From Sphingopyxis sp. QXT-31 (GTDB lineage: Bacteria > Pseudomonadota > Alphaproteobacteria > Sphingomonadales > Sphingomonadaceae), in assembly GCF_001984035.1 (NCBI RefSeq), contig NZ_CP019449.1, forward strand, positions 3,224,001 through 3,288,000: DNA of 64,000 nt, given 5' to 3'. The notes under the pieces were generated by a model. That model saw only the letters and a program-made list of their open reading frames with translations. It made no database searches and was not told the origin of the DNA. Shown piece by piece: positions 1-64,000 of the stretch. The translations under genes were made by a program, and so were the position numbers. How positions within the stretch are numbered: position 1 is the first letter of the stretch; the number at the start of each line of letters is the position of its first letter.

Positions 1-715
1 TGAAACCGAGGCGGCGCAGGAACGACACAAGCCGCGAGGCGAAGCGCGCCTCGCCGCCGAAGAGGTGGGTGGTGCCGGTGAGGTCGAGCCAGAGCCCGTC
101 GCTTCCCGACACCGCCGCAGTCGGCGTCCAGTGCCGAACCGCATGGAGAGCCAGGCGGTCAAGCCACGCCGCATCGGCCTCGGGAGCAGCATCGAGCACG
201 TCCAGATCGGTCACGAGCGCTCGTGCATGCGCTGCCGCCAGGCCGGGCGCGAGGCCGAGATCGAGCGCCAGAGGGCAAGCGGCAGTGACGATATCGCGCT
301 GGCCGGAGCGCGCGACGAGGATCGTCGGGCGGGCGCCCCACGGAATAGCTATCGGAAGCGCGCTGCCTGTCGCCGCGCTCCCGTCGTCGCTGCGTGCCAT
401 GCGAAAGACCGGCGCAGCCGCTTCGCTTCGCCGTCCCAGCTCGCGCATCGGCGGCCGCTGGTGTGCTGGCAGCGCATCGATAGCGGCCCGGTCGGGCCGT
501 GCATGCGCCGAGTTTTCCTGGGCCCAGCGCGCGCCCGGTCGCCAGCCGCCGCCGCGCGGCACTGAACAGGCTCCGGGGTTATCGTCGATGGGCTCGGGCA
601 AGCGCGGTTCGAGCCGCGCGAACTCAGGCGGCGTGCCCGAGCGCGAGATCGACGCCGCCCGCCGCAATCGCTCGATCGCGAGTTGCGGCAGGAAGAGCGA
701 GGCGACCCTGGTCAT
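1..715 (-). CDS. imuB: ImuB, Y-family polymerase-like protein (3' part cut by window edge)
   Basis: The first 238 residues of ImuB are visible; the gene runs off the left edge. The start is the ATG at 715, giving MTRVASLFLPQLAIERL. It lies inside imuA, a 92-bp overlap typical of this cassette. ImuB is the inactive Y-family homologue that links ImuA and the error-prone polymerase DnaE2 to the beta clamp during SOS mutagenesis. The N-terminus fits an inactive polymerase: the acidic DxDxFFAxVE-type motif of true Y-family enzymes is replaced by the neutral SLFLPQLAIE. The text WLDLTGTTHLFGGE near residues 210-225 is a typical Y-family palm/finger stretch. dnaE2 would be expected just beyond the left edge; that is inference. 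Confidence 0.88.
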   Translation of the reverse strand, partial: MTRVASLFLPQLAIERLRRAASISRSGTPPEFARLEPRLPEPIDDNPGACSVPRGGGWRPGARWAQENSAHARPDRAAIDALPAHQRPPMRELGRRSEAAAPVFRMARSDDGSAATGSALPIAIPWGARPTILVARSGQRDIVTAACPLALDLGLAPGLAAAHARALVTDLDVLDAAPEADAAWLDRLALHAVRHWTPTAAVSGSDGLWLDLTGTTHLFGGEARFASRLVSFLRRLGF

Positions 716-1406
716 CGCACGCCTCCAGTTCGAGGGAAAAAGGCGGCCCGCCGCGCTGGCGGACAAGCTCGACCGACCAGCGCCCGCGCCCGACGCCGGG
801 CATCGTAAGCGGCGACGAGGCAAGGCTCCCGATCCGCCAGCGCGTGCAGGCCAGCGAGAGATCGGTGAGCGGGCATTGGCCGTAACGCCGGTAGCGGCGA
901 TAGAGCAGCATCGGCGTCTTGCCTTCGGAGGCCGCGAGCTGCAGCCGGCGCGTCGCGGTCTGGTCGGCCGCCTTCACTTCGGCCACCACGCAGGCGAGTG
1001 CCCCGTCGCGAAGCGCGTCCTCGCACATCGCAAGCAGTTCCTTGTCGGTCTTCCCCTGCGCATAAAGCACCCGCTCAGGCCCGAGCCCGGCCTGTTCAAG
1101 CCCGGGGGCATAAAGATCGAAGCGGGTCAGCGCCCAGAGCGCCGACAGGCCCGGCGCCGCGAAGCGCGCGGCGATCCCGGCAGCAAACAAGGTCGCCGCC
1201 GCGTCGTCGCTCCAGCTCGCAGAGGCGGCCGCAACCTCATGGAGGCCCGCGCCATCGAGCCCGCCGCCGCTGAGAAGATGGTCGAGCGGGCCAACGCCGA
1301 ACGGCAGCACCGGCCCGCGTACTGACTGGGCGCGCGCCACCGCCTCGCGAAGCGATTGAAGCTCCTCGGCGCTTGGCCGGGGCTGCGTGAAAGGCGGTGC
1401 GGTCAT
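624..1406 (-). CDS. imuA: ImuA, RecA-like SOS mutagenesis protein
   Basis: A 260-residue protein of normal ImuA length. Residues 35-60 (VLPFGVGPLDHLLSGGGLDGAGLHEV) match the RecA/SulA-like start of the family; the loop around GGLDGAG sits where RecA has its P-loop but is not a classical Walker A. The C-terminal region carries the conserved RWRIGS...PG.GRWSVELVRQR block. ImuA works with ImuB and DnaE2 in damage-induced translesion synthesis. The start ATG at 1406 lies 18 bp from a LexA box, which supports SOS control. imuB starts inside the 3' end of imuA, implying translational coupling. Confidence 0.9.
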   Translation of the reverse strand: MTAPPFTQPRPSAEELQSLREAVARAQSVRGPVLPFGVGPLDHLLSGGGLDGAGLHEVAAASASWSDDAAATLFAAGIAARFAAPGLSALWALTRFDLYAPGLEQAGLGPERVLYAQGKTDKELLAMCEDALRDGALACVVAEVKAADQTATRRLQLAASEGKTPMLLYRRYRRYGQCPLTDLSLACTRWRIGSLASSPLTMPGVGRGRWSVELVRQRGGPPFSLELEACDDQGRLALPAATRDRAIAAGGVDLALGHAA

Positions 1407-1424
1407 ATCCGGTTCGACTCAAAT

Positions 1425-1439
1425 GTTCCCTATATGTTC
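1425..1439 (-). promoter_or_regulatory. LexA (SOS) box of imuA-imuB
   Basis: GTTC at 1425-1428 and GTTC at 1436-1439 are separated by exactly 7 bases, the direct-repeat operator used by alphaproteobacterial LexA. It lies 19-33 bp upstream of the imuA start. On the minus strand a TTGACG element (1462-1457) lies 17 bp upstream of the box, so the box would cover the -10 region. Confidence 0.8.
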
Positions 1440-1536
1440 TACCCTGTCGGAACGGACGTCAAGCGACCTGCGGCGGCCCACTGTGGATCATTCAGTGACG
1501 CGACACCTTCGCCGCTATAATCGGGCGGATAAATTC

Positions 1537-2157
1537 ATGCCGATCACCACCGATCTTCCCTGGAACGAACTCGCGATCTACGCCGTCGGCGCCGCGCTGA
1601 TTCTCGTCATCCTGTTCAAGATTCCCTATGTCGGCCGCGTCCTTCGCGCGCTTTTCTCCTTTGCGCTCCTCGCCTTCGGCATTTTCCTCGTGCTTCAGCA
1701 GGCGCCCTTCGATCCCAATCTGTCGCGAATCACCGCTAACCTCGGTCTCGACACGCAGGAGGTCGTCGGCAACGAGGTCCGCATTCCGATGAGCCGCGAC
1801 GGGCATTTCTGGGCCGAGGTCGAACTCAATGGCACAAAGCGGCGAATGCTGGTCGACAGCGGCGCCACGGTCACCGCGCTGTCCGAGGCGACCGCTGCGG
1901 CCGGGGGCGTTAAGGCCGATGCGACGCTCGTGCCTCTGCTCATGAAAACCGCGAACGGCACCGTGCGCGCCGACGCGGGCACCGTCGACCGGCTCCGAAT
2001 CGGCGGCATCGAGGCGCGAAAGCTGAAAATCGTCATTTCGCCGGGACTCGGCGACACCGACGTCCTCGGCATGAACTTCCTCTCGCAGCTGAAGTCTTGG
2101 CGCGTCGAAGGCCGGACATTGATCCTGACCCCCAAAGCTTCGGACCCGGCGGCCTAG
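1537..2157 (+). CDS. Membrane-anchored retropepsin-like aspartic protease (clan AA, TIGR02281 type)
   Basis: 206 residues from the ATG at 1537; the longer reading from 1387 overlaps the imuA promoter and is unlikely. Two hydrophobic segments at about 12-29 and 36-54 anchor the protein in the inner membrane. A soluble domain follows with the catalytic motif LVDSGATVTALS (Asp107) and a C-terminal VLGMNFLSQLKSW block, both diagnostic of the bacterial retropepsin-like family. These proteins are probably dimeric and periplasmic; substrates are unknown. It ends 4 bp inside the convergent DUF1810 gene. A link with the neighbouring SOS genes is not evident. Confidence 0.8.
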   Translation: MPITTDLPWNELAIYAVGAALILVILFKIPYVGRVLRALFSFALLAFGIFLVLQQAPFDPNLSRITANLGLDTQEVVGNEVRIPMSRDGHFWAEVELNGTKRRMLVDSGATVTALSEATAAAGGVKADATLVPLLMKTANGTVRADAGTVDRLRIGGIEARKLKIVISPGLGDTDVLGMNFLSQLKSWRVEGRTLILTPKASDPAA

Positions 2158-2588
2158 CGATCGGCGGCGCGCGCCAATCGCGCCAGCGTCCGCTCGTCGC
2201 GGACCCCGCCGAACCAGCGATCGAGCGCCGCCGCGAACAAGGGGCGATCGCTCGCCGCCTCGAACAAGGTGAGCGACGAGCGCAGCTTCACCGCGTCGAC
2301 CTCGCCGAAGACCGCGACGGGATCGCTCAGCGCGACATCCTGGAGCGCCGCGACGCATTCGGAATAGCGGGCACCGAGGAGCGGGTGCGCGAGATAGGCG
2401 CGGGCCTCACCCAGATCGGCGATCGCATAATGCTGCGCCATGGCGCTTCGCCCGAGCCCGGCGAGCTGCGGGAAGATGAACCACATCCAGTGCGAGCGCT
2501 TCTGGCCACGGCCGATCTCGCCGAGAGCCCGCGGATAAATCTCCGCCTGCGCCTCGACGAAGCGATCGAGCCCGTCATGGTCGCTCAT
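2154..2588 (-). CDS. DUF1810 family protein
   Basis: 144 residues from the ATG at 2588, which overlaps the stop of the upstream SRAP gene (ATGA). The sequence DRFVEAQ..IYPRALGEI..GQKRSHWMWFIFPQ near the N-terminus and the block around YLAHPLLGARYSEC are the hallmarks of DUF1810, a small cytoplasmic family of unknown biochemical function. The 4-bp overlap with the SRAP gene implies co-transcription from the LexA-box promoter at 3238-3252, so this gene is probably SOS-induced. The final 4 bp overlap the convergent protease gene. Confidence 0.82.
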   Translation of the reverse strand: MSDHDGLDRFVEAQAEIYPRALGEIGRGQKRSHWMWFIFPQLAGLGRSAMAQHYAIADLGEARAYLAHPLLGARYSECVAALQDVALSDPVAVFGEVDAVKLRSSLTLFEAASDRPLFAAALDRWFGGVRDERTLARLARAADR

Positions 2589-3202
2589 AAGGCAAGCGCT
2601 CCCTGCGCCGGCGGTTTGCCATAGACCTGGCGAACCTCGAGGCTGCCTTCGGGAAGCCATTGCAGAATATCAGCCGCGGGCACGCGCGGATCGAGCCAGT
2701 CCGCCCAACGATCGCGCGGCAGCGGAATGATCTGGCGATGATGATAGGGTGCGATATCGGGACCGGCGTCCATCGTGAGCAGGCTGAAGGCTTCGCCGAC
2801 AAAGGCATCGCGCCAGATCCCCGCCATGCAGAACCAGCGATGATCCTTCATCGTGAAGAGCCACTTATCGAGGCGCTTTTGCGATTTGTCGGTCGGATCG
2901 GTGAATTCATAGAAGCCGTCGCAGAGGACGAGGCAGCGCTGCGCGCCAAGATCGCGCCCTTCGGAGCGGATATTGTAGACGGGCTTGCTCCCTTGCCCCG
3001 GCCAGCTCCAGCGCCGGTTGACGAGCTCGCCGACCGCATCGCCGTCACTCGCCTTCACGATCGGGGCCATGTCGGTGATTCGCACATCCTCGCGCGCCGG
3101 GACGTTCGGCGCGCCCTCGGGCATCTTGATCTTGATCTGGAGGTCGTCGAAATCCTCGGCGATCGAGGCGATGTCGACTTCCAGCCTGTAATCATTGCAC
3201 AT
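2585..3202 (-). CDS. SRAP-domain protein (HMCES/YedK-like abasic-site crosslinker)
   Basis: 205 residues starting MCNDY. The Cys directly after the initiator Met is the residue that forms the thiazolidine crosslink with abasic sites in HMCES/YedK. The other active-site residues are present: Asn77 (YNIRSEG), Glu99 (CDGFYEF) and His155 (HHRQIIPL). The protein shields abasic sites in single-stranded DNA at stalled forks. The start codon is 35 bp from a LexA box shared with the divergent gene at 3258. It is followed by an overlapping DUF1810 gene. Confidence 0.92.
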   Translation of the reverse strand: MCNDYRLEVDIASIAEDFDDLQIKIKMPEGAPNVPAREDVRITDMAPIVKASDGDAVGELVNRRWSWPGQGSKPVYNIRSEGRDLGAQRCLVLCDGFYEFTDPTDKSQKRLDKWLFTMKDHRWFCMAGIWRDAFVGEAFSLLTMDAGPDIAPYHHRQIIPLPRDRWADWLDPRVPAADILQWLPEGSLEVRQVYGKPPAQGALAL

Positions 3203-3237
3203 TCGCAGAAGTTCCCTGGCCCTTGCGACTCATCTTC

Positions 3238-3252
3238 GTTCCCATTATGTTC
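3238..3252. promoter_or_regulatory. Bidirectional LexA (SOS) box between two SRAP-type genes
   Basis: GTTC at 3238-3241, 7 bases, GTTC at 3249-3252: the same operator form as at imuA. It overlaps candidate -10 elements on both strands: TATGTT (3246-3251) with TTGCGA (3223-3228) 17 bp upstream for the plus strand, and CATAAT with TTGGCG about 18 bp upstream for the minus strand. The predicted plus-strand start falls near 3258, the ATG of the downstream gene, so that transcript may be leaderless. Confidence 0.75.
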
Positions 3253-3257
3253 CACGT

Positions 3258-3770
3258 ATGGGAATAGCGCCAACCCCTTTCGATCCCGATGCCCCGGACG
3301 GCGGACGACGTGCGCTCATAAGGCGCAATCCCGAGGATGAAAATGAGGTCGAAATGGTCGAGGCGGTCTGGGGAAGCGATCCGCGTTTCTCGGACGGCGT
3401 CAATTTCCGCTTCGTCCGCTCCGAAGGCCGCGTCTTTCCGAAGCGCCGCTGCCTGATCCCGGCGTCTGAGTTCCGCATGGGCACCGGCGACCACAGGTAC
3501 AGGGTCACGCTCGACAGCGGTAATTTCTTTTATCTTGCCGCCATCTGGGATCCCCCGCTTGCCGACTGGCCGCTCTCCTACCGGATCCTCACCATCCCGG
3601 CCGGCGCGGACGTGCTTCCCTACCAGACGCGGCACGGCGTTATCGTCGAGCGGCGCAACGTCATGCACTGGCTCGATGGCACGCAGCCCAACGAGGTGCT
3701 GTTCGAAGAGCCGCCGCGCCACACGTTTTTCGTCGAGCCTCTTCGCGCGCAAGCCGATCTGCCACTGTGA
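3258..3770 (+). CDS. Degenerate SRAP-like protein lacking the catalytic cysteine
   Basis: 170 residues from ATG 3258. The fold signature of SRAP is recognisable: VWGSDPRF, VRSEGRVFPKRRCLIPA, a LAAIWD strand, LTIPAG and RHGVIVERRNVMHWL. The chemistry is not: there is no Cys2 (the protein starts MGIAPT), the Asn of the NxRSE motif is Phe52, and the position of the catalytic Glu is Met74. Only the His (His126) is kept. An in-frame extension to 3195 also lacks MC at the start and would read through the LexA box. It shares the SOS promoter with a canonical SRAP and overlaps the AlkB gene by 4 bp. It may bind DNA without crosslinking it. Confidence 0.75.
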   Translation: MGIAPTPFDPDAPDGGRRALIRRNPEDENEVEMVEAVWGSDPRFSDGVNFRFVRSEGRVFPKRRCLIPASEFRMGTGDHRYRVTLDSGNFFYLAAIWDPPLADWPLSYRILTIPAGADVLPYQTRHGVIVERRNVMHWLDGTQPNEVLFEEPPRHTFFVEPLRAQADLPL

Positions 3771-4357
3771 CAACGCAAAGCTTGGATCGCACCATGCCCG
3801 GGTGCCAAGCCGATCTGTTCGGCACGTCGCTTCCTGCCGGTCTTAGCTACTGCAATGACTTCGTCGCTCCCGGTGAGGAGCAAAGTCTGATCGCCCTTGT
3901 CGAAGCGGCAAATCTTACCCCGTTCCAGTTCCAACTATGGGAAGGAAAGCGGCTTACCCGCTCGTTCGGCTGGACCTACGATTTCCAGACAGGCCGCTTT
4001 GCGCCGGGCGACCCCATTCCCGCGTGGCTCGAACCGCTCCGCGAACGCGCCGCAGACTTTGCCGGTCTCCCAAACACCGCTCTCGAGCAGGCGCTCCTCA
4101 TCCAATACGGGATCGGTGCCGGGATCGGCTGGCACAAAGATCGCCCGGTCTTCGAGAATGTGATCGGCGTGTCGCTCGGATCGACGGCCACCATGCGCTA
4201 TCGTCGTAGATGCGCCGACCGGTTCGAGCGCCGCACGGCCGAACTCGCGCCACGCTCGATCTATCATATGCAGGGCGAGATTCGCGACGAGTGGGAACAC
4301 AGCATTGCGGCGATGCCGACCCCGCGCTGGTCGATCACGTTTCGCAGCCTTCGATGA
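3767..4357 (+). CDS. AlkB-type 2-oxoglutarate/Fe(II) dioxygenase
   Basis: 196 residues, starting in the ATGA overlap with the SRAP-like gene. The iron-binding triad is visible as His123-x-Asp125 (GWHKDRP) and His178 (EWEHSI); Arg187 and Arg193 form the R-x5-R pair (RWSITFR) that binds 2-oxoglutarate. The LIQYGIGAGIGWHKD and PRSIYHMQGEIRDEWEHSI blocks place it in the AlkB family, which repairs alkylated bases by oxidative demethylation. Its position behind a LexA-controlled promoter suggests SOS induction, unlike E. coli alkB, which is under Ada. Substrate preference cannot be read from the sequence. Confidence 0.9.
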   Translation: MTTQSLDRTMPGCQADLFGTSLPAGLSYCNDFVAPGEEQSLIALVEAANLTPFQFQLWEGKRLTRSFGWTYDFQTGRFAPGDPIPAWLEPLRERAADFAGLPNTALEQALLIQYGIGAGIGWHKDRPVFENVIGVSLGSTATMRYRRRCADRFERRTAELAPRSIYHMQGEIRDEWEHSIAAMPTPRWSITFRSLR

Positions 4358-4416
4358 TCCGCACAAGGTAACGGGCTACTCCATCCGACTAACGATCTTT
4401 TGGCGCTGCCGTACAA

Positions 4417-4611
4417 TCATCGATCTGTTCGCGAAGCTTTCCGCGCCTTGCGACCCAGGAGAGTTCTTCCTTTCAGGAAAACCGAGATCTTCATCTGACG
4501 CCCGCTCGGTAGCAATCGGGTGCGCACCACGACTTCGCCTGCGGCATCAATACCGTGAACCTGAAACACCGACTTCGCGATGTCCAACCCGATCGTCGCA
4601 ATCTTCTCCAT
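4417..4611 (-). mobile_element. IS110-family transposase remnant (5' fragment)
   Basis: From ATG 4611 the frame reads MEKIATIGLDIAKSVFQVHG followed by IDAAGEVVVR, the N-terminus of IS110-type DEDD transposases; the first catalytic Asp lies in GLDIAK. After about 30 residues the match stops and the frame continues with unrelated sequence to a stop at 4417. The DEDD core and the C-terminal serine domain are missing, so this is a dead remnant. No terminal repeats were found. It separates the SOS module from the convergent-operon island and shows past insertion here. Confidence 0.85.
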
Positions 4612-4810
4612 CGTTGCTCTCCTCCAGCTCATCCCGCAGATCATACCGCGGGGAGTTGGAGAGCCGTCCACGTCATCAATTGCGGACCGACGGCTTTCGG
4701 GCTGTTGATCCCAAGAAGCCGACACTCGCTCAGTTGCTCAAGCGCCGCGCTGCCTCGGCTCTCCAAACTGTAACGCCCCAAGGGCGGTCTCAACATCTCG
4801 ATGAAAAGCA

Positions 4811-4859
4811 TTGCTTCCAAATTTCATGAAAATATGATTTTATAGTTTCATGAAATTTG
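4811..4859 (+). promoter_or_regulatory. Promoter with 14-bp perfect inverted repeat, likely autoregulatory operator
   Basis: CAAATTTCATGAAA (4818-4831) and TTTCATGAAATTTG (4846-4859) are exact inverted copies separated by 14 bp. Each arm contains the self-palindrome TTTCATGAAA. The arms bracket a candidate -10 TATGAT (4833-4838) with TTGCTT (4811-4816) 16 bp upstream. The right arm contains the ATG at 4850. The expected transcription start, near 4845, would leave almost no leader. The downstream protein is ribbon-helix-helix-like, a class that binds such paired sites. Confidence 0.7.
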
Positions 4860-5047
4860 ACGAAACGACGGGCGGTGGCGATGACGAGCATCTCCAAATT
4901 CAAGTCCCTGCGGCGACCAAACGCGATCTCGGTCAGCGTGCGCTTGATACCCGTGAGCCGCTCCGTATGGTCGTACTGAGGGCGTTGGCAGCCTACGGCG
5001 TGACAGTGCCGGAGGGCGCGATCACCGATCGACGGAAACGCAGCTAA
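4850..5047 (+). CDS. Small ribbon-helix-helix-like protein, probable autorepressor
   Basis: 65 residues. After an acidic Gly/Asp-rich start, residues 14-50 (strand LQIQVP, helix AATKRDLGQRALDTRE, then PLRMVVLRALAAYG) follow the strand-helix-helix pattern of ribbon-helix-helix proteins; the assignment rests on this pattern only. The start codon lies inside a perfect inverted repeat, so the product may repress its own operon. The following gene starts at 5047, sharing the last base of the stop codon (TAATG). There is no Shine-Dalgarno sequence, in keeping with a leaderless transcript. Confidence 0.65.
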   Translation: MKFDETTGGGDDEHLQIQVPAATKRDLGQRALDTREPLRMVVLRALAAYGVTVPEGAITDRRKRS

Positions 5048-6222
5048 TGGCCGACGACTTCGAAGCGTTGACCATCGATCAATATGTTCGCGAGGCAGCG
5101 CGGACCGATCAACGCAAGGGTCCAGGGACGATCGGCTTTACGATGCTGGGTCTGGTCGGCGAAACCGGCAGCCTACTCGCCGAAGCCAAGAAGAAGCAGC
5201 GAGATGCCGCGTCCTATCTGGGCTACGCCGAGGCGGTCGCCGAGGAGATTGGCGATGTGCTCTGGTATCTCGCCGCGGTTGCGCGCCGACATCGGCTAGC
5301 GCTGAGCGACATCGCAGCCGCCGCGCTGGTCGCCGACGGCGTCTACCGCGCCGGGGCCAATGCCGCCCTCAGTTTGCACGCGCTGCAACCAGCGCATATG
5401 CCGCTCGCCAAGGCACCGATGCCGAAGTTCGAGCATGGGCTGCTGGGACTGGCAGGCGAGGTCGGACTCCTGGCCCGCGACATCGACGGCGCCGGTCAGC
5501 CGGGCCACCGCGCAGCCGTGGCCCAGAGTATGGTGGCGATCATGCGCCGTTTGATCCAAGCCGCCACTGATTCCGGCGTTACGCTGGAAGGGGCCGCCAT
5601 CAAGAATCTCCAGAAGATATTCGACCGCTGGCCCCGCGAACGGCAATATCCTCCAGCGTTCGACGAGAGTAACGATGCCGAGGAACAACTTCCGCGGACG
5701 ATGGAAGTCGACGTTTATGAGCGCACGGTGCGCGGGCAAGTCTATGTCTACCAGCGCTCGCGCGGCGTATATGTCGGGGATCGGCTGACCGATAACGCCA
5801 TGGAACCGGACGATTATCGGTTCCACGACGTCTTCCACTATGCCTATGTCGCGGTGCTAGGCTGGTCGCCTGTCATTCGTGCGTTGCTCCGACTCAAGCG
5901 AAAGAGCGACCCCAAGCTGGACGACGCCGAGGATGGTGCTCGGGCTATACTGATCGAGGAAGGGGTAACGTCTTGGCTATTCGGACAGGCCCAGCAGCTC
6001 AATTTCTTCGAAGGCGTGAAGCCAGGTGGACTTCCGCTGGACATGCTCAAACATGTTCGCCAATTCGTCGCCGGCTACGAGGCTGACCGCTGCCCGCTAT
6101 GGCTCTGGGAGGAGGCAATTCTCCAAGGCTACGCGGCTTTTCGTTTCCTCCAGAAGAACCGACGGGCGCGAATCGGTATCGATTTCGCCCGCCGCCGCTT
6201 GCGTATCAAGGAGTTGCCGTGA
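5047..6222 (+). CDS. MazG-like nucleotide pyrophosphohydrolase domain plus unassigned C-terminal domain
   Basis: 391 residues. Residues 30-85 carry a MazG-like all-alpha core: LVGETGSLLAEAKK (Glu39) and AVAEEIGDVLWYLAAVA (Glu67, Asp70), matching the metal-binding ExxE...ExxD arrangement. A second, weaker copy (HGLLGLAGEVGLLARDI, residues about 129-145) appears to have lost its second acidic pair. From about residue 210 to the end comes a region I cannot assign, with YRFHDVFHYAYVAVLGWSPV, ILIEEGVTSWLFGQAQ and a basic C-terminus. MazG-type enzymes hydrolyse (d)NTPs to monophosphates, so control of a nucleotide pool is plausible. It is coupled on both sides: 1-bp overlaps with the RHH-like and glycosylase genes. 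Confidence 0.7.
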   Translation: MADDFEALTIDQYVREAARTDQRKGPGTIGFTMLGLVGETGSLLAEAKKKQRDAASYLGYAEAVAEEIGDVLWYLAAVARRHRLALSDIAAAALVADGVYRAGANAALSLHALQPAHMPLAKAPMPKFEHGLLGLAGEVGLLARDIDGAGQPGHRAAVAQSMVAIMRRLIQAATDSGVTLEGAAIKNLQKIFDRWPRERQYPPAFDESNDAEEQLPRTMEVDVYERTVRGQVYVYQRSRGVYVGDRLTDNAMEPDDYRFHDVFHYAYVAVLGWSPVIRALLRLKRKSDPKLDDAEDGARAILIEEGVTSWLFGQAQQLNFFEGVKPGGLPLDMLKHVRQFVAGYEADRCPLWLWEEAILQGYAAFRFLQKNRRARIGIDFARRRLRIKELP

Positions 6223-6923
6223 TGACCCCCAAAAGCTTTGTAACGGCGCTCGCGGCTGCTGACCTGCCCTCGGTCTTCAATCCATGGCGCGATCGATGCT
6301 CGATCCATGATCGTCGCGATGCGGCCGCCCGACGCCGGGCCAATCTGGAGGGTGTAATCGCTGCCGCGCTCGACGCGCGCGTGGAGACGATCTGGATCGC
6401 CCGCGACCTTGGCTATCGCGGCGGCCGCAGGACCGGCGTGCCGCTCACCGACGAGGTGCATCTGACCCATGCCGCCGCGCTGATGGGCGGCATAGCGCTG
6501 GAGCGCGCCACCGAGGGACCGGCGATCGCCGAGCGCACGGCCGCGATCGTCTGGCAGGTGCTGAGCCGGATCGGCCAGCCGGTGATGCTCTGGAACGTGT
6601 TTCCCTTCCATCCGCACGAAGCGGACGATCCAATGTCCAATCGCTGCCACACGCGCGCCGAGCGCGAAGCGACTTGGCCCCTGTTGCAGGCGCTGGTGTC
6701 GATGCTTCAACCCAAGCGGATCATCGCGATTGGCCGCGACGCCCATCTGGCGCTCGACGGGCTCGACATTCCGACCACCGCTATCCGTCATCCGAGCTAT
6801 GGCGGTCAGCGCGAGTTTATCGATGGTATGTTCGACCTGTACGGCATCGCCAACACCCCTCGCGCGCCTGAACTTCCGCTCGAACCGCGCTATGCGGCCG
6901 CTGCGACCTGCGCATTGGCCTGA
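6222..6923 (+). CDS. Uracil-DNA glycosylase superfamily protein
   Basis: 233 residues from ATG 6222, whose A is the last base of the preceding stop. The family blocks are present in order: FNPWRDRC (19-26), IWIARDLGYRGGRRTG (57-72, the position of the GEAPG catalytic loop in family 4/5 enzymes, here with RDLG), NVFPFHPHE (125-133), KRIIAIGRDA and the DNA-intercalation loop HPSYGG (190-195). Glycosylases of this superfamily remove uracil or modified bases from DNA. Its target here is unknown. The gene overlaps the convergent thymidylate-synthase-like gene by 34 bp, so the two operons meet tail to tail. Confidence 0.78.
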   Translation: MTPKSFVTALAAADLPSVFNPWRDRCSIHDRRDAAARRRANLEGVIAAALDARVETIWIARDLGYRGGRRTGVPLTDEVHLTHAAALMGGIALERATEGPAIAERTAAIVWQVLSRIGQPVMLWNVFPFHPHEADDPMSNRCHTRAEREATWPLLQALVSMLQPKRIIAIGRDAHLALDGLDIPTTAIRHPSYGGQREFIDGMFDLYGIANTPRAPELPLEPRYAAAATCALA

Positions 6924-7672
6924 TCGCAGGCCGCAAGCAGCGCCTTGATGTCGGTCCGGTTCCATTTGTCAGTGTCGATTGTTGCATGAGTGGACAGGAT
7001 CGTCAGCGGCCCTGGCGCGATCCCCGCTTCGGCGGCGACGAATGCCATCAATCGGCCGAGACCGATCAGATTGCCGAGCAGCTTTTCGATATAATAGTGG
7101 TTCCGGTACATCGCGGTCAGCGCCAGCCTCCGGTTGCTGCCGTCGCCGATCGGCTTGAAGCTCGCGAAGCTGAGGCACTGGCCGCCATAGGGTGAATCAT
7201 CGACGTCGCGCGCGGGATCGAACACGCTAAGTTCGAACTTGTTGAGCGCGCTGATCGATGGATCCTTGAGGCGGCGGATGATGTCCGTCAGCTGGTTGAT
7301 CGGTTCGCCTTTGAGCTGTGGCAGCTGCATCATCCGCTCGAAATAGTAGCCCGACCACCGATCACCTTTGTTGCGCACCTTCGGCAAGACATTGTCTCGG
7401 AAGCGGTCGAAGAAGAGCGGCGATCCGTATCGGTGATAGAGGGCGGCCGGGAAGATCGTGTTGGCAACGGTCTCGATGCGCTTGGCGCCGTGCTTGCTGA
7501 AAAATTCGTCGACGGCTGAGACCACCGGATCGGCGAGGCTGGCCCGCGCGAGCGGATTAGCCACGTCGATGACGACATTGAAATCGTGATGGCCTGGCCG
7601 GGCATCAACGAGCGCGACGGCTTCACGCCAGGCGGATACGCAATCAGGCTGCGGCGGAATGGGAAGGTACAT
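6890..7672 (-). CDS. Thymidylate-synthase-like protein
   Basis: 260 residues. The C-terminal half matches the ThyA core: GGQCLSFASF places Cys166 at the catalytic cysteine, RRLALTAMYRNHYY carries Arg190 at the YQRS phosphate-binding arginine, and LTILSTHATID puts His229 at the nucleotide-binding histidine. The His after the catalytic Cys (PCH in ThyA) is Leu, and the FNIxSY segment that reads the pyrimidine is not conserved, so the substrate is probably not plain dUMP. Such TS-like enzymes can act on modified pyrimidine nucleotides; a non-catalytic role is also possible. It starts 29 bp inside the C1 protease gene and is last in its operon. Confidence 0.7.
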   Translation of the reverse strand: MYLPIPPQPDCVSAWREAVALVDARPGHHDFNVVIDVANPLARASLADPVVSAVDEFFSKHGAKRIETVANTIFPAALYHRYGSPLFFDRFRDNVLPKVRNKGDRWSGYYFERMMQLPQLKGEPINQLTDIIRRLKDPSISALNKFELSVFDPARDVDDSPYGGQCLSFASFKPIGDGSNRRLALTAMYRNHYYIEKLLGNLIGLGRLMAFVAAEAGIAPGPLTILSTHATIDTDKWNRTDIKALLAACDQANAQVAAAA

Positions 7673-8315
7673 CGATCTCTTCCGTTAGGATCGCCGTCGC
7701 GAACAAGCGCGGCTTCAGGAACTTCTCGGTGAGCCAAGCATGGCCTGCAACGCCCCAGCCGACACCCCAGCTGTTGCGCACCAAAATCGCGCTCTGCCCG
7801 TCGGCAAGGCCATGGCCAACCGCGAGGATCGCGTGGCGCAGGCTGGCATCGGGCATCTCGTCATTCGCTGGATCGACCAATCCCTCGCCGGTCGGCTGGA
7901 AAAAAGAGGCCGACAAGGTGGACAGCAGAAGCACTGGTCGGTTGGCATCGAGTGAAGCCAGAATCGAAGAGAAATCGAGAGTGGCAGTACCGCCTTTCCG
8001 ACCGAAGCACGGTCCGGCCATGGCGGGCGGCGCCCACTGATCGCCCGGCACGATGTCGAGATAGGGCCACCCGCTTTCGGCAGGCTGTCCGTCTAGCCGC
8101 AGCGCATCAAGCATCGTGGATAGCGTTGCGCCCTGATCGGCTGCGCGGCGGCCGCGGCGCTGGGCATGGAAATAGGCATATTCGCAAGAGAGCGGCGTAC
8201 CATCGCGCAAAGCGGCGTGTCCATCGCTCGCGGCGAAGGCGAGGCAAGTCGGCCGCGCGCCCTGATCGCGCACCGGCCCGAGCAGGTGCCGAAGATCAGT
8301 CTTGATTGCGATCAT
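7644..8315 (-). CDS. Papain-family (C1) cysteine protease, cytoplasmic, without propeptide
   Basis: 223 residues. The full C1 catalytic set is present: Gln18 (oxyanion) and Cys24 in GPVRDQGARPTCLAFAAS, His161 in LRHAILAVGHG and Asn181 in LVRNSWGVGWG. There is no signal peptide, and the catalytic domain starts about 10 residues from the N-terminus, so there is no room for the inhibitory propeptide that keeps papain-like zymogens silent. The protease should therefore be active on folding unless another protein restrains it. The gene directly upstream encodes a chagasin-like domain, the inhibitor fold specific for C1 proteases. Spacing to that gene is 5 bp. Confidence 0.85.
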   Translation of the reverse strand: MIAIKTDLRHLLGPVRDQGARPTCLAFAASDGHAALRDGTPLSCEYAYFHAQRRGRRAADQGATLSTMLDALRLDGQPAESGWPYLDIVPGDQWAPPAMAGPCFGRKGGTATLDFSSILASLDANRPVLLLSTLSASFFQPTGEGLVDPANDEMPDASLRHAILAVGHGLADGQSAILVRNSWGVGWGVAGHAWLTEKFLKPRLFATAILTEEIDVPSHSAAA

Positions 8316-8320
8316 GCTTG

Positions 8321-9331
8321 TTAGGCCGCCTCAAGGAGATGACGCCGTTCGGCGCGGGAAAGGCCTTCCTGCTCCGGGCCGGTAAGATCGAAGTCGATCG
8401 TAAAGTTGGCATGCGCGGCCGCTGGCTGCCAAGGACGCCGTTCGTTGAGCGACATGCGACCGCGCCCTGCTGCTTCAGCTGCTGCGGTGACACGGCGAAC
8501 GACCGGCCCACCGATCGCTTCGGCATCGAACGCTTCGCGCTCATCGCGCACCACGGCAAAGCCGCTCGCGATCAGCTGGTCGAGATCCCAAAGATAGCCA
8601 CCGCCGCTATGCTCCTTGAGACGCAGCACGAACAGATCATTGCGACTGCCGTCGAGGCGCACGCCTTGGTCGTGCTCGGTAAGCAGCCAGACATCGCCTC
8701 GATAATTTTCGGGGCGATAATCCTTGAGCAAATCCACCTTAAGGCTCCGGGGCTTGGTGTCGAGAAGCTCGCGCATGATCGTATCTGAGATGAGATCGTA
8801 GCGGACCAATGTACGGCAGGTCGCCTCGTAGCTGGCGCCGATGCGCAGCGAGAGCTGATAAGCGACATTTGGTCGGCGGAGGTCGGCGACGGTCCAGCCC
8901 TGCCGTGCGCAATGCTGGGCGATGAGCCATTTGGGCATCATGAAGGCGATCGCGAACGCATCCGCCTCGGTTTCCTGGAACTGGTTCCCAGGTTCCGGGC
9001 TCATCGGCATTCGGCGCAGAATGCTCTCGTCGTCGAGGCTCGGTTCGTGCCGCATCGAGAAATGTCCCAGCTCATGCGCGGCAGTAAAACGCTGAATACT
9101 CATCGGCCGTTCGGTCGTCACCAGCACGCCGGGTGCCGGTTCACTGAGATAGGCTCCGAGCAGGCCCTTGAGCGGGCGCAACAGCAGCGGCAGGTCGAGC
9201 GCATGGATCGCGCCAAACACATCCACGTTGCCGCCATGTTGTTCGATCAGAGCTTGGGTGCCTAGCTGGCGATGAAGGCGGCCCGCCGCCATCACGCCTG
9301 CCCGGACAGCGCTGGTATAGTCGCGCGCCAC
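8321..9331 (-). CDS. ImmA/IrrE-type metalloprotease with C-terminal chagasin-like (I42) domain
   Basis: 336 residues. The N-terminal two thirds is an ImmA/IrrE zinc peptidase: AAHELGH (His86, Glu87, His90) and FQETEADAFAIAFMMP (third zinc ligand near Glu122), with a helical region to about 200. Residues about 212-315 contain the three loops that define chagasin inhibitors, in order: HSGGGYLW (241-248, for NPTTGY/W), EAIGGPVVRRV (271-281, for the GxGG loop) and RRPWQP (298-303, for RPWE). The neighbour 5 bp downstream is a C1 protease, the natural target of that fold. ImmA partners cleave XRE repressors, and an XRE gene lies 3 bp upstream. I infer a regulated inhibitor. Confidence 0.8.
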   Translation of the reverse strand: MARDYTSAVRAGVMAAGRLHRQLGTQALIEQHGGNVDVFGAIHALDLPLLLRPLKGLLGAYLSEPAPGVLVTTERPMSIQRFTAAHELGHFSMRHEPSLDDESILRRMPMSPEPGNQFQETEADAFAIAFMMPKWLIAQHCARQGWTVADLRRPNVAYQLSLRIGASYEATCRTLVRYDLISDTIMRELLDTKPRSLKVDLLKDYRPENYRGDVWLLTEHDQGVRLDGSRNDLFVLRLKEHSGGGYLWDLDQLIASGFAVVRDEREAFDAEAIGGPVVRRVTAAAEAAGRGRMSLNERRPWQPAAAHANFTIDFDLTGPEQEGLSRAERRHLLEAA

Positions 9332-9334
9332 GGC

Positions 9335-9712
9335 TCAGGCCGCCTTGCCCGACGATCGCGCCCTCAGATATTCGGCAAAGCGGCCAAGTTCGGCGCGATC
9401 CTCAATCGACAGGTCGACGACGCGCCGCGCTAGATGGGCGACATCGGCCGGTAAGCTCGCCGACGCCTCGTCCTCGCCGGTGAAATAGGCAACGGACTGT
9501 CGATAGAGCTTGGCGAGGCGCGTGAGTTCGATCGCCTCCACACGACGTTGACCGCTCTCGATGTCCGTCAAAGCCGTGCGCGGTATCTTGAGATAGCTAG
9601 CCACCTCGTCCTGCTTCAGGCCCAGATATTTCCGCGCTTCGCGCAATCGGTCGCCCAGCCGGCGCCGCTCAGCCTCGTCATCGGCCGACTGCCCCAGCGA
9701 CAATTGTGTCAC
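9335..9712 (-). CDS. XRE-family helix-turn-helix regulator
   Basis: 125 residues from a GTG at 9712 that overlaps the stop of the upstream gene (GTGA). A longer in-frame reading to 9853 has no family-like sequence and overlaps that gene. Residues 18-75 form a standard XRE domain: RLREARKYLGLKQDEVASYLKIPRTALTDIESGQRRVEAIELTRLAKLY. The C-terminal helices (DVAHLARRVVDLSIEDRAELGRFAEYLR) resemble those of regulators paired with ImmA/IrrE proteases. The perfect palindrome at 10086-10104 in the operon promoter is the likely operator. Confidence 0.85.
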   Translation of the reverse strand: MTQLSLGQSADDEAERRRLGDRLREARKYLGLKQDEVASYLKIPRTALTDIESGQRRVEAIELTRLAKLYRQSVAYFTGEDEASASLPADVAHLARRVVDLSIEDRAELGRFAEYLRARSSGKAA

Positions 9713-10047
9713 GGCTTGACTCCCTTCTTCTTGATCCAGACCTTTTCGATACGGGGCACCAGATGCCCGAGCGCGTCCTCGACCGAGACATAGCCGCCGG
9801 TCTGAACGATATTGTCGCGCAACTCGAAGCCGATCACCGCCTCGATCGCACACAGCGTGTCGACTATCGAGAGAGAATCGAGGGGCACCGGCGCATTCCT
9901 GGCGCCAGCTTCATCCTGCGGAAGCGAGATGCCTCGCAATTGTGCCTCAGTGCGGGCGACCTCAAGCAATTCGTCGACCAATGCCTTGATGACATCGTTC
10001 TTCGGAAAGGCGGTAATCGTCGGAACGGGGGGAGCAATAGTCGCCAT
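9709..10047 (-). CDS. Acyl-carrier-protein-like small protein
   Basis: 112 residues from ATG 10047, with GAGG 7 bases upstream. Residues 56-100 follow the carrier-protein pattern: PLDSLSIVDTLCAIEAVIGF, ELRDNIV, then a loop and SVEDALGHLVPRI. Ser58 in D-S-L is where the phosphopantetheine arm is attached in ACPs, and helix II and helix III signatures follow at the right spacing. The N-terminal 15 residues are Pro/Thr-rich. No ketosynthase, adenylation or phosphopantetheinyl transferase gene is nearby, so a biosynthetic role is unlikely. It is first in the operon and overlaps the XRE gene by 4 bp. Function is unknown. Confidence 0.6.
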   Translation of the reverse strand: MATIAPPVPTITAFPKNDVIKALVDELLEVARTEAQLRGISLPQDEAGARNAPVPLDSLSIVDTLCAIEAVIGFELRDNIVQTGGYVSVEDALGHLVPRIEKVWIKKKGVKP

Positions 10048-10079
10048 TCGAACCTCACACGATTTCTCTACATTGCCCT

Positions 10080-10108
10080 CTTATAATGTCGGAAATTCCG
10101 ACATGCAA
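10080..10108 (-). promoter_or_regulatory. Promoter with 19-bp palindromic operator filling the -35/-10 spacer
   Basis: On the minus strand TTGCAT (10108-10103), 17 bp, TATAAG (10085-10080). The palindrome ATGTCGGAAATTCCGACAT (10086-10104, 9-bp arms around one base) fills the whole spacer, so a bound repressor would block polymerase completely. It drives the ACP-like, XRE, ImmA-chagasin, C1 protease and TS-like genes. The XRE protein is the obvious candidate to bind it. Confidence 0.75.
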
Positions 10109-10374
10109 GCGCCAACGAGTGCCCTACAAAATCTACGGTCGGTTCCGCTGGTTTGGAGGGAGGATACGATATGACCTCGGAAAGAGCTCGCGCGTCAGCA
10201 ATCAAAGCCGAACTAGCACCGAACATTTGATGTCCGCTTTTCCGGACTTAGCGTTGGAGGAGTAACGACCGACATCAGGCGCAAAGCGGTCTGATTTGCG
10301 CCCGAGAAGGGCTAACGGAATTCTAAAGCTGCGTCAGCGCGTCAGTTTCAGCCGACTGGTTTTTGCCGCCGCAC
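10109..10374. other. Intergenic stretch between the island and the copper module
   Basis: No sizeable gene fits here. It holds the 19-codon reading frame at 10171-10230, a looser palindromic site GTCCG-N6-CGGAC (near 10232-10247) that resembles the operator at 10086-10104, and a hairpin GGCGCAAA/TTTGCGCC (10278-10285/10295-10302). The hairpin has no U-run after it on either strand, so it is not a standard terminator. Confidence 0.5.
10171..10230 (+). CDS. Possible 19-residue peptide or start of a lost gene
   Basis: ATG at 10171 is preceded by the strong Shine-Dalgarno run GGAGGGAGG 8 bases upstream and reads MTSERARASAIKAELAPNI before TGA. It is divergent from the XRE operon. The strong ribosome site is the only argument that it is translated. 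It may be a small regulatory peptide, or the surviving 5' end of a gene whose remainder was deleted. No homology recognised. Confidence 0.25.
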   Translation: MTSERARASAIKAELAPNI

Positions 10375-10827
10375 CTATTGCCCGCCGGACCTACCGAAGC
10401 GTCGGGGTTGGCGCGGTTCAAGATGCGGCGTCGCACCGCCCTCTTCCGCCAACCCTTCGATAATCGGGCAATCGGGCCGGTCGTCGCCGTGGCAGTGATC
10501 CGCAAGCGTTTCGAGTGTGCGGACCATAGCCTCGATTTCAGCCACTTTCTTTTTGAGCCGATCGATATGCCCGAGCGCAAATGCCTTGACGTCGGCGCTG
10601 GCGCGGCTTCGGTCGGACCAGAGGCCCAGCAGCTCGCCGATCTGCTCCACGGTAAAGCCGAGATCGCGCGCGCGCCGAATGAAGCGCAGGCGGTGCACGT
10701 CGGCGTCGTCATAGTCGCGGTAACCCGAGTCCTGACGCGCAGCCTTGGGGATGAGACCCGTCTGTTCGTAATAGCGGATCATCTTTGGAGAGACGCCCGA
10801 TATTTTCGCGGCGCGGCCGATGTTCAT
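10375..10827 (-). CDS. cueR: CueR-type Cu(I)-responsive MerR-family activator
   Basis: 150 residues. The N-terminus [27 protein letters not shown] is a MerR winged helix; a long dimerisation helix follows, then the metal loop [11 protein letters not shown] with two cysteines spaced as in CueR (C-x7-C). The C-terminal tail is longer than in E. coli CueR. It overlaps the end of copA by 4 bp and is probably transcribed with it. Two operator-like sites with 19-bp promoter spacers lie upstream of copA and of the copZ-like gene, the geometry on which CueR acts. Confidence 0.9.
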
Positions 10828-13361
10828 GCCGCCTCTCCTTCTTTTCCCTTGTCGGCAGCGATCACCGGCCGGAAGGTCTTCAACCTGAGTGCGTTGCTTA
10901 GCACGAAGACGCTCGACAACGCCATCGCGCCGGCGGCGAACACCGGCGACAGCAACGTACCATTCAGCGGATAGAGCGCCCCCGCGGCGACGGGAATCAG
11001 CGCCGCATTATAGCCGAATGCCCAGAAGAGGTTCTGCTGGATGTTGCGGATCGTCGCCTTCGACAGCGCAATTGCGTTGACCACTCCTCGCAGGTCACCC
11101 GACATCAGCACGACGTCGGCGGACTCGATCGCGACATCGGTGCCGGTGCCGATCGCCAGGCCGACGTCGGCCTCGGCAAGCGCGGGGGCGTCGTTAATGC
11201 CGTCGCCGACGAAAGCCACCTTGCGGCCGCCAGCACGCAGCCGGTTCATCGCATCGACCTTGCCGTCTGGCAGCACTTCGCCGACGACTTCGTCGATCCC
11301 GAGCGTGCGCGCGACGGCATCGGCCGTCGCCTGATTGTCGCCGGTGATCATCGCGACCTTGAGCCCGAGGGCGTGCAGCGCGCGGATCGCCTCGGGCGTC
11401 GTGTCCTTGACCGGATCGGCGACCGCGATCACCGCGGCGAGCTTGCCGTCAATCGCGGCATAGAGCGGAGACTTGCCCTGCGCGCCGAGTTCGCGGACCT
11501 TGGCGGCAAAGGCCGACACATCATGGCCCAGCCTGGTCATGAACCGGTCGGCGCCGACCTGAACCTCACGGCCGCCGACCTTTGCCGATACGCCGTAACC
11601 GGGGATGGCTTCGAACGCCGCAGGCGATGGAACGTCAAGCCCCCGCGCGCTCGCGGCCGCCACGATGGCTTCGGCGATCGGATGCTCGGACTGGCTTTCG
11701 ACGCTGGCGACCAGCGCCAGCACTTCATCGCGCCCGAAGCCCGCGGCCGGTTCAAGGTCGGTCAGTTCGGGGTGACCTTTGGTCAGCGTGCCCGTCTTGT
11801 CGAGCGCGATGACGGTCACGTCACGCAGCGTCTGGAGCGCCTCGCCCTTGCGGAACAACACCCCCAGCTCGGCGGCGCGGCCGGTGCCGACCATGATCGA
11901 GGTCGGGGTCGCGAGCCCCATCGCGCATGGGCAGGCGATAATCAGCACCGCGACCGCATTCACCAAGGCGAAGGTCAGCGCCGGATCGGGGCCGAAGATG
12001 AGCCAGACGAGGAAGGTCAGTCCCGCAATCCCCATCACCGCGGGGACGAACCAGGCGGTGACCTTGTCGACTATTGCCTGGATCGGCAGCTTCGATCCCT
12101 GCGCCTGCTCGACCATGCGAATGATCTGCGCCAGCACCGTATCCCCGCCGACTTTGGTCGCACGGAAGGTGAAAGCGCCGGTCTTGTTGATCGTGCCGCC
12201 GACGACCGCCGCGCCCGCGGCCTTGGCGACCGGAACCGGCTCGCCGGTGATCATCGACTCGTCGACCCAGGAATTGCCGTCGACGACCTCGCCATCGACC
12301 GGCACGCGTTCGCCCGGACGGACCTGGACGATATCGCCGGTCCTGACATCGGCGAGCGCGACTTCCAGCGCCGCACCGTTGCGCACGACGCGCGCGGTCT
12401 TCGCCTGAAGCCCGACCAGCCGCTTGATCGCCTCCGACGTCCGCCCCTTCGCCCTGGCCTCGAGATAGCGGCCAAGCAGGATCAGCGCGACGATCACCGC
12501 CGCCGCTTCATAATAGACGTTGGCGGTGCCGGACGGCAGGACGCCGGGAGCAAAGGTTGCGACGAGCGAATAGCCCCAAGCGGCGCTCGTCCCCAAGGTG
12601 ACGAGCGAGTTCATGTCGGGGTTGCCGCGCAGGATCGCCGGGATACCCTTCTGGAAAAAGCGCAGCCCGGGCCCGAAGAGCACCAGTGTGATGAGGACGA
12701 ACTGGATCAGCCAGCTCGTCTGCATCCCGATCGTACCCATGACGAAATCATGGACAGCGGGAATGAGGTGCGAGCCCATCTCGAGGATGAACACCGGCAG
12801 TGCCAACACCGCCGCGAGAAACAGCGAACGGCGCAGGCTGCCCAGTTCCTGCTCGCGCGCCGAAGCTTCCTGATCGGGCGATGCGCTGTCGCCCTCGACC
12901 CGGCGCGGTTCATAACCGGCGGCGCTGATCGCGGCCTCCAAATCTTCCAGCGACGCGATGCTGGCGCGATAACGAATGCTGGCCTTTTCGGTCGCCAGAT
13001 TGACGGTGGCGCTGCTGACGCCCGGCACCTTGGACAGTGCCTTTTCGACATGCCCGACGCACGAGGCGCAGGTCATGCCCGCGACGCCGATTTCCACATC
13101 GGCCTCGGGCACCTCGTAGCCGGCGCGCTCGACTGCTTGCACGACAGCGCCGGGATCGGACGCTCCAGCGAATGTCACGTCGGCGCGGTTTGTCGCCAGA
13201 TTGACGGCGACCCCGGTTACGCCCGGCAGCTTGCCGATCGCCTTTTCGACATGGCCGACGCAGGAGGCGCAGGTCATGCCGGCGACGGCGACGCTCAGAC
13301 GCTCCGGACCGGTGGTGGGAACATCGCTTTTCTGCCTCAACTCGATAACATCGGACATCAC
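10824..13361 (-). CDS. copA: Copper-exporting P1B-type ATPase CopA
   Basis: 845 residues. Two N-terminal heavy-metal domains each carry GMTCASC (Cys31/34 and Cys98/101). Then come the membrane helices with the metal-transport motif CPC ([13 protein letters not shown]), the phosphorylation site DKTGTLT, and the hinge [11 protein letters not shown]. This is the standard Cu(I) exporter architecture. ATG at 13361 or 13355-13358 could start it (MMSDV or MSDV). A CueR-type promoter sits 31-61 bp upstream. cueR follows with a 4-bp overlap, and a copZ-like chaperone is divergent, so the module senses, carries and exports copper. Confidence 0.95.
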
Positions 13362-13391
13362 ATATTTCTCCGGATCTGCTCGTTCGACCGG

Positions 13392-13422
13392 GATGTGGGG
13401 TTTCCAACGATGGGAAGGTCAA
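13392..13422 (-). promoter_or_regulatory. CueR-type promoter of copA
   Basis: Minus strand: TTGACC (13422-13417), 19-bp spacer, CACATC (13397-13392). The spacer holds the dyad TTCC-N7-GGAA (plus-strand 13402-13416). The over-long 19-bp spacer with a central dyad is the geometry activated by MerR-family copper regulators. Confidence 0.7.
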
Positions 13423-13447
13423 GGGGAAGAAAATGCACTTCGGGGCA

Positions 13448-13478
13448 TTGACCTTGCCACGATGGCAAGCCCCATCTT
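13448..13478 (+). promoter_or_regulatory. CueR-type promoter of the copZ-like gene
   Basis: TTGACC (13448-13453), 19-bp spacer, CATCTT (13473-13478). The spacer contains the dyad CTTGCCA-CGA-TGGCAAG (13453-13469). The two divergent copper genes thus have one operator each rather than a shared one. Confidence 0.7.
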
Positions 13479-13506
13479 CGAGCTTCAATCGAAGTTTGGA
13501 GGTACA

Positions 13507-13707
13507 ATGACGATCCGTTTCAATATCCCCGGGATGACATGCGGCGGCTGCGCGCGCTCGATCACCAAGGCGATCCAGGGCATCGATACGCAAGCCAAGG
13601 TGGAAACCGACATTCCCGAAAGGCGGGTCAGCGTCGAGACCGGCGCGGACAGCGCGTCGCTCATCGCGGCGATCCGCGAAGCCGGCTATGAAGCGCAGGC
13701 GGCATAG
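13507..13707 (+). CDS. copZ: CopZ-like heavy-metal-associated (HMA) copper chaperone
   Basis: 66 residues forming a single HMA domain. Cys13 and Cys16 lie in GMTCGGCARSI, with Gly in place of the Ala-Ser of the CopA domains. The remaining strand-helix pattern (VETDIPERRVSVE, LIAAIREAGYEAQ) is complete. It starts at ATG 13507 after an AGG-rich site; longer readings upstream run through the promoter. Such proteins hand Cu(I) to the N-terminal domains of CopA. The gene is divergent from copA, with its own CueR-type promoter. Confidence 0.85.
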   Translation: MTIRFNIPGMTCGGCARSITKAIQGIDTQAKVETDIPERRVSVETGADSASLIAAIREAGYEAQAA

Positions 13708-13745
13708 GAAGGGCGGATTAGGAGACTGATCGACCTGGGGAAATA

Positions 13746-13761
13746 GAACCAGATCTGGTTC
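13746..13761. repeat. Perfect 16-bp palindrome
   Basis: GAACCAGATCTGGTTC reads the same on both strands. It lies between the copZ-like gene and the EexN-like lipoprotein, 63 bp before the latter, so it could be an operator for the lipoprotein gene. No matching second copy was noticed in the window. Confidence 0.45.
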
Positions 13762-13823
13762 CAGTTCGCCTTTCGTCCAAGGTCTCGGCGGCTATATTCT
13801 CCTTCCGATTTTCTGGCTGGAGA

Positions 13824-14054
13824 ATGAATTTGCGACATTCCGCTATCCTGTCACTCGGGTTGATCCTGTCCGCCTGCGGTCAAAGCGAGCCGCGCAGCAC
13901 CCAGTATTTCGAGGCGAATCTCGATGAGGCGCGAAAGGTCGTCGCCGACTGCCGGGCCGGCTCGACGCGCGGCGATGAATGCACGAACGCCGACGTCGCG
14001 GTGCAAACGGTCGAAGGCCGTGAGCGTTTCAAGCGGTTCATGGGCAAGGATTAG
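13824..14054 (+). CDS. EexN-type (entry exclusion) lipoprotein
   Basis: 76 residues. A lipoprotein signal peptide ends in the lipobox LSAC (Cys18), followed by a short periplasmic part: STQYFEANLDEARKVVADCRAG and DECTNADVAVQ. The YF..N.....VV..C......CxNA pattern is that of small EexN-family lipoproteins associated with type IV secretion and surface or entry exclusion. Here it stands alone, with no tra or trb genes in view, so it may be a leftover of a conjugative element whose transfer region lies elsewhere. Confidence 0.7.
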   Translation: MNLRHSAILSLGLILSACGQSEPRSTQYFEANLDEARKVVADCRAGSTRGDECTNADVAVQTVEGRERFKRFMGKD

Positions 14055-14155
14055 CCAAACACGATCGCTGCACCTAACAGTTGGCGATTGCTAGTCGCCG
14101 CGATGATCGCCGACGCCTTGCGAAAGGCGGAAAGCACCGCCGACTAGCCCGGCGA

Positions 14156-15082
14156 TCATACCGGGCGGCACTGCTCCTCAAGCTCGGCGATGCGCTCCGA
14201 GCAAATCGCATGGACCGCACGCCCCAGTTCCTCGACGCAGCCGCCGAGCCAAAGCAGCTCTTCTTCGGTGATGCGGTAATGCTTCGAATAGCGCGCCTTC
14301 ACATAGGCTTCCTTCAGCTTCTCGAAGCGGGCGCGATCGGCGCGCGTCTCGCGCGGCCAAGCATTGACCAGCCGCATATCGATGCGTTCGGCCTGTGTGC
14401 GGAGGAAACCAAGGTTGTGAACATGCGGGGTGTAAAAGGTGCAGACCAGCAGAACGCAGTGATAGAGGAATTCGGAGCTTTGATGGAGGTCGAACGCTGC
14501 GGGCTTCAGGAAGCCTTTCTCTCGACCTACTGCCGATAATTCGAACCGCTGCATGGCGAGCGGAAACCACTCGTCGAAATATTCCTGCGCCATCGCGAGC
14601 GCCTGCTCGGGCGTCTTCGGCTTGGGCTTGTGCAATTCCTTGTCGTCATATGCGTAGAGCGCGATGCCGTCCTTCGCGACGTCCATGAAGAAATAGCGCC
14701 CATGCGCGAGCCCGTCGTTCACCTCCTGGAGCGTGTGGACGATGAAATTGACCGGCGTGTGCAACGTCTTGTCGATCGCTAGCTCGCGAATGAGCCGGTC
14801 CTCGAGCTTCAGCCAGAAATCGACGCGTTCGGTCAGGCGCTTGTCGTTGACGATGATGAGGAGGTCGAAATCCGACCGATAGCCCTTGGCGGTATGCGGC
14901 TCGTCGACCCAGCCGCCGCGGGCATAGCTGCCGTAGAGGATCAGCTTTTCGATCCGGCCCTTCTTCTTCCAGCCCATCGTCGCCAGCGCGATCGCATCCT
15001 CGAACTCTTCGAAGATGATCGCCTTCACGCGCTCGAGTTCGCGCTGCTTGTTCGGCGGTAGATGATCGAGATCGGTTCGCAT
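14156..15082 (-). CDS. Nucleotidyltransferase-HEPN fusion protein (MNT-HEPN)
   Basis: 308 residues from ATG 15082. The N-terminal half is a minimal nucleotidyltransferase: LILYGSYARGGWVD and YRSDFDLLIIV give the GSxxRG...SDxDL metal-binding motif. The C-terminal half is a HEPN domain with a long helical bundle and an Arg/His motif in KARYSKHYRIT, preceded by EKLKEAYV. Separate MNT and HEPN proteins form toxin-antitoxin pairs in which the MNT AMPylates the HEPN RNase; fusions also occur on mobile elements. It is 63 bp from the DUF2493 gene upstream and may be co-transcribed. Confidence 0.82.
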   Translation of the reverse strand: MRTDLDHLPPNKQRELERVKAIIFEEFEDAIALATMGWKKKGRIEKLILYGSYARGGWVDEPHTAKGYRSDFDLLIIVNDKRLTERVDFWLKLEDRLIRELAIDKTLHTPVNFIVHTLQEVNDGLAHGRYFFMDVAKDGIALYAYDDKELHKPKPKTPEQALAMAQEYFDEWFPLAMQRFELSAVGREKGFLKPAAFDLHQSSEFLYHCVLLVCTFYTPHVHNLGFLRTQAERIDMRLVNAWPRETRADRARFEKLKEAYVKARYSKHYRITEEELLWLGGCVEELGRAVHAICSERIAELEEQCRPV

Positions 15083-15145
15083 GACTATTCTCACCCTGTA
15101 AGTCCGCTCGCCCGATGGCAAGCTATGTTGCAGTCAAATTTGCCG

Positions 15146-16087
15146 TCAAGTTTCGGGCGGCACGCGAAAATCCCAGACGGGGATGCCGAAGGCGCGCGCC
15201 TTGTCGACGAGATTGTCCTGGATGCCGGTGCCCGAGAAGACGACCAGCCCGGCGGGCATCGCGTCGATCATCCGGTCGTTGCGCTTGAAGGGCGCGGCCT
15301 TCTTGTGGCGGTTCCAGTCGGGCCGGAAAGCGACCTGCGGCACGCGGCGGGTATCGGCCCAGCAGGCGGCGGCGCGCTCGGCCCCGGTGGGCGTTGCGCC
15401 ATGCATCAGCACCATGTCGGGGTGGCGGGCATGGATACGATCGAGCGCGGCCCAGATATGCTGGTGATCGTTGCAGGCGGGACCACCGCTGAAGGCGACG
15501 CGGGTGCCTTCGGGGATCAATACAGCGGCCTTTTCGCGCAGCCGTTTGTCGAGAAAATCACGGCTGTCGATCATCGACGCGGTCAGCGTCTTGTGCTGTG
15601 CGCGCGATCCGGTGCGCGGCATCCACGCCTTGCGGACATGAAGGCGGAATTGCTCGGCGGCGCATTCGCGGAAAAATTCCATGGTGTCGCGGCGCTCGAT
15701 CATCGTGATGCCTTCGGCGATCTTGCGCTCCAGTTCGACCGAGCGGATTTCACTGCCGTCCTGCTCGCGCTGCTGCTCGCGCTGGGCCTGTTCGTTGCGA
15801 TCGAGGTCGCGTTCGATCCGCTCGCCGGCGCGGTGGAAGATATTGACAATGTTCCAGAGCAAATCCTCGAGATCGGGCTCGATGCGTGTGTCGATAAGAC
15901 AGCTCGTCATCGCGTCGAAGATGTCGGCGACGGCGCCGCCGGCAAGCCGGTCGTCGGGAAGCGGCCTTCCGTCGGGTTCGTCGTCATAGGGACGATGGCC
16001 GTAGAGCTGCATTTCCTGAAGAAGATAAGCGCTGGCGCCGGGTTCATGCGGTTCGCCGCGTTCGGGAAGGTCGGACAGGTCGGTCAT
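15146..16087 (-). CDS. DUF2493 protein with SLOG-type (YspA/cpYpsA-like) nucleotide-binding domain
   Basis: 313 residues from ATG 16087; the upstream extension has only a low-complexity reading. The N-terminal half is acidic and helical, with a charged coiled stretch (ERIERDLDRNEQAQREQQREQDG). The C-terminal third is the DUF2493 domain: VAFSGGPACNDHQHIWAALDRIHARHPDMVLMHGATPTGAERAAACWA, a Rossmann-like fold of the SLOG superfamily that probably binds a nucleotide derivative. These proteins are common on sphingomonad plasmids and integrative elements next to ParB and DNA-processing genes, as here. Biochemical role unknown. Confidence 0.8.
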   Translation of the reverse strand: MTDLSDLPERGEPHEPGASAYLLQEMQLYGHRPYDDEPDGRPLPDDRLAGGAVADIFDAMTSCLIDTRIEPDLEDLLWNIVNIFHRAGERIERDLDRNEQAQREQQREQDGSEIRSVELERKIAEGITMIERRDTMEFFRECAAEQFRLHVRKAWMPRTGSRAQHKTLTASMIDSRDFLDKRLREKAAVLIPEGTRVAFSGGPACNDHQHIWAALDRIHARHPDMVLMHGATPTGAERAAACWADTRRVPQVAFRPDWNRHKKAAPFKRNDRMIDAMPAGLVVFSGTGIQDNLVDKARAFGIPVWDFRVPPET

Positions 16088-16217
16088 GGCGTCTCTCGCA
16101 TCTGGCGGCCGCGCCTCTCGCGGCCTTCGCGGCGACGCCTCCGCGGCGGCGGGTGCGGGTCCGCACCGCACGGACAGAGTCCGGGCGGCCGAAGCGCAGC
16201 GAAGGATGGCGGGCGAA

Positions 16218-16268
16218 GGCTATTTTGCCTCGCGATGCAAAGGGGCAGAGCCCCGGCGGAAAATAGCC
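16218..16268. repeat. Nested inverted repeat (double hairpin)
   Basis: The outer arms GGCTATTTT (16218-16226) and AAAATAGCC (16260-16268) are exact complements. Inside lies a tight hairpin GGGGC-AGA-GCCCC (16242-16254). Outside coding sequence, such a two-level structure could be a protein-binding site of the element (replication, partition or transfer) or a small structured RNA. No U-run follows, so it is not a simple terminator. Confidence 0.45.
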
Positions 16269-16431
16269 GCACGCCAGGCCATTGCGAGGCCCGCGCGCGC
16301 TGCCGCAGTCGCCCTCCAGCGAAGGCCGGAGGCGCGGGCTCTGCCGGGATGGGGCGAAGACCAACCTGTTCGCCCGGAGGATGACGGACCGGGTCAGAGA
16401 CGCGCGTCATTGCTTCTTTTCGGATGAAATA

Positions 16432-16460
16432 TTGACTTTTGTTCAATAAAGGAACATATG
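16432..16460 (+). promoter_or_regulatory. Promoter with operator-like dyad of the Xre-RES toxin-antitoxin pair
   Basis: TTGACT (16432-16437), 17-bp spacer, CATATG (16455-16460). The dyad TGTTC-N7-GAACA (16440-16456) fills the spacer. Autorepression by the antitoxin through such a site is usual for Xre-RES systems. The next gene starts at 16481 with GGAG 7 bases upstream. Confidence 0.65.
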
Positions 16461-16480
16461 GGCCATGAAAGGAGCCCGAC

Positions 16481-16864
16481 ATGGCAACGGCAGTAGCCAA
16501 GATGATCGACCGGAAGGATCTTACCGGCCCGGCGCTGCGCACCTTTTTCAACATCGCCGAGGCGTGGAAGCTCAGCGAAAGCGAGCAGATGGCGGTCCTC
16601 GGGCTCGACAGCCGTTCGACGCTGCATAACTGGAAACGCGGCGAGGTCGCGGCGCTTTCGAAGGATGCGCTCGAGCGGATTTCCTATGTCATGGGCATCT
16701 ACAAGGGCTTGCAGATTCTCGTGCCGCAGACCGCCGACGAATGGGTCCGCAAGCCGAACAAGGCGAAGAGCTTCGCCGGCAAGTCCGCCCTCGACCGGAT
16801 GGTGTCGGGCAATGTCTCGGACCTTTATGTCGTGCGGCAATATATCGACGGGCAGCGCGGCTAA
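16481..16864 (+). CDS. Xre/MbcA/ParS-type antitoxin
   Basis: 127 residues. The N-terminal helical part contains a helix-turn-helix (LSESEQMAVLGLDSRSTLHNWKRGEVAALSKDALERISYVMGIYKGLQ). The C-terminal part (FAGKSALDRMVSGNVSDLYVVRQYIDGQRG) is the region that covers the toxin in this family. The pair order, antitoxin first and toxin 4 bp downstream, is canonical. The dyad in the promoter suggests autorepression. Confidence 0.88.
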   Translation: MATAVAKMIDRKDLTGPALRTFFNIAEAWKLSESEQMAVLGLDSRSTLHNWKRGEVAALSKDALERISYVMGIYKGLQILVPQTADEWVRKPNKAKSFAGKSALDRMVSGNVSDLYVVRQYIDGQRG

Positions 16865-16868
16865 GCCC

Positions 16869-17558
16869 ATGCCGCTCGACATTCCGGTGACGGCGACGAG
16901 CTGGACGCCCTGCTATCGCATCATCCCCAGCCGCTTCCCGCCGATCGGCCTGTTCGAAAAGGTTGCCGAGCCGGCCGATCTCGAGGCGGTCTTCCAGATC
17001 GAGGCGATGACCAACGACCGCCTCCGCGACGAAGTCGGCGTGCTCGCGCTGGTGCCGCCCGAGGACCGTGTTTCGGGTCCCGGCACGACACCGATCATGG
17101 CCGCCTTCACCCATCTCAATCCCGAGGGCAGCCGTTTTACCGACGGCAGCTTCGGTGTCTTCTACGCCGGCCTCACGCTGGACACCGCGATCGCGGAAAC
17201 GCGGCACCACCGCGCCAGATTCCTCGCAGCGACCGACGAGCCCGCGCAGGAGATCGACATGCGCGTCTATGCCGTCGACCTTGAGGCCGGTCTCCACGAC
17301 ATTCGCGGTCTCGCGGACAGCCATGCGTATCTCTACGATCCGGACAGCTATATCCATGCGCAAGGGCTCGGGGCCGAACTGCGCGATGCGGGTGCGGACG
17401 GTATCCTCTACCAAAGCGTCCGCGATCCCGGCGGCGAATGCGCCGCCGTCTTCCGGCCGCGCCTCCTGTCCAACAGCCGGCAGGAACGGCATCTCTGCTA
17501 TATGTGGGACGGCACGGCCATCACGACCATCTATGAAAAGAAGAGCCTCGATAGCTGA
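16869..17558 (+). CDS. RES-domain toxin (NAD+-degrading type)
   Basis: 229 residues from ATG 16869, 4 bp after the antitoxin stop. The RES domain is complete: YRIIPSRF near the N-terminus gives the conserved Arg, GSFGVFYAGLTLDTAIAETRHHRARF holds the Tyr and Glu of the active site, and a Ser-containing segment (YQSVRDPGGECAAVFRP) follows. RES toxins deplete NAD+ by phosphorolysis or hydrolysis and are neutralised by the Xre-type antitoxin encoded just upstream. On a mobile element the pair would act in maintenance or in phage defence. Confidence 0.9.
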   Translation: MPLDIPVTATSWTPCYRIIPSRFPPIGLFEKVAEPADLEAVFQIEAMTNDRLRDEVGVLALVPPEDRVSGPGTTPIMAAFTHLNPEGSRFTDGSFGVFYAGLTLDTAIAETRHHRARFLAATDEPAQEIDMRVYAVDLEAGLHDIRGLADSHAYLYDPDSYIHAQGLGAELRDAGADGILYQSVRDPGGECAAVFRPRLLSNSRQERHLCYMWDGTAITTIYEKKSLDS

Positions 17559-17607
17559 AAGAGCGCGATAGCGTCCGGGCTCCAAGCCGAACCGTTTTCG
17601 TCAGGGA

Positions 17608-18645
17608 TCATCGTCCAAGAAATCTCTCCGCGTCGACCGGCGTCAACTGCGACCCCAAGTTTTCCGCCAGCCGCGCCGGGCCGAACCGGCGAAGATCGGT
17701 ATTGAGATCGTCGCGCTGCGGCTCGAGCGCGTGGACCGCGATGCCGAGCGGCAAGGCGCGCTCGTTCAGCGCGGCCCAGGCAGAACGCCCGGCGGGATCA
17801 TCGTCGCGCGCGACATAGAGGCGCCGCAGGCATGCCGGAAACAGGAGCGCCGCGAGATGCGCTGCGGAGAGGCCGGCGACGATCGGCAGCGATGGCGCAA
17901 CCTCGCGCAATGACAACATGGTCTCGATGCCCTCGCCGAAGGCCATGACCTCTCCCGCCAGTCCGAAGCGCACGCCATGCCCCAAAAGATGTCCCATCGC
18001 GCGCCGCGGATAGGCCACCGGCGCCTTGGCCGGCCGTGCCGGATCGAGCCAGGTCCGATGGACGCCCATGAGCGAGCCGTCCAAATCGGTCACCGCTGCA
18101 ATCATCGCCGGGAATGCCGGCTTGACCGATGGGGCATCCTCTTCGGACCGGCGATAATAGCAATGCGGATGATATCGCAGCGCCGGCAAATCCCCGCCCC
18201 GCCGAAGAGCGCGGTCCGCGAGATAGGTTGGCACCAGCGTCCCGGCGATGGGTTTCGAAGCCGCCCAAAGCCGCGCGGCCGCCTCCCTGCTTCCCGGGCT
18301 CGCCCGCCGCGGACGCGGGTTGCGCTTCACCGGGTCAGGCAGAGGCAGGCTCAGGAAGCGCCGCGCCTCGGCAAGCGTTTCGCCGAGGCTCATATGCGCG
18401 CAGCTCGCGGCGATGATGTCGAGGAGATCGCCATGATCGCCGGTCGCCGCATCGGTCCATTTTCCGGCGCGCGGTTTGCCCTCGCTGCCGCTGAGCCGGA
18501 CGTAAAGACTTCGCCCCGGCGCATTATGCACGTCGCCGACCAGCCAATAATGGCCTTCACGGCGACCGTTCGAGAGATAATGACGGCACACCGCCTCGGC
18601 ATTCTCACCGAGACGGCGCGCGAGTTCACGGGCTGGGCTTTCCAT
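17608..18645 (-). CDS. Toprim-domain protein (primase-like, plasmid/ICE type)
   Basis: 345 residues from ATG 18645, 11 bp after the giant helicase gene. The N-terminal part (LARRLGENAEAVCRHYLSNGRREGHYWLVGDV) resembles the zinc-ribbon/DUF7146 region of mobile-element primases but without a clear zinc site. The toprim fold follows: VMAFGEGIETMLSLREV gives the acidic Glu, and RRLYVARDDDPAGRSAW gives the DxDxxG-type motif. Such proteins prime replication or transfer of large plasmids and integrative elements. It is last in the minus-strand run that begins at DUF2958/ParB. Confidence 0.8.
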   Translation of the reverse strand: MESPARELARRLGENAEAVCRHYLSNGRREGHYWLVGDVHNAPGRSLYVRLSGSEGKPRAGKWTDAATGDHGDLLDIIAASCAHMSLGETLAEARRFLSLPLPDPVKRNPRPRRASPGSREAAARLWAASKPIAGTLVPTYLADRALRRGGDLPALRYHPHCYYRRSEEDAPSVKPAFPAMIAAVTDLDGSLMGVHRTWLDPARPAKAPVAYPRRAMGHLLGHGVRFGLAGEVMAFGEGIETMLSLREVAPSLPIVAGLSAAHLAALLFPACLRRLYVARDDDPAGRSAWAALNERALPLGIAVHALEPQRDDLNTDLRRFGPARLAENLGSQLTPVDAERFLGR

Positions 18646-18656
18646 GCGGGGCTCCT

Positions 18657-21600
18657 TCAGGCGGCCTTGCGGTCGCTGACCCGCTCGATCGGAAACCGAT
18701 CGACGAGCCGGGCGAACACATCGGCGCCAGCAGCCCCTGCCGGCACGTAGAGCTTCAATTTCCACGAGACGATCTCCGAAATCAAGCCAAATGCCTTCAG
18801 CCGCTCGATACCCAGATCGTTGAAACCGGTAAGCTCGATCCGCCAGTCGTTCATGGCCCGGACGCGCGCGACGCGCTGACCCTCAGCGAGGTGGAAAACG
18901 GCATCGCCCGCGAGCAACATCGACCAGGCTTGTTCGGCCGACAGCTTCGGCGGCCCGTCATCGACGATCCGAGCGGCCCATGCGGGCGATACGCGGCGGC
19001 CGATCACGCGCTCGCCAGCATCGGTCTGCAGGCGGTAGACCCGTGTCGACTCGTTCGGCAGGCTGCGCCAGATCGGCAACAGGAGCCCCGAGACCATATG
19101 GAGCGTGCCGGTTTCATATTCAGGAAGCTCTCGAAGTTCGGCTTCCCACGCCGCGGTAAACGCCTCCGCATCGACGATAGTCCAGTGGCTCGCCCCGAAT
19201 TGCTCGGCGAGGATCAGTACAGTCTCCATCGGGCGGATCAGGCGGAAGCGGCGATGCACCGCACCCTCGTCGTCGACGAGGCTGCGCGCGCGCAGCTTGA
19301 CCGCTGCCCGGCCCGAACGCCCGTTCACCAGCAACGCCGCTTCTTCAGCCCGAGCGAGATCGAGCACCTTGCCGAGCGAGAGCGGGACGACGCGGTCAAT
19401 CCGGTCGATCGTCAGAAGCTGAGTCTCGGCGCCGGTGCCGGGATGGGTGTAGATCGTCCGGCGATCGGTGACGATGAAGCTCTCGGCGCGCAGCGTCTCG
19501 AGGCCGACCTCATAGCTGCCCGCCGCGATCGCCGCCTCGACCCGGGCGACGAGCAGCCCCTCGAACGCGTCGAACAGGATATTCTGTAGGTCGATGGTGA
19601 GCGCGAGCATGCGGTTGAGGAAGGTGGTGATCGGCGGCAGTTCGTCGCGAATCCCGCCTTCGGCATCGAGCAGCGACAGCCCGGTCGCGGCCTCGAAGCA
19701 GAGCAGCGAGCAGCCCTCCACCTTGCCGCGCACGATCAGCATGTAGAGCTGGCGGAGCGCGTCGCGGGCATAGAAGGATTCCAGATTGTCGTGCGCGCTG
19801 AACATATTCTGGCCGCCCGTCTGCCGCTGCCCCCGCGTGATCGCGCCCATCGTGTCGAGCCGCCGCGCGATCGTCGAGATGAAGCGCTTCTGCGCTTTCA
19901 CGTCGGTCGATACCGGGCGGAACATCGGCGGCTGCCTCTGGTTCGTGCGGTTCGTGCGCCCGAAGCCCTGGATCGCGGCATCGGCCTTCCAGCCCGCCTC
20001 GAGCAGATAGTGGATACGGCGGCGCTGGTTCTTCGCGCCAAGGTCGGCATGATAGGAGCGCCCGGTGCCGCCGGCTTCCGAAAAGACGAGAATTCGCTTC
20101 TCATCGTCCATGAAAGCATGGGTCTCGCCGACATTGGCGCTGCCCGGACGGTTCTCGACCGCGAAACGGACGTCGCCACTCTCGCGGGCCCGCGGCACGA
20201 TCCGCCGCGAGCGCCCCGTCACCTCGGCCACCATAGCGGTCCCGAAATGCTGGACGATCTGGTCGAGCGCGCCCGGCACGGGCGGCAGCGACGCCAGCTT
20301 CTCGATCATCGCGTCGCGGCGCCGACAGGCTTCGCGGCTGACGATCATATTGCCGTCGCCGTCATAGGCCGGGCGCGACGACAGATTGCCGTCGCCGTCG
20401 GTGCAGGGCTCGAAGAGCTGGACCGGGAAGCTCGACGCAAGATAGTCGAGCACATATTCGCGCGGCGTGATGTCGACCGACACATCGTTCCACTCGTCCG
20501 CCTGGATCTCGGCCAGCCGCCGCTCCTGCAGCGCCTCGCCGGTCGAGACAATCTGAACGACCGCCGCATGGCCCGCCTCAAGATCGCGCGCGATGCTCGC
20601 GATCGCGCTCGGCGTCTGCATCGCGGTGATGAGATGGTTGAAAAAGCGCTGCTTGGTGCTCTCGAACGCCGATCGCGCCGCCGACTTGGCCTGGGCATTC
20701 AATGTGCCATGTTCTGCGCTCGTCACCCCCGCCGCCTCCATCGCGGCATTGAGATTATTGTGGATGACCTGGAAGGCGGCGGCATAGCTGTCGTAGATGC
20801 GCCGTTGTTCGCCCGTCAGCGCATGTTCGAGCAGCTCATATTCGACGCCGTCGAAGGAGAGCGAACGCGACGCGTAAAGGCCGAGCGCCTTCAGGTCGCG
20901 CGCGAGCACTTCCATCGCCGCAACCCCGCCGTCCTCGATCGCCGCGACGAAATCGGCACGCGATGCGAAGGGGAAATCACTGCCGCCCCAGAGACCCAGA
21001 CGCTGCGCATAAGCGAGGTTCTGAACCGTCGTGGCACCCGTCGCCGAGACATAGACGATGCGCGCCTCGGGAAGCGCATGTTGGAGGCGAAGCCCGGCAC
21101 GGCCTTGCTGCGAAGGCTTCTGATCGCCGCGTTCGCCCTTCCCACCCGCGGCATTGGCCATCGCATGGGCTTCATCGAAGATGATGACGCCGTCGAAGTC
21201 GCGGCCGAGCCATTCGACGATCTGCTCGATCCGGCTCGCCTTCCCCTCGCGCCCTTGCGAACGCAATGTCGCATAGGTGGTGAAGAGAATGGCCTCGCCG
21301 AGCTTCACCGGTGCCCCCTGCCGGAAGCGCGACAGCGGCGTGACGAGCAATTTCTCCTGCCCCAGCGCCGACCAGTCGCGCTGCGCGTCTTCGAGCAGCT
21401 TGTCCGACTTCGAGATCCAGAGCGCACGGCGGCGGCCTTTCAGCATATTATCGAGAATGATGCCCGCGACCTGCCGGCCTTTGCCCGCGCCGGTGCCGTC
21501 GCCGAGGAACCAGCCGCGCCGGAACTGCACCGCGCCTTCCGCGTCATCGGATGCGGCGCCGACGACGTCCCAGGTGGCATCGACCGTCCACGCACCCGAG

Positions 21601-23015
21601 AGATGCCCGCCATGGGCTTCGCCCGCATAGATGATCGATTCAAGCTGCGCGTCGGACAGCACGCCTTCGCTGACGAGATGCGCCGGCAGATGCGGTCGAT
21701 AGACAGGCTTGGGGGGCGCGACCGATGCCATCGAGGCCGACTGGACGAGCGCGGTGGGATGCGGCCTCGCCCCGGGAATGGAGAGCGATTGAAGTGCATA
21801 GGGCTCGTAGATCGTGTCGCCGAGCTGGCCCTCGGGCGGCACCCAGTCCAATGTTTCATAGCCAAGCTCGACGCCGGCATCGCCGGGCGGCGCAGCCTTT
21901 GCCGAAGCCCGGGCACATGCGTCATCAACATTCGCCGTCGCTCGGGCCTGCACCGCCGTCGCCGGTGCAACGGGCAAAGCGGGCGGTGCCGGGCGCGGCG
22001 GCAGATCCTCCTCGACCCATTGGAGCAATGTGGCAAGGTCGGGGGCTTCGCCGCGGCTTTGTGGAAGCTGCGCGGGATCGCCCGCGGGAACCTTGTCGAT
22101 CACGATGAGGCGGGTGGGTATCGTCGTGCCATGCCTGGCGAAGACCTTGCCGGCGATCGCCGCCGAGAAACGAAGCGTGGCGCTTTCCTGCAAGCGGATG
22201 AAGGCGCCGCGCCATGCCGGCGCCTCAGGCGAGCAGCCGGCACCCACGATGGCGACAAGCCGGCCGCCGTCTTTCAGCCGCGCCAGCGCCGAGGCGATGT
22301 GACGAAGCGCCGCGCCCTTCATCTTGCGATCGACATTCACGAGTGAGGAGAATGGCGGGTTGATCAGAACGACATCGGGCGCGACCCCAGGATCGAGCCG
22401 GTCGTCGATCGCCGCGGCATCGTGACGGCTGACCAGCGTCGGCGCGAAGAGCAGCTCGAGCAAGCCCGCGCGCAGTTCGGCGAATTCGTTGAGCGCGAGC
22501 GTCGCGCCGGCAAGACCCGCGTGCACGGCGAGCATTCCCGTCCCCGCCGAGGGCTCGAGCACGCAATCGCCGGGCCGGATCGCGGCAGCGAAAGCGGCGA
22601 CGAAGGCGAGCGGCAGCGGGGTCGAGAATTGCTGGAAGGACTGCCCCTCCTCGGAGCGCCGCGTCTGGGTCGGGACACGCGCCGCGATGCGCTGCCACAT
22701 GGCGAGCTGGCGCTGCGGCGCGCGGCCGCGAGCGGCCAGCGCGCGCCCGTAGCGGCGCAGCAGCAGGACCTGCGCCGCCTCGCACGCATCATAAGCCATC
22801 TTCCAGTCCCATGCGCCCTCGGCATCGGTCTGGCCGTAGGCCGACGTCATCGCGATCCGGAGCTGCCCGGTGTCGAAGGGCGTTCCGTCCTCGAGCAGCG
22901 GAAGAAGGCGCTGGGCCGCATCGAAGAGCCGCGCCGCAGGGGTGGCCGCAGGTGAGGAAAGAGATGAGGCAATGGGGGCGGCGCCGGCTTCGGCGTCGGG
23001 CAAAATGGTTCGCAT
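18657..23015 (-). CDS. Giant SAM-methyltransferase / strawberry-notch-type helicase fusion
   Basis: 1,452 residues. Residues about 115-330 form an N6-adenine-type methyltransferase: LEPSAGTGMLAVHAGLAGA (SAM-binding) and VLINPPFSS (NPPF catalytic motif). A superfamily-2 helicase of the strawberry-notch family follows: GWFLGDGTGAGKGRQVAGIILDN (Walker A), VIIFDEAHAMANAAGGKG (DEAH), YVSATGATTVQNLAYAQRLGLWG, and the C-terminal GRSYHADLGAKNQRRRIHYLLEAGWKAD.AIQGFGRTNRTNQ (motif VI). These bifunctional proteins are typical of large plasmids and ICEs and may modify or protect element DNA. Start MRTILPDAE at 23015. Confidence 0.88.
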   Translation of the reverse strand: MRTILPDAEAGAAPIASSLSSPAATPAARLFDAAQRLLPLLEDGTPFDTGQLRIAMTSAYGQTDAEGAWDWKMAYDACEAAQVLLLRRYGRALAARGRAPQRQLAMWQRIAARVPTQTRRSEEGQSFQQFSTPLPLAFVAAFAAAIRPGDCVLEPSAGTGMLAVHAGLAGATLALNEFAELRAGLLELLFAPTLVSRHDAAAIDDRLDPGVAPDVVLINPPFSSLVNVDRKMKGAALRHIASALARLKDGGRLVAIVGAGCSPEAPAWRGAFIRLQESATLRFSAAIAGKVFARHGTTIPTRLIVIDKVPAGDPAQLPQSRGEAPDLATLLQWVEEDLPPRPAPPALPVAPATAVQARATANVDDACARASAKAAPPGDAGVELGYETLDWVPPEGQLGDTIYEPYALQSLSIPGARPHPTALVQSASMASVAPPKPVYRPHLPAHLVSEGVLSDAQLESIIYAGEAHGGHLSGAWTVDATWDVVGAASDDAEGAVQFRRGWFLGDGTGAGKGRQVAGIILDNMLKGRRRALWISKSDKLLEDAQRDWSALGQEKLLVTPLSRFRQGAPVKLGEAILFTTYATLRSQGREGKASRIEQIVEWLGRDFDGVIIFDEAHAMANAAGGKGERGDQKPSQQGRAGLRLQHALPEARIVYVSATGATTVQNLAYAQRLGLWGGSDFPFASRADFVAAIEDGGVAAMEVLARDLKALGLYASRSLSFDGVEYELLEHALTGEQRRIYDSYAAAFQVIHNNLNAAMEAAGVTSAEHGTLNAQAKSAARSAFESTKQRFFNHLITAMQTPSAIASIARDLEAGHAAVVQIVSTGEALQERRLAEIQADEWNDVSVDITPREYVLDYLASSFPVQLFEPCTDGDGNLSSRPAYDGDGNMIVSREACRRRDAMIEKLASLPPVPGALDQIVQHFGTAMVAEVTGRSRRIVPRARESGDVRFAVENRPGSANVGETHAFMDDEKRILVFSEAGGTGRSYHADLGAKNQRRRIHYLLEAGWKADAAIQGFGRTNRTNQRQPPMFRPVSTDVKAQKRFISTIARRLDTMGAITRGQRQTGGQNMFSAHDNLESFYARDALRQLYMLIVRGKVEGCSLLCFEAATGLSLLDAEGGIRDELPPITTFLNRMLALTIDLQNILFDAFEGLLVARVEAAIAAGSYEVGLETLRAESFIVTDRRTIYTHPGTGAETQLLTIDRIDRVVPLSLGKVLDLARAEEAALLVNGRSGRAAVKLRARSLVDDEGAVHRRFRLIRPMETVLILAEQFGASHWTIVDAEAFTAAWEAELRELPEYETGTLHMVSGLLLPIWRSLPNESTRVYRLQTDAGERVIGRRVSPAWAARIVDDGPPKLSAEQAWSMLLAGDAVFHLAEGQRVARVRAMNDWRIELTGFNDLGIERLKAFGLISEIVSWKLKLYVPAGAAGADVFARLVDRFPIERVSDRKAA

Positions 23016-23106
23016 GGCGGAATATCCTGGAGAGGCGTTGAAGGGCAGCCGCCAGGCGCTCTCTCCTGGACCCTGGGGCTATCCCCTTCCGGCCCGCCTC
23101 TTCCTC

Positions 23107-23751
23107 TCAGCCAAAGCGGTCCCCGGCTTCGGTGAAGCCATAACCATTGGCCAGGATCACCTCGTCGACGGCTTCATCGGAGTTCAGATAATCGAACTCG
23201 CGCTCGAGCTGCCGGTAGAGCCAGCGCGCCAGATCGCGCAGTGCTTCGCCAATTTCATCCTCCGCATCCGCGGTCATCTCCCGCAACATCGGGTCATCGC
23301 GCTCGACAGCGATCGCCATGCTATATTCGTGATGATATCGGCCGCGGTGCGCGACGACCGACGAAAGCTGATAGAAGTTCCGGCGCTGGACCGCCTGCAA
23401 CGCGCCGGCGATGCGATGAAGCTCGGCGTCTTTTGGCGCATAGCCGCGGATATTCTTCAGCGCGGCCTTGGCGTAGCGATAGACACCCTCGAAGCAGGCA
23501 CCGTCGCCCTGGCTCGCAAAGCCCGAAAACCAGATACAGCTTCGCGCGCGCGTGCCGCCGCCGAACAGGCGGACCCGCTGCGTCGCCAGTTCGACGCCGA
23601 CAAGGTCGCAGATGCGCTCGAAGTCGGCGAAGGCAGCATCGTACCAATCATGATCGAAGCCGCCCTCGCGATACCAAGCGCGGGCCCGATCCTTTGCCGC
23701 CTCGGAAAGCTCTTCGAGACCATATATGGTCGTTTCGACAATCTCGGGCAT
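23107..23751 (-). CDS. Conserved mobile-element protein of unknown function
   Basis: 214 residues, acidic and probably cytoplasmic. Recognisable conserved blocks are IWFSGFASQGDGACFEGVYRYAKAAL, YAPKDAELHRIAGALQAVQRRNFYQL and WLYRQLEREFDYLNSDEAVDEVILANGY. Relatives occur on proteobacterial plasmids and ICEs and are often labelled antitoxin of toxin-antitoxin stability system, a name I see no direct support for here: no toxin gene is adjacent. It is transcribed with the giant methyltransferase/helicase downstream, 91 bp away, and follows a terminator at 23846-23868. Confidence 0.7.
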   Translation of the reverse strand: MPEIVETTIYGLEELSEAAKDRARAWYREGGFDHDWYDAAFADFERICDLVGVELATQRVRLFGGGTRARSCIWFSGFASQGDGACFEGVYRYAKAALKNIRGYAPKDAELHRIAGALQAVQRRNFYQLSSVVAHRGRYHHEYSMAIAVERDDPMLREMTADAEDEIGEALRDLARWLYRQLEREFDYLNSDEAVDEVILANGYGFTEAGDRFG

Positions 23752-23845
23752 CGGCTTGCCTCCTTTGAACGGGTCGAAGAGGTGGGAAAAAGGGAGGCGG
23801 ACATGCCTGCCTTCCCAAACAAGGACCTACCTCCCCAAAAAGGAA

Positions 23846-23868
23846 AAGCCCGGCACAGAGCCGGGCCT
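23846..23868 (-). terminator. Rho-independent terminator (minus strand)
   Basis: Read on the minus strand, GCCCGGC-TCTGT-GCCGGGC (23866-23848) is followed by TTTTCCTTTTT. It would end transcripts from the small gene pair at 23897-24887. The stem is nearly identical to that at 24972-24998. Confidence 0.75.
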
Positions 23869-23896
23869 TTCAGTCGGTTTGTCAGCACTGGATCGA

Positions 23897-24403
23897 TCAG
23901 CGCGGAGGATGTTCGCCCTGAAGCCGGCCAAGAGCTTCTTCAAGGAAACCCGTCGTCGACATCGTGTCGATGTCGTCGGCGGTGATGAAGTTGGCCATGC
24001 CGCCGAAGCCATCGGGGCGCATCTTCGAGCAGGTCCAGGCCATCATCACCTGCAAATGATCGAGTGTCTCCGATCGCCGCACGATGTCCTGGAGGATGGC
24101 CTCATAGCCGAACATCGACACATCGATCTCGAGTTCGGTCGTCCCCGCCTCGCATTCGCCGAGCTCCCTTTCGACCAGTTCGGCGGTGCAGCTTTGAACG
24201 CCCTTGCTTTCCGCAAGCAGCGTCTTCGCCTCATCGACCGACAGGAACAGAAAGTCGTTCGGACCCGCGCTCGCGAAGAAATAGACGTCGTCGCCCATAT
24301 CCTCATGCTCGAAGATTTCGCCAAGGATCCTTCGCTCGAGCACGGTCATGGCCGCGACCGGGACATCGGGCTTGATGACCGTCTGGGAGAAATAGTCAGC
24401 CAT
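23897..24403 (-). CDS. Hypothetical protein, mobile-element type
   Basis: 168 residues from ATG 24403, which overlaps the upstream gene by 8 bp. It is acidic, with no signal peptide or membrane segment. Notable stretches: GEIFEHEDMGDDVYFFASAGPNDFLFLSVDEAKTLL and AWTCSKMRPDGFGGMANFITADDIDTMSTTGFLEEAL. No domain recognised. It forms a two-gene unit with the gene at 24396-24887, bracketed by two near-identical terminators, so the pair is expressed apart from parB and from the helicase operon. Confidence 0.6.
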   Translation of the reverse strand: MADYFSQTVIKPDVPVAAMTVLERRILGEIFEHEDMGDDVYFFASAGPNDFLFLSVDEAKTLLAESKGVQSCTAELVERELGECEAGTTELEIDVSMFGYEAILQDIVRRSETLDHLQVMMAWTCSKMRPDGFGGMANFITADDIDTMSTTGFLEEALGRLQGEHPPR

Positions 24404-24887
24404 GACAGGCCTCCTCCACAGCAGCCGCATCCACCGGTGGGGGATCGCCCTCGACCACCAGCGGCGGCACGACAAAGGCCGCGGCGTCGAAATAGGCGAG
24501 GACCGCCGCGATGCTTCCGCGCTCGTTCACCAGATAGCGGTCGATCATGACGCGGTCGGATTCATCGACCATGTAGGAATCGATCGTGCCCGCACCGCGG
24601 AAGACGATCCGTTCGGCGCTCCATTCGCCGGGATAGCTCCCCGACCAGCGGACAAACGGCAGCCCCTTCTCGGCACAGAAGCTTTCGAGGGCTTCGACCC
24701 GGCCCCAGGCGACCTCATGCGCGTGGAGCGACACCGCCTCGCCGATAGTGCGATGGCCGGGCTCGAAGGATGGACCATCCCATTCGGTCGACAGGCCCTC
24801 CATGGCGATCAGGGCCGCAAGCTCGGCGAAGGTCGATTGGTCGGCATGGCCGCCGATCGTGATCGAAACAGGGACGCGGTCAGCCAT
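24396..24887 (-). CDS. Hypothetical protein, mobile-element type
   Basis: 163 residues from ATG 24887 (MADRVPVSITIGG); an earlier in-frame ATG at 24899 is possible. It starts with a strand-forming segment and continues ALIAMEGLSTEWDGPSFEP, GRVEALESFCAEKGLPFVRWSGSYPGEWSAERIVFRG, which looks like a mixed alpha/beta cytoplasmic protein. No family recognised. Its 3' end overlaps the next gene by 8 bp, suggesting co-translation. It lies downstream of parB beyond a terminator. Confidence 0.6.
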   Translation of the reverse strand: MADRVPVSITIGGHADQSTFAELAALIAMEGLSTEWDGPSFEPGHRTIGEAVSLHAHEVAWGRVEALESFCAEKGLPFVRWSGSYPGEWSAERIVFRGAGTIDSYMVDESDRVMIDRYLVNERGSIAAVLAYFDAAAFVVPPLVVEGDPPPVDAAAVEEACHG

Positions 24888-24971
24888 GACGCCCTCCATG
24901 GTCTGCGCCCGACATCGTCACCGGCGCCAGTTCATTGACAAGATTGGACATTTCAATTCTCCGGAAGAAGG

Positions 24972-24998
24972 AAAGCCCGGCACGCGGCCGGGCTTTTT
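24972..24998 (-). terminator. Hairpin terminator after parB
   Basis: AAAGCCCGGC (24972-24981) and GCCGGGCTTT (24987-24996) form a stem with a 5-base loop. Read on the minus strand the stem is followed by TTTCCTTCTTCC, a moderately U-rich tail; on the plus strand it ends in TTTTT. It lies 40 bp after the parB stop. Confidence 0.65.
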
Positions 24999-25037
24999 AA
25001 GTTTGAGATCGGGCGGGCCTGCCTGGCCCAGCAGCGG

Positions 25038-27149
25038 CTATTCGGCCGCAACCGCATCGCCGCCCGCGACATCGTCATCGAGCGCGTGGGCGAGACCCGG
25101 CGGAAGCGCGTCCAAGGCGTCATCATTCGCCGCAGCCGGAACCGCGGGCTCGAGACCGGGCGTGCGCAGCGGCGCCGGAAGCCAGTCGCTGTCTTCGAGC
25201 AGCCGCTCGGCCTCGCGTGCCATGTCGGCCTTTTTGAGATGGTCGATCATCTGGGCAAAATTGTCGCCCCGCGCTTCGGCGATGTCGGCGAGGATCCGCG
25301 GCTTGGTCACGCTGCGGAAATAGCCGTCGGCCGTCGGACGCCAGCCCGCGCCGAGTACATCGAGCCCCACCGCCTGCGCCAGCACATGGCTGTGCGCGAT
25401 CCGGCGCGCGACGCCATGCGCCGAGATGCGGCCATTGTCATATTTGGGGACGATCTCGGCCTGCGCGTTGACGCAGAGCGACGCACAATGCGCGAACAGC
25501 TTCGTCTGCTCGTCGCCATCAAGCGTCAGCAGATAGTCCCACACCTCCTTGTCCGACTGCGGGAGCCGCTCCTTCCATTGGGCGGCCCGCGCATCGATCG
25601 CCTGTGCCGGACCGCAATCGCGCAAATTGTTGGGCGCGTTCGTGAAATAGACGCGGTTCGGCGACACCTGAACGCAGCTTTCCCTGCTGCTCGAATAGAA
25701 GCAGCCGAGCACGAGGGCATGGAGAACCGAAGCGAAGGCGGTCGCCGGATCCTGCGCGAAGGCGTCCTGAAGCGCGAGCGTGCGCCACGCCGTCAGATCC
25801 GACACGAGCCGATCGGGAAGGGGCCGGAGTGTCTCCACCTCCTCGTCCTCGCCAGCGTCGGCCAACACCGCGGCTTCGCCGCCCGCGTCTGGACCGGCGG
25901 ACCGGGCATCGCCGTCCGCGGCCGAATGCGCTTCGTCTTCGGACGCTTCCGTCTCGGGCTCGTCCTCGGGCTTCACGAATCCACGCTCGACCCGCACCGA
26001 ACCATCGCGGTCGATCGAGACGAAAGCGCCGGCGATCGCCATCTGGGCAGGGTCGAAAAGCTCCGGTCGGTCCGCAAGCGCGCCGAGCTCGGTCTCGACT
26101 GCATCGAGCCGCGCGTGGACCTCGGCCGGAACCTCCGGCGCATCGGCCCATTCCGTGTCGAGTTCCTCGGCTTCGACCTCGAGCGCGGCGACGCGCGCCA
26201 GCTCATCGTCGCTCATCGGGATCACCTCGCGGTCGATTTCGCGGAGGCCGCGCGTGGCGTCCCACGGCAGGTCGATCGAGGTCGTCACCCATTTCCAGCC
26301 TTCGGCCAGGACACGCTCGCCTTCCGCCTTCAGCCGCTCATCGACCAACCGGTCGAGAAGCGCCGGATCGGTGAGCCAGCCGCCGCCATCGGCCTCGAAC
26401 AGGTCGCGAACGACGCTGCCACCGGCTTCGACATAGGCGCCCAGACCCACGAAGCATGTCCGTTTGTCGGCGGCGCGCACGCTGTTCTCGGTCAGCTTTT
26501 GGCGAATATAGGCCGCCGATTTGTTGAAGCTGTGTTCGAGCTGGTCCCACAGCTCTTCCTGGCGCGCATGATCGTCCGACACGGTGAACGCCATGAGCTG
26601 GTCGAGCGTCATCGCATCATCGGCATAGAGGGTGTGGAGCTTCGGCGAGACACCTGCAAGCCTGAGCCGCTGGCGCACCGCGGCCGGAGTGGTGTGGAAG
26701 TGCGCGGCGATTTCCTCGATCCCGGTGTCCTTCTCGACCATCACCAGCATCGCGCGAAACTCATCGAGCGGATGAAGCTGCTCGCGAAAGCTGTTTTCGG
26801 CGAGGCTGTCCTCTTCGGCGAGGATGTCATTGTCGGCGACGCGCACGACGCAGGGGATCGGCGCATCCTTCGCGAGCCTTTTGCGCTTCACCAGCAGTTC
26901 CAGCGCGCGGTGGCGGCGCCCGCCGGCCGGTATCTCGTACCGGCCGGTTTCCTGGCCGTCGGCGCCGAGCAGTGGCCGGACGTTGAGGCTCTGGAGCAGC
27001 CCGCGCCGGTCGATATCGTCGGCGAGCGCATCGATCGACACACCGGCCTTCACACGCCGGACATTGGACTGCGACAGGACCAGCCGGTCGAGCGGGATAT
27101 CGCGCGACGGGCTGAGGGTGATTTTGGCGGCAGTTCTGGCCATGGCCAT
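25038..27149 (-). CDS. ParB/RepB/Spo0J-family partition protein (large, plasmid type)
   Basis: 703 residues from ATG 27149 (an ATG two codons later is equally possible). The N-terminal ParB domain is clear: LSQSNVRRVKAGVSIDALADDI, YEIPAGGRRHRALELL (the GGRRHRA CTP/DNA-binding motif), EEDSLAENSFREQLHPLDEFRAM and a helix-turn-helix (GIEEIAAHFHTTPAAVRQRLRLAGVSPKLH). A long acidic region and a C-terminal domain (YLLTLDGDEQTKLFAHCASLCVNAQAE) follow. No ParA neighbour is visible, so it may act in gene regulation or partition of the element with a distant ParA. parS sites were not identified. Confidence 0.88.
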   Translation of the reverse strand: MAMARTAAKITLSPSRDIPLDRLVLSQSNVRRVKAGVSIDALADDIDRRGLLQSLNVRPLLGADGQETGRYEIPAGGRRHRALELLVKRKRLAKDAPIPCVVRVADNDILAEEDSLAENSFREQLHPLDEFRAMLVMVEKDTGIEEIAAHFHTTPAAVRQRLRLAGVSPKLHTLYADDAMTLDQLMAFTVSDDHARQEELWDQLEHSFNKSAAYIRQKLTENSVRAADKRTCFVGLGAYVEAGGSVVRDLFEADGGGWLTDPALLDRLVDERLKAEGERVLAEGWKWVTTSIDLPWDATRGLREIDREVIPMSDDELARVAALEVEAEELDTEWADAPEVPAEVHARLDAVETELGALADRPELFDPAQMAIAGAFVSIDRDGSVRVERGFVKPEDEPETEASEDEAHSAADGDARSAGPDAGGEAAVLADAGEDEEVETLRPLPDRLVSDLTAWRTLALQDAFAQDPATAFASVLHALVLGCFYSSSRESCVQVSPNRVYFTNAPNNLRDCGPAQAIDARAAQWKERLPQSDKEVWDYLLTLDGDEQTKLFAHCASLCVNAQAEIVPKYDNGRISAHGVARRIAHSHVLAQAVGLDVLGAGWRPTADGYFRSVTKPRILADIAEARGDNFAQMIDHLKKADMAREAERLLEDSDWLPAPLRTPGLEPAVPAAANDDALDALPPGLAHALDDDVAGGDAVAAE

Positions 27150-27246
27150 TCTCCATGACGGGCCGCCGCGAGACACTCTCCCGGCTTCCAAGCCCGTCAC
27201 GAAAAACCGGCCCTCCTCTCCCTTTTTGGGGCCGCCGCAGGCGGAC

Positions 27247-27669
27247 CTATCCGCACCCGGCAATTCGGGAGCCGCGCCCGCTCATCCGCGCCGCCGCTTC
27301 GCGCAAACTCCGCTCGCCGAGCAGGATCGAGCCCGCGCTGCGAGCCGCCGCCGCATATACGGAGAGCGGATGATGCGGTGTGAAGCCGAGGTCGCGCTCG
27401 ATGCCGAGGCCGTAGGGCAACCGGACTGCTTCGAGTTCGGCGAGCGCGAAACTGCCCAGCTCGGGACATCCGAAGCCGAGATCGGCAAGGCCGAACAGGA
27501 TCCCGTCCTCGTCCATCTCGGTCGCGAGCCAGGTCGCCGAGCCCACCGGGTTGAAGAAGCGCACGACGGGTGCCGGGTCGGGTTCGCGCCCGCCGCGCGC
27601 GACGGCGGCGCGATGGGCCGCGTCGTTGGCGCGTAGTCGCGCCGCGAGATCGGGGGTCAGGAGTTTCAT
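27247..27669 (-). CDS. DUF2958 protein
   Basis: 140 residues from ATG 27669. The family pattern is clear: MKLLTPDLAARLRAND at the start, PAPVVRFFNPVGSATWLATEMDEDGILFGLADLGFGCPELGSFAL in the middle and IERDLGFTPHHPLSVYAAAARSAGSI near the end. DUF2958 is a small family on plasmids and integrative elements with no known activity. It is 97 bp upstream of parB in the same direction and probably heads the minus-strand backbone operon. Confidence 0.85.
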   Translation of the reverse strand: MKLLTPDLAARLRANDAAHRAAVARGGREPDPAPVVRFFNPVGSATWLATEMDEDGILFGLADLGFGCPELGSFALAELEAVRLPYGLGIERDLGFTPHHPLSVYAAAARSAGSILLGERSLREAAARMSGRGSRIAGCG

Positions 27670-28155
27670 GCCGCCGCCCTCCCGGCCAGGGTTGGGGCGT
27701 ACACGCCGGTCGGGCGGACGGGCCACGCGAGCGCCAAGTGCGGGAAGAAGGAATGATATGTCATGCAAGGTCTCCGCGGCGGACCGGAGGCAGGGCCACT
27801 CCCGCCTCCTTCGATCCGCTCGCCAGGACCCGTTCCTTCCTCTCGCTCTCTTTCCGGGCGCCGCGCGGCAGCGCCCGGCGAACCGGAAATAGATGCAGAT
27901 CTGGGGCCAATTTTCCGGGACCCGCGCCTTTCCCGTTTCCGGCCAATCGATTAGGACCGGGAAGCGATCGCCATCGCGCAGCAGGGGTTAGGGCAAAAGC
28001 CCGCCTCGCCGAGGGCCGGGACCAGTCGCATAATGTCCCATCTGTCGTCCGTGCCGGAGAGGAACCGGGACCGGCGACCCAGGGAGCGGCTCGCGGGATC
28101 GACGGGTTGGGAACGTGCCGGCGACCGGACGGTCACAGTGAAGCATTTTTGTTTG
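27670..28155. other. 486-bp divergent intergenic region (DUF2958 / LuxR)
   Basis: No convincing gene. It contains a hairpin CCGGGCGC/GCGCCCGG (27854-27861 and 27871-27878) extended by TTTCCGG...CCGGAAA flanks, without a U-run. The promoters of the DUF2958-parB run and of luxR must lie here. Open frames that reach into it (for example from 28033 or 27768) lack family-like sequence in the added part. Confidence 0.45.
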
Positions 28156-28890
28156 ATGGAGGAACTCGCCCTCGAAATTTCCACGGCGACGAATGAGGAC
28201 GGGCTCTTCGAAGCCCTCGCGCGCGCATCGATGCGCCTCGGCTTCGACCATTTCGCGCTCGCCTATGACCGGCGCGGCAATGCCGAGCCGGCATCCCTGC
28301 TGGTTCACAATTACCCCGACGCCTGGGCCAAGGTCTATGTCGGCTTCGATCTCGGCGGTGCCGATCCGGTGCGCCGCGCCGGCGAACGGTCGATGACCGG
28401 TTTCCGCTGGGACGAGATCGAAAGCTATATCCCCCTGACCCGCGGCGACCGGCAAATGCTCCATGTCGGCCGCGAATATGGTCTCGCCGATGGTTATACG
28501 GTGCCGCGCCACCTTCCCGGCGAGGCCAGCGGCGCCTGCTCTTTCGTCCTGCGCCCGCAAAGCGAGCTCCAGGACGATATGCTCCGCATTGCCGAAATTA
28601 TCGGCGCGCTCGCGATCGTCTCGGCACGCCAACTCGTCGGCACCGTACCGCTAAAAAGCCGGGCGACGCTGAGCGAACGGCAGCGCGAATGCGTATTATG
28701 GACAGCTCGCGGCAAGACCGCGGCCGAGGTGGCGGTCATTCTCGGGATCGGTGAAGTGACGGTCGTCCAGCATCTCAAGACGGCGCGCGACCGCTACGAC
28801 GTGCATTGCGGCCAGATGCTGACCCTATGCGCGCTCTTCGACGGCCTCATCGGATTCGGGGACGTTTATGACTGGTGGCACGCGCGCTGA
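28156..28890 (+). CDS. LuxR-family acyl-homoserine-lactone-responsive regulator
   Basis: 244 residues from ATG 28156, the usual LuxR length; an in-frame GTG at 28138 is an alternative. The N-terminal autoinducer-binding domain shows the conserved Trp and Tyr (YPDAWAKVYVGFD), Asp (GADPV), Trp (FRWDEI) and the Gly/Pro segment (GYTVPRHLPGEASGACSF). The C-terminal helix-turn-helix is LSERQRECVLWTARGKTAAEVAVILGIGEVTVVQHLKTARDRY. The matching synthase gene starts at 30181, with a mercury cassette between them. It should bind an acyl-homoserine lactone and control luxI and other targets; no lux box was identified. Confidence 0.85.
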   Translation: MEELALEISTATNEDGLFEALARASMRLGFDHFALAYDRRGNAEPASLLVHNYPDAWAKVYVGFDLGGADPVRRAGERSMTGFRWDEIESYIPLTRGDRQMLHVGREYGLADGYTVPRHLPGEASGACSFVLRPQSELQDDMLRIAEIIGALAIVSARQLVGTVPLKSRATLSERQRECVLWTARGKTAAEVAVILGIGEVTVVQHLKTARDRYDVHCGQMLTLCALFDGLIGFGDVYDWWHAR

Positions 28891-28971
28891 CCGCGTCAAC
28901 GGCGACTTGTCCCCATGTTCAGCATGGAGGCAGGCAGGCCCGGCATGACAGCCGAGGCGAGGGCGTGCCGC

Positions 28972-29196
28972 TCAGTCGCAGCAAGCGCCCTTGCCCCCGA
29001 TCTGGATCGGCGGGCAGGGCGTGGTTCCATAGGAGCAGAACACGCAGCAGTCGCCGGGCTCGGGCCTCAGCACCGCGCCGCAGCCCTTGCAGTCATAGAA
29101 GAACTGACAGGCGTCGGTCGGCATCGTTTCCGTCTCGCGATGGCCGCACTGCGGACAGGTGATCGTCGAACGAAGTTCGGGGCCAGCATCAGACAT
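28972..29196 (-). CDS. GDCCVFCSYG-motif protein linked to mercury resistance
   Basis: 74 residues from ATG 29196, starting inside merT. It has a zinc-ribbon-like pair CPQCGH, then CKGCG, and the family motif GDCCVFCSYGTTPCPP, followed by a Cys-Cys near the end. Small cysteine-rich proteins with this motif are found in mer operons next to merT. A role in binding Hg(II) or in handing it to MerT is plausible but unproven. Confidence 0.75.
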   Translation of the reverse strand: MSDAGPELRSTITCPQCGHRETETMPTDACQFFYDCKGCGAVLRPEPGDCCVFCSYGTTPCPPIQIGGKGACCD

Positions 29197-29539
29197 AATG
29201 ATAGCCCGCCCACAGCAGCGCCGCGCCAAGCAGGAGGCCGGCAAGCGTCAGGATGCGCACCCAGCGGAGCGTGCAGGCACCGCTGGGGCCACAGCGCGCG
29301 GCCGCCCGCTGCTGGCGGAAGAGCAGGAAGGCGCCGAGAATGAGGCATGCCGCCCCGATCAGGAGAAGCGGCGTGCGATAAGGCATGGCCACCATGGCGA
29401 TGCCGCCGAGCCATGCGGCTCCGATCCCCGCGGAGGCCAGAAGGAAGGGCAGCGCGCAACAGGACGCAACGCCGAAAGCCGCGGCGATGCCGGCTAAGGT
29501 GAACGCGCCGGCGTCGATACCCTTGGGTCGATTCTGCAT
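29189..29539 (-). CDS. merT: Mercuric ion transporter MerT
   Basis: 116 residues from ATG 29539. Three hydrophobic segments are visible. The first carries the vicinal cysteines that take Hg(II) from the periplasm (GVASCCALPFLLASAGIGAAW); the cytoplasmic loop has a second cysteine pair (ARCGPSGACTLRW). MerT imports Hg(II) for reduction by MerA. No merA or merP is present in the window, so import alone would not give resistance unless MerA is encoded elsewhere. It is divergent from merR across a MerR-type operator. Confidence 0.85.
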   Translation of the reverse strand: MQNRPKGIDAGAFTLAGIAAAFGVASCCALPFLLASAGIGAAWLGGIAMVAMPYRTPLLLIGAACLILGAFLLFRQQRAAARCGPSGACTLRWVRILTLAGLLLGAALLWAGYHYV

Positions 29540-29571
29540 TGGGATCGGTTCCTTGTGCGGTGTGAGGGAAC

Positions 29572-29602
29572 GCCGTAGCATCTGTAGCAGCTACAGACTC
29601 AA
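29572..29602 (-). promoter_or_regulatory. MerR operator/promoter of merT
   Basis: Minus strand: TTGAGT (29602-29597), 19-bp spacer, TACGGC (29577-29572). The spacer contains the dyad CTGTAGCAGCTACAG (29582-29596). The 19-bp spacer with a central dyad is the classical MerR-activated geometry. merR starts 15 bp away on the other strand, so the same site can repress merR. Confidence 0.75.
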
Positions 29603-29616
29603 GAGGTATTTTTGCG

Positions 29617-30033
29617 ATGGCCGCAACCAGCGCGATGCAGATCGGCGAACTCTCGCGCCGCACAGGCTGCAACATCGAAACGATCCGCTATTATGAGCGG
29701 ATCGGCGTCCTCGACGTTCCGCTCCGGCGCGGTCGCTACCGCAGCTATGGCGAGGAGGATGTAGGGCGCCTCGGCTTCGTGCGCCGGGCCCGTGAGCTTG
29801 GCTTCACCCTCGACGAGGTGCGGGCGCTGCTCCAACTCGCGACTGGAGGCCAGGCTGCCTGCGCCGAGGTGCGCGACGTCGCCTCGTCGCACCTTGCGGA
29901 TGTGCGCGCGAAGATCGCCGATCTCAAGCGGATGGAGCGTGTCCTCGCCGCTTCGGTACGGGCTTGCGAGGCCGGAGACGATCCCGCCTGTCCGCTGCTC
30001 CAGACGCTTCGCGCCGGAACACCGCACGGCTGA
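29617..30033 (+). CDS. merR: MerR mercury-responsive regulator
   Basis: 138 residues. The N-terminus MQIGELSRRTGCNIETIRYYERIGVLDVP is a MerR winged helix. The three Hg(II)-binding cysteines of true MerR are in place: one in GGQAACAEVRD at the start of the dimer helix, and two in RACEAGDDPACPLL. This points to mercury rather than zinc, copper or lead sensing. It is divergent from merT with the operator between them. Confidence 0.85.
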   Translation: MAATSAMQIGELSRRTGCNIETIRYYERIGVLDVPLRRGRYRSYGEEDVGRLGFVRRARELGFTLDEVRALLQLATGGQAACAEVRDVASSHLADVRAKIADLKRMERVLAASVRACEAGDDPACPLLQTLRAGTPHG

Positions 30034-30180
30034 TCGTCCGGATGACGCCCGTGTGACGACGAACCACAGGCTCCGCTACCAAGGGTTCAAGGAATCGCGC
30101 AAATCATCCTCATATCTTGGGATACGCGCAGTCCACCGAAAATGATCTGATTCCCGGCACCAAACAGCCGAGGAATCATC

Positions 30181-30807
30181 ATGATCGACACGACCCCGCG
30201 GGCGCCTGCCGCGCCCGGGAATGCGGCGCTGCGCGCCATGTTCGCCGCGCGCAAAAGCGTCTTTATCGACCTGCTCAAATGGGACCTGCCGGTGCTCGCC
30301 GGCCAATATGAGCTCGACGAGTTCGACACGCCGGCGGCGCGCTACCTCATTCTTCTCGATGCCGATGGCCGTCACCGCGCATCGGCGCGGCTGCTCCCGA
30401 CCGAGGGCGCGCATCTTCTCGGTGAGCATTATGCCCATCTGTGCGCGGGCGAGGTGCCGCGCGGTCCAACCGTCTGCGAGATCAGCCGCTTCTGCCTCGA
30501 CCGCGACCAGGACGCAGCATCGCGCCGCGCCGCGCGCGACCAGCTGGTGACCGCCCTTGCAGAGCATGCGCTGCGCGAAGGCATCACCGATTATACCGGC
30601 GTCGCCGACCTGTGCTGGTTCGATCAGGTACGGGAGTTCGGCTGGAGATGCGAGGCGCTCGTGCCGAAGGCCGCGGATCCGGGCGGGAGATTGATGGCAT
30701 TGCACATCCATATCGACGCGCATGTGCTGGACGACCTCAAGCGCGGCGGCGTCTATGCGCCGCTCTCGCTCCGCCTCGCCGACGACGATGGGGAGGCGGA
30801 AGCATGA
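30181..30807 (+). CDS. Acyl-homoserine-lactone synthase (LuxI family)
   Basis: 208 residues. The family's invariant residues are visible: Arg, Phe and Trp in ARKSVFIDLLKWDLP, two Asp in YELDEFDTP, Arg in ASARLLPT, and Glu and Arg in VCEISRFCLDRD. The enzyme joins S-adenosylmethionine and an acyl-ACP into an N-acyl-homoserine lactone. The next gene, phyH, overlaps by 4 bp, and a gntR gene follows with another 4-bp overlap, so the three are co-expressed. The cognate LuxR is probably the gene at 28156. Confidence 0.9.
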   Translation: MIDTTPRAPAAPGNAALRAMFAARKSVFIDLLKWDLPVLAGQYELDEFDTPAARYLILLDADGRHRASARLLPTEGAHLLGEHYAHLCAGEVPRGPTVCEISRFCLDRDQDAASRRAARDQLVTALAEHALREGITDYTGVADLCWFDQVREFGWRCEALVPKAADPGGRLMALHIHIDAHVLDDLKRGGVYAPLSLRLADDDGEAEA

Positions 30808-31670
30808 CCGGTCTTGCGTCCGATGATCTTGCCCGCGAACTGCGCCGGACAGGATATTGCATCGTCCCCGACCTGATTCCCCCGGATGCGATTGCGGCGC
30901 TCGACGCCGATCTCGATCCGGTCTTCGCCGCGACACCGTTTGGGCGCGGCGACTTCTACGGTCATCGCACCAAAAGATTCGGTGCGCTGATGAAGCGCTC
31001 GGCTTGGGCGCAGGCTCTGGCACTCGAGCCGACAATCCTCGCGGCGGTCGAATCCATTCTCGGCGAGGCCTGTGAGAGCATCCAGCTCAATGTCGCGCAG
31101 GCGATCGAAATCCATCCTGGTGAAATCCGGCAATTCCCGCACCGCGACCATGATATGTGGGCCGGCGAAAAGGGGGCGCATGAATTTCTGGTCAATGTGA
31201 TCTGGCCGCTCACTCCCTTCGCTGCGGACAATGGCGCGACGCACATCTATCCGCACAGCCATGGCGCGGAGGGCATGGCGAAGCCGGACCCTGGCGAACC
31301 GATTGTCGCAGCGTGCGAGCCGGGCGCCGCGATCTGTTTTCTGGGCTCGACCACGCATGGCGCCGGCGCCAATATCACCAACGAGGTGCGTCGCGGCGTC
31401 GTGATCGGCTACAGTCTCGGCTGGCTCAAGCCCTATGAGAATTTGTGGCTCGCCTATCCACCCGAGGTCGCGCGCGGCTTCCCGCCCGAACTCGCCGCGC
31501 TCGCAGGCTACCGCCAGCACCGTCCCAATCTTGGCAATTATGAAGGCCAATGCCCCTCGGTTCTGCTCGGAGGCGAAGTCCCGGAGCATATCGGCGCGGT
31601 CGATGGGCTGCGTCCCGACCAGATGGAGATGCTGGCAGACTTCGCAGCGGCTGAACGGAACGGCGCATGA
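30804..31670 (+). CDS. Phytanoyl-CoA dioxygenase (PhyH) family protein
   Basis: 288 residues from ATG 30804. It is a 2-oxoglutarate/Fe(II) enzyme: IRQFPHRDHDMW provides the H-x-D metal ligands, FLGSTTHGAGANIT the distal His, and the nearby Arg (EVRRGVVIGYS) the 2-oxoglutarate contact. The pairing of luxI with a phyH gene has been reported in sphingomonads. Its substrate is unknown; oxidation of the signal or of an acyl precursor is one possibility. Confidence 0.85.
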   Translation: MTGLASDDLARELRRTGYCIVPDLIPPDAIAALDADLDPVFAATPFGRGDFYGHRTKRFGALMKRSAWAQALALEPTILAAVESILGEACESIQLNVAQAIEIHPGEIRQFPHRDHDMWAGEKGAHEFLVNVIWPLTPFAADNGATHIYPHSHGAEGMAKPDPGEPIVAACEPGAAICFLGSTTHGAGANITNEVRRGVVIGYSLGWLKPYENLWLAYPPEVARGFPPELAALAGYRQHRPNLGNYEGQCPSVLLGGEVPEHIGAVDGLRPDQMEMLADFAAAERNGA

Positions 31671-32263
31671 GCCCCGCGCATGTCGTCGAGCCGACCTATG
31701 AGGCCATCAAGCGCCGGTTGATGGCGGGCGGCTGGGCGCCCGGCAGCCGACTGGAGTCGGCGAAGATCGCCGATCAACTCGGGGTCAGCGTGACACCGGT
31801 GCGCGACTGCCTCTACCGTCTGGCGGGCGAGCGCATGGTCGATTTCACCCATGGAGACGGATTTCACGCGCACCGCCTGTCCGAGACCGAATATCGCGAC
31901 ATGCTCGAACTCCACCTCATTCTGCTGCTCGCGGCGCTTGCGACGACCCCGCGCGGGCGCGCGGCGCCAGATCCGCAGGATGGCGACTATCCCGACCGAA
32001 CCGCCGGGCTGTTCATCGAAATGGCCGCGCGGTCGGGCAATGGCGAACTGGTCGCGAGTATCACTGCGCTCGGCGACCGCCTCCATCTGGCGCGGCACCT
32101 CGACGAACAGCTTGTCGGCGAAACAGCCGCGGAACTCGATGCGCTCGCGGCCGCGCTGACAAGCGGCACGCCGCACGGGACGCGCAACCTTCTGCTGCGC
32201 TATCACGAACGCCGCGCCGGCGAAGCGGCCAGCTACGCCCGGCTACTCGGAGGCGCGTCATAG
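31667..32263 (+). CDS. GntR-family transcriptional regulator
   Basis: 198 residues. The winged helix-turn-helix is complete: TYEAIKRRLMAGGWAPGSRLESAKIADQLGVSVTPVRDCLYRLAGERMVDF. The C-terminal part is helical and FadR-like in layout (FCD type) but poor in the His/Asp metal ligands. It overlaps phyH by 4 bp, forming a luxI-phyH-gntR unit. Its position immediately before the lasso peptide locus makes it a candidate regulator there, but no operator was found. Confidence 0.82.
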   Translation: MSPAHVVEPTYEAIKRRLMAGGWAPGSRLESAKIADQLGVSVTPVRDCLYRLAGERMVDFTHGDGFHAHRLSETEYRDMLELHLILLLAALATTPRGRAAPDPQDGDYPDRTAGLFIEMAARSGNGELVASITALGDRLHLARHLDEQLVGETAAELDALAAALTSGTPHGTRNLLLRYHERRAGEAASYARLLGGAS

Positions 32264-32616
32264 AGCCGGACCCGGCGCTCAGCGCCTGATTCCACCCATA
32301 ATCCTTGTCTTTGCGCGGCCATGCTGACATGATTCGGGGTGCGGGATCGATCTGGCAACGCCCGTGCGATAATATCGCCAGCCATTATGAACGCCCGTCC
32401 TTGCCGGACAGGCGGCCGATCCGGACCAGGTCGCCCTCGCGCGGCCCAACGGCGGCACAGCGTTGGGAGATCGATAGCCCGGCAAGCGCCGGACTGCTGT
32501 CTCGTGCCGGTCGGCTGTGTCCCTTGTCTTCCTTTTCCTCCAAGAAATTGTCACAGCAGCGCCACCCCTTTTCGGTGTCGTCGGCCTGTCACGCGCATCC
32601 CGACGACCGGCCAGTC
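32264..32616. other. 353-bp gap before the lasso peptide sigma factor
   Basis: No gene with family-like sequence. In-frame extensions of the sigma factor into this stretch lack sigma-type sequence. A GATAAT element near 32378 could be a -10, but there is no convincing -35. The stretch lies between the quorum-sensing operon and the lasso regulatory operon. Confidence 0.4.
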
Positions 32617-33123
32617 ATGGCACCGGCGGAGGCTTGCGACCTCGATGACGCTTTTCGGGCGCATGGTCCTTGGCTCTTTCATTTTCTTCGCCGAAAGGCG
32701 GGGCCTGAAGAAGCGCCGGATCTCGTGCAGGAAGTTTTCGCGCGCGCGGCGGGCAGCGATCATCGCCACAGCCTCGCCAATCCCGGCGGCTTCCTTCGCC
32801 GCATAGCGCAGAATCTGCTGATCGACCGTGCCCGGAGACAACGGCGCAACCCCGCGCTTTTCTTTTCCTTTCAGGAGGAAAGCGACGCCGCCAGCCCGCC
32901 GCAGCAGGAATGGAATATGGAAGCCGACGACCTTCTCCGGCTCTATGAAGAGGCGGTCGACGCCATGCCGCCAAAGACACGCCGGGTGTTTCTGATGCAC
33001 CGGGTCGACGAACTCAGCTATCGTGAGATACATGAATGCCTCGGCATCAGCATCGCGACGGTGGAATATCATATGATGAGGGCGCTCGGCTTTATCGCGA
33101 AGGTGGTGGACGGCGGCCAATGA
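32617..33123 (+). CDS. ECF sigma factor (FecI type)
   Basis: 168 residues from ATG 32617. Region 2 is RAHGPWLFHFLRRKAGPEEAPDLVQEVFARA, with LVQEVF as the core-binding helix, followed by NPGGFLRRIAQNLLIDRARRQ. Region 4 is YEEAVDAMPPKTRRVFLMHRVDELSYREIHECLGISIATVEYHMMRAL. It overlaps fecR by 4 bp. Together with the FecR protein and the TonB receptor with a signalling domain it forms a cell-surface signalling cascade, a common companion of proteobacterial lasso peptide loci with isopeptidases. Confidence 0.9.
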   Translation: MAPAEACDLDDAFRAHGPWLFHFLRRKAGPEEAPDLVQEVFARAAGSDHRHSLANPGGFLRRIAQNLLIDRARRQRRNPALFFSFQEESDAASPPQQEWNMEADDLLRLYEEAVDAMPPKTRRVFLMHRVDELSYREIHECLGISIATVEYHMMRALGFIAKVVDGGQ

Positions 33124-34133
33124 GTGAGGCGTCTGACGATTATCCGGTCGACACGGTAGCGCACGCCTGGCTCGTGAAGATGCGCGGCGAGAACCCCGAG
33201 GCGCACCGCGGCGAGTTCGACGCCTGGCTTTCGGCCTCGCCAGACCACAAGGCGGCCTATGAACGGATCACGAAGAAGCTCGCCGCCTCGGCGATCCTGA
33301 AATCCTCGCCGCGTCACGGCACTGCGCAAACCGAACAGCGCCGCGGCCGACGCCCGGCCGCGCGACGCTGGCTGTCGGCGGGAGCCGTGATCGCCGCCGC
33401 TGCGGTGGTATTTCTGGCTTTCGGCGCTGGCGGGGCTCCGCTCTCCGGTCCGCTCGGAGACGGTGCGCTCACGGCGCGCGCGGCCGAGCCGCTGGTAACC
33501 CGCCGCGGGGAAATCCGCAGCTTCCGCTTTGCCGATGGTTCAACCGCAGTGCTCGATACCGATAGCCGGCTCGAAGTCTCATTTGCGCAAGCGACGCGCC
33601 ATCTCCGGCTTGCCAAAGGGCGCGTCCGGCTTTCGGTGACCAACAATGAACAGCCACTGCGCGTCGAGGCGGGCGGCGGCGTGGTCACGGCCGAGGATGC
33701 GGCATTCGATATCGGTTTCGAGGAAAATGGCGCGCTCAGCGTGACGGTGCTGCGCGGCGAAGCCGATATTCGCTTTGGCGGCGCCCCTGAAACCGGCAAC
33801 CGGCGCGCCCAAGTCCTGCCATCGGGACGGTCCGTGACCTACGGTCCCGGCGGCAAGGAGCAGCTACCGGCCGCATCGCCGACACAGCAAGGCAGCCGCG
33901 AATGGCCGTCTGGCTGGGCGGACTATCGCTCGGTCCGGCTCGATCAGCTCATTGCGGAAGCCAACCGCTACGCGGTGAAGCCAATCATTGTCGACGACGC
34001 AAGAACCGCTGGGCTCGAAGCGTCGGGCCGGTTCAGGATCAGCCAGCCCGAGAGAGTGGCCGAGCGGCTCGGCCAATTGTTCGATCTGGAGACCGTCAAG
34101 CGCACCGACGGCATCCACCTTCGCCAACGATAA
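33120..34133 (+). CDS. FecR-type transmembrane anti-sigma factor
   Basis: 337 residues from ATG 33120. A cytoplasmic N-terminal domain (AHAWLVKMRGENPEAHRGEFDAWLSASPDHKAAYERI) is the DUF4880 region that holds the sigma factor. A single membrane helix follows (about 85-105, SAGAVIAAAAVVFLAFGAGG), then the periplasmic FecR domain (FRFADGSTAVLDTDSRLEVSF, LRLAKGRVRLSV) and a C-terminal secretin/STN-like part (LIAEANRYAVKPIIVDD). It should relay ligand binding at the TonB receptor downstream to the ECF sigma factor upstream. Confidence 0.9.
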   Translation: MSEASDDYPVDTVAHAWLVKMRGENPEAHRGEFDAWLSASPDHKAAYERITKKLAASAILKSSPRHGTAQTEQRRGRRPAARRWLSAGAVIAAAAVVFLAFGAGGAPLSGPLGDGALTARAAEPLVTRRGEIRSFRFADGSTAVLDTDSRLEVSFAQATRHLRLAKGRVRLSVTNNEQPLRVEAGGGVVTAEDAAFDIGFEENGALSVTVLRGEADIRFGGAPETGNRRAQVLPSGRSVTYGPGGKEQLPAASPTQQGSREWPSGWADYRSVRLDQLIAEANRYAVKPIIVDDARTAGLEASGRFRISQPERVAERLGQLFDLETVKRTDGIHLRQR

Positions 34134-34231
34134 TTATTTCATCATTCCCCTAAGGCGGTCGCCGACCCGGCGTCATCGCTCCCCCAATGGCCGTGTGCCC
34201 AAGCATCCGGTCACAACCCAGGGGGAGTATA

Positions 34232-36760
34232 ATGATGTCCGGAAAATCTCGTTTTTGCCTGTCGCTGATGGTGGGTGTAGCCTGTCTGCATCCCGTTGCC
34301 GCGGCGGCTCAGCTGCAGGATCGCCAGAGCTTCGATCTGCCAGCGCAGGATCTCGGCGATGCGTTGCGAAAAGTGGCCGAGCAAGCTGGGATCGAACTTT
34401 ACGCATCAAGTGCCGATCTCGCGGGCCGGACGACCCGACCGCTCAAGGGCGACATCACCCCGCGCGAAGCAATCGAGACCCTGCTGCGCGGAACTGGGCT
34501 GACCCCGCGCTTCGAGCGTGGTTCGGTCATCATTTTGGGGCGAGCGCAGTCCGAGAGCAGTCCGGCGCAAGAAGACATCGTCGTGACCGGCAGCCGGATC
34601 TCCGGCGCCCCGTCCGCAGCCCCGGTGATCCGCGTCACGAGCGAAGATATCCGCAATGGCGGTCAAGCCGATCTCGGCGAGGTTGCGCGCAGCCTGCCGC
34701 AGAATTTCGGCGGCGGCCAGAACCCCGGTATCGGTTCGGGGCAAGGCACACAGAACCAGAACGTCAACGTCAACGGGGCATCGACCTTCAACCTGAGGGG
34801 CATCGGGCCCAGCGCCACATTGACGCTGCTCAATGGCAACCGGTTTGCTTACAGCGGTACGCAAAGCGTGATCGATATCAGCGCGATACCTACTGCGGCG
34901 GTCGAGCGGATCGAGATCGTCGCCGACGGTGCTTCGGCAATCTATGGCGCCGACGCCGTCGCGGGAGTCGTCAACATCCTCCTCCGCAAGGACTATGAGG
35001 GCGTCACCACGAGCGCCCGGCTTGGCGGCTCCACCGATGGGGGCAATTTCCAGCAGCAATATAATCTGCTCGGCGGCGCCAAATGGTCGGGCGGCGGATT
35101 CATGGCGACTTACGACTATTTCGACAACAGCGCGATTCTCGCGCGCGACCGCAGCTACACCGCGACCAGCAACCCCGCCTCGACCCTTTATCCCAGTCTG
35201 AAGCGGCACAGCCTGCTATTGAGCGGGCACCAGGAATTGACGCCCAGCCTTCGGCTGAAAGCCGATGTCATCTACAAACGCGGCGACATGCAATCGGTGC
35301 GCGGGCTGCTCGCCGACCGGCCGATTACGACCCGGGGTCTCGTTGTCGACAATGAATTCGAGACATTCGGCGTGGCGCCGACGCTGGAAGCCGAAATCGG
35401 CGGTGCGTGGACTGCTCGGCTCACCGGCTTTTACGGCACCGACAAGACCTATGGCGTCACCCAGAACTTCACCAACGACGTCGAAGCTCGATCGATCCGG
35501 ATCTTCGACAATCGGAGCGTCAGTGTCGAAGCGGGCATCGAGGGTCCGCTGTTCACCCTTCCCGGGGGTGACGTGAGGCTCGCGGCAGGCGGCGGCTGGC
35601 GAAGCAACCGCATCGTGGCACTGGTCGCGGGGCGCAACTTCGCACCAACGCGCGAAAACCGCTTCGCTTACGGCGAACTTTTCGTGCCGCTCGCCGGCCC
35701 TGCGCAGGACCTCGCTTTCGCGCATCGCGCGTCGATTACCGCCGCACTCCGCTGGGAGGATTACTCCGACTCGGGCAGCATCGTCACGCCAAAGCTCGGT
35801 TTTGTTTATGCGCCGGCGCCGGAGCTCAGCCTCGGCGTTTCATGGGGGCGCTCCTTCAAGATGCCGACGCTCAATCAGCAATATAGCGGCTATACGCCCG
35901 TGCTGCTGCCAGTGACGGGATATGGCACGCTTTTCCCGCCCGGCTCGACCTGTCTCTATATCGGCGGGCCGAACCCCGACGTCGGCCCCGAGCGCTCGGA
36001 GAATATGACGCTGAGCGCGACCTTCCAGCCTTCGCCGCGGCTGCAGATCGTGACGAGCCTGTTCCGGATCGATTATCGCGACCGTGTCGCCCCGCCCTTC
36101 GGTTCACCGCTGGGGATATTGACCAATCCCCTCTTCACGAGCCTGGTGACCTTCAATCCTTCCGCAGCCCAGCTCGACGCGGCGATCGTCGGTGCATCGG
36201 ACCCGCTCGGGAACGCAACCGGCGGGCCCTATAATCCCGCCAACGTCATCGCGCTCATCGATGGCCGCGACCGCAATATCGCATCGCAACGCTATGAGGG
36301 GGCCGACCTCTCGCTTCGCTACCGCGCGCCTGTGGGCGGCGGGCGGGCGCTGACCGTCACGGTCAATGCGACCTGGCTCGACAGCCGGCAGCAATTGCTG
36401 CCCGGCCTTCCGGTCACCGACCTCGCGGGCACGATCTTCAATTCGCCGCACTTTCGCGCACGCGGAGGCGCGACCTTCGGCGACGAACGCTTCACGATCG
36501 CGTCCTTCGTGAATTTTACCGGCGGGGTAACAGACCGCCGGCGCGCGGTGCCGGCAAAGGTTTCGCCTGTGGCCACCGTCGATCTCGCGGCCCGCATCAA
36601 GATCGGCGACCTCGCCGAGCTATCCGTAAACGCGCTCAATATCTTCAACGCAAAGCCTGACAGGACGGCGGTAGCATCGCCCAGCGACACGCCCTTTGAT
36701 TCCACCAACTATTCGGCGATCGGCCGCTTTTTCGGGCTGACGATCAGCCGTGACTGGTGA
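34232..36760 (+). CDS. TonB-dependent receptor with N-terminal signalling (STN) domain
   Basis: 842 residues from ATG 34232, with GGGGGAG upstream. A signal peptide (residues 1-28, to AAAAQ) precedes an STN domain (FDLPAQDLGDALRKVAEQAGIELYASSADLAGRTTRPLKGDITPREAIETLLRGTGL), then the TonB box region (EDIVVTGSRI), plug (VERIEIVADGASAIYGADAVAGVVNILLRKD) and a 22-strand barrel ending in FFGLTISRDW. The STN domain contacts the FecR protein. In this locus the likely ligand is the lasso peptide itself, imported for cleavage by the isopeptidase encoded 11 bp downstream; that is inference from context. Confidence 0.92.
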   Translation: MMSGKSRFCLSLMVGVACLHPVAAAAQLQDRQSFDLPAQDLGDALRKVAEQAGIELYASSADLAGRTTRPLKGDITPREAIETLLRGTGLTPRFERGSVIILGRAQSESSPAQEDIVVTGSRISGAPSAAPVIRVTSEDIRNGGQADLGEVARSLPQNFGGGQNPGIGSGQGTQNQNVNVNGASTFNLRGIGPSATLTLLNGNRFAYSGTQSVIDISAIPTAAVERIEIVADGASAIYGADAVAGVVNILLRKDYEGVTTSARLGGSTDGGNFQQQYNLLGGAKWSGGGFMATYDYFDNSAILARDRSYTATSNPASTLYPSLKRHSLLLSGHQELTPSLRLKADVIYKRGDMQSVRGLLADRPITTRGLVVDNEFETFGVAPTLEAEIGGAWTARLTGFYGTDKTYGVTQNFTNDVEARSIRIFDNRSVSVEAGIEGPLFTLPGGDVRLAAGGGWRSNRIVALVAGRNFAPTRENRFAYGELFVPLAGPAQDLAFAHRASITAALRWEDYSDSGSIVTPKLGFVYAPAPELSLGVSWGRSFKMPTLNQQYSGYTPVLLPVTGYGTLFPPGSTCLYIGGPNPDVGPERSENMTLSATFQPSPRLQIVTSLFRIDYRDRVAPPFGSPLGILTNPLFTSLVTFNPSAAQLDAAIVGASDPLGNATGGPYNPANVIALIDGRDRNIASQRYEGADLSLRYRAPVGGGRALTVTVNATWLDSRQQLLPGLPVTDLAGTIFNSPHFRARGGATFGDERFTIASFVNFTGGVTDRRRAVPAKVSPVATVDLAARIKIGDLAELSVNALNIFNAKPDRTAVASPSDTPFDSTNYSAIGRFFGLTISRDW

Positions 36761-36770
36761 GGAGGGCGGC

Positions 36771-38957
36771 ATGATGCATGCCTTCAAAACCGGTTTGTCC
36801 GTTGCGGCGACCCTTGCCGCCGCAACGCTCTCCCCTGCTGTAGCGGCAGGGGAGAGCATCGGGCGTCCATGGACACTCGAGGATATTCTCCTAGTTCCGG
36901 AAGTGAACGAGATCGCGCTTTCGCGCGACGGGCGCCTCGCGATTTATGCTGCGGAAATTGCCGATGAGAAGGCTGGACGACCGCAGGCCGTGATCCGGCT
37001 TGTCGATACTGCCGGCGGAGCGCAGCGCGACCTGCGACACGCAAACATCGCGAAATTATTCCAACGCATTCCGGGAACGGACGATTGGAGCGGTCTTCTC
37101 GACATCGGCGAAGGGCTGCAACTGTACCGGATCGATAACGCGGGATCGATCGCACCCCTGATCGTCAATCCGGCGACCGTAGCAGTCGGTCGCGCTGACC
37201 TGTCCCTGCCCGTGGGCGGTGGGACCGTTCCACATCATGTGGGCGTATTGGCCTATGCCTGGTCGCCTGATGGGCAATGGCTCTGGTATTCACTCCTCAA
37301 GGCGAGACCGACATCGCCGCGCGTCCGGTTCGATGAAGAAGTCAGCGCGATGAGCAATCGGCGGCGATCGACGACCGAGGCCGAAGTCGAATTCTATTTG
37401 CGCGGGCCTGACGGGCACAGCATCAAGGTCATGACGCGGCCCTCGAGCGACCGCATGGCAATGTACGCCGGCGCCAATATCCTCTGGCACGGCGACGAGA
37501 TTCAGTTTCGGGTCGAGAAGCCTGGTGGCACCGGCGGGGGCGAATTCGAAGTTCGCGCCTGGGATCGTCAAACCGGAAAGATGCGCATCCTCGCGAACGA
37601 GCAGGATCTCCAAACCCTCTGGCTTCTCAAAGGCCCGCGTGGCGGCGAACTTGCCACATCGGGAAACGGGGACCGGCCCGAATTGATCGAAACGCTCCCC
37701 GGCGGACCACGCCATAGCTACGGCCGAGTTGGCTTCACGATTGGCGACCTTCGGTCAGCGGGCATCAAGGTCAGCCGGGATGGGCGACATGTCGTCCTTG
37801 GGACGCGAAGCTTCGGAAATCCGCGGTACGGCCTTGCTATGCTCGACAAGCACGGTGTTCGGGAGATCGCGGGTCAAGGGAGCCTGACGCGATGTGGGTT
37901 CGACGATGATTTGACTCTGGCGCTTTGCGTCCAGGAAAGCATGACGCGGCCGCCTGCGCTCGTTCGGGTTCATCTCGCCAATGGAAAGATCGCACCCATC
38001 GCAGCGATATCGCCGCGGCACGAGGAGATCGCTCCGCTTTCCGTGCAGCCGCGCACCTGGGTCAACCGGCATGGTTACAAGGCGACAGGCTATGTCATTT
38101 TTCCGCGCGCCTATCGTAAGGGACAAAGCTACCCCGCGATCATCGTGACGCATGGCAGCGACGCCGATGACCGCTTCTTCGACCAAGGAAACCAGTGGAA
38201 TTATCCGGTTCAGCTGTTCGCGGAGCGCGGCTATGTCGTCCTGCTCATCAACGACCCCTGGCCGCAGCAGGCCGATGCGTTGCTGGCGGCCTATAAGGCT
38301 TGGATTCGCGGGAGCGGGCCGCCCGGGCCCGAAACATTGCAGCGCCTCATCTGGATCAACGGCGTTCACAGTTTCGAGGATGCGGTGAACGAGCTTGCCG
38401 CCGCAGGACTTGTCGATCCGAACCGGGTCGGCCTCGCCGGCTACAGCCGCGGATCGCAGGTGGTCAATGTCGCCGTCACCCAGTCGACGATGTTTCGGGC
38501 GGCGTCGAGCGGCGACGGCGGCTTCCTGGAGCCCGCGGGCTACGCATCGTCGGGGGATAGCTATAACCCAGTTTATGGCGGCTCGCCGCTCAGCGACCAT
38601 ATCGTTCAATATCGCCGCTTTGCGCCATCATTGAACGCCGCCAAAGTCTGTACGCCCGTGTTGCAGCAAGTAGCCTCGGCATCCCCGTCGCAGGCCCAAC
38701 TATTCGAAGCGTTGCGCAGCGAGCGTGTGCCGACGCAGCTCAGCTACTATCCCGGATCGAGCTCGGCATCGGATGAAACCCATCTGTTTCATATTCCGTC
38801 GAACCGTCTCCTTGCGATGCGCGAGAATATGGCCTGGTTCGATTATTGGCTGCTTGGCATCCGCGACGGCGACGCTCCCTTCCCGGAGCGGCTGGCGGAA
38901 TGGGACCGAATGGCGAAGGAAGCACCACACACCTGCGGCCCACCGCCTAAATTCTAG
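36771..38957 (+). CDS. Lasso peptide isopeptidase (AtxE-like, prolyl-oligopeptidase fold)
   Basis: 728 residues from ATG 36771, with GGAGG 6 bases upstream. A signal peptide (1-26, ending AVAAG) is followed by a beta-propeller-like region and a C-terminal alpha/beta hydrolase domain. The nucleophile Ser is in LAGYSRGSQ and the probable catalytic His in SASDETHLFH. Enzymes of this type linearise the cognate lasso peptide by cutting the isopeptide bond of its ring. The operon order sigma-FecR-TonB receptor-isopeptidase supports uptake and breakdown of the peptide. It ends 11 bp inside the convergent cyclase gene. Confidence 0.9.
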   Translation: MMHAFKTGLSVAATLAAATLSPAVAAGESIGRPWTLEDILLVPEVNEIALSRDGRLAIYAAEIADEKAGRPQAVIRLVDTAGGAQRDLRHANIAKLFQRIPGTDDWSGLLDIGEGLQLYRIDNAGSIAPLIVNPATVAVGRADLSLPVGGGTVPHHVGVLAYAWSPDGQWLWYSLLKARPTSPRVRFDEEVSAMSNRRRSTTEAEVEFYLRGPDGHSIKVMTRPSSDRMAMYAGANILWHGDEIQFRVEKPGGTGGGEFEVRAWDRQTGKMRILANEQDLQTLWLLKGPRGGELATSGNGDRPELIETLPGGPRHSYGRVGFTIGDLRSAGIKVSRDGRHVVLGTRSFGNPRYGLAMLDKHGVREIAGQGSLTRCGFDDDLTLALCVQESMTRPPALVRVHLANGKIAPIAAISPRHEEIAPLSVQPRTWVNRHGYKATGYVIFPRAYRKGQSYPAIIVTHGSDADDRFFDQGNQWNYPVQLFAERGYVVLLINDPWPQQADALLAAYKAWIRGSGPPGPETLQRLIWINGVHSFEDAVNELAAAGLVDPNRVGLAGYSRGSQVVNVAVTQSTMFRAASSGDGGFLEPAGYASSGDSYNPVYGGSPLSDHIVQYRRFAPSLNAAKVCTPVLQQVASASPSQAQLFEALRSERVPTQLSYYPGSSSASDETHLFHIPSNRLLAMRENMAWFDYWLLGIRDGDAPFPERLAEWDRMAKEAPHTCGPPPKF

Positions 38958-40677
38958 GTGCGCTCCACCAACGCGCCCAGCTCTCGGCGGCGCCGAGCGC
39001 CAGAATATGTTGAATGCGTTCGGTGCCGCGCCAACTGCGGTCCTCGGGTTCGTCGAGCAGCGTCGTATCGACGATGCCGGCGTCTACCAAGAGACCGCCG
39101 CGAAGATGCTCGAGAAGTGCAGCCCGGTTCCGGCGATAAATTGCAAGGTCGAAGCCCCCGGGACCACCCTTGTGGGTCCGCCGCGTTATAATGGCGGGAA
39201 GCCGTCCCTCAAACGCTTTGCGCGCGACCGCTCGGTTGAGACCGCCGGATATCCACATCCAGGTCGGAATGGACAGGCAAAGCTCAACGATCGGCTGCGA
39301 TAGCAGCGGCGCGATATGCGGGGGCGAAACAGCGCGGGGGTAGAGTTCCACGCCTTGCTGCGTGCGCATCAGATAAGCAGCATGAACCGTTTTTCCCGGC
39401 AAGACATCGTCCGGCGCCGCGAGCCAGGGATGTGTGGCCCCGCTTGCCTCGATACGCGCTACGAATTCGGCGCAGAGGCCGGAGGCATTATATTGCACGA
39501 CGTGTCGGCCGCCAGCGCGGCGATACCGGCTCCACGCATGGCGCAGAACGGTCATCTTGTCGGCGCCAGTCAGGACGCAGATATCGCGAAGCGTATCCGA
39601 CAGCGCCAATCTCGGCCCCTCCGCAAGAAACCGATCGAGAAAAGGCACCGCGCTGCGGATACTGCACAGGATGCCGTCGCCCCCATTTCCGGTAAAATAC
39701 GCGTCAATCGAAAGCTCCTTTTGCAGCCGACGATGAATCGCCTCGTTCGTTTGCGCGCCCAGCGGGACGACCGGCCAAGGATGATGCGGGCCGGCGGCGC
39801 GGGTGATATCAATGTCCCCGATCTTCCGCGACGCTTCGCGAAGATCGAGCCCCAATGAGTCAGCGAGCGCGGCGGCGTAGCGACGTTCGTCGCCGTCGAA
39901 ATCAGGTCCGAATAGTGTCAGGCAAGTAAGGCGGTCCGCCCTCGGCGCGGCGGCCGCAGCGACGATCGAGGAGTCGAGGCCACCCGATGCTCCGAGCAGG
40001 ATTGACGAAAAGCAGCTTGCCCAAGTTCCAACGCAGTCCGTTATGGTCTCGCGAAGCCGGACCGCCGCGTCGGCAACCTCCATCTCGAGCGGCGGATCAA
40101 CATGATCCCATGGCGTCCACCAGGGTTCGATCGACACATGGCTCCGATCAATGACGATGCATTCCCCGGCAATGAGTTCGTCGATGCCCCTGAGGCAAGT
40201 TCGTCGCCCCCGCGCATCGCCGCTGGCAATGACGCGTGCGATCTCCTCGAAATCGACCTGACCAGGCGCGGGCGACGCAAGGTCCGCGATGTCACCCGCA
40301 AGAGTGATACGATCCGCCTCGCACAGAAAATAGCAGGGGAGTGCTCCGGACGGATCTCGCAGGATCCTCACAGCGCCCGCCTCATCGATGCGAACCATCA
40401 AATAACCGCCCCAGTAGCCATCAAGCAGTAACCGGGCCTTGTCGGCCGCTAGCCGCTGGCCTTCGCCGGGACTCAGGCTGACAATCCGCCTGCTTGGCGG
40501 GCCTCGCGAAAAAAGATGGCCGATGATGATGGTTTGCGGATCGATCTGGATCATTGGCTCGTCGGACCAAAGGCGGACGCCAGCATATGCAAAGGTTGGA
40601 GGTCGCATCGCGCCGCTTCGAGCGGAAAACTCGCTTCCAACCTGGCGCTCTATTTCAATTTGGAAGCCGCCGGCCAT
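38947..40677 (-). CDS. Lasso cyclase (C protein, asparagine-synthetase-like)
   Basis: 576 residues from ATG 40677, whose A is shared with the TAA of the B gene. The N-terminal amidohydrolase-like half lacks the Cys2 of real asparagine synthetase (it starts MAGGFQI), as expected for lasso cyclases, which adenylate the ring Asp/Glu side chain. The ATP pyrophosphatase half has the P-loop LLGASGGLDSSIVAA and YFTGNGGDGILCS. It closes the macrolactam between Gly1 and an acidic side chain of the core. Upstream in-frame sequence overlaps the B gene and is not part of it. Confidence 0.92.
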   Translation of the reverse strand: MAGGFQIEIERQVGSEFSARSGAMRPPTFAYAGVRLWSDEPMIQIDPQTIIIGHLFSRGPPSRRIVSLSPGEGQRLAADKARLLLDGYWGGYLMVRIDEAGAVRILRDPSGALPCYFLCEADRITLAGDIADLASPAPGQVDFEEIARVIASGDARGRRTCLRGIDELIAGECIVIDRSHVSIEPWWTPWDHVDPPLEMEVADAAVRLRETITDCVGTWASCFSSILLGASGGLDSSIVAAAAAPRADRLTCLTLFGPDFDGDERRYAAALADSLGLDLREASRKIGDIDITRAAGPHHPWPVVPLGAQTNEAIHRRLQKELSIDAYFTGNGGDGILCSIRSAVPFLDRFLAEGPRLALSDTLRDICVLTGADKMTVLRHAWSRYRRAGGRHVVQYNASGLCAEFVARIEASGATHPWLAAPDDVLPGKTVHAAYLMRTQQGVELYPRAVSPPHIAPLLSQPIVELCLSIPTWMWISGGLNRAVARKAFEGRLPAIITRRTHKGGPGGFDLAIYRRNRAALLEHLRGGLLVDAGIVDTTLLDEPEDRSWRGTERIQHILALGAAESWARWWSAPRI

Positions 40678-41318
40678 TAGACGGCGAATATCGGCTGATA
40701 GTGAAGAACGATATCGAGCGGGTCGGTAAGCACTGTTTCGCCAGCCTGCACCCAGCAATGCGCTGCGAACGGCATGGTCACACCAAACACGAGTGAAACC
40801 GCACAGCCGCGCCGCATCAGCATTCGCTTCATGGCGATGCCGCGGGCGAGGCACTGGTCGATTGCCGGTGCGTAGCGGCGAACTCGCAGAAAGGCCGCCG
40901 CGATCTCACCGCAGACCTTATCATCCCTCGAAGAGAGGTTGAATCGTTTGTCGCCAAATGCGCCTACGATGTCCGCAAGGCTGCGGAGCCTCAGATCTCT
41001 GCGGGCCCGCGCCTGTGCCCAGACGCTTGCAACCGCCGTGCCGAGCGGCGCATCGGCGAGCGGTGCGTCGATCAGGCTCGCCGTTACAGTTGCAGGATTG
41101 CAGCCATCTCGCATCGCCCTCCCGGAACCTTCGGCAAGAATATCGCTGGCGAGGAGGTGCTCATGATCGGCTGCGCTCGCCCTTCCCGACACAAAGCGGC
41201 CAAAGCGGTTGGCGGCGACGCCCGAGAGCAGGAAATAGCGATCCGCGGCGAGGTCGAAGAAGACATACTCCGCGTCAAATCGACGATAATGGAGGCCGGA
41301 ACGAAGCGCGAGAGCCAT
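40677..41318 (-). CDS. Lasso peptide B protein (fused B1 recognition element and B2 leader peptidase)
   Basis: 213 residues. Residues about 5-60 (LHYRRFDAEYVFFDLAADRYFLLSGVAANRF) are the RiPP recognition element that binds the leader. The C-terminal half is the transglutaminase-like leader peptidase with a Cys-His-Asp triad: Cys in AIDQCLARGIAMKRMLMRRG, His in FAAHCWVQAG and Asp in VLTDPL. In proteobacterial lasso systems B1 and B2 are usually one protein, as here. It cuts after the leader Arg so the cyclase can act. The gene starts 64 bp after the precursor, beyond a strong hairpin. Confidence 0.9.
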   Translation of the reverse strand: MALALRSGLHYRRFDAEYVFFDLAADRYFLLSGVAANRFGRFVSGRASAADHEHLLASDILAEGSGRAMRDGCNPATVTASLIDAPLADAPLGTAVASVWAQARARRDLRLRSLADIVGAFGDKRFNLSSRDDKVCGEIAAAFLRVRRYAPAIDQCLARGIAMKRMLMRRGCAVSLVFGVTMPFAAHCWVQAGETVLTDPLDIVLHYQPIFAV

Positions 41319-41348
41319 TTGAACTGCCAGATCGATAGACGCGCATAC

Positions 41349-41374
41349 GGCGTGCCGCCTGGAAGCGGCACGCC
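41349..41374 (-). terminator. Strong hairpin between lasso precursor and B genes
   Basis: GGCGTGCCGC (41349-41358) and GCGGCACGCC (41365-41374) form a perfect 10-bp GC-rich stem with a 6-base loop, starting 9 bp after the precursor stop. No U-run follows. It likely stabilises or partly terminates the precursor transcript so that more precursor than enzyme is made, as seen in other RiPP loci. Confidence 0.65.
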
Positions 41375-41382
41375 GCTTGCTG

Positions 41383-41526
41383 TCAGTCGTCGGTCGTGAT
41401 GCCGCCGACGAACAGATAGTGCTGGTTCGTGTCCTCGTCCCGCGGACCCACGGGTTCGATGCCGCGGGTTTCGACGCTGATCGCGCCGAGATCGATCAGT
41501 TCGTCACTGTTCTGCAAGTTTTTCAT
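41383..41526 (-). CDS. Lasso peptide precursor, sphingopyxin-like
   Basis: 47 residues from ATG 41526, with GGAAGGAAG 8 bases upstream. The leader is 21 residues and ends ISVETR, with the Thr at position -2 that lasso peptidases require. The core starts GIEPVGPRDEDTNQHY and continues LFVGGITTDD: Gly1 and Asp9 can form the 9-residue ring. It is close to sphingopyxin I but has Val5, Arg8 and a different loop. The last few residues may be trimmed on maturation. The start codon was chosen by the ribosome site and leader length; the longer frame to 41895 is non-coding. Confidence 0.92.
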   Translation of the reverse strand: MKNLQNSDELIDLGAISVETRGIEPVGPRDEDTNQHYLFVGGITTDD

Positions 41527-42094
41527 CGCTTTCTTCCTTCCCAAAATCGCGACCGAAAGAGTCGCAAATGGGAAGTTATGGCTCGATGAAATCAGCTTCC
41601 ATTTTATAATCCGTTTATAATCGACACGGTTCTCGATCCGAAAAGGAGTGACCGCGCAAAGGAAACGCGCGTCGGGAGCGCATACCGTCACCTTTAGCTT
41701 TCGCCTGGACATGCGTGACGGAACCCGGTCACGCGCCTCATTGAGAAGGCGCGAAGATATTCTGGGCGAAACCGGAGTTGTCGCAACGGAAACTGGCCCC
41801 AGATTTGGATGTATTTTTCTGAGCGCAACATCGACGCCGAACCGTGGCCGACGAACCGCGAGCGCCCAGCGAGCGGCCGGTTCAATGAATCGCACCCTGC
41901 AACAAGGCGGCCATGTCGCCCAATTGAGTGCGGGCGGAAAGCCGGGGCATGTCGGCTTTCAACGCCCGCAATTTCGAAATGCCGCCGGTTCAGAGTGCGG
42001 CGGGGCCCGATACATCAGGTGCCGCGCCCTCAGGAGCCGGCCGCCAGGCCGGCGGGAAAGAGCGCGCCTACAGCCCCGCTCCTTTCCGGTAAGC
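41527..42094. other. 568-bp region upstream of the lasso precursor
   Basis: No supported gene. The precursor promoter must lie in the left part: on the minus strand two TATAAA elements (near 41602-41620) precede the start by 75-95 bp, but no clear -35 is visible. The right part (41650-42094) shows only low-quality open frames. Confidence 0.45.
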
Positions 42095-42895
42095 CTAGTC
42101 GAAGATGACGACCTTGCGCGCGGCGGGATCAAATGTCTCGATTACGACCGCTTCATCCTCGACGGCCGGCGGCGAGCATTCGAGAATCTTCACCTTGGCC
42201 GAAAGCACTTCGGCGTAGGCTGCGGGGCAACAAAGGATGAACTCCGTGCCGTTTCCATAAATGCTGCCCCAGTCGACGTACATGGTGCTCCAACCATGCC
42301 GCCGTTCCCATTCGATCTGTCGGGGTTCGCCTCGTTCGGACCGCCCAGGATAGGGTTCGGTTGACAATATATGGACTCGCGCGTCGGGATCGAACCAGCA
42401 ATGATCGTGATCCGCGACCGGCGGACGACTGTCATACTCGTGCGTCGGATAGCATCTGCGGGCGCTTGAGGGTTTGAGGCCGGTTGCGTCCATGAACTGC
42501 AGCGCACGGGCAATCCGGCCGATATACCATTGGGTTTCATTGGCGTGGCGCTGCTGGCCCGTCCGTTCGAGAAAGACCGAGTCTTCGACTTTGCAGGCGC
42601 CCAGATAGCCCGTCAGATGGTGACGCCGCACCAACTCGGTCAGTGGCACACGCAATTTGAGATCGATTTGCGCGGTGCCGCTTTCCCTTGTTTCATAGCC
42701 CCACCAGTTCTGACGAACCGTGACATTGTGGAGCATGGATCGGCTAGGAAGTTTCCGCTTCGCATCGACATAGCCTTGGAACCCGCCGGCACATGCCGCG
42801 AGGTCGAGCGCATCGTGCCGCGGGACCGATTGCTCCGCCTGGATTTGCTTGGCGAGCGATTTCAGCCCGGCGAGGGTGGAATATTGAAACATCAT
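42095..42895 (-). CDS. Uncharacterised protein, probable DUF5623 type
   Basis: 266 residues from ATG 42895. The N-terminus FQYSTLAGLKSLAKQIQAEQSVPRHDALDLAACAGGFQGYVDAKRKL resembles the start of DUF5623 proteins, and the rest is an acidic alpha/beta region with Trp/Tyr-rich blocks (RQNWWGYETRESGTAQIDLKLRVPLTELVRRHHLTGYLG). No enzymatic motif is evident. It is divergent from the gene at 43165 and lies outside the lasso operons. Confidence 0.6.
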   Translation of the reverse strand: MMFQYSTLAGLKSLAKQIQAEQSVPRHDALDLAACAGGFQGYVDAKRKLPSRSMLHNVTVRQNWWGYETRESGTAQIDLKLRVPLTELVRRHHLTGYLGACKVEDSVFLERTGQQRHANETQWYIGRIARALQFMDATGLKPSSARRCYPTHEYDSRPPVADHDHCWFDPDARVHILSTEPYPGRSERGEPRQIEWERRHGWSTMYVDWGSIYGNGTEFILCCPAAYAEVLSAKVKILECSPPAVEDEAVVIETFDPAARKVVIFD

Positions 42896-43164
42896 CGCAG
42901 GTCTCCGTGGGCTTCGGACCGGCGTCGCCTGCTACCGCCCCCAAAGCCACGAAATGCGATGGGTCAGTGATCAAAACAGTGCCATTGTGGCTTCGCAAAT
43001 GCAGGCGGCAGGCCCCTGTTGAAGGCCTACGAGAAATCTGGCGTAGCGCTGATGACAAGTCAATCGGCAAGAAGGCGGACTGGGAGCTTGAGCCCTCTTG
43101 CATCGAGCGGGCCACCCCTGCACCTCTCGGCAGTAGCAACGCGCCGAGAGACGGAGAATATGGG

Positions 43165-44130
43165 ATGAAGACATTTCTGCGGCGGCTCTTTGGAATGGAA
43201 ACGCAAAGCGAACTGCCCACGCGCCCAAAGACAACGGGTCTTCGCATGCAGAAGTTTGGGCACGACCTCGTCCGGATCGAGTCGATCGGGTTCTTCGGTC
43301 ATCATGCCGCATCCCCCAATGGAGATTTTCACCTGATTTGGGCGGACCGAAATCCTGAAGGTACGGTAGGTGGATACCGCCACGAAGGCCATGGTTCCTG
43401 GTCCCTGCTTCACGGCGATGAAATTGTCGCAACGGGACGGCTCGAGCGTCCCACGGATGGAAAGACCGCGAACAATGGCAGCTTCATCATCCACGACCGC
43501 TTGTTCGGCGATGGCCTCAAGGGTCGGTTCGTAGCCTTCGGGGCCGACGGTGCAAAGCTGGTCGAAAAGGAACTGACCGCCAATCTGATAAGCAACGGCC
43601 TGTCGGACGATGGACGCATCGCTATTTGTCAGACCGCAAATGCCCCCGGCAGCACCGACAGTTGCCGCTACATTCTTTTCGATCTCGAACAGGGCGATGA
43701 AATCGCCCGCTGGGAGGTCGAGACAGGTTGGGCGGACGGTTATGAATTCGATACGACCAGTCGCCACGTCTACTTGTTACGGACGAACGCCGGCCGTGTC
43801 GGCTATGACTTCGACGGGGCTATGCTCGACCGCAAGGGCTGGCAGACCGAGCGCATCGGCGCTGGCGATCTTCATGTCATTCGTATGGTCCTCGCGTCAG
43901 AAGAGCCAATGGATCGCGGGATGCGAGAGGCACTTTTGGCCGGCTTGCATGTCGCGGCGCAAGGTTCTGAGCGCACGCTGCAAGCGCATGCTTTGCGGCT
44001 CTTGGGCGAATGGCACGAACAGGAAGGCGCGATCCAGGAGGCGGTGGACGCTTATGGGAAGGCGTTGAGCATCGATGCCCGAATCGGCGTTGCTCGAAAG
44101 CTCGAAAAGCTTCGAAAATCTCTGCCGTAA
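43165..44130 (+). CDS. Uncharacterised protein with C-terminal TPR-like repeat
   Basis: 321 residues from ATG 43165 (GGAG 12 bases upstream). The middle is rich in beta strands and aromatic residues ([66 protein letters not shown]), suggesting a beta-propeller or beta-sandwich. Residues about 275-318 ([31 protein letters not shown]) look like one TPR hairpin. No signal peptide. Function unknown. It is the last gene before the tRNA scar. Confidence 0.6.
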
Positions 44131-44139
44131 TCTTGAAAG

Positions 44140-44216
44140 TGGCGCACCCGACAGGATTCGAACCTGTGACCTTCGCCTTCGGAGGGCGACACTCTATCCA
44201 GCTGAGCTACGGGTGC
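44140..44216 (-). tRNA. tRNA-Arg (CCG)
   Basis: On the minus strand the gene begins GCACCCGTAGCTCAGC and folds into a full cloverleaf: the acceptor stem GCACCCG pairs with CGGGTGC, followed by discriminator G and an encoded CCA. The anticodon loop CTCCGAA gives anticodon CCG. The T-arm AGGTTCGAATCCT is normal. A second, truncated copy follows at 44458-44507. Confidence 0.95.
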
Positions 44217-44457
44217 TTCGCGGCGGTGCCTAGCCGGTCGAACGGCCATTGGTCAACGGATTCGATGCAGGATGGTCAGACTGCTCGGTTCGCGACTGCG
44301 CCACTCTGCCGTAGCCCTTCGTACTCTATGATACTACGCAGTATGCTTACGTCATGCTTACGTGAAGCGATTTCACCAGACTGGTTCGCTGCAAAGACGC
44401 CAAATTTTATAAGAAGATCAATGGTTTATGAAGAACTTGAAGCGCGATTTAGGGGCT
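44217..44457. other. Spacer between intact and truncated tRNA-Arg copies
   Basis: No gene. The stretch has lower GC than its surroundings and contains the tandem-like CATGCTTACGT / TATGCTTACGT (near 44341-44362). It is the junction between accessory DNA on the left and core chromosome on the right. Confidence 0.5.
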
Positions 44458-44507
<50 letters not shown>

Positions 44508-44604
44508 CGGTAGAGCGCGGCCTCTAGCAAGCGCGCGCGCCGCCAGCAATGGCCTATCGACGCTGCACCGCAGATGTGCGAAGCGAGGCGCGCAGGGGGC
44601 AGAG

Positions 44605-45666
44605 GTGAAGGCATCCGACTATAACTGGCCGATGGCGGCCGACCTCTATGGCGAGATGCAGCTCGAGGCGCATCCGCCCGCGCGGCACAATATGCGCGAC
44701 TTCCTCCCCGGCATTCTCGTTACCGGAATCGCCGCGCTCGCCGCCGCCTGGCTCGCCGACCATTATGCCGCACCGATCGTCCTGATGGGGTTGCTGATCG
44801 GACTCGCCCTCTCCTTCCTGTCGCAGGACAGGCGCACCCACGCCGGGCTCGACCTCATGTCGCAGACCGCGCTGCGCTTCGGCATCGTGCTCGTCGGCGC
44901 GCGGATCACCGCCGACCAGCTCGTCGATCTCGGGCCCCTGCCCTTCGCGCTGCTCGTGCTGATCATGATCGCGGTGATCGCTGTGACCGTCGCCACCGCG
45001 CGATTGTTCCGGCAGGACCGCCACGCGGCGTTGCTCGCCGGCGGCGCGACCGCGATCTGCGGCGCCTCGGCGGCGCTCGCGCTCTATTCCTTGATCGGCG
45101 ACAAGCGCGTCGACCAGGCGCGCTTCACGCTGACCCTGGTCGGGATCACCGTCGCGAGCGCGCTCGCGATGACGCTCTACCCCGTACTCGCAGCGCAGCT
45201 CGGGCTCAGCGACGCGCAGGCGGGCTTTCTGATCGGCGCGTCGATCCACGACGTTGCGCAGGCGATCGGCGGCGGCTTCTCCTTCTCCGCCCCCGCGGGC
45301 GAGGTCGCGACAATCGTCAAGCTGACGCGCGTCGCCTTGCTCGCGCCGATGCTGATGCTCGTCGGGCTGTGGCTCGCGCGAAGCGGCGGCGACACCACAG
45401 GCAAGCGTATCCCGCTGCGCCTGCCGTGGTTCATCCTCGGCTTCCTCGCCATCGCGGCGCTCAACTCGCTGATCGCGATCCCCAAGCCCGTCACCGACGG
45501 TGCTGCGACGGCCGCGCAGGCGCTGCTGCTGCTCGCCATCGTGGCGACCGCGATGAAGGCGCGGCTGCACCTGCTGCTCGACCAGGGCTGGCGCAGCTTC
45601 GCGCCGATCATCGTCGCGACGCTGACGAGTTTCCTGCTGTCGCTGGGCGCCGCGCTGTTGCTGTGA
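44605..45666 (+). CDS. YeiH/UPF0324-family membrane protein (putative sulfate exporter)
   Basis: 353 residues with about ten hydrophobic segments. Family blocks: LRFGIVLVGARITADQLVDLG, LAGGATAICGASAALAL and FLIGASIHDVAQAIGGGFSFS, diagnostic of the YeiH family. Members are annotated as putative sulfate export transporters; the substrate is not settled. First core-genome gene after the tRNA scar, with 97 bp between. Confidence 0.85.
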   Translation: MKASDYNWPMAADLYGEMQLEAHPPARHNMRDFLPGILVTGIAALAAAWLADHYAAPIVLMGLLIGLALSFLSQDRRTHAGLDLMSQTALRFGIVLVGARITADQLVDLGPLPFALLVLIMIAVIAVTVATARLFRQDRHAALLAGGATAICGASAALALYSLIGDKRVDQARFTLTLVGITVASALAMTLYPVLAAQLGLSDAQAGFLIGASIHDVAQAIGGGFSFSAPAGEVATIVKLTRVALLAPMLMLVGLWLARSGGDTTGKRIPLRLPWFILGFLAIAALNSLIAIPKPVTDGAATAAQALLLLAIVATAMKARLHLLLDQGWRSFAPIIVATLTSFLLSLGAALLL

Positions 45667-45697
45667 CGCCGTGGCGTCAGCCTAAACGTCTGTAATA

Positions 45698-46465
45698 TCA
45701 GCCCTTGGGCAGCGCCCAGCTGACCGTCAGCTGCGTCGCACGGCGCGGGATGTCGAGCTTGGCCTCGCTGAAATTGACCTTCTCGTTCGGCGGCAGCATG
45801 CGCACCGGCGGCTTGATCGTCCAGCTGTAGACGATCGTGCCCTGCGCATCGCGCAGCTCGGCGAGGATCGGCGGAACGCGCTGTTCGCGGTCGGTCGGGT
45901 TGATGATCACCCCCGACGCCGCAAAATAGATGGTGCCGTCGGCAAGTTCGCGATGATCCTGGTTCGGCGGCAGCTCGATGACGAGGTCGGGCTCGTCGCT
46001 CATCCCCGGAATGCCCAGCCCCTGCGCCCAGCCCGGCAGCCCGAACCAGTAGAGCCCCGCGGTCGCGGCGATCATCAGCGCCGCGGCACCGCCTGCGATC
46101 AGCGTCCAGCGCTTCGCCGGGTTCCGGCGCGGGCGACGGAAGGGCAGCGGCGCCTCGCTGTCGGTGACGGTGACCTTCTTTTCGGCCGGTGGCGTAGCAA
46201 AGGCCGCGGCGGGCGGCGCTTCGGTCGGCTCGCGCGGGGTGAGCGCCGGTTCTTCGACCGGCGGCGCGGACACCGGGACTTCGGGCGCAGCCGCCACGGG
46301 CTGCTCGACCGGCGCGGGAGCCGGTACTGGCGCAGCGGCGCCGCTCGCGGGCTCCTGGAACCAGCTATGGCGGCAATTGGCGCAGCGCACGGTGCGGCCA
46401 TTGGCGCCGATCGCCGTATCGGGAACGACGTAGCGCGTGTGGCATGCTGGACAGGCAAGGATCAT
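45698..46465 (-). CDS. MJ0042-type zinc-ribbon membrane protein
   Basis: 255 residues. An N-terminal zinc ribbon (ACPACHTRY, then [10 protein letters not shown]) is followed by a Pro/Ala-rich linker, one membrane helix (about 132-152, [22 protein letters not shown]) and an extracytoplasmic DUF3426-like domain with [25 protein letters not shown]. Such proteins are common next to ftsE-ftsX in alphaproteobacteria. Function unknown; the ribbon may bind zinc or nucleic acid. It is divergent from ftsE. Confidence 0.8.
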
Positions 46466-46628
46466 GGATTCCCTCTAAACACGCCGATTCGCGGCATGCA
46501 AGCGCCGCGTCGCCTGGGCGCCCCTACTCGGCGCTTGTCCTTGTGGGAAAGCCATGCAACAGGCGGGCCATGGGCGTCGTCCTATCCCCAAAAAGCGCGG
46601 AACGCGGACTCCCCCGCGGCGTGACGCC

Positions 46629-47360
46629 ATGACCGAGGCGGGCTCGGGCCGCGCTGGCGGCGCGATGGTCGAATTCGACCGCGTCGGGCTGCGCTACGGC
46701 CCCGATGCCGAGGTGCTCGCCGACATCAGCTTCAACCTGCAACCGGGCAGCTTCTATTTCCTCACCGGCCCCTCGGGCGCGGGCAAGACCTCGCTGCTCA
46801 AGATGCTCTATCTCGCGCAGCGACCGAGCCGCGGGCTGGTCCGCCTGTTTGGCGAGGACCTCGTCCATATGCCGCGCCACCGCCTGCCCGGCTTTCGCCG
46901 CCGCATCGGCGTGGTGTTCCAGGACTTCCGCCTGATCCCGCACCTCAGCGCGCGCGACAATATCGCGCTGCCCCTGCGCATCGCGGGGGTCAGCGAGGAG
47001 GATCTGTCGGGTCCGGTCGGCGAGATGCTGAGCTGGATCGGCCTCGACGAGCGCGCGCACGCCTTTCCCCCGACGCTGTCGGGCGGCGAGCAGCAGCGCG
47101 TCGCGATCGCGCGCGCGGTGATCGCGCGCCCGCAACTTCTGGTCGCCGACGAACCGACGGGCAACGTCGATCCCGAAATGGCGATGCGGCTGCTGGGGCT
47201 GTTCGAGGCGCTCAACCGCCTCGGCACCACCGTGGTCGTTGCGACGCACGACATCCACCTGATCAGCCGTATCGACAATGCACAGATGATGCGGCTGGAA
47301 AAAGGGCGCCTCGCTGACCCCACCGGCGCGCTGCGCTATCCCCCGGCGAACAAGGTGTAG
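46629..47360 (+). CDS. ftsE: Cell-division ATP-binding protein FtsE
   Basis: 243 residues from ATG 46629. ABC ATPase motifs: Walker A GPSGAGKTS, Q-loop VVFQDFRLIPHLSARDN, signature LSGGEQQRVAIARA, Walker B LLVADEPTGNVDPE and H-loop VVVATHD. FtsE with FtsX regulates periplasmic peptidoglycan hydrolases at the septum. ftsX follows 15 bp downstream. Confidence 0.93.
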   Translation: MTEAGSGRAGGAMVEFDRVGLRYGPDAEVLADISFNLQPGSFYFLTGPSGAGKTSLLKMLYLAQRPSRGLVRLFGEDLVHMPRHRLPGFRRRIGVVFQDFRLIPHLSARDNIALPLRIAGVSEEDLSGPVGEMLSWIGLDERAHAFPPTLSGGEQQRVAIARAVIARPQLLVADEPTGNVDPEMAMRLLGLFEALNRLGTTVVVATHDIHLISRIDNAQMMRLEKGRLADPTGALRYPPANKV

Positions 47361-47375
47361 GCGGGGCTTGGCGTC

Positions 47376-48281
47376 ATGATCATCCCGCGCGTTCCCGTCC
47401 AGCACCGCCGCCTGCTGCCCGACCGCCGCCTGTCGGGACCGACGCCGTGGGTCGTCGCGATCCTGATGATGCTCACGCTGCTCGCCGCCGCCGCAGGCGT
47501 CGGCCTCGCGCGCGCCGCGAACAATATCGGCGATGCCATCGCCGGCCGCGTGACGGTGCAGATCGTCACCGCCAATCCGGTGACGCGCGCCGAGCAGGCC
47601 GCCGCGCTCCGCCGTCAGGCGCAGGCGCAGCCCTATGTTCGCGGCGCCCGCCAGGTCCGACAGGAGGAATTGCTGGCGACGCTCGGCCAGTGGCTCGGCA
47701 GCGCGGGCGGCGACGATCCGGTGCTGCGCTCGCTTCCCCTTCCGGCTTTGGTCGACGTCGATTTCGTCGGCGGCGACCGCGCCGGCCAGATCGCGCAGCT
47801 CCGCGCCCTCGTCGCGCAGACCGCGCCAGGCGCGCGCGTCATCCCGCACGCCGAATGGCTGGGCCCCGTCGCGCGGCTGATTCGCAGCCTCGCCTGGGTC
47901 GCCGCGGGGCTTGTCCTGCTGATGACGCTCGCGAGCGGCGCGGTGGTGATCATGACCGCGCGCGCCGCGCTCGGCACCCATTATGCAACGATCGAGATGC
48001 TGCATCTGATCGGCGCGACCGACCGCCAGATCACCCGGCTCTTCCAGCGCCGCATCGCGATCGACACGGCGTACGGCATCGCGCTCGGCACCGTCGTCGC
48101 CGCGGCGATCATCCTGCTGATCGGATGGCAATGGTCGGGGGTCACCTCCGGCCTCGCCGCCACCGCGTCGCTCGGCCCGATGGGCTGGGTGCTCTTGCTG
48201 GCGCTGCCGCTATTGGCTATCGCGCTCGCAGCCCTGACCGCGCGGCTGACGCTGCTCTCCGCGCTCAAGAAGATTTTATGA
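47376..48281 (+). CDS. ftsX: Cell-division membrane protein FtsX
   Basis: 301 residues. Four hydrophobic segments in the FtsX layout: an N-terminal helix (about 27-50, PWVVAILMMLTLLAAAAGVGLA), a large periplasmic loop, and three C-terminal helices, with ATDRQITRLFQRRIAIDTAYG in between. It follows ftsE and overlaps ydcF by 4 bp. It forms the ABC-type complex with FtsE. Confidence 0.9.
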   Translation: MIIPRVPVQHRRLLPDRRLSGPTPWVVAILMMLTLLAAAAGVGLARAANNIGDAIAGRVTVQIVTANPVTRAEQAAALRRQAQAQPYVRGARQVRQEELLATLGQWLGSAGGDDPVLRSLPLPALVDVDFVGGDRAGQIAQLRALVAQTAPGARVIPHAEWLGPVARLIRSLAWVAAGLVLLMTLASGAVVIMTARAALGTHYATIEMLHLIGATDRQITRLFQRRIAIDTAYGIALGTVVAAAIILLIGWQWSGVTSGLAATASLGPMGWVLLLALPLLAIALAALTARLTLLSALKKIL

Positions 48282-48808
48282 TCAAGCGTATCCTCTCCCT
48301 CCTCTTCCTGGCCTGGGTGCTCGGCTTCGCCTGGTTCGCGCTGCTGCCGCCGCTGCCCGCGGGCGCGCAGAAGACCGATGCGATCGTCGTGCTCACCGGC
48401 GGCCCCGGCCGCATCGACCGCGCGCTCGAGCGCCTCGAGGCGGGCGACGCCAAGCGCCTGCTGATCAGCGGCGTCGCGCGCGAGGTGAAACCGCGCGAAC
48501 TCGCCGCCGAGTATAAGCGCCCCGAGGAACTCTTCGACTGCTGCATCGCGCTAGGTTTCGAGGCCGAGGATACGCGCTCGAACGCGACCGAGGTCGCGAC
48601 CTGGGTTGCGCGGCGCAACTATAAGAGCGTGCGGCTGATCACCACCGACTGGCACATGCGCCGCGCCGAATATGAGCTGGCGCGCGCGGTCGGCGACAAG
48701 GTGACGATCGTCCCCGACGCGGTGCACAGCGAACCGAGCCTCGCGACTTTGTTTCGCGAATATCACAAATATCTGGCGGGGCTGGCGGGCGGGCTGCTCG
48801 GGCTCTGA
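48278..48808 (+). CDS. YdcF/SanA-family (DUF218) envelope protein
   Basis: 176 residues from ATG 48278 in the ATGA overlap with ftsX. An N-terminal membrane anchor (ILSLLFLAWVLGFAWFALL) precedes the DUF218 domain: TDAIVVLTGGPGRIDRALERLEAGDAKRLLISGV, ATEVATWVARRNYKSVRLITTDWHMRRAEYEL. The family is linked to envelope or cell-wall lipid functions (SanA, ElyC) without a settled reaction. It is coupled with plsC, which starts at the last base of its stop. Confidence 0.85.
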   Translation: MIKRILSLLFLAWVLGFAWFALLPPLPAGAQKTDAIVVLTGGPGRIDRALERLEAGDAKRLLISGVAREVKPRELAAEYKRPEELFDCCIALGFEAEDTRSNATEVATWVARRNYKSVRLITTDWHMRRAEYELARAVGDKVTIVPDAVHSEPSLATLFREYHKYLAGLAGGLLGL

Positions 48809-49545
48809 TGCGCTACATCATCGCCCTGATCCGCTCGATCCTGTTCTGGCTGCTCTTCTTCTTGATGAGCAGTTTCTGCTCGATCGGCGCGGTGATTTCG
48901 CTGCCGATCTCGCACAAGGCGACGATCTGGTTCGTACGTCTCTGGTCGCAGTTCCACCGGCTGATCGCCCGCTTCGTGCTGGGGCACCGGATCGTCGTCG
49001 AGGGCGCGATGCCCGACATCCCCGTGCTCTATGTCTTCAAGCATGAGGGCGCGTTCGAGACGATCGAGCAGCCGGGCCTGTTCCGGCATCCCGCGGTCTT
49101 CGCCAAGGAAGAGCTGTTTTCGATCCCCGTCTGGGGCAAGGCGGCGCAGTTTTACGGCCTGATCCCCGTCGACCGCGACGGCGGCGGCAAGGCGATGCGC
49201 GCAATGCTGGGTGCGGCCAAGGCCGCGCTCGCCGCGGGGCGGCCGCTGGTGCTGTTTGCCGAGGGAACGCGGGTGCCGCATGGGCTAGCGCCGCCGCTGC
49301 GCCCCGGTTTCGCGGGCATGTACCGCCTGCTCGGCATCGACGTGATCCCCGTCGCGGTGGACAGCGGCCTCGCCTATCCGCCGCGCCGCTGGGTCAAATG
49401 GCCGGGCACGATCACCTACCGGATCGGCGAGACCATCCCTGCCGGCCTGCCGCGCGAAGAAGCCGAGGAGCGCGTCTGGCGCGCGATCAACGCGCTGAAC
49501 CCGCCCGAGGCATTGCTGGAAGGCTATAAAAAACCTTCCCCCTAG
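48808..49545 (+). CDS. plsC: 1-acylglycerol-3-phosphate acyltransferase (PlsC family)
   Basis: 245 residues. N-terminal membrane helices (5-30) precede the acyltransferase domain. Motif I reads VFKHEGAFETIE, an H-x4-E variant of the usual H-x4-D. Motif III is LVLFAEGTRVPHG (FPEGTR in most members), and IPVAVDSG follows. The enzyme makes phosphatidic acid from lysophosphatidic acid. Last gene of the ftsE-ftsX-ydcF-plsC run; its stop codon lies within a hairpin-forming repeat that may end the transcript. Confidence 0.85.
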   Translation: MRYIIALIRSILFWLLFFLMSSFCSIGAVISLPISHKATIWFVRLWSQFHRLIARFVLGHRIVVEGAMPDIPVLYVFKHEGAFETIEQPGLFRHPAVFAKEELFSIPVWGKAAQFYGLIPVDRDGGGKAMRAMLGAAKAALAAGRPLVLFAEGTRVPHGLAPPLRPGFAGMYRLLGIDVIPVAVDSGLAYPPRRWVKWPGTITYRIGETIPAGLPREEAEERVWRAINALNPPEALLEGYKKPSP

Positions 49546-49707
49546 ATGGGGGAAGGATACGCAGCCTTTTCGCGAAGCGATTAGGCGAAGTTGGATGGGG
49601 GTGATGGCGCGTCATTACACCCGCCTTTTCAGGCCGAGAGCGCACCCCACCACTGCGACTAGGCAGTAAACTGCCAAGTCTCGCTGCCTCCCCCATCAAG
49701 GGGGAGG
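49534..49707. repeat. Intergenic repeat element, copy 1
   Basis: Bounded by two hairpins: CCTTCCCCCTAGATGGGGG-AAGG (49534-49556) and CCTCCCCCATCAAGGGGGAGG (49687-49707). An internal stem-loop ctaggcagtaaactgccaag (49659-49678) is nearly identical to 57056-57075. The left hairpin overlaps the plsC stop codon. Looks like a small non-autonomous REP/MITE-like element. Confidence 0.65.
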
Positions 49708-49716
49708 GGTTTCAGG

Positions 49717-50619
49717 TCAGTGCTTGCGCCCGAAATCGGGCGCGGCATCATCCTGACCCTGCTCGATGATCGAGCGCCGAATCGCGCGCGTGCGGGTGAA
49801 CCAGTCCTCGAGCTTGGCGCCGTCGCCGCGGCGGATCGCCTGTTGCAGCACGGTCAGATCCTCGTTGAAGCGCTGCAAGGTCGCGAGCACCGCATCCTTG
49901 TTGGCGAGGAACACATCGCGCCACATCACCGGGTCGCTCGCCGCGATGCGCGTGAAGTCGCGGAAGCCGCCCGCCGAATATTTGATCACCTCGCTCTCGG
50001 TGACCTCCTCCAGCTCGCTCGCGGTGCCGACGATCGTATAGGCGATCAGATGCGGCAAATGGCTGGTCACCGCGAGCACCATATCATGGTGCGCGGCGTC
50101 CATGACGTCGACCCGCGCGCCGAGCGCTTCCCAGAAGCCCGTCAGCGCCTGGACCGCCTCACCCGGCGACCGCGCATCAGGGGTGACGATGCACCAGCGC
50201 CCCTCGAACAGGCTCGCAAAACCCGCCGCCGGCCCGCTATTCTCGGTCCCCGCGACTGGATGTGCCGGAATGACGGCATGGTGGGGCAGCGCTTTCGCAA
50301 GCGCCTCGGCAACGCTCGCTTTCGACGAACCCACGTCCGAGATGATCGCATCGGCCTTGAGCCCCGGCGCAATGGCGGCGGCGGCATCGGCCATCCGCCC
50401 GACCGGCACCGCCAAAATCACGAGATCGGCATCAGCCATCGCTTCAGCCGCATCGTCGACAATCGTGTCGCACAGGCCAAGCGCGCGGGCTTCGCCACGC
50501 ACCTCCGCGCTGGCGTCATGCCCCGTAACCGTCACGCCGGGCAGCCGCTCGGCGATCGCGCGCGCCAGCGACGAGCCGATCAGCCCCAGCCCGACGATCG
50601 CGACCTTTTCGAATCCCAT
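49717..50619 (-). CDS. Prephenate/arogenate dehydrogenase
   Basis: 300 residues from ATG 50619, overlapping the hisC stop by one base. The NAD(P)-binding motif is VAIVGLGLIGSSLARAI; the prephenate-binding region has HPVAGTENSGPAAGFASLF and the His of VTSHLPHLIAY. It oxidises prephenate or arogenate in tyrosine synthesis. Pairing with an aminotransferase of the HisC family, which can also act on aromatic amino acids, is usual in alphaproteobacteria. The upstream in-frame stretch overlaps hisC and is not part of the gene. Confidence 0.9.
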   Translation of the reverse strand: MGFEKVAIVGLGLIGSSLARAIAERLPGVTVTGHDASAEVRGEARALGLCDTIVDDAAEAMADADLVILAVPVGRMADAAAAIAPGLKADAIISDVGSSKASVAEALAKALPHHAVIPAHPVAGTENSGPAAGFASLFEGRWCIVTPDARSPGEAVQALTGFWEALGARVDVMDAAHHDMVLAVTSHLPHLIAYTIVGTASELEEVTESEVIKYSAGGFRDFTRIAASDPVMWRDVFLANKDAVLATLQRFNEDLTVLQQAIRRGDGAKLEDWFTRTRAIRRSIIEQGQDDAAPDFGRKH

Positions 50620-51734
50620 CAGCCTTCGACCGCAGTACGGATCGCCGCCGCGAGCCCGCGCGTCTCGTCCGCGGTGCCGATCGTCATGCGCAGCGCGTTG
50701 GGCAAGCCCTGTCCCGGCAGCCAGCGCACGATATACCCGGCGTCCATCAGCCGGTTGTAGACCGTCTCGGCGCTCACCGCGCCCTCGAACAGCACCAGCA
50801 GGAAATTGCACGCCGACGGCACAACGCGCAGGCCGTGATTGCCCAGGCTCTCGATCTCGCCCGCCAGCCAGGCGCGCCATTCGGCATTGTGCGCGCGGCT
50901 GTGCGTCACGAACTCGTCGTCGCCGAGCGCCGCGACCGCCGCAGCTTGCCCCGCGCGCGTGACGTTGAACGGCAGGCGGATGCGATGCAGCGCCGCGATC
51001 ACGTCGGCGCCCGCATAACCCCAGCCGATGCGTTCGGCGGCGAGGCCGTGGATCTTCGAAAAGGTGCGCGTTATGAAGACGTTGGGTTGGGTCTTGGCGA
51101 GCTCGAGCCCGCCGTCGTCCTCGGCCTCGGACAGATATTCCGAATAGGCCTGATCGATCACGAACAGCACATCCTTGGGCAGCCCGGCGTAGAGCCGCGC
51201 GACCTCTTCGCGTGTCGCGAGCGTGCCCGTGGGGTTGTTCGGATTGGCGAGATAGACGACGCGCGTCTTGTCGGTCACCGCCGCGAGCAGGGCATCGACA
51301 TCGGTCGCATAATCCTTGTCGTCGGCCTCGACCGGCACCGCCCCGACGCGGCGTGCGGCGATCTCGTAGACCGCGAAGCCGTAACGCACATAGAGAATCT
51401 CGTCGCCCGCACCCGCGTAAGTTCCCGCCGCCAGATGCAGCAGCTCGTCCGACCCGTTGCCGCAGATCACGCGCGCCGGGTCGAGCCCGAACTTCGCCGC
51501 GATCGTCGCGCGCAGTTCGTTCGACCCCGGATCGGGATAGCGTGAAAGCGCGTCGGCCGCGCCCTGCGCCGCAGCGAACGCCGCGCGCGCCTTCTCGCCC
51601 GTACCGAGCGGATTTTCGTTGGCGCTGAGCTTGATCAGCGGACGCCCGTCGGCCCCTGCCGACTTGCCGGGAACATAGGGAGCAATGCCGCTGATCCACG
51701 GCTTCGGGGTGAGGGTCGGGGTCGTATCGGTCAT
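50619..51734 (-). CDS. hisC: Histidinol-phosphate / aromatic aminotransferase HisC
   Basis: 371 residues. Class I/II aminotransferase with the PLP lysine in [20 protein letters not shown], the N-terminal [20 protein letters not shown] block and [18 protein letters not shown] (the NPNNPTG PLP-phosphate motif). It converts histidinol phosphate and may also transaminate prephenate, which its coupling to the dehydrogenase gene suggests. Confidence 0.9.
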
Positions 51735-51800
51735 GCGGCGGCGTTTAACGTGCGTGTCGCGCGAGTCCAGTTTGTTCGATCAGGGGGCAAGAAGGAGATT

Positions 51801-51990
51801 CGCGCAGAGGCGCAGAGAACGAAGATAAAAAAGGATTTGTTCATGCGGAGACGCGGAGACGCGGAGAAAAAGAGATTGGCGGCTTCGCCGCCTTTTTCTT
51901 TCCTCTTCTCTGCGCCCTCTGCGCCTCTGCGCGAAATCACTCTTTCACAGCGGCGATGCCTTAAACCCTCCGCGTCTCCGCGTCTCCGCG
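51801..51990. repeat. Interleaved inverted repeats (CGCAGAG and GCGGAGAC families)
   Basis: Arm A, cgcgcagaggcgcagag (51801-51817), pairs with cctctgcgcctctgcgcg near 51915-51933. Arm B, gcggagacgcggagacgcgg (51845-51864), pairs with ctccgcgtctccgcgtctcc and the following GCG (51968-51990). The order is A-B-A'-B', so the two stems interleave. Between them lies a terminator hairpin at 51878-51892. A shorter relative is at 57170-57228. Origin unknown; probably a mobile palindromic repeat. Confidence 0.65.
51878..51900 (+). terminator. Rho-independent terminator-like hairpin
   Basis: GGCGGC-TTC-GCCGCC (51878-51892) followed by TTTTTCTTT: a compact stem with a 3-base loop and a good U-run on the plus strand. 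No plus-strand gene ends just upstream, so it may belong to the repeat element around it. Confidence 0.6.
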
Positions 51991-52050
51991 TGAACCTCCA
52001 AAATCACCCACGTTGACAGTCCGCACCGCGCCGCTTAGCCCCGCGCCACC

Positions 52051-53172
52051 ATGGCAAGCGCGCTCCACCAGATAGTGCACCAGAGCGTGACGATTCCCGC
52101 GGCGCTGCCGCTCGACAGCGGCCAATCGCTGCCGTCGGTGACGATCGCCTGGCAAAGCTATGGCGCCTTGAACGCCGACCGGTCGAACGCAGTGCTGCTC
52201 TGCCACGCGCTGACCGGCGACCAATATGTCGCGAGCGACCATCCCGCGACGGGCAAGCCCGGCTGGTGGGCGCGGATGGTCGGCCCCGGCAAACCGATCG
52301 ACACCGACCGTTTCCACATCATCTGCGCCAATGTGCTCGGCAGCTGCATGGGGTCGAGCGGCCCCGCGACCCCCGATCCGGTGACCGGCGCGCCGCTCGG
52401 CATGGCTTTCCCGGTGATCACGATCGGCGACATGGTGCGTGCGCAGGCGGCCCTGCTCGACCATCTCGGCATCGACCGGCTGCATGCGGTGGTCGGCGGC
52501 TCGATGGGCGGCATGCAGGCGCTCGCCTGGGCGGCGAACCATCCCGAACGCATCGGCTCGGCGCTCGTCATCGCCAGCGCCGCGCGCCATTCGGCTCAGA
52601 ATATCGCCTTCCACGAGGTCGGGCGGCAGGCGATCATGGCCGACCCCGACTGGCAGGACGGCCAATATTATGGCAGCGCGCGCGCGCCCACCAAGGGACT
52701 CGCGGTCGCGCGCATGGCGGCGCACATCACCTATCTCTCTGAAGCCGGGCTCACCGAGAAATTCGGCCGCCGGCTGCAGGCGCGCGACATCAAGAGCTTC
52801 GGTTTCGACGCCGATTTCCAGATCGAATCCTATTTGCGGCATCAGGGGCTGGCCTTCACCGACCGCTTCGACGCCAACGCCTATCTCTACATCACCCGCG
52901 CGATGGATTATTTCGACCTCGCCGATCCGCACGATGGCCGCCTCGCGGGCGCCTTTGCCAAGGCCAAGGACGTGCGCTTCACGCTGGTCAGCTTCGACAC
53001 GGACTGGCTTTACCCGACCGCCGAATCGCGCCGCGTCGTCCAGGCGCTGCAGAGCGTCGGCGCCGCGGCGAGCTTCGTCGAACTGTCGGCGCCCTATGGC
53101 CACGACTCGTTCCTGCTCGATGTGCCGGCGCTCGACCGGCTCGTCGCGGGCGCGCTGGGGAGCGGCTTCTGA
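52051..53172 (+). CDS. metX: Homoserine O-acetyltransferase (MetX type)
   Basis: 373 residues. An alpha/beta hydrolase with the family's catalytic triad: nucleophile Ser in [15 protein letters not shown], Asp in [10 protein letters not shown] and His in PYGHDSFLL. Motif [12 protein letters not shown] and [14 protein letters not shown] are typical. It acylates homoserine in methionine synthesis; members of this family can use acetyl- or succinyl-CoA and the sequence alone does not settle it. metW overlaps by one base. Confidence 0.92.
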
Positions 53173-53762
53173 TGGCGCTGCGCCCCGACCTTGCGATCAT
53201 AGCCGACGCCGTGCCGTCATCGGCGCGCGTGCTCGACGTCGGCTGCGGCGACGGCGAACTGATGGAAGCACTGCGCGCCAAGGGGGTCGACGCGCGCGGG
53301 CTGGAGATCGATCCGGCGAACGTCACCGCGGCGATCGCGCGCGGCCAGTCGGTGGTGCAGGGCGACGCCAACCGCGACCTCGCCGACTATCCCGACGACG
53401 CCTTCGATTATGCGATCCTGTCGCAGACGCTGCAGACCACCGAGCGGCCCGACCTGGTCGTCGGCGAGTTGCTCCGCATCGCGCCGCGCGCCTTCGTCAG
53501 CTTCCCCAATTTTGCGCATTGGCGCATCCGGCTCGCGCTGCTGTGGGGTGGTCGAATGCCGGTGACGCGGCTGCTGCCCGTCGCCTGGTACGAGACTCCA
53601 AACATCCACCATGTCACGGTCAGCGACTTCCGTGACCTCGTCCGAGCCAAGGGTATTCAGGTCGAGCGCGTCTGGCACCTGTCGGGCGACAAGCCCGCCA
53701 GCGACGCTGCCGCCAGCTGGCGGGCGGAGCATGCGATCTTTTTGATCAGCCGCGCTTCCTGA
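53172..53762 (+). CDS. metW: Methionine biosynthesis protein MetW
   Basis: 196 residues. A SAM-methyltransferase-like fold: SARVLDVGCGDGELMEAL (motif I), FDYAILSQTLQTTERPDLVVGELLRI, FPNFAHWRIRLALLWGGRMPVT and ETPNIHHVTVSDFRDL, all diagnostic of MetW. It is required with MetX for homoserine acylation in many proteobacteria. Its 3' end overlaps the convergent tetR gene by 17 bp. Confidence 0.9.
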   Translation: MALRPDLAIIADAVPSSARVLDVGCGDGELMEALRAKGVDARGLEIDPANVTAAIARGQSVVQGDANRDLADYPDDAFDYAILSQTLQTTERPDLVVGELLRIAPRAFVSFPNFAHWRIRLALLWGGRMPVTRLLPVAWYETPNIHHVTVSDFRDLVRAKGIQVERVWHLSGDKPASDAAASWRAEHAIFLISRAS

Positions 53763-54390
53763 TCCCATCCGCGATCAGCGCATTGGCGCGTGCCGCCACG
53801 GCGGCAACATCCTCGCTCGGGTCCCACACGCCGTAGCGTAGTCCGAGAAACACGTTCATTCCCATGATCGCCCAGGCCTCGACCTCGCCGATGCCCGGGC
53901 GCAATTCGCCGGCCTGGGCCCCGGCCGCCAGGCGCGCAGCGATGCGCTCCGCCGTCGATGCATAGTGATTGCGGAAACTTTCGGGGTCGACGAATTCGGC
54001 CTCGTCGACGATCCGGTAGATTTCCTGATGCTCGCGCGCGAATTCCAGGAAAGCCGCCAGCGCGCGCGCCTCGGCATCGATCGCCCCGGTCGCGGCCTCC
54101 ATCGCGGGGGCGACATGGTCGCGCACACGCCCCGACATGTCGGCGACCAGCGCGCGGAAGATCGCGTCCTTCGAATCGAAATAGGTGTAAAAGCTGCCGA
54201 GCGCGGTCCCCGCGCGGCGCGTGATGCCGCTGATCGACGCCTCGTGGAAGCCCCGCTCGCCGAACTCGACCGCCGCGGCGTCGAGCAATTTGCGCAACGT
54301 CCGCCGGCCGCGCTCGGTGCGCGGCACCTTGTCCGAAGAGCCTGCTTCGCCCTCGACCCCGGGCGCGGACATGCGCGGCTGGTCCATCAT
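53746..54390 (-). CDS. TetR-family transcriptional regulator
   Basis: 214 residues from ATG 54390. The N-terminal helix-turn-helix is RTLRKLLDAAAVEFGERGFHEASISGITRRAGTALGSFYTYFDSKDAIFRALV. The ligand-binding half is helical and not assignable to a known effector. It is divergent from the TonB-dependent receptor gene; a palindrome at 54493-54508 between them is a likely operator. Confidence 0.88.
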   Translation of the reverse strand: MMDQPRMSAPGVEGEAGSSDKVPRTERGRRTLRKLLDAAAVEFGERGFHEASISGITRRAGTALGSFYTYFDSKDAIFRALVADMSGRVRDHVAPAMEAATGAIDAEARALAAFLEFAREHQEIYRIVDEAEFVDPESFRNHYASTAERIAARLAAGAQAGELRPGIGEVEAWAIMGMNVFLGLRYGVWDPSEDVAAVAARANALIADGIRKRG

Positions 54391-54492
54391 CTGCCTTTCC
54401 GTCCTCCCCCACGGACGGCCGAACCGAAAAGCGGTCCTGCCCAGCGTGGCTTTTTCGCATCACCGCCATCCAAATGACAGCGGATAAATATT

Positions 54493-54508
54493 CCAAGTTG
54501 AAACTTGG
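54493..54508. promoter_or_regulatory. Palindromic operator candidate (TetR / TonB receptor)
   Basis: CCAAGTT-GA-AACTTGG: two 7-bp arms around a 2-base centre. It lies 103 bp from the tetR start and 100 bp from the receptor start, the usual place for a TetR-type operator controlling both genes. Confidence 0.6.
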
Positions 54509-54607
54509 TTCACCTTTCATTATTGGGTGCGACGCGGCTTGGCAAGACCGGCCCAAGAAAATCGAAAAAGGGCGGCGCTGCGCCGCCCTGTGTCATGGGA
54601 GACTCAC

Positions 54608-56983
54608 ATGCGTCCTTTCGCCCGCCGCCTGCGCCGCGCCGTCTGCGCCACTACCGCGCTCAGCCTGATCGCCTTCGCCCCGTCCGCCTTTGCGCAGGAC
54701 ACCGATCCGGCCGCGAGTGCCGATGACGGCAGCGAGGAAATCATCGTCACCGCGCGGCGCCGCGACGAGCGCCTGCTCGACGTGCCGATCGCGGTCAGCG
54801 CCATCTCGGGCGAGGCGCTCGAGGCGCGCGGCGCGCTCGACCTCACCGACGTCGGCAACATCACCCCGAACACTACGCTCGAAACCTCACGCGGCACCAA
54901 TTCGACGCTCAGCGCCTTCATCCGCGGCGTCGGTCAGCAGGATCCGGTCCCGGGCTTCGAAGCCGGCGTCAGCATCTATCTCGACGACGTCTACCTCAAC
55001 CGCCCGCAGGCGGCGGTCCTCGACATCTACGACGTCGAGCGCATCGAAGTGCTGCGCGGGCCGCAGGGCACGCTCTATGGCCGCAACACCATCGGCGGCG
55101 CGGTCAAATATGTCACGAAGATGCTGCCGCAGGACTTCAGCCTGAAGGCGCGCGCGACCTATGGCACCTATGAGCAGGCCGAGGGCGTGCTGACCGTCAG
55201 CGCGCCGATCACCGGCATGCTGCGCGTCGGCGGCTCGGTCGCGCGGCTGTCGCGCGGCGGTTTCGGCGACAATCTCACCGTCCCCGGCCTCGAGAACTAC
55301 AACAAGGATGTGTGGGCGGGCCGCGGCACGCTCGAATTCGGCGGCTATGGCGAACCCGTGCTGATCCGCATCTCGGGCGACTATACGCGCGACAAGTCGG
55401 ACCCGCGCAACGGCCACCGGCTGATCCCCGGCCTGCTCTCCGGCGCTCCCGTGCTCGACGACGTCTATGACACACGCGCGGGCCTCGTGAATCCGGAGCA
55501 GGATATCGAGGCCTGGGGCCTCGCGATGAACGTCTCGGCCGAGCTCAGCGACAATCTGACGCTGCGTTCGATCAGCTCGTGGCGCAAGGATACCAGTTAC
55601 ACCCCGATCGATTTCGACAGCCTGCCGACGGTCGATGTCGACGTCCCCGCGGTCTATCGCAACGAACAGCTGAGCCAGGAATTCCAGCTGCTCTACGACA
55701 GCGACCGGCTGCACGGGCTCGTCGGCTTCTATTATCTCGACGCCAAGGCCTACACCAAATTCGACGTGCTGCTCGCCACCACCGGCGCGTTGCTCGGCCT
55801 GCCCGGCTTCGCGCAGCAGACGATCGGCGACGTGCGCACCGACACCTGGTCGGTGTTCGGCGATTTCACCTTCGACGTCACCGATCGCCTGCACATCTCG
55901 GCCGGCGGGCGCTACACCGTCGACCGGCGCGACAGCTTCGTCTTCAAGCAGAACCGCCTGCTCGGCGCCGACCCCGAATTCGGCGGCGCCAGCGTCCCGC
56001 TCGGCGCGCCGATAACCAATTTCGATGGCAAGGCGCGGTTCAAGAAATTCACCCCGCGCGCATCAGTGTCGTTCGACATGAGCGACGATCTGATGATCTA
56101 TGCATCCTATTCGAAGGGCTTCAAGGGCGGCGGCTTCGACCCGCGCGGCAGCGCCAATGTCCGCGCAATCGACGTCAACAACGACGGCGTGTTCGCCTAT
56201 CAGGAAATCTACAATTTCTTCCTGTTCGAGCCCGAAACGGTCGACAGCTACGAGGCCGGGATCAAGGGCTCGGCGGTGGACGGCGACCTCAATTTTGCGC
56301 TGACCGGCTTCTATGCCGACTACAAGAATGTCCAGATCCCGGGCTCGGTCGGCATCGACGCGAACAACGACGGCATCTTCGAAGGCTTTTCGGGGGTCAC
56401 AACCAACGCCGCCTCGGCGACCTTCAAGGGGCTCGAGCTCGAAACCTCGGCGCGCTTCGCGCACGACTTCGCCGGCGCCGGCTCGCGGATGAGCTTCCAG
56501 GGCACGCTCGGCTATATCGACGCGCAGTACGACGAGTTCATCGGCAACCTCGGCACCGACGTGTCGGACATCACCGATATCCAGAACACGCCGAGCTGGA
56601 CCGCATCGGGCACGCTCGGCGCGCTTGTTCCGGTCGGCGACGGCGACGTCAATTTCTCGACCACGCTCTCGTACCGCAGCAAGACGCAGCAGTTCGAATA
56701 TCCCAGCCCCTATCTCGACCAGAAGGGCTATGCGCTGTGGGACGCGAGCCTCGTCTACAGCTTCGGCGGCGACCGTTATTCGATCGGCGTCCACGGCAAG
56801 AATATCCTCGACAAGCAGTACAAGACCTCGGGCTACCAGTTCCTCGTCGTCAACCCGGCGACCGGCCTGCCCGTGCTCAACGGCAGCGGCCTGCCGACCC
56901 CGTCGCTCGGCCGCGAGGGTGTCGCGACGGTCTTCTACGGCAACCCGCGGCAGGTGTTCGTGACGGGCACGGTCAAATTCTGA
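54608..56983 (+). CDS. TonB-dependent receptor
   Basis: 791 residues from ATG 54608. A signal peptide (1-29, ending AFAQ) is followed by the TonB box EEIIVTARRRDERLLDVPIAV, the plug (FIRGVGQQDP, VERIEVLRGPQGTLYGRNTIGGAVKYVT) and a beta-barrel ending in QVFVTGTVKF with the terminal Phe. No STN domain, so it is not a sigma-signalling receptor. Substrate unknown; control by the divergent TetR gene and the neighbouring CoA-metabolism genes give only weak hints. Confidence 0.92.
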   Translation: MRPFARRLRRAVCATTALSLIAFAPSAFAQDTDPAASADDGSEEIIVTARRRDERLLDVPIAVSAISGEALEARGALDLTDVGNITPNTTLETSRGTNSTLSAFIRGVGQQDPVPGFEAGVSIYLDDVYLNRPQAAVLDIYDVERIEVLRGPQGTLYGRNTIGGAVKYVTKMLPQDFSLKARATYGTYEQAEGVLTVSAPITGMLRVGGSVARLSRGGFGDNLTVPGLENYNKDVWAGRGTLEFGGYGEPVLIRISGDYTRDKSDPRNGHRLIPGLLSGAPVLDDVYDTRAGLVNPEQDIEAWGLAMNVSAELSDNLTLRSISSWRKDTSYTPIDFDSLPTVDVDVPAVYRNEQLSQEFQLLYDSDRLHGLVGFYYLDAKAYTKFDVLLATTGALLGLPGFAQQTIGDVRTDTWSVFGDFTFDVTDRLHISAGGRYTVDRRDSFVFKQNRLLGADPEFGGASVPLGAPITNFDGKARFKKFTPRASVSFDMSDDLMIYASYSKGFKGGGFDPRGSANVRAIDVNNDGVFAYQEIYNFFLFEPETVDSYEAGIKGSAVDGDLNFALTGFYADYKNVQIPGSVGIDANNDGIFEGFSGVTTNAASATFKGLELETSARFAHDFAGAGSRMSFQGTLGYIDAQYDEFIGNLGTDVSDITDIQNTPSWTASGTLGALVPVGDGDVNFSTTLSYRSKTQQFEYPSPYLDQKGYALWDASLVYSFGGDRYSIGVHGKNILDKQYKTSGYQFLVVNPATGLPVLNGSGLPTPSLGREGVATVFYGNPRQVFVTGTVKF

Positions 56984-57002
56984 CCGGCCGCTTCACGCGA
57001 AA

Positions 57003-57104
57003 AGGGTGAGAGGGGTGCTCGGACGCTGGCGGTCGGAAACCCCTCTCAACTCCGGCTAGGCAGCAAGCTGCCAAGCCTGCGTATCTCTCCCCTCAAGGGG
57101 AGAG
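57003..57104. repeat. Intergenic repeat element, copy 2
   Basis: Shares with copy 1 the stem-loop ctaggcagcaagctgccaag (57056-57075; 2 mismatches in 20) and a terminal hairpin CTCTCCCCTCAAGGGGAGAG (57085-57104). It follows the TonB receptor gene and may act as its terminator. Confidence 0.65.
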
Positions 57105-57169
57105 AGCATAACCCTGCGAACGTCTCCTAACGCCCGAAAGCGACCGAACAGCATCCGATCAATTTGATG

Positions 57170-57228
57170 CGCGCAGAGACGCAGAGACAGCAGAGAGAAA
57201 AGGCCGTCCTCCCTGTGGTCTCTGCGCG
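57170..57228. repeat. CGCAGAGAC inverted repeat, short copy
   Basis: CGCGCAGAGAC (57170-57180) and GTCTCTGCGCG (57218-57228) are perfect 11-bp complements around a 37-base loop, related to arm A of the repeat at 51801-51990. Confidence 0.65.
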
Positions 57229-57265
57229 AATAAAATGATGGCCTTCGGCAAGTTGCCGCCCAGCC

Positions 57266-58393
57266 TCAGCCCCCCAGCAACGGCGCCCCGCCCGGCGCGA
57301 CCATCCGTTCGCCATCGATCACGATCGGGCTTGCCACGCCATCGACGAACGCCCCCTCGGGCCGGAAGCGCATCCCGCGGGCGATCACCTGCGGGTCGGC
57401 GAAAACGCCCGCGACATCGTTGATCGGCCCGGCGGGTACATCTTCGGCCTCGAGTGCGAGCGACAACGACTGCGCCTCCCACGCCGCGATCTTCGCCGCG
57501 AGCAGCGGGATCAGCGCCGCGCGGTTCGCCAGCCGCGCGGCGTTGGTGACAAAGCGGGAATCCCCGGCCCAGCCGGGCTCGCCGAGCACCGAACAGAGCT
57601 TACGAAACTGCCCGTCGTTGCCGACCGCGATCACCAGCTGGCCGTCGGCGGTCGCGAAAGCCTGATAGGGCACGACATTGGCGTGGCCGTTGCCCATGCG
57701 TTTCGGCGACACCCCGCTTGCCAGATAGTTCGCGGCCTGGTTGGCGAGCACCCCGACCTGGCAGTCGAGCAGTGCCATATCGATATGCGCGCCCGCGCCT
57801 GTGACGTCACGACGCCGCATCGCGGCGAGGATCGCGACGGTCGAATACATGCCCGTGAAGACGTCGGCATAGGCAATCCCTGCCTTTTGCGGCGCTCCGT
57901 CGGGCTCGCCGGTCAGCGACATCGCGCCGCCCATCGCCTGAATGATGAAATCATAACCCGCGCGGTGCGCATAGGGCCCGGTCTGGCCGAAGCCGGTGAT
58001 CGAACAGACGATCAGCCGCGGAAAATCGGCGCGGAGTCTCACGGGATCGAGCCCATATTTGGCGAGCCCGCCGAGCTTGTAATTCTCGATCACGACATCG
58101 GCGTCGGCGATCAGCGCGCGCACCTCGGCCTGCCCTTCGGCGGTCGCGATGTCGATCGCCACCCCCGCCTTGCCGCGGTTGGTGCTGTGATAATAGGCCG
58201 CGCCCAGATTTTCGCCATCGGCGCCCGCGATGAAGGGCGGCCCCCAGCTGCGCGTGTCGTCGCCGGCGCCCGGCCGCTCGACCTTCACGACCTCGGCGCC
58301 GAGATCGGCGAGCAATTGCCCGCACCAAGGCCCCGCGAGCACCCGCGCCAGCTCGACGACGCGGATGCCCTCCAAGGGTTTAGGCAAAGGCAC
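57266..58393 (-). CDS. CaiB/BaiF-family CoA-transferase (class III)
   Basis: 375 residues. Family blocks: [67 protein letters not shown] and the catalytic Asp in [16 protein letters not shown]. These enzymes move CoA between acids through a glutamyl/aspartyl-anhydride intermediate. Overlap of 14 bp with the upstream glutaryl-CoA-dehydrogenase-like gene suggests it activates glutarate or a related dicarboxylate. Confidence 0.88.
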
Positions 58394-59582
58394 TGATGCC
58401 CGTGATCGCGCGGCCCAGGATCAGCGCATGGACGTCGTGCGTGCCCTCATAGGTGTTCACCGTCTCGAGGTTCACCGCGTGGCGGATGACATGATAGTCG
58501 GCCGAGATCCCGTTGCCGCCGTGCATGTCGCGCGCGACGCGCGCGATATCGAGCGCCTTGCCGCAGTTGTTGCGCTTCAGCAGACTGATCATGTCGGGGG
58601 CGACATGCCCCTCGTCGATCAGCCGCCCGACGCGCAGCGCGGTCTGCAGGCCCAAGGCGATTTCGGTGAGCATGTTGGCGAGCTTCAGCTGCACGATCTG
58701 GTTCGCCGCGAGCGGACGCCCGAACTGCTTGCGCTCGCCGGTGTAATTCCGCGCCGCTTCGTAGCAGAATTCGGCCGCGCCCATCGCGCCCCAGCCGATG
58801 CCATAGCGCGCGCGGTTGAGGCAGCCGAACGGACCTTTGAGCCCCGAGACATGCGGCAGCAGCGCATCCTCGCCAACCTCGACCCCGTCCATCACGATCT
58901 CGCCGGTGACCGATGCCCGCAGGCTCACCTTGCCCTCGATCTTCGGCGCCGACAGGCCCTTCATGCCCTTTTCGAGCACGAAACCGCGGATCGCGCCGTC
59001 GTGCGCGTCGGACTTGGCCCAGACGACGAAGACGTCGGCGATCGGCGAATTGGTGATCCACATCTTCGCGCCCTTAAGGCGATAGCCGCCTTCGATCTTT
59101 TCGGCGCGCGTGCGCATGCCGCCGGGGTCGCTGCCGGCATCGGGCTCGGTCAGCCCGAAACAGCCGACAAGCTCGCCCGAAATCAGCCCGGGCAGATATT
59201 TGCGCTTCTGCTCCTCGCTGCCATAGGCGTTGATCGGGTGGATCACGAGGCTGCTCTGCACCGAACAGGCCGACCGGTAACCCGAATCGATACGCTCGAC
59301 CTCGCGCGCGATCAGCCCGTAGCTGACATAGCTGAGGCCGGCGCCGCCATATTCGGGGTCGACCGTCGCGCCAAGCAGCCCGAGCGCGCCCATCTCCGAC
59401 ATGATCTCGCGGTCGAAGCGCTCCTCGAGAAAGGCCGAAGTCACGCGCGGCAACAACTCGCCCTCGGCATAGGCGCGCGCGGCATCGCGGACCATCCGCT
59501 CCTCCTCGCTCAATTGCGCGTCGAGCATCAGGGGGTCGAGCGGGTCGAGCGCGGCGACGCGCTGCGGATCGGCGAGGGCCAT
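58380..59582 (-). CDS. Acyl-CoA dehydrogenase, glutaryl-CoA dehydrogenase type
   Basis: 400 residues. FAD-binding and substrate motifs: [54 protein letters not shown] (typical of glutaryl-CoA dehydrogenase), [16 protein letters not shown]. The catalytic Glu lies in [18 protein letters not shown]. It would oxidise and decarboxylate glutaryl-CoA to crotonyl-CoA in lysine or tryptophan breakdown. The CoA-transferase downstream supports this. Confidence 0.88.
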
Positions 59583-59626
59583 GGGCTAGGCTTTCTCTTC
59601 GTGCGAGCGCCCGGAGGGAACGCCCG

Positions 59627-60538
59627 CTAGGGGGTGGTCGCGGCCGGGGCTTTTCCGGCCGCCGCGGCAGGCGGGCCGCCGCGCGGCTCCAATATCGCCG
59701 CGGTCTCGATCAGGTCAAGCGCGCGCCGCGCCTCGTGATAGCGGCGCGCGTCGATCAGCCATTCGTTCGCCGCCGCGGCGCCGGGCATCGCCTCGACCTC
59801 GGCGATCGCCCGGTCGGCCATGCCGCCCGCGAGATAGCGGCGCGCACGATCGAGCCGTTCGGTCGCGCGCGGCGACTGTGTCCCTGCCGCGCGCACCACG
59901 AACAATTCGCTCAATTCGCGCCGGATTCCTGTCCACAGATTCGCGTCATCCCCGCTGCGCCCGACCAGTTCGGGGGCGATAGCGTCGAGCTCGGCGCGCA
60001 ATTGTTCGAGCGTGATCGGATCGCGCGAGGTTTCGATGATCGTCTTGACCGCATTGGGCTGGTCGTCGCCGAAGCGCAGTCGCAGCTGCGCGTCGAGATA
60101 ACCGAGCGACAACCCGCGATCGAGGGCACGGCGCACCGCGAAGGCGACCAGCAGCCCCTCGGCGCGCGAGGCATTGCCCGACGCCGAGGCGGCTTCGAGC
60201 GTGATGCGCGACAGGCGCTGTTCGAGTTCGGCGACGCGCGCGGGCAAGGTCGAGCCGTCGAGCGGGAGCGCCACCATGGGCTGCGGCGTCGCGCCGACCG
60301 CCGCCGGCGCCTCGCCCGCGCCCGCCACCGTCAACGTGCCGCCGGGAGACGCGGTGTCGATAACTCTGGTTTTCGGCGCAGCGCCCTGCGCCATGAAGCG
60401 ATTCATCGCCCAGCCGCCGGCGGCGACGCCGACCAGCAGCAACAGCAATGCCGCGATTGCCAAGCTACGGAAAGATGGCCTTTTGCCCGAAACCTCCGCG
60501 CCCATCTGGACGGGCTTGTCGCTGCTTTCGATTGCCAT
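59627..60538 (-). CDS. Mitofilin-like (COG4223) membrane protein
   Basis: 303 residues. A short cytoplasmic N-terminus, one membrane helix (about 25-45, SLAIAALLLLLVGVAAGGWAM), then a long helical periplasmic part with heptad-like stretches (VAELEQRLSRITLEAASASGNASRAEGLLVAFAVRRAL). The position after hemC-hemD is conserved in alphaproteobacteria, where the gene is annotated as a mitofilin-type or HemX-like protein. It may shape the inner membrane or organise haem enzymes; no catalytic motif. Confidence 0.72.
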   Translation of the reverse strand: MAIESSDKPVQMGAEVSGKRPSFRSLAIAALLLLLVGVAAGGWAMNRFMAQGAAPKTRVIDTASPGGTLTVAGAGEAPAAVGATPQPMVALPLDGSTLPARVAELEQRLSRITLEAASASGNASRAEGLLVAFAVRRALDRGLSLGYLDAQLRLRFGDDQPNAVKTIIETSRDPITLEQLRAELDAIAPELVGRSGDDANLWTGIRRELSELFVVRAAGTQSPRATERLDRARRYLAGGMADRAIAEVEAMPGAAAANEWLIDARRYHEARRALDLIETAAILEPRGGPPAAAAGKAPAATTP

Positions 60539-60557
60539 AAACCTCTTTCGAACGACC

Positions 60558-61244
60558 CTATTTTTGCACCTTTTGGCACAAATGATGCGCCGCTGTCACC
60601 ATCGCCGCGTCGTCGGGGCGCTCCGTAACGGTAACAGTGGCCCAGCCCTCGCCCGCCGCGGCGGCGGCCGCACCGCTGATCGCGACGAGCGACAGATGGC
60701 CGCGATCGGGCCCGACCAGCTCGGCGATCCGCGCCGCTCCGCGCGCCGAATGCGTGAGCAGGATCGCAGGCGCGGCGGTCAGCGCTTCCCAATCGGACGG
60801 CGGATCGACCGGATCGACGGCATAGACGGGCAGCGGCACTAGCGCCACCCCGCGCGCGTCGAACGCCGTCCGCTCGCGCCCGCAAAGCCATAAAATCCTT
60901 GGCGTTTTTCCCGATGACGCCATGGCGTCGACCAGCGATTGCGCATCGCCGGAGCCCGTCATCGCGACGGTCAATCCCGCCGCCTCCGCCGCGGCAGCCG
61001 TCGCCGAACCGACGGCATAAGCGGGAAGCGCCGCAAGCCTCTCCAGTTCCGGTCCGGAAAGACGGAGCGCCTGCGCGCTGGTCAGCAGCAAGGCGTCGAA
61101 ATCGCCCGGATCGGGGGCTTGCCAGCCCAGCGCATGCGCCGCGAACAAAGGCACGGCCCTGACATCGAGCCCCAGATTTCGCGCCCGCGCCACCGTCGCC
61201 GCATTGCCGGGTTCGGCCCGCGTGACGATGACGGGCAGTGTCAT
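60558..61244 (-). CDS. hemD: Uroporphyrinogen-III synthase HemD
   Basis: 228 residues. HemD is weakly conserved, but the two-lobed pattern is recognisable: PVIVTRAEPGNAATVARARNLG at the start, FDALLLTSAQALR (T-S-x-x-A motif), and AILLTHSARGAARIAELVG in the second lobe. It closes and inverts ring D of hydroxymethylbilane. It overlaps hemC by 4 bp, which supports the call. Confidence 0.85.
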   Translation of the reverse strand: MTLPVIVTRAEPGNAATVARARNLGLDVRAVPLFAAHALGWQAPDPGDFDALLLTSAQALRLSGPELERLAALPAYAVGSATAAAAEAAGLTVAMTGSGDAQSLVDAMASSGKTPRILWLCGRERTAFDARGVALVPLPVYAVDPVDPPSDWEALTAAPAILLTHSARGAARIAELVGPDRGHLSLVAISGAAAAAAGEGWATVTVTERPDDAAMVTAAHHLCQKVQK

Positions 61245-62194
61245 GCGCCGAACAGGATTCGCACGGATTCGGGCGCTTCGCCGAGCAGGCGCGCGGCGAG
61301 CCTTTCGGGCGCGTCGCCAGCGTCAACCAGCGTCCACCCCGCGACATGCGCGCGCCCGTCCTCTGAGAAGAGCTCGGCGTCAAGCCGCAGCATCCCGTCC
61401 GCCTGCCACGAAGCATGCGCCGCGACCGGCGAGCGGCAATCGCCGCCGAGCGCCGCGAGCAGGGCGCGCTCCGCCGCGACCGCGCGGTGCGTCGGGCCAT
61501 GGTCGACCGCCGCGAGCAGCCCGCGCGCCGCCGCGTCGTCGCTGCGGCATTCGATCCCGATCGCGCCCTGCGACGCCGCGGGCAGTAGCATCGCGGCTTC
61601 CTGCACCGTGCCGATCTCGTGCATCCCCAGCCGGTCGAGCCCCGCCGCCGCCAGCAGTGTTGCATCGACCTCGCCCGCCGCCAGCTTGGCGAGCCGCGTC
61701 TGGACATTGCCGCGCAGCAGCATCGTCTCGATATCGCTGCGCAACCGCTGCACTTGCGCCGCGCGCCGCGGGCTGCTGGTGCCGAGCCGCGCCCCCGTCG
61801 GCAGCGCATCGATCGTCGCCGCGACGATGCCCTCGCGCACCACCAGCCGGTCGCGCGGATCGGCGCGCTCGAGCATCGCGCCGAGGAAAAAGCGCGCGTC
61901 GCGCAAGGTTTCGACGTCCTTCAGGCTGTGCACCGCGATATCGATCGTCCCCGCGTCGAGCGCGGCGTCGAGCTCGCGCGTCCACAGCGCCTTGCCCCCG
62001 ACCTCGGCGAGCGCGCGGTCCTGGATGCGGTCGCCGGTCGCGGTCATCGGCACGATGTCGAGCGCCGCGGGCTCCAGCCGGTGCGCGCGCACGAGCGCCG
62101 CCGCCGCCATATCGGCCTGCGCGCGCGCCAGCGGCGAGGCGCGCGTGCCGATGCGCAGCGGGCGGGCGGGGGTCGGGAGCGGGATCGAAGCCAT
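61241..62194 (-). CDS. hemC: Porphobilinogen deaminase HemC
   Basis: 317 residues. RIGTRASPLARAQADMAAAAL at the N-terminus, VHSLKDVET (active-site region), RLGTSSPRRAAQVQRLRSDI and the dipyrromethane-anchoring Cys in IGIECRSDD. It polymerises four porphobilinogens into hydroxymethylbilane. Divergent from tsaD with 61 bp between, an arrangement common in alphaproteobacteria. Confidence 0.95.
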   Translation of the reverse strand: MASIPLPTPARPLRIGTRASPLARAQADMAAAALVRAHRLEPAALDIVPMTATGDRIQDRALAEVGGKALWTRELDAALDAGTIDIAVHSLKDVETLRDARFFLGAMLERADPRDRLVVREGIVAATIDALPTGARLGTSSPRRAAQVQRLRSDIETMLLRGNVQTRLAKLAAGEVDATLLAAAGLDRLGMHEIGTVQEAAMLLPAASQGAIGIECRSDDAAARGLLAAVDHGPTHRAVAAERALLAALGGDCRSPVAAHASWQADGMLRLDAELFSEDGRAHVAGWTLVDAGDAPERLAARLLGEAPESVRILFGA

Positions 62195-62255
62195 GCGGTG
62201 CTGCTAGCCTCCCTTGCCCTGCCCGCCAAGGGGCGGGTAAAGGGCGCGCAAGATT

Positions 62256-63290
62256 ATGACTCTGATCCTCGGCCTCGAATCGAGCTGCGATGAAACCGCG
62301 GCGGCGCTTGTCGATAGCGAAAGGCGCATCCTCGCGCACCGCGTTGCGGGGCAGGAGGCCGATCACGCCCCCTATGGCGGCGTCGTGCCGGAGATCGCGG
62401 CGCGCGCGCATGTCGACCGCCTCGCCCCCATTGTCGAGCGCGTGCTCGCCGATGCGGGCAAGAGTCTCGCCGACGTCGACGCGATCGCCGCGACCGCGGG
62501 GCCGGGGCTGATCGGCGGGGTGATGGTCGGGCTCGTCACCGGCAAAGCGCTCGCGCACGCCGCGGGCAAGCCGCTGATCGCGGTCAACCATCTCGAAGGC
62601 CATGCCCTCTCGCCGCGCCTCGCCGACCGCAGTTTGGAATTCCCCTATCTGCTGCTGCTCGTCTCGGGCGGCCATTGCCAGCTGCTGCTGGTGCAGGGCG
62701 TCGGCGCCTACCGCCGCCTTGCCACCACGATCGACGACGCCGCGGGCGAAGCCTTCGACAAGACGGCCAAACTGCTCGGCCTCGGTTATCCCGGCGGTCC
62801 GGCCGTCGAGCGCGTCGCCAAGGACGGCGATCCGAAGGCGGTGCCCTTCCCGCGCCCGCTGGTCGGCAGCGCCGAGCCGCATTTTTCCTTCGCGGGGCTC
62901 AAGAGCGCGGTGGTGCGCGCGGTGGCGTCGGGGCAGCACCGCACCCCCGATCTTGCCGCCTCGTTCCAGCAGGCAGTGGTGGATTGTCTTATCGATCGCA
63001 GCCGCATCGCGCTCGCCGCCTGCCCCGAAGCCAGTGCTTTCGTCGTCGCGGGCGGGGTCGCGGCCAACGGCGCGATCCGCACCGCGCTGACCGACCTCGC
63101 CGCGCGTCACGACAAGCCTTTCGTTGCCCCGCCGCTTTGGCTCTGCACCGACAATGGCGCGATGATCGCCTGGGCCGGCGCCGAGCGCTTTGCCGCGGGG
63201 CTCACCGATTCGCTCGATATACCCGCGCGCCCGCGTTGGCCGCTCGATCCCGACGCCGAGGCGGTTCGCGGCGCCGGGGTGAAGGCATGA
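62256..63290 (+). CDS. tsaD: tRNA N6-threonylcarbamoyladenosine synthase subunit TsaD
   Basis: 344 residues. [32 protein letters not shown], the metal ligands in [21 protein letters not shown] and the C-terminal [12 protein letters not shown] are all diagnostic. It transfers the threonylcarbamoyl group to A37 of ANN-decoding tRNAs. gpsA overlaps by 4 bp. Confidence 0.95.
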
Positions 63291-64000
63291 CGTCGTATAA
63301 GAATTTCGGCGTGGTCGGCGGCGGCGCCTGGGGCACGGCGCTCGCGCAATTGCTTGCCGCCGACGGCGCACCGATCCGGCTTTGGGCCCGCGAAACCGAG
63401 GTCGTCGCGGGGATTAATATCGAACATCGCAACATGTTGTTCCTGCCCGGCGCAGCGCTCTCGCCTTCGCTTACCGCCACGACCGATCTCGCCGACCTCT
63501 CCGCCTGCGACGCGCTGCTGATCGTCGTCCCCGTGCCCTATATGCGCGCCGTGCTCGCCGACCTGCCGCCCGGCGCCGCGCCCCTGATCCTGTGCAGCAA
63601 GGGCATGGAGGCGGGCAGCTTCGCCTTCCCCGTCGACATCGCGCGCGACGTGACACCAAGCCGCCCGGTCGCCGTGCTGTCGGGCCCGACCTTCGCGCAT
63701 GAAGTCGCCGCGGGCCTGCCGACCGCGATCACCCTCGCCGCCGAGGACCCCGTGCTCGCGGATGCCTTGGCGCAGGCGATCGCGCGCCCGCATTTCCGCC
63801 CCTATGTCTCGGGCGACGTGACCGGCGCCGAGATCGGCGGCGCGGTGAAGAATATCCTCGCGATCGCGAGCGGCATCGTCGACGGCGCCGGGCTGGGGCT
63901 CAACGCGCGCGCCGCACTGATCAGCCGCGGTTTCGCCGAAATGACGCGCTTCGGCCTCGCGCGCGGCGCCGAAACAGAGACGCTCGCCGGGCTCGCCGGG
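63287..64000 (+). CDS. gpsA: Glycerol-3-phosphate dehydrogenase [NAD(P)+] GpsA (3' end cut by window edge)
   Basis: 238 residues visible. Starts [24 protein letters not shown] (GxGxxG NAD site), then [28 protein letters not shown] and the catalytic-region Lys in [23 protein letters not shown]. It makes glycerol-3-phosphate for phospholipids. The gene continues beyond 64000. Confidence 0.95.

Follow-up and report, generated by a model that had tools for sequence, protein, structure and literature searches.

The window, which here means the whole analyzed stretch of 64,000 nucleotides from Sphingopyxis sp. QXT-31 (contig NZ_CP019449.1, forward-strand positions 3,224,001 to 3,288,000), contains a seven-gene cassette in which an ImmA/IrrE-type metalloprotease with a C-terminal chagasin (I42) domain is followed by a papain-family (C1) protease (Table 1). 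The cassette also includes a carrier-like protein, a thymidylate-synthase-like protein (TSL), a uracil-DNA-glycosylase-like (UDG-like) protein and a MazG/MazG_C protein. Behind a conserved palindrome, the genes for the carrier-like protein, the XRE repressor, ImmA/I42, C1 and TSL follow each other in this order, and the UDG-like gene, with the MazG/MazG_C gene before it, runs toward them from the other side. The C1 reading frame starts 5 bases past the stop codon of the fusion, the C1 and TSL genes share 29 bases (7644-7672), and the TSL and UDG-like genes overlap tail to tail (6890-6923). It is evident from the sequence that the I42 domain resides on the ImmA protein and that the palindrome is followed by a single predicted operon with conserved gene content.

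Table 1. Positions in the window of the cassette genes and of the features associated with them.
Feature	Position	Strand	Basis
65-aa small ORF before MazG	4850..5047	+	no family match
MazG + MazG_C protein	5047..6222	+	MazG_C 1.1e-79; MazG 7.9e-4, under its cut-off; alignment
Uracil-DNA-glycosylase-superfamily-like protein, convergent, start inferred	6219..6923	+	Pfam UDG, alignment
Thymidylate-synthase-like protein (TSL), 260 aa	6890..7672	-	TIGR03283, Foldseek of model
C1 (papain-family) protease, 223 aa, without propeptide, Q18/C24/H161/N181	7644..8315	-	Pfam, alignment, PDB profile
ImmA/IrrE (M78) metalloprotease with C-terminal chagasin (I42) domain; HELGH at 86-90, I42 at about 212-315, C-terminal tail ...LLEAA	8321..9331	-	Pfam, PDB profile, alignments
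XRE repressor, stop at 9335, GTG start placed at 9712 by comparison with homologues	9335..9712	-	Pfam HTH_3/HTH_31, PADLOC, alignment
Acyl-carrier-like protein, invariant Asp-Ser, first gene of predicted operon	9709..10047	-	alignment; weak Pfam/PDB matches
Palindrome TGTCGGAAATTCCGACA, candidate XRE operator	10087..10103	.	genome/window scans, comparison of upstream regions

A preliminary description of this DNA had proposed that an ImmA/IrrE protease is fused to a chagasin-like domain and lies beside an XRE repressor gene, but had missed the seven-gene cassette around them. The coordinates and the reading frame given there for the fusion are correct, and both of its parts exceed the curated Pfam cut-offs, with Peptidase_M78 at residues 78-175 (E 6.6e-10) and Inhibitor_I42 at residues 230-312 (E 2.1e-9, 38 bits against a curated cut-off of 27.2). 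The M78 part contains the HExxH domain, and the XRE gene lies directly upstream of the fusion. In a single-sequence search of the PDB the top matches were an IrrE orthologue (8slm, 4.2e-4) and amoebiasin-2 (3m86, 4.6e-4), and a 13-row profile of the fusion matched amoebiasin-2 (E 1.1e-10), CapP (3.8e-7), IrrE (9.3e-7) and chagasin (0.011). By profile comparison, the C-terminal domain is thus of the chagasin type rather than an unrelated one. Its three loops follow each other in the expected order (GYxW; G-rich; RPW), as had been reported, and are conserved parts of the domain in a 12-row alignment, in which nine columns are invariant, among them G41, Y42 and W44 of the first loop and G70 of the second, and in which P96 and W97 of the third loop are nearly so. 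The protein database is rich in homologues of the fusion: of 7996 candidates scored, 2056 reach E <= 0.001 (the top 120 were listed). In one of these homologues, P0085, an HTH and an ImmA part are joined in a single chain.

The neighboring protease possesses the Gln-Cys-His-Asn set and the papain fold of the C1 family, and its profile matched PDB chains with a best E of 7.5e-21. Gln18, Cys24, His161 and Asn181 are invariant in 12/12 aligned orthologues and in all 46 rows that cover them. The signal peptide and I29 propeptide of the typical zymogen layout, which are not defining for the family, appear to be lacking: the stretch ahead of the oxyanion Gln is 17 residues long, too short to hold an I29 propeptide. 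This bears out the earlier statement that an adjacent C1 protease has an intact catalytic set and lacks a propeptide, and C1 is a predicted cytoplasmic protease with a full catalytic set. By sequence comparison, the occurrence of the fusion beside such a C1 gene is far beyond chance.

How closely the chagasin loops and C1 go together was counted in 114 loci with 89 distinct ImmA strings, one of which is empty (L123, L127 and L128 are without ImmA). These loci include repeats (L014 holds the window's protein, and L124 and L082 seem to stem from the same contig), and distinct counts are hence given as well. L001, L094-L097 and L133-L143, which duplicate longer loci, and L098-L117, which have weak TS-like matches, had been excluded before. 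Of 99 loci whose ImmA tail contains GYxW, 98 have a C1 gene (75 distinct ImmA strings), the exception, L079, ending before the C1 place; since the genome loci were picked by likeness to the fusion, only this C1 half of the association is informative in them. This count follows an earlier suggestion, to see how often a C1 protease is adjacent to homologous fusions; those with the loop motif almost always have one. In the other direction, the GYxW motif is found in 98/98 loci with C1 (75 distinct) versus 0/12 without C1, and a loose pattern for the third loop in 96/98 versus 1/12. Pfam I42 was matched by 12/12 tails from loci with C1 (E <= 1) versus 0/8 tails of the rhizobial/cyanobacterial type from loci without it, and also by none in L118, the only scanned one of four Streptomyces-type proteins without C1. 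Homology of the rhizobial/cyanobacterial-type tail to I42 was not detected, and this tail was rejected as an I42 homologue. The Streptomyces-type tails are half-domain relatives of I42 without the loops (hhalign 74%, E 2.8e-5).

The latter tails would permit the view that the I42 domain had another job and that it either guards against a different C1 peptidase or by now serves ImmA merely in a structural role or in binding DNA or a ligand. We think that this is highly improbable, as the inhibitory loops belong to the most conserved parts of the domain and their motif was found only where C1 adjoins or the contig ends.

In a TSL tree, a single branch (support 100/96) separates the loci with C1 from those without, so that the match between loops and C1 represents one event. 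The tree holds 58 rows, thinned from the 80 distinct TSL rows that scored at least 150 bits; L005 and L149, which have both C1 and kinase, fall below this score and are absent from it. The tree carries a warning, as two long branches, L008 and L148, meet. Independent gains of C1 were not seen in the tree, which needs one change, and as read from these sequences the history is one gain or loss of C1 that was followed by long co-retention, not repeated co-evolution. As all 12 cassettes without C1 keep XRE, ImmA and TSL, C1 together with the loops has the look of a single module that can be removed, and the C1-free sister version provides a natural control. The joint absence of loop motif and C1 in these 12 sister cassettes lends support, if of a partial kind, to the proposal of the preliminary description that the chagasin domain silences C1. 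We infer, with good support, that the I42 domain cages the neighboring C1, which is the best-supported mechanistic step.

For a structural view, I42 and C1 were modelled as one read-through chain, which gave a pTM of 0.73 in an arrangement that by itself forces two domains together. The five models are uneven (mean pLDDT 80.1, 76.6, 68.2, 63.3 and 59.4), with the linker under 50, and the I42 part is strand-rich with a pLDDT of mostly about 75-80. The fold lists of the model are filled by papains; no chagasin row stands among the rows shown, which are all papain-family chains and thus uninformative on the fold of the I42 domain. Of the 50 VIA rows shown, two (3ois and 1xkg) start within I42, at residues 31 and 36 of the model, next to the first loop; such a range reports no more than the first and the final aligned residue.

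The palindrome TGTCGGAnnnTCCGACA lies about 40-56 bases ahead of the first cassette gene. In the whole genome the exact sequence occurs once, a second site differs from it at one position, and a backwards-read control gave one site per strand; within the window, 0.28 matches with up to two mismatches are expected by chance, and 27/100 shuffles had at least one. Similar palindromes were found in 66/73 distinct upstream regions versus 5/1460 shuffled controls, with a scoring consensus that came from the same loci, and the relatives display symmetry-keeping changes on both arms, for example ATGTCTGA...TCAGACAT. The palindrome is a likely operator of XRE.

In the PADLOC models, ImmA is best matched by capP (1.3e-13), and XRE by RmrA (9.5e-12), which is slightly better by E-value than capH (1.4e-11), the values for XRE being those of the longer ORF 9335-9853. 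The same pairing of an XRE repressor with an M78 protease is known from the CapH/CapP regulator of CBASS and also from ImmR/ImmA and DdrO/PprI; CapP is not only the best PADLOC match of ImmA but also the best M78 match of the fusion profile in the PDB, and capH is near-best for XRE. The cassette differs from CapH/CapP in that its ImmA bears a chagasin domain and that the operon holds C1, TSL and a carrier-like protein instead, and no CD-NTase or CBASS effector model was matched among the eight window proteins scanned. RosmerTA likewise combines HTH and ImmA domains in RmrA, whereas XRE and ImmA are separate genes here and have other partners; its RmrT was not matched among the same eight proteins. 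Assignment to a known PADLOC system was rejected, as the matches obtained were only of the capP/capH/RmrA/PDC-M69 type, apart from those to general HTH models and a marginal one to PtuA. CapP and PprI are described as proteases that are activated by ssDNA and cut their own repressors (PMC10904395, PMC10233336). By homology to CapH/CapP, together with the conserved palindrome, it is plausible that XRE and ImmA form the trigger.

We propose that in the resting state XRE would repress the operon, and the three loops of the neighboring I42 domain would block any C1 that is made. A DNA-damage or ssDNA signal would activate ImmA as in CapH/CapP, ImmA/ImmR and PprI/DdrO, leading to cleavage of XRE and derepression of the operon. 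C1 could then be freed through a shape change of ImmA, a self-cut or degradation of the inhibitor, which is the least certain of these steps. Free C1 might cut host or invader proteins, and the TS-like, UDG-like and MazG proteins would act on nucleotides or modified DNA.

As to the release of C1, some bacteria use an Ala-Ala tail as a degron for ClpXP, and the LLEAA tail of the inhibitor resembles such a degron. Among distinct ORFs, 56/69 of ImmA/I42, 47/71 of C1 and 31/67 of TSL end with AA, compared with 34/535 background ORFs (>=200 codons); the ending is found in 0/12 ImmA ORFs from cassettes without C1, and two TSL ORFs from such cassettes (L118, L119) do end with AA. The tails of C1 and TSL overlap other genes and were rejected as proof of a degron in these two proteins; the ImmA tail of the window is free of overlap. 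The AA tail may point to a labile inhibitor. The AA endings of ImmA/I42, C1 and TSL (window positions 8321-8335, 7644-7660 and 6890-6905) represent a possible degron or common cleavage mark.

Alternatively, C1 could work within the signalling chain and cut XRE, ImmA or another cassette protein, while I42 merely tunes it. C1, XRE and ImmA do occur in one predicted operon, and the AA endings that ImmA/I42, C1 and TSL often have in common could mark them for joint cleavage or degradation. We nevertheless consider this quite unlikely, as XRE/ImmA pairs exist without C1 both in the 12 sister cassettes and in CapH/CapP.

Of the other cassette proteins, TSL matches TIGR03283 with an E of 9.3e-10 and 38 bits, where the equivalog cut-off is 175, and Pfam TS was matched in 3/11 TSL members (best E 0.0023). 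The comparison of the TSL profile with a true TS profile gave 53% and an E of 1.4e-4, and its search against PDB sequences chance matches only. The TSL model is confident (pLDDT 91, pTM 0.91), Foldseek matches it best to thymidylate synthases and to a CMP hydroxymethylase (E about 2e-9 to 5e-9), and an invariant Cys is located at the TS catalytic place. By fold only, TSL would be a pyrimidine enzyme of the TS superfamily; an ordinary thymidylate synthase was rejected, as the TIGR03283 match is far under the equivalog cut-off and Foldseek ranks CMP hydroxymethylase high as well. The UDG-like protein stays just under the Pfam UDG cut-off (5.2e-5, 23.8 bits against 24.3). Within the window's first 20 kb, a profile built for this analysis (HMUDK_hel) found no 5-hmdU DNA kinase. 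Some relatives carry an annotated small ORF at the same place before MazG as the window does.

The carrier-like protein has a weak PP-binding match in 4/12 members (Pfam, best E 0.015), and also its PDB matches are weak, the best chain named acyl carrier protein reaching an E of 0.0075. Papain-fold acyltransferases that act on carrier proteins exist (BtrH), and the papain-fold enzyme of the cassette could be an acyl or aminoacyl transferase that is gated by I42 and transfers a group from the carrier protein to a nucleotide or modified base. This would account for the carrier-like first gene with its invariant Asp-Ser, for a holo-ACP synthase/phosphopantetheinyl transferase gene that lies beside the cassette in 6/19 annotated plasmid regions (4/12 with C1 and 2/7 without), and for the remaining genes, which by family act on nucleotides or modified bases. 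However, in the annotated plasmid cassettes without C1 the first gene is named acyl carrier protein in 4/7 and encodes a small unnamed protein in 3/7, which argues that the carrier needs no C1, although the ACP profile made from cassettes with C1 had no match in those without it. C1 moreover resembles true cathepsins with the full peptidase set, and I42 domains are known as peptidase blockers, which makes a transferase an unlikely reading in our opinion.

The fusion was matched in 17 plasmid records, 11 of which are predicted to be conjugative; they include plasmids from alphaproteobacteria, a haloarchaeon and Burkholderia. Thirteen of the 17 were examined, the 13th, from Streptomyces laculatispora, through its TSL match, and of the genome contigs the best 80 of 325 relatives, chosen by likeness to the fusion, were kept. 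TSL is rare in the sampled genomes, with 6/385 of the class (E <= 1e-15) and 4/398 of the phylum (E <= 1e-12), one of the latter weakly. The order small protein, XRE, ImmA/I42, C1 and ~260-aa protein is shared by 12/12 plasmid regions, the last protein being annotated in pieces in L005 and L013. UDG is annotated opposite in nine of these and present as a UDG-profile ORF in a tenth (L012), with none in L005 and L008, and MazG is found by profile in 9/12 (not in L005, L008 and L010). Where the contig reaches, the order is kept in 94 profile-scanned sequences, with broken or lacking copies for example in L052, L077, L005, L008 and L010. In L005, L013, L038 and L077 the TSL profile matches two separate ORFs and the gene looks interrupted, and one ORF of L052 (9726-10826) matches both the C1 and the TSL profile as a possible deletion fusion. 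The weak TS-like matches of L098-L117, in ORFs of about 490-790 aa from several families of the phylum, perhaps represent another TS-like family.

The C1-free sister cassettes, found by the TSL search, occur among others in Streptomyces, cyanobacteria, two rhizobia and two viral contigs, and 11/12 have MazG. All 12 match the HMUDK_hel profile for 5-hmdU DNA kinases, as do four cassettes with C1 (L005, L008, L148 and L149), where it should be considered that this profile was partly built from several of the same matched proteins; Pfam PF18723 names the 5-hmdU kinase in all three proteins scanned (L118, L005 and L008). As four loci with C1 also carry the kinase, C1 and kinase are not strict alternatives. 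The set of TS-like, UDG-like, MazG and kinase genes is suggestive, by predicted function, of modified pyrimidines. One scan of viral contigs gave no relative and another gave two contigs with C1-free cassettes, the IMG/VR contigs L131 and L132, which bear the 5-hmdU kinase. A phage origin of the cassette was rejected, as TSL had no match in 50,697 phage records and ImmA one partial match.

Among the open full-text literature matches listed there was no description of the fusion or the cassette, in line with the earlier remark that no described system with this fusion is known. The chagasin/ICP (I42) inhibitors contain the same domain and loops, here with a C1 protease alongside; the matched solved chains, with 105-132 residues, lack a protease domain, whereas here the domain is joined to a metalloprotease whose operon is linked to a repressor, and the protease that it presumably targets is free of a propeptide. 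Bacterial I42 domains are mostly known as stand-alone inhibitors. With respect to nucleotide modification, the DefensePredictor study reports TS and 5-hmdU kinase domains that were validated as anti-phage and MazG and MazG-C domains that were predicted, and it names UDG in the legend of the predicted-systems figure (PMC13092281). Compared by text and legends, as distinct from figures such as Fig. 6F, its main text contains no ImmA, chagasin or papain (PMC13092281).

The cassette may be part of a self-defence system that is not yet described. Our main reading, to which we give a probability of roughly 0.6, is that the cassette is mobile and serves in conflict or defence, and that a single protein would be both switch and safety catch, with its I42 domain silencing C1. 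If this is true, a chagasin domain belonging to an inducible switch would cage a papain-family protease in trans, which would give bacterial I42 domains a role, in a compact cassette that resides on many genomes and on plasmids, mostly (11/17) predicted to be conjugative. More tentatively, and at clearly less than even odds, the cassette could represent a new class of protease-triggered immunity, in which an ImmA-chagasin sensor-antitoxin cages a propeptide-free cytosolic papain effector and is coupled to a nucleotide modification of the 5-hydroxymethyluracil type with its own carrier protein, modified DNA or glycosylase damage arming the switch. This would join two ideas, the ssDNA-sensing ImmA/XRE switches and defence by nucleotide modification.

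Some further genes were observed in the surroundings. A 2OG-Fe(II) oxygenase (PF13532) is encoded at window positions 3770-4354, before the MazG end of the cassette, and a Strawberry-notch-type helicase (AAA_34 + Helicase_C_4) at 18660-23015; a strawberry-notch-like annotated gene is also located near the cassette on the L006 plasmid. Several cassettes lie near other defence-type genes, namely those for caspase-like, Shedu, AbiEii and SIR2 proteins.
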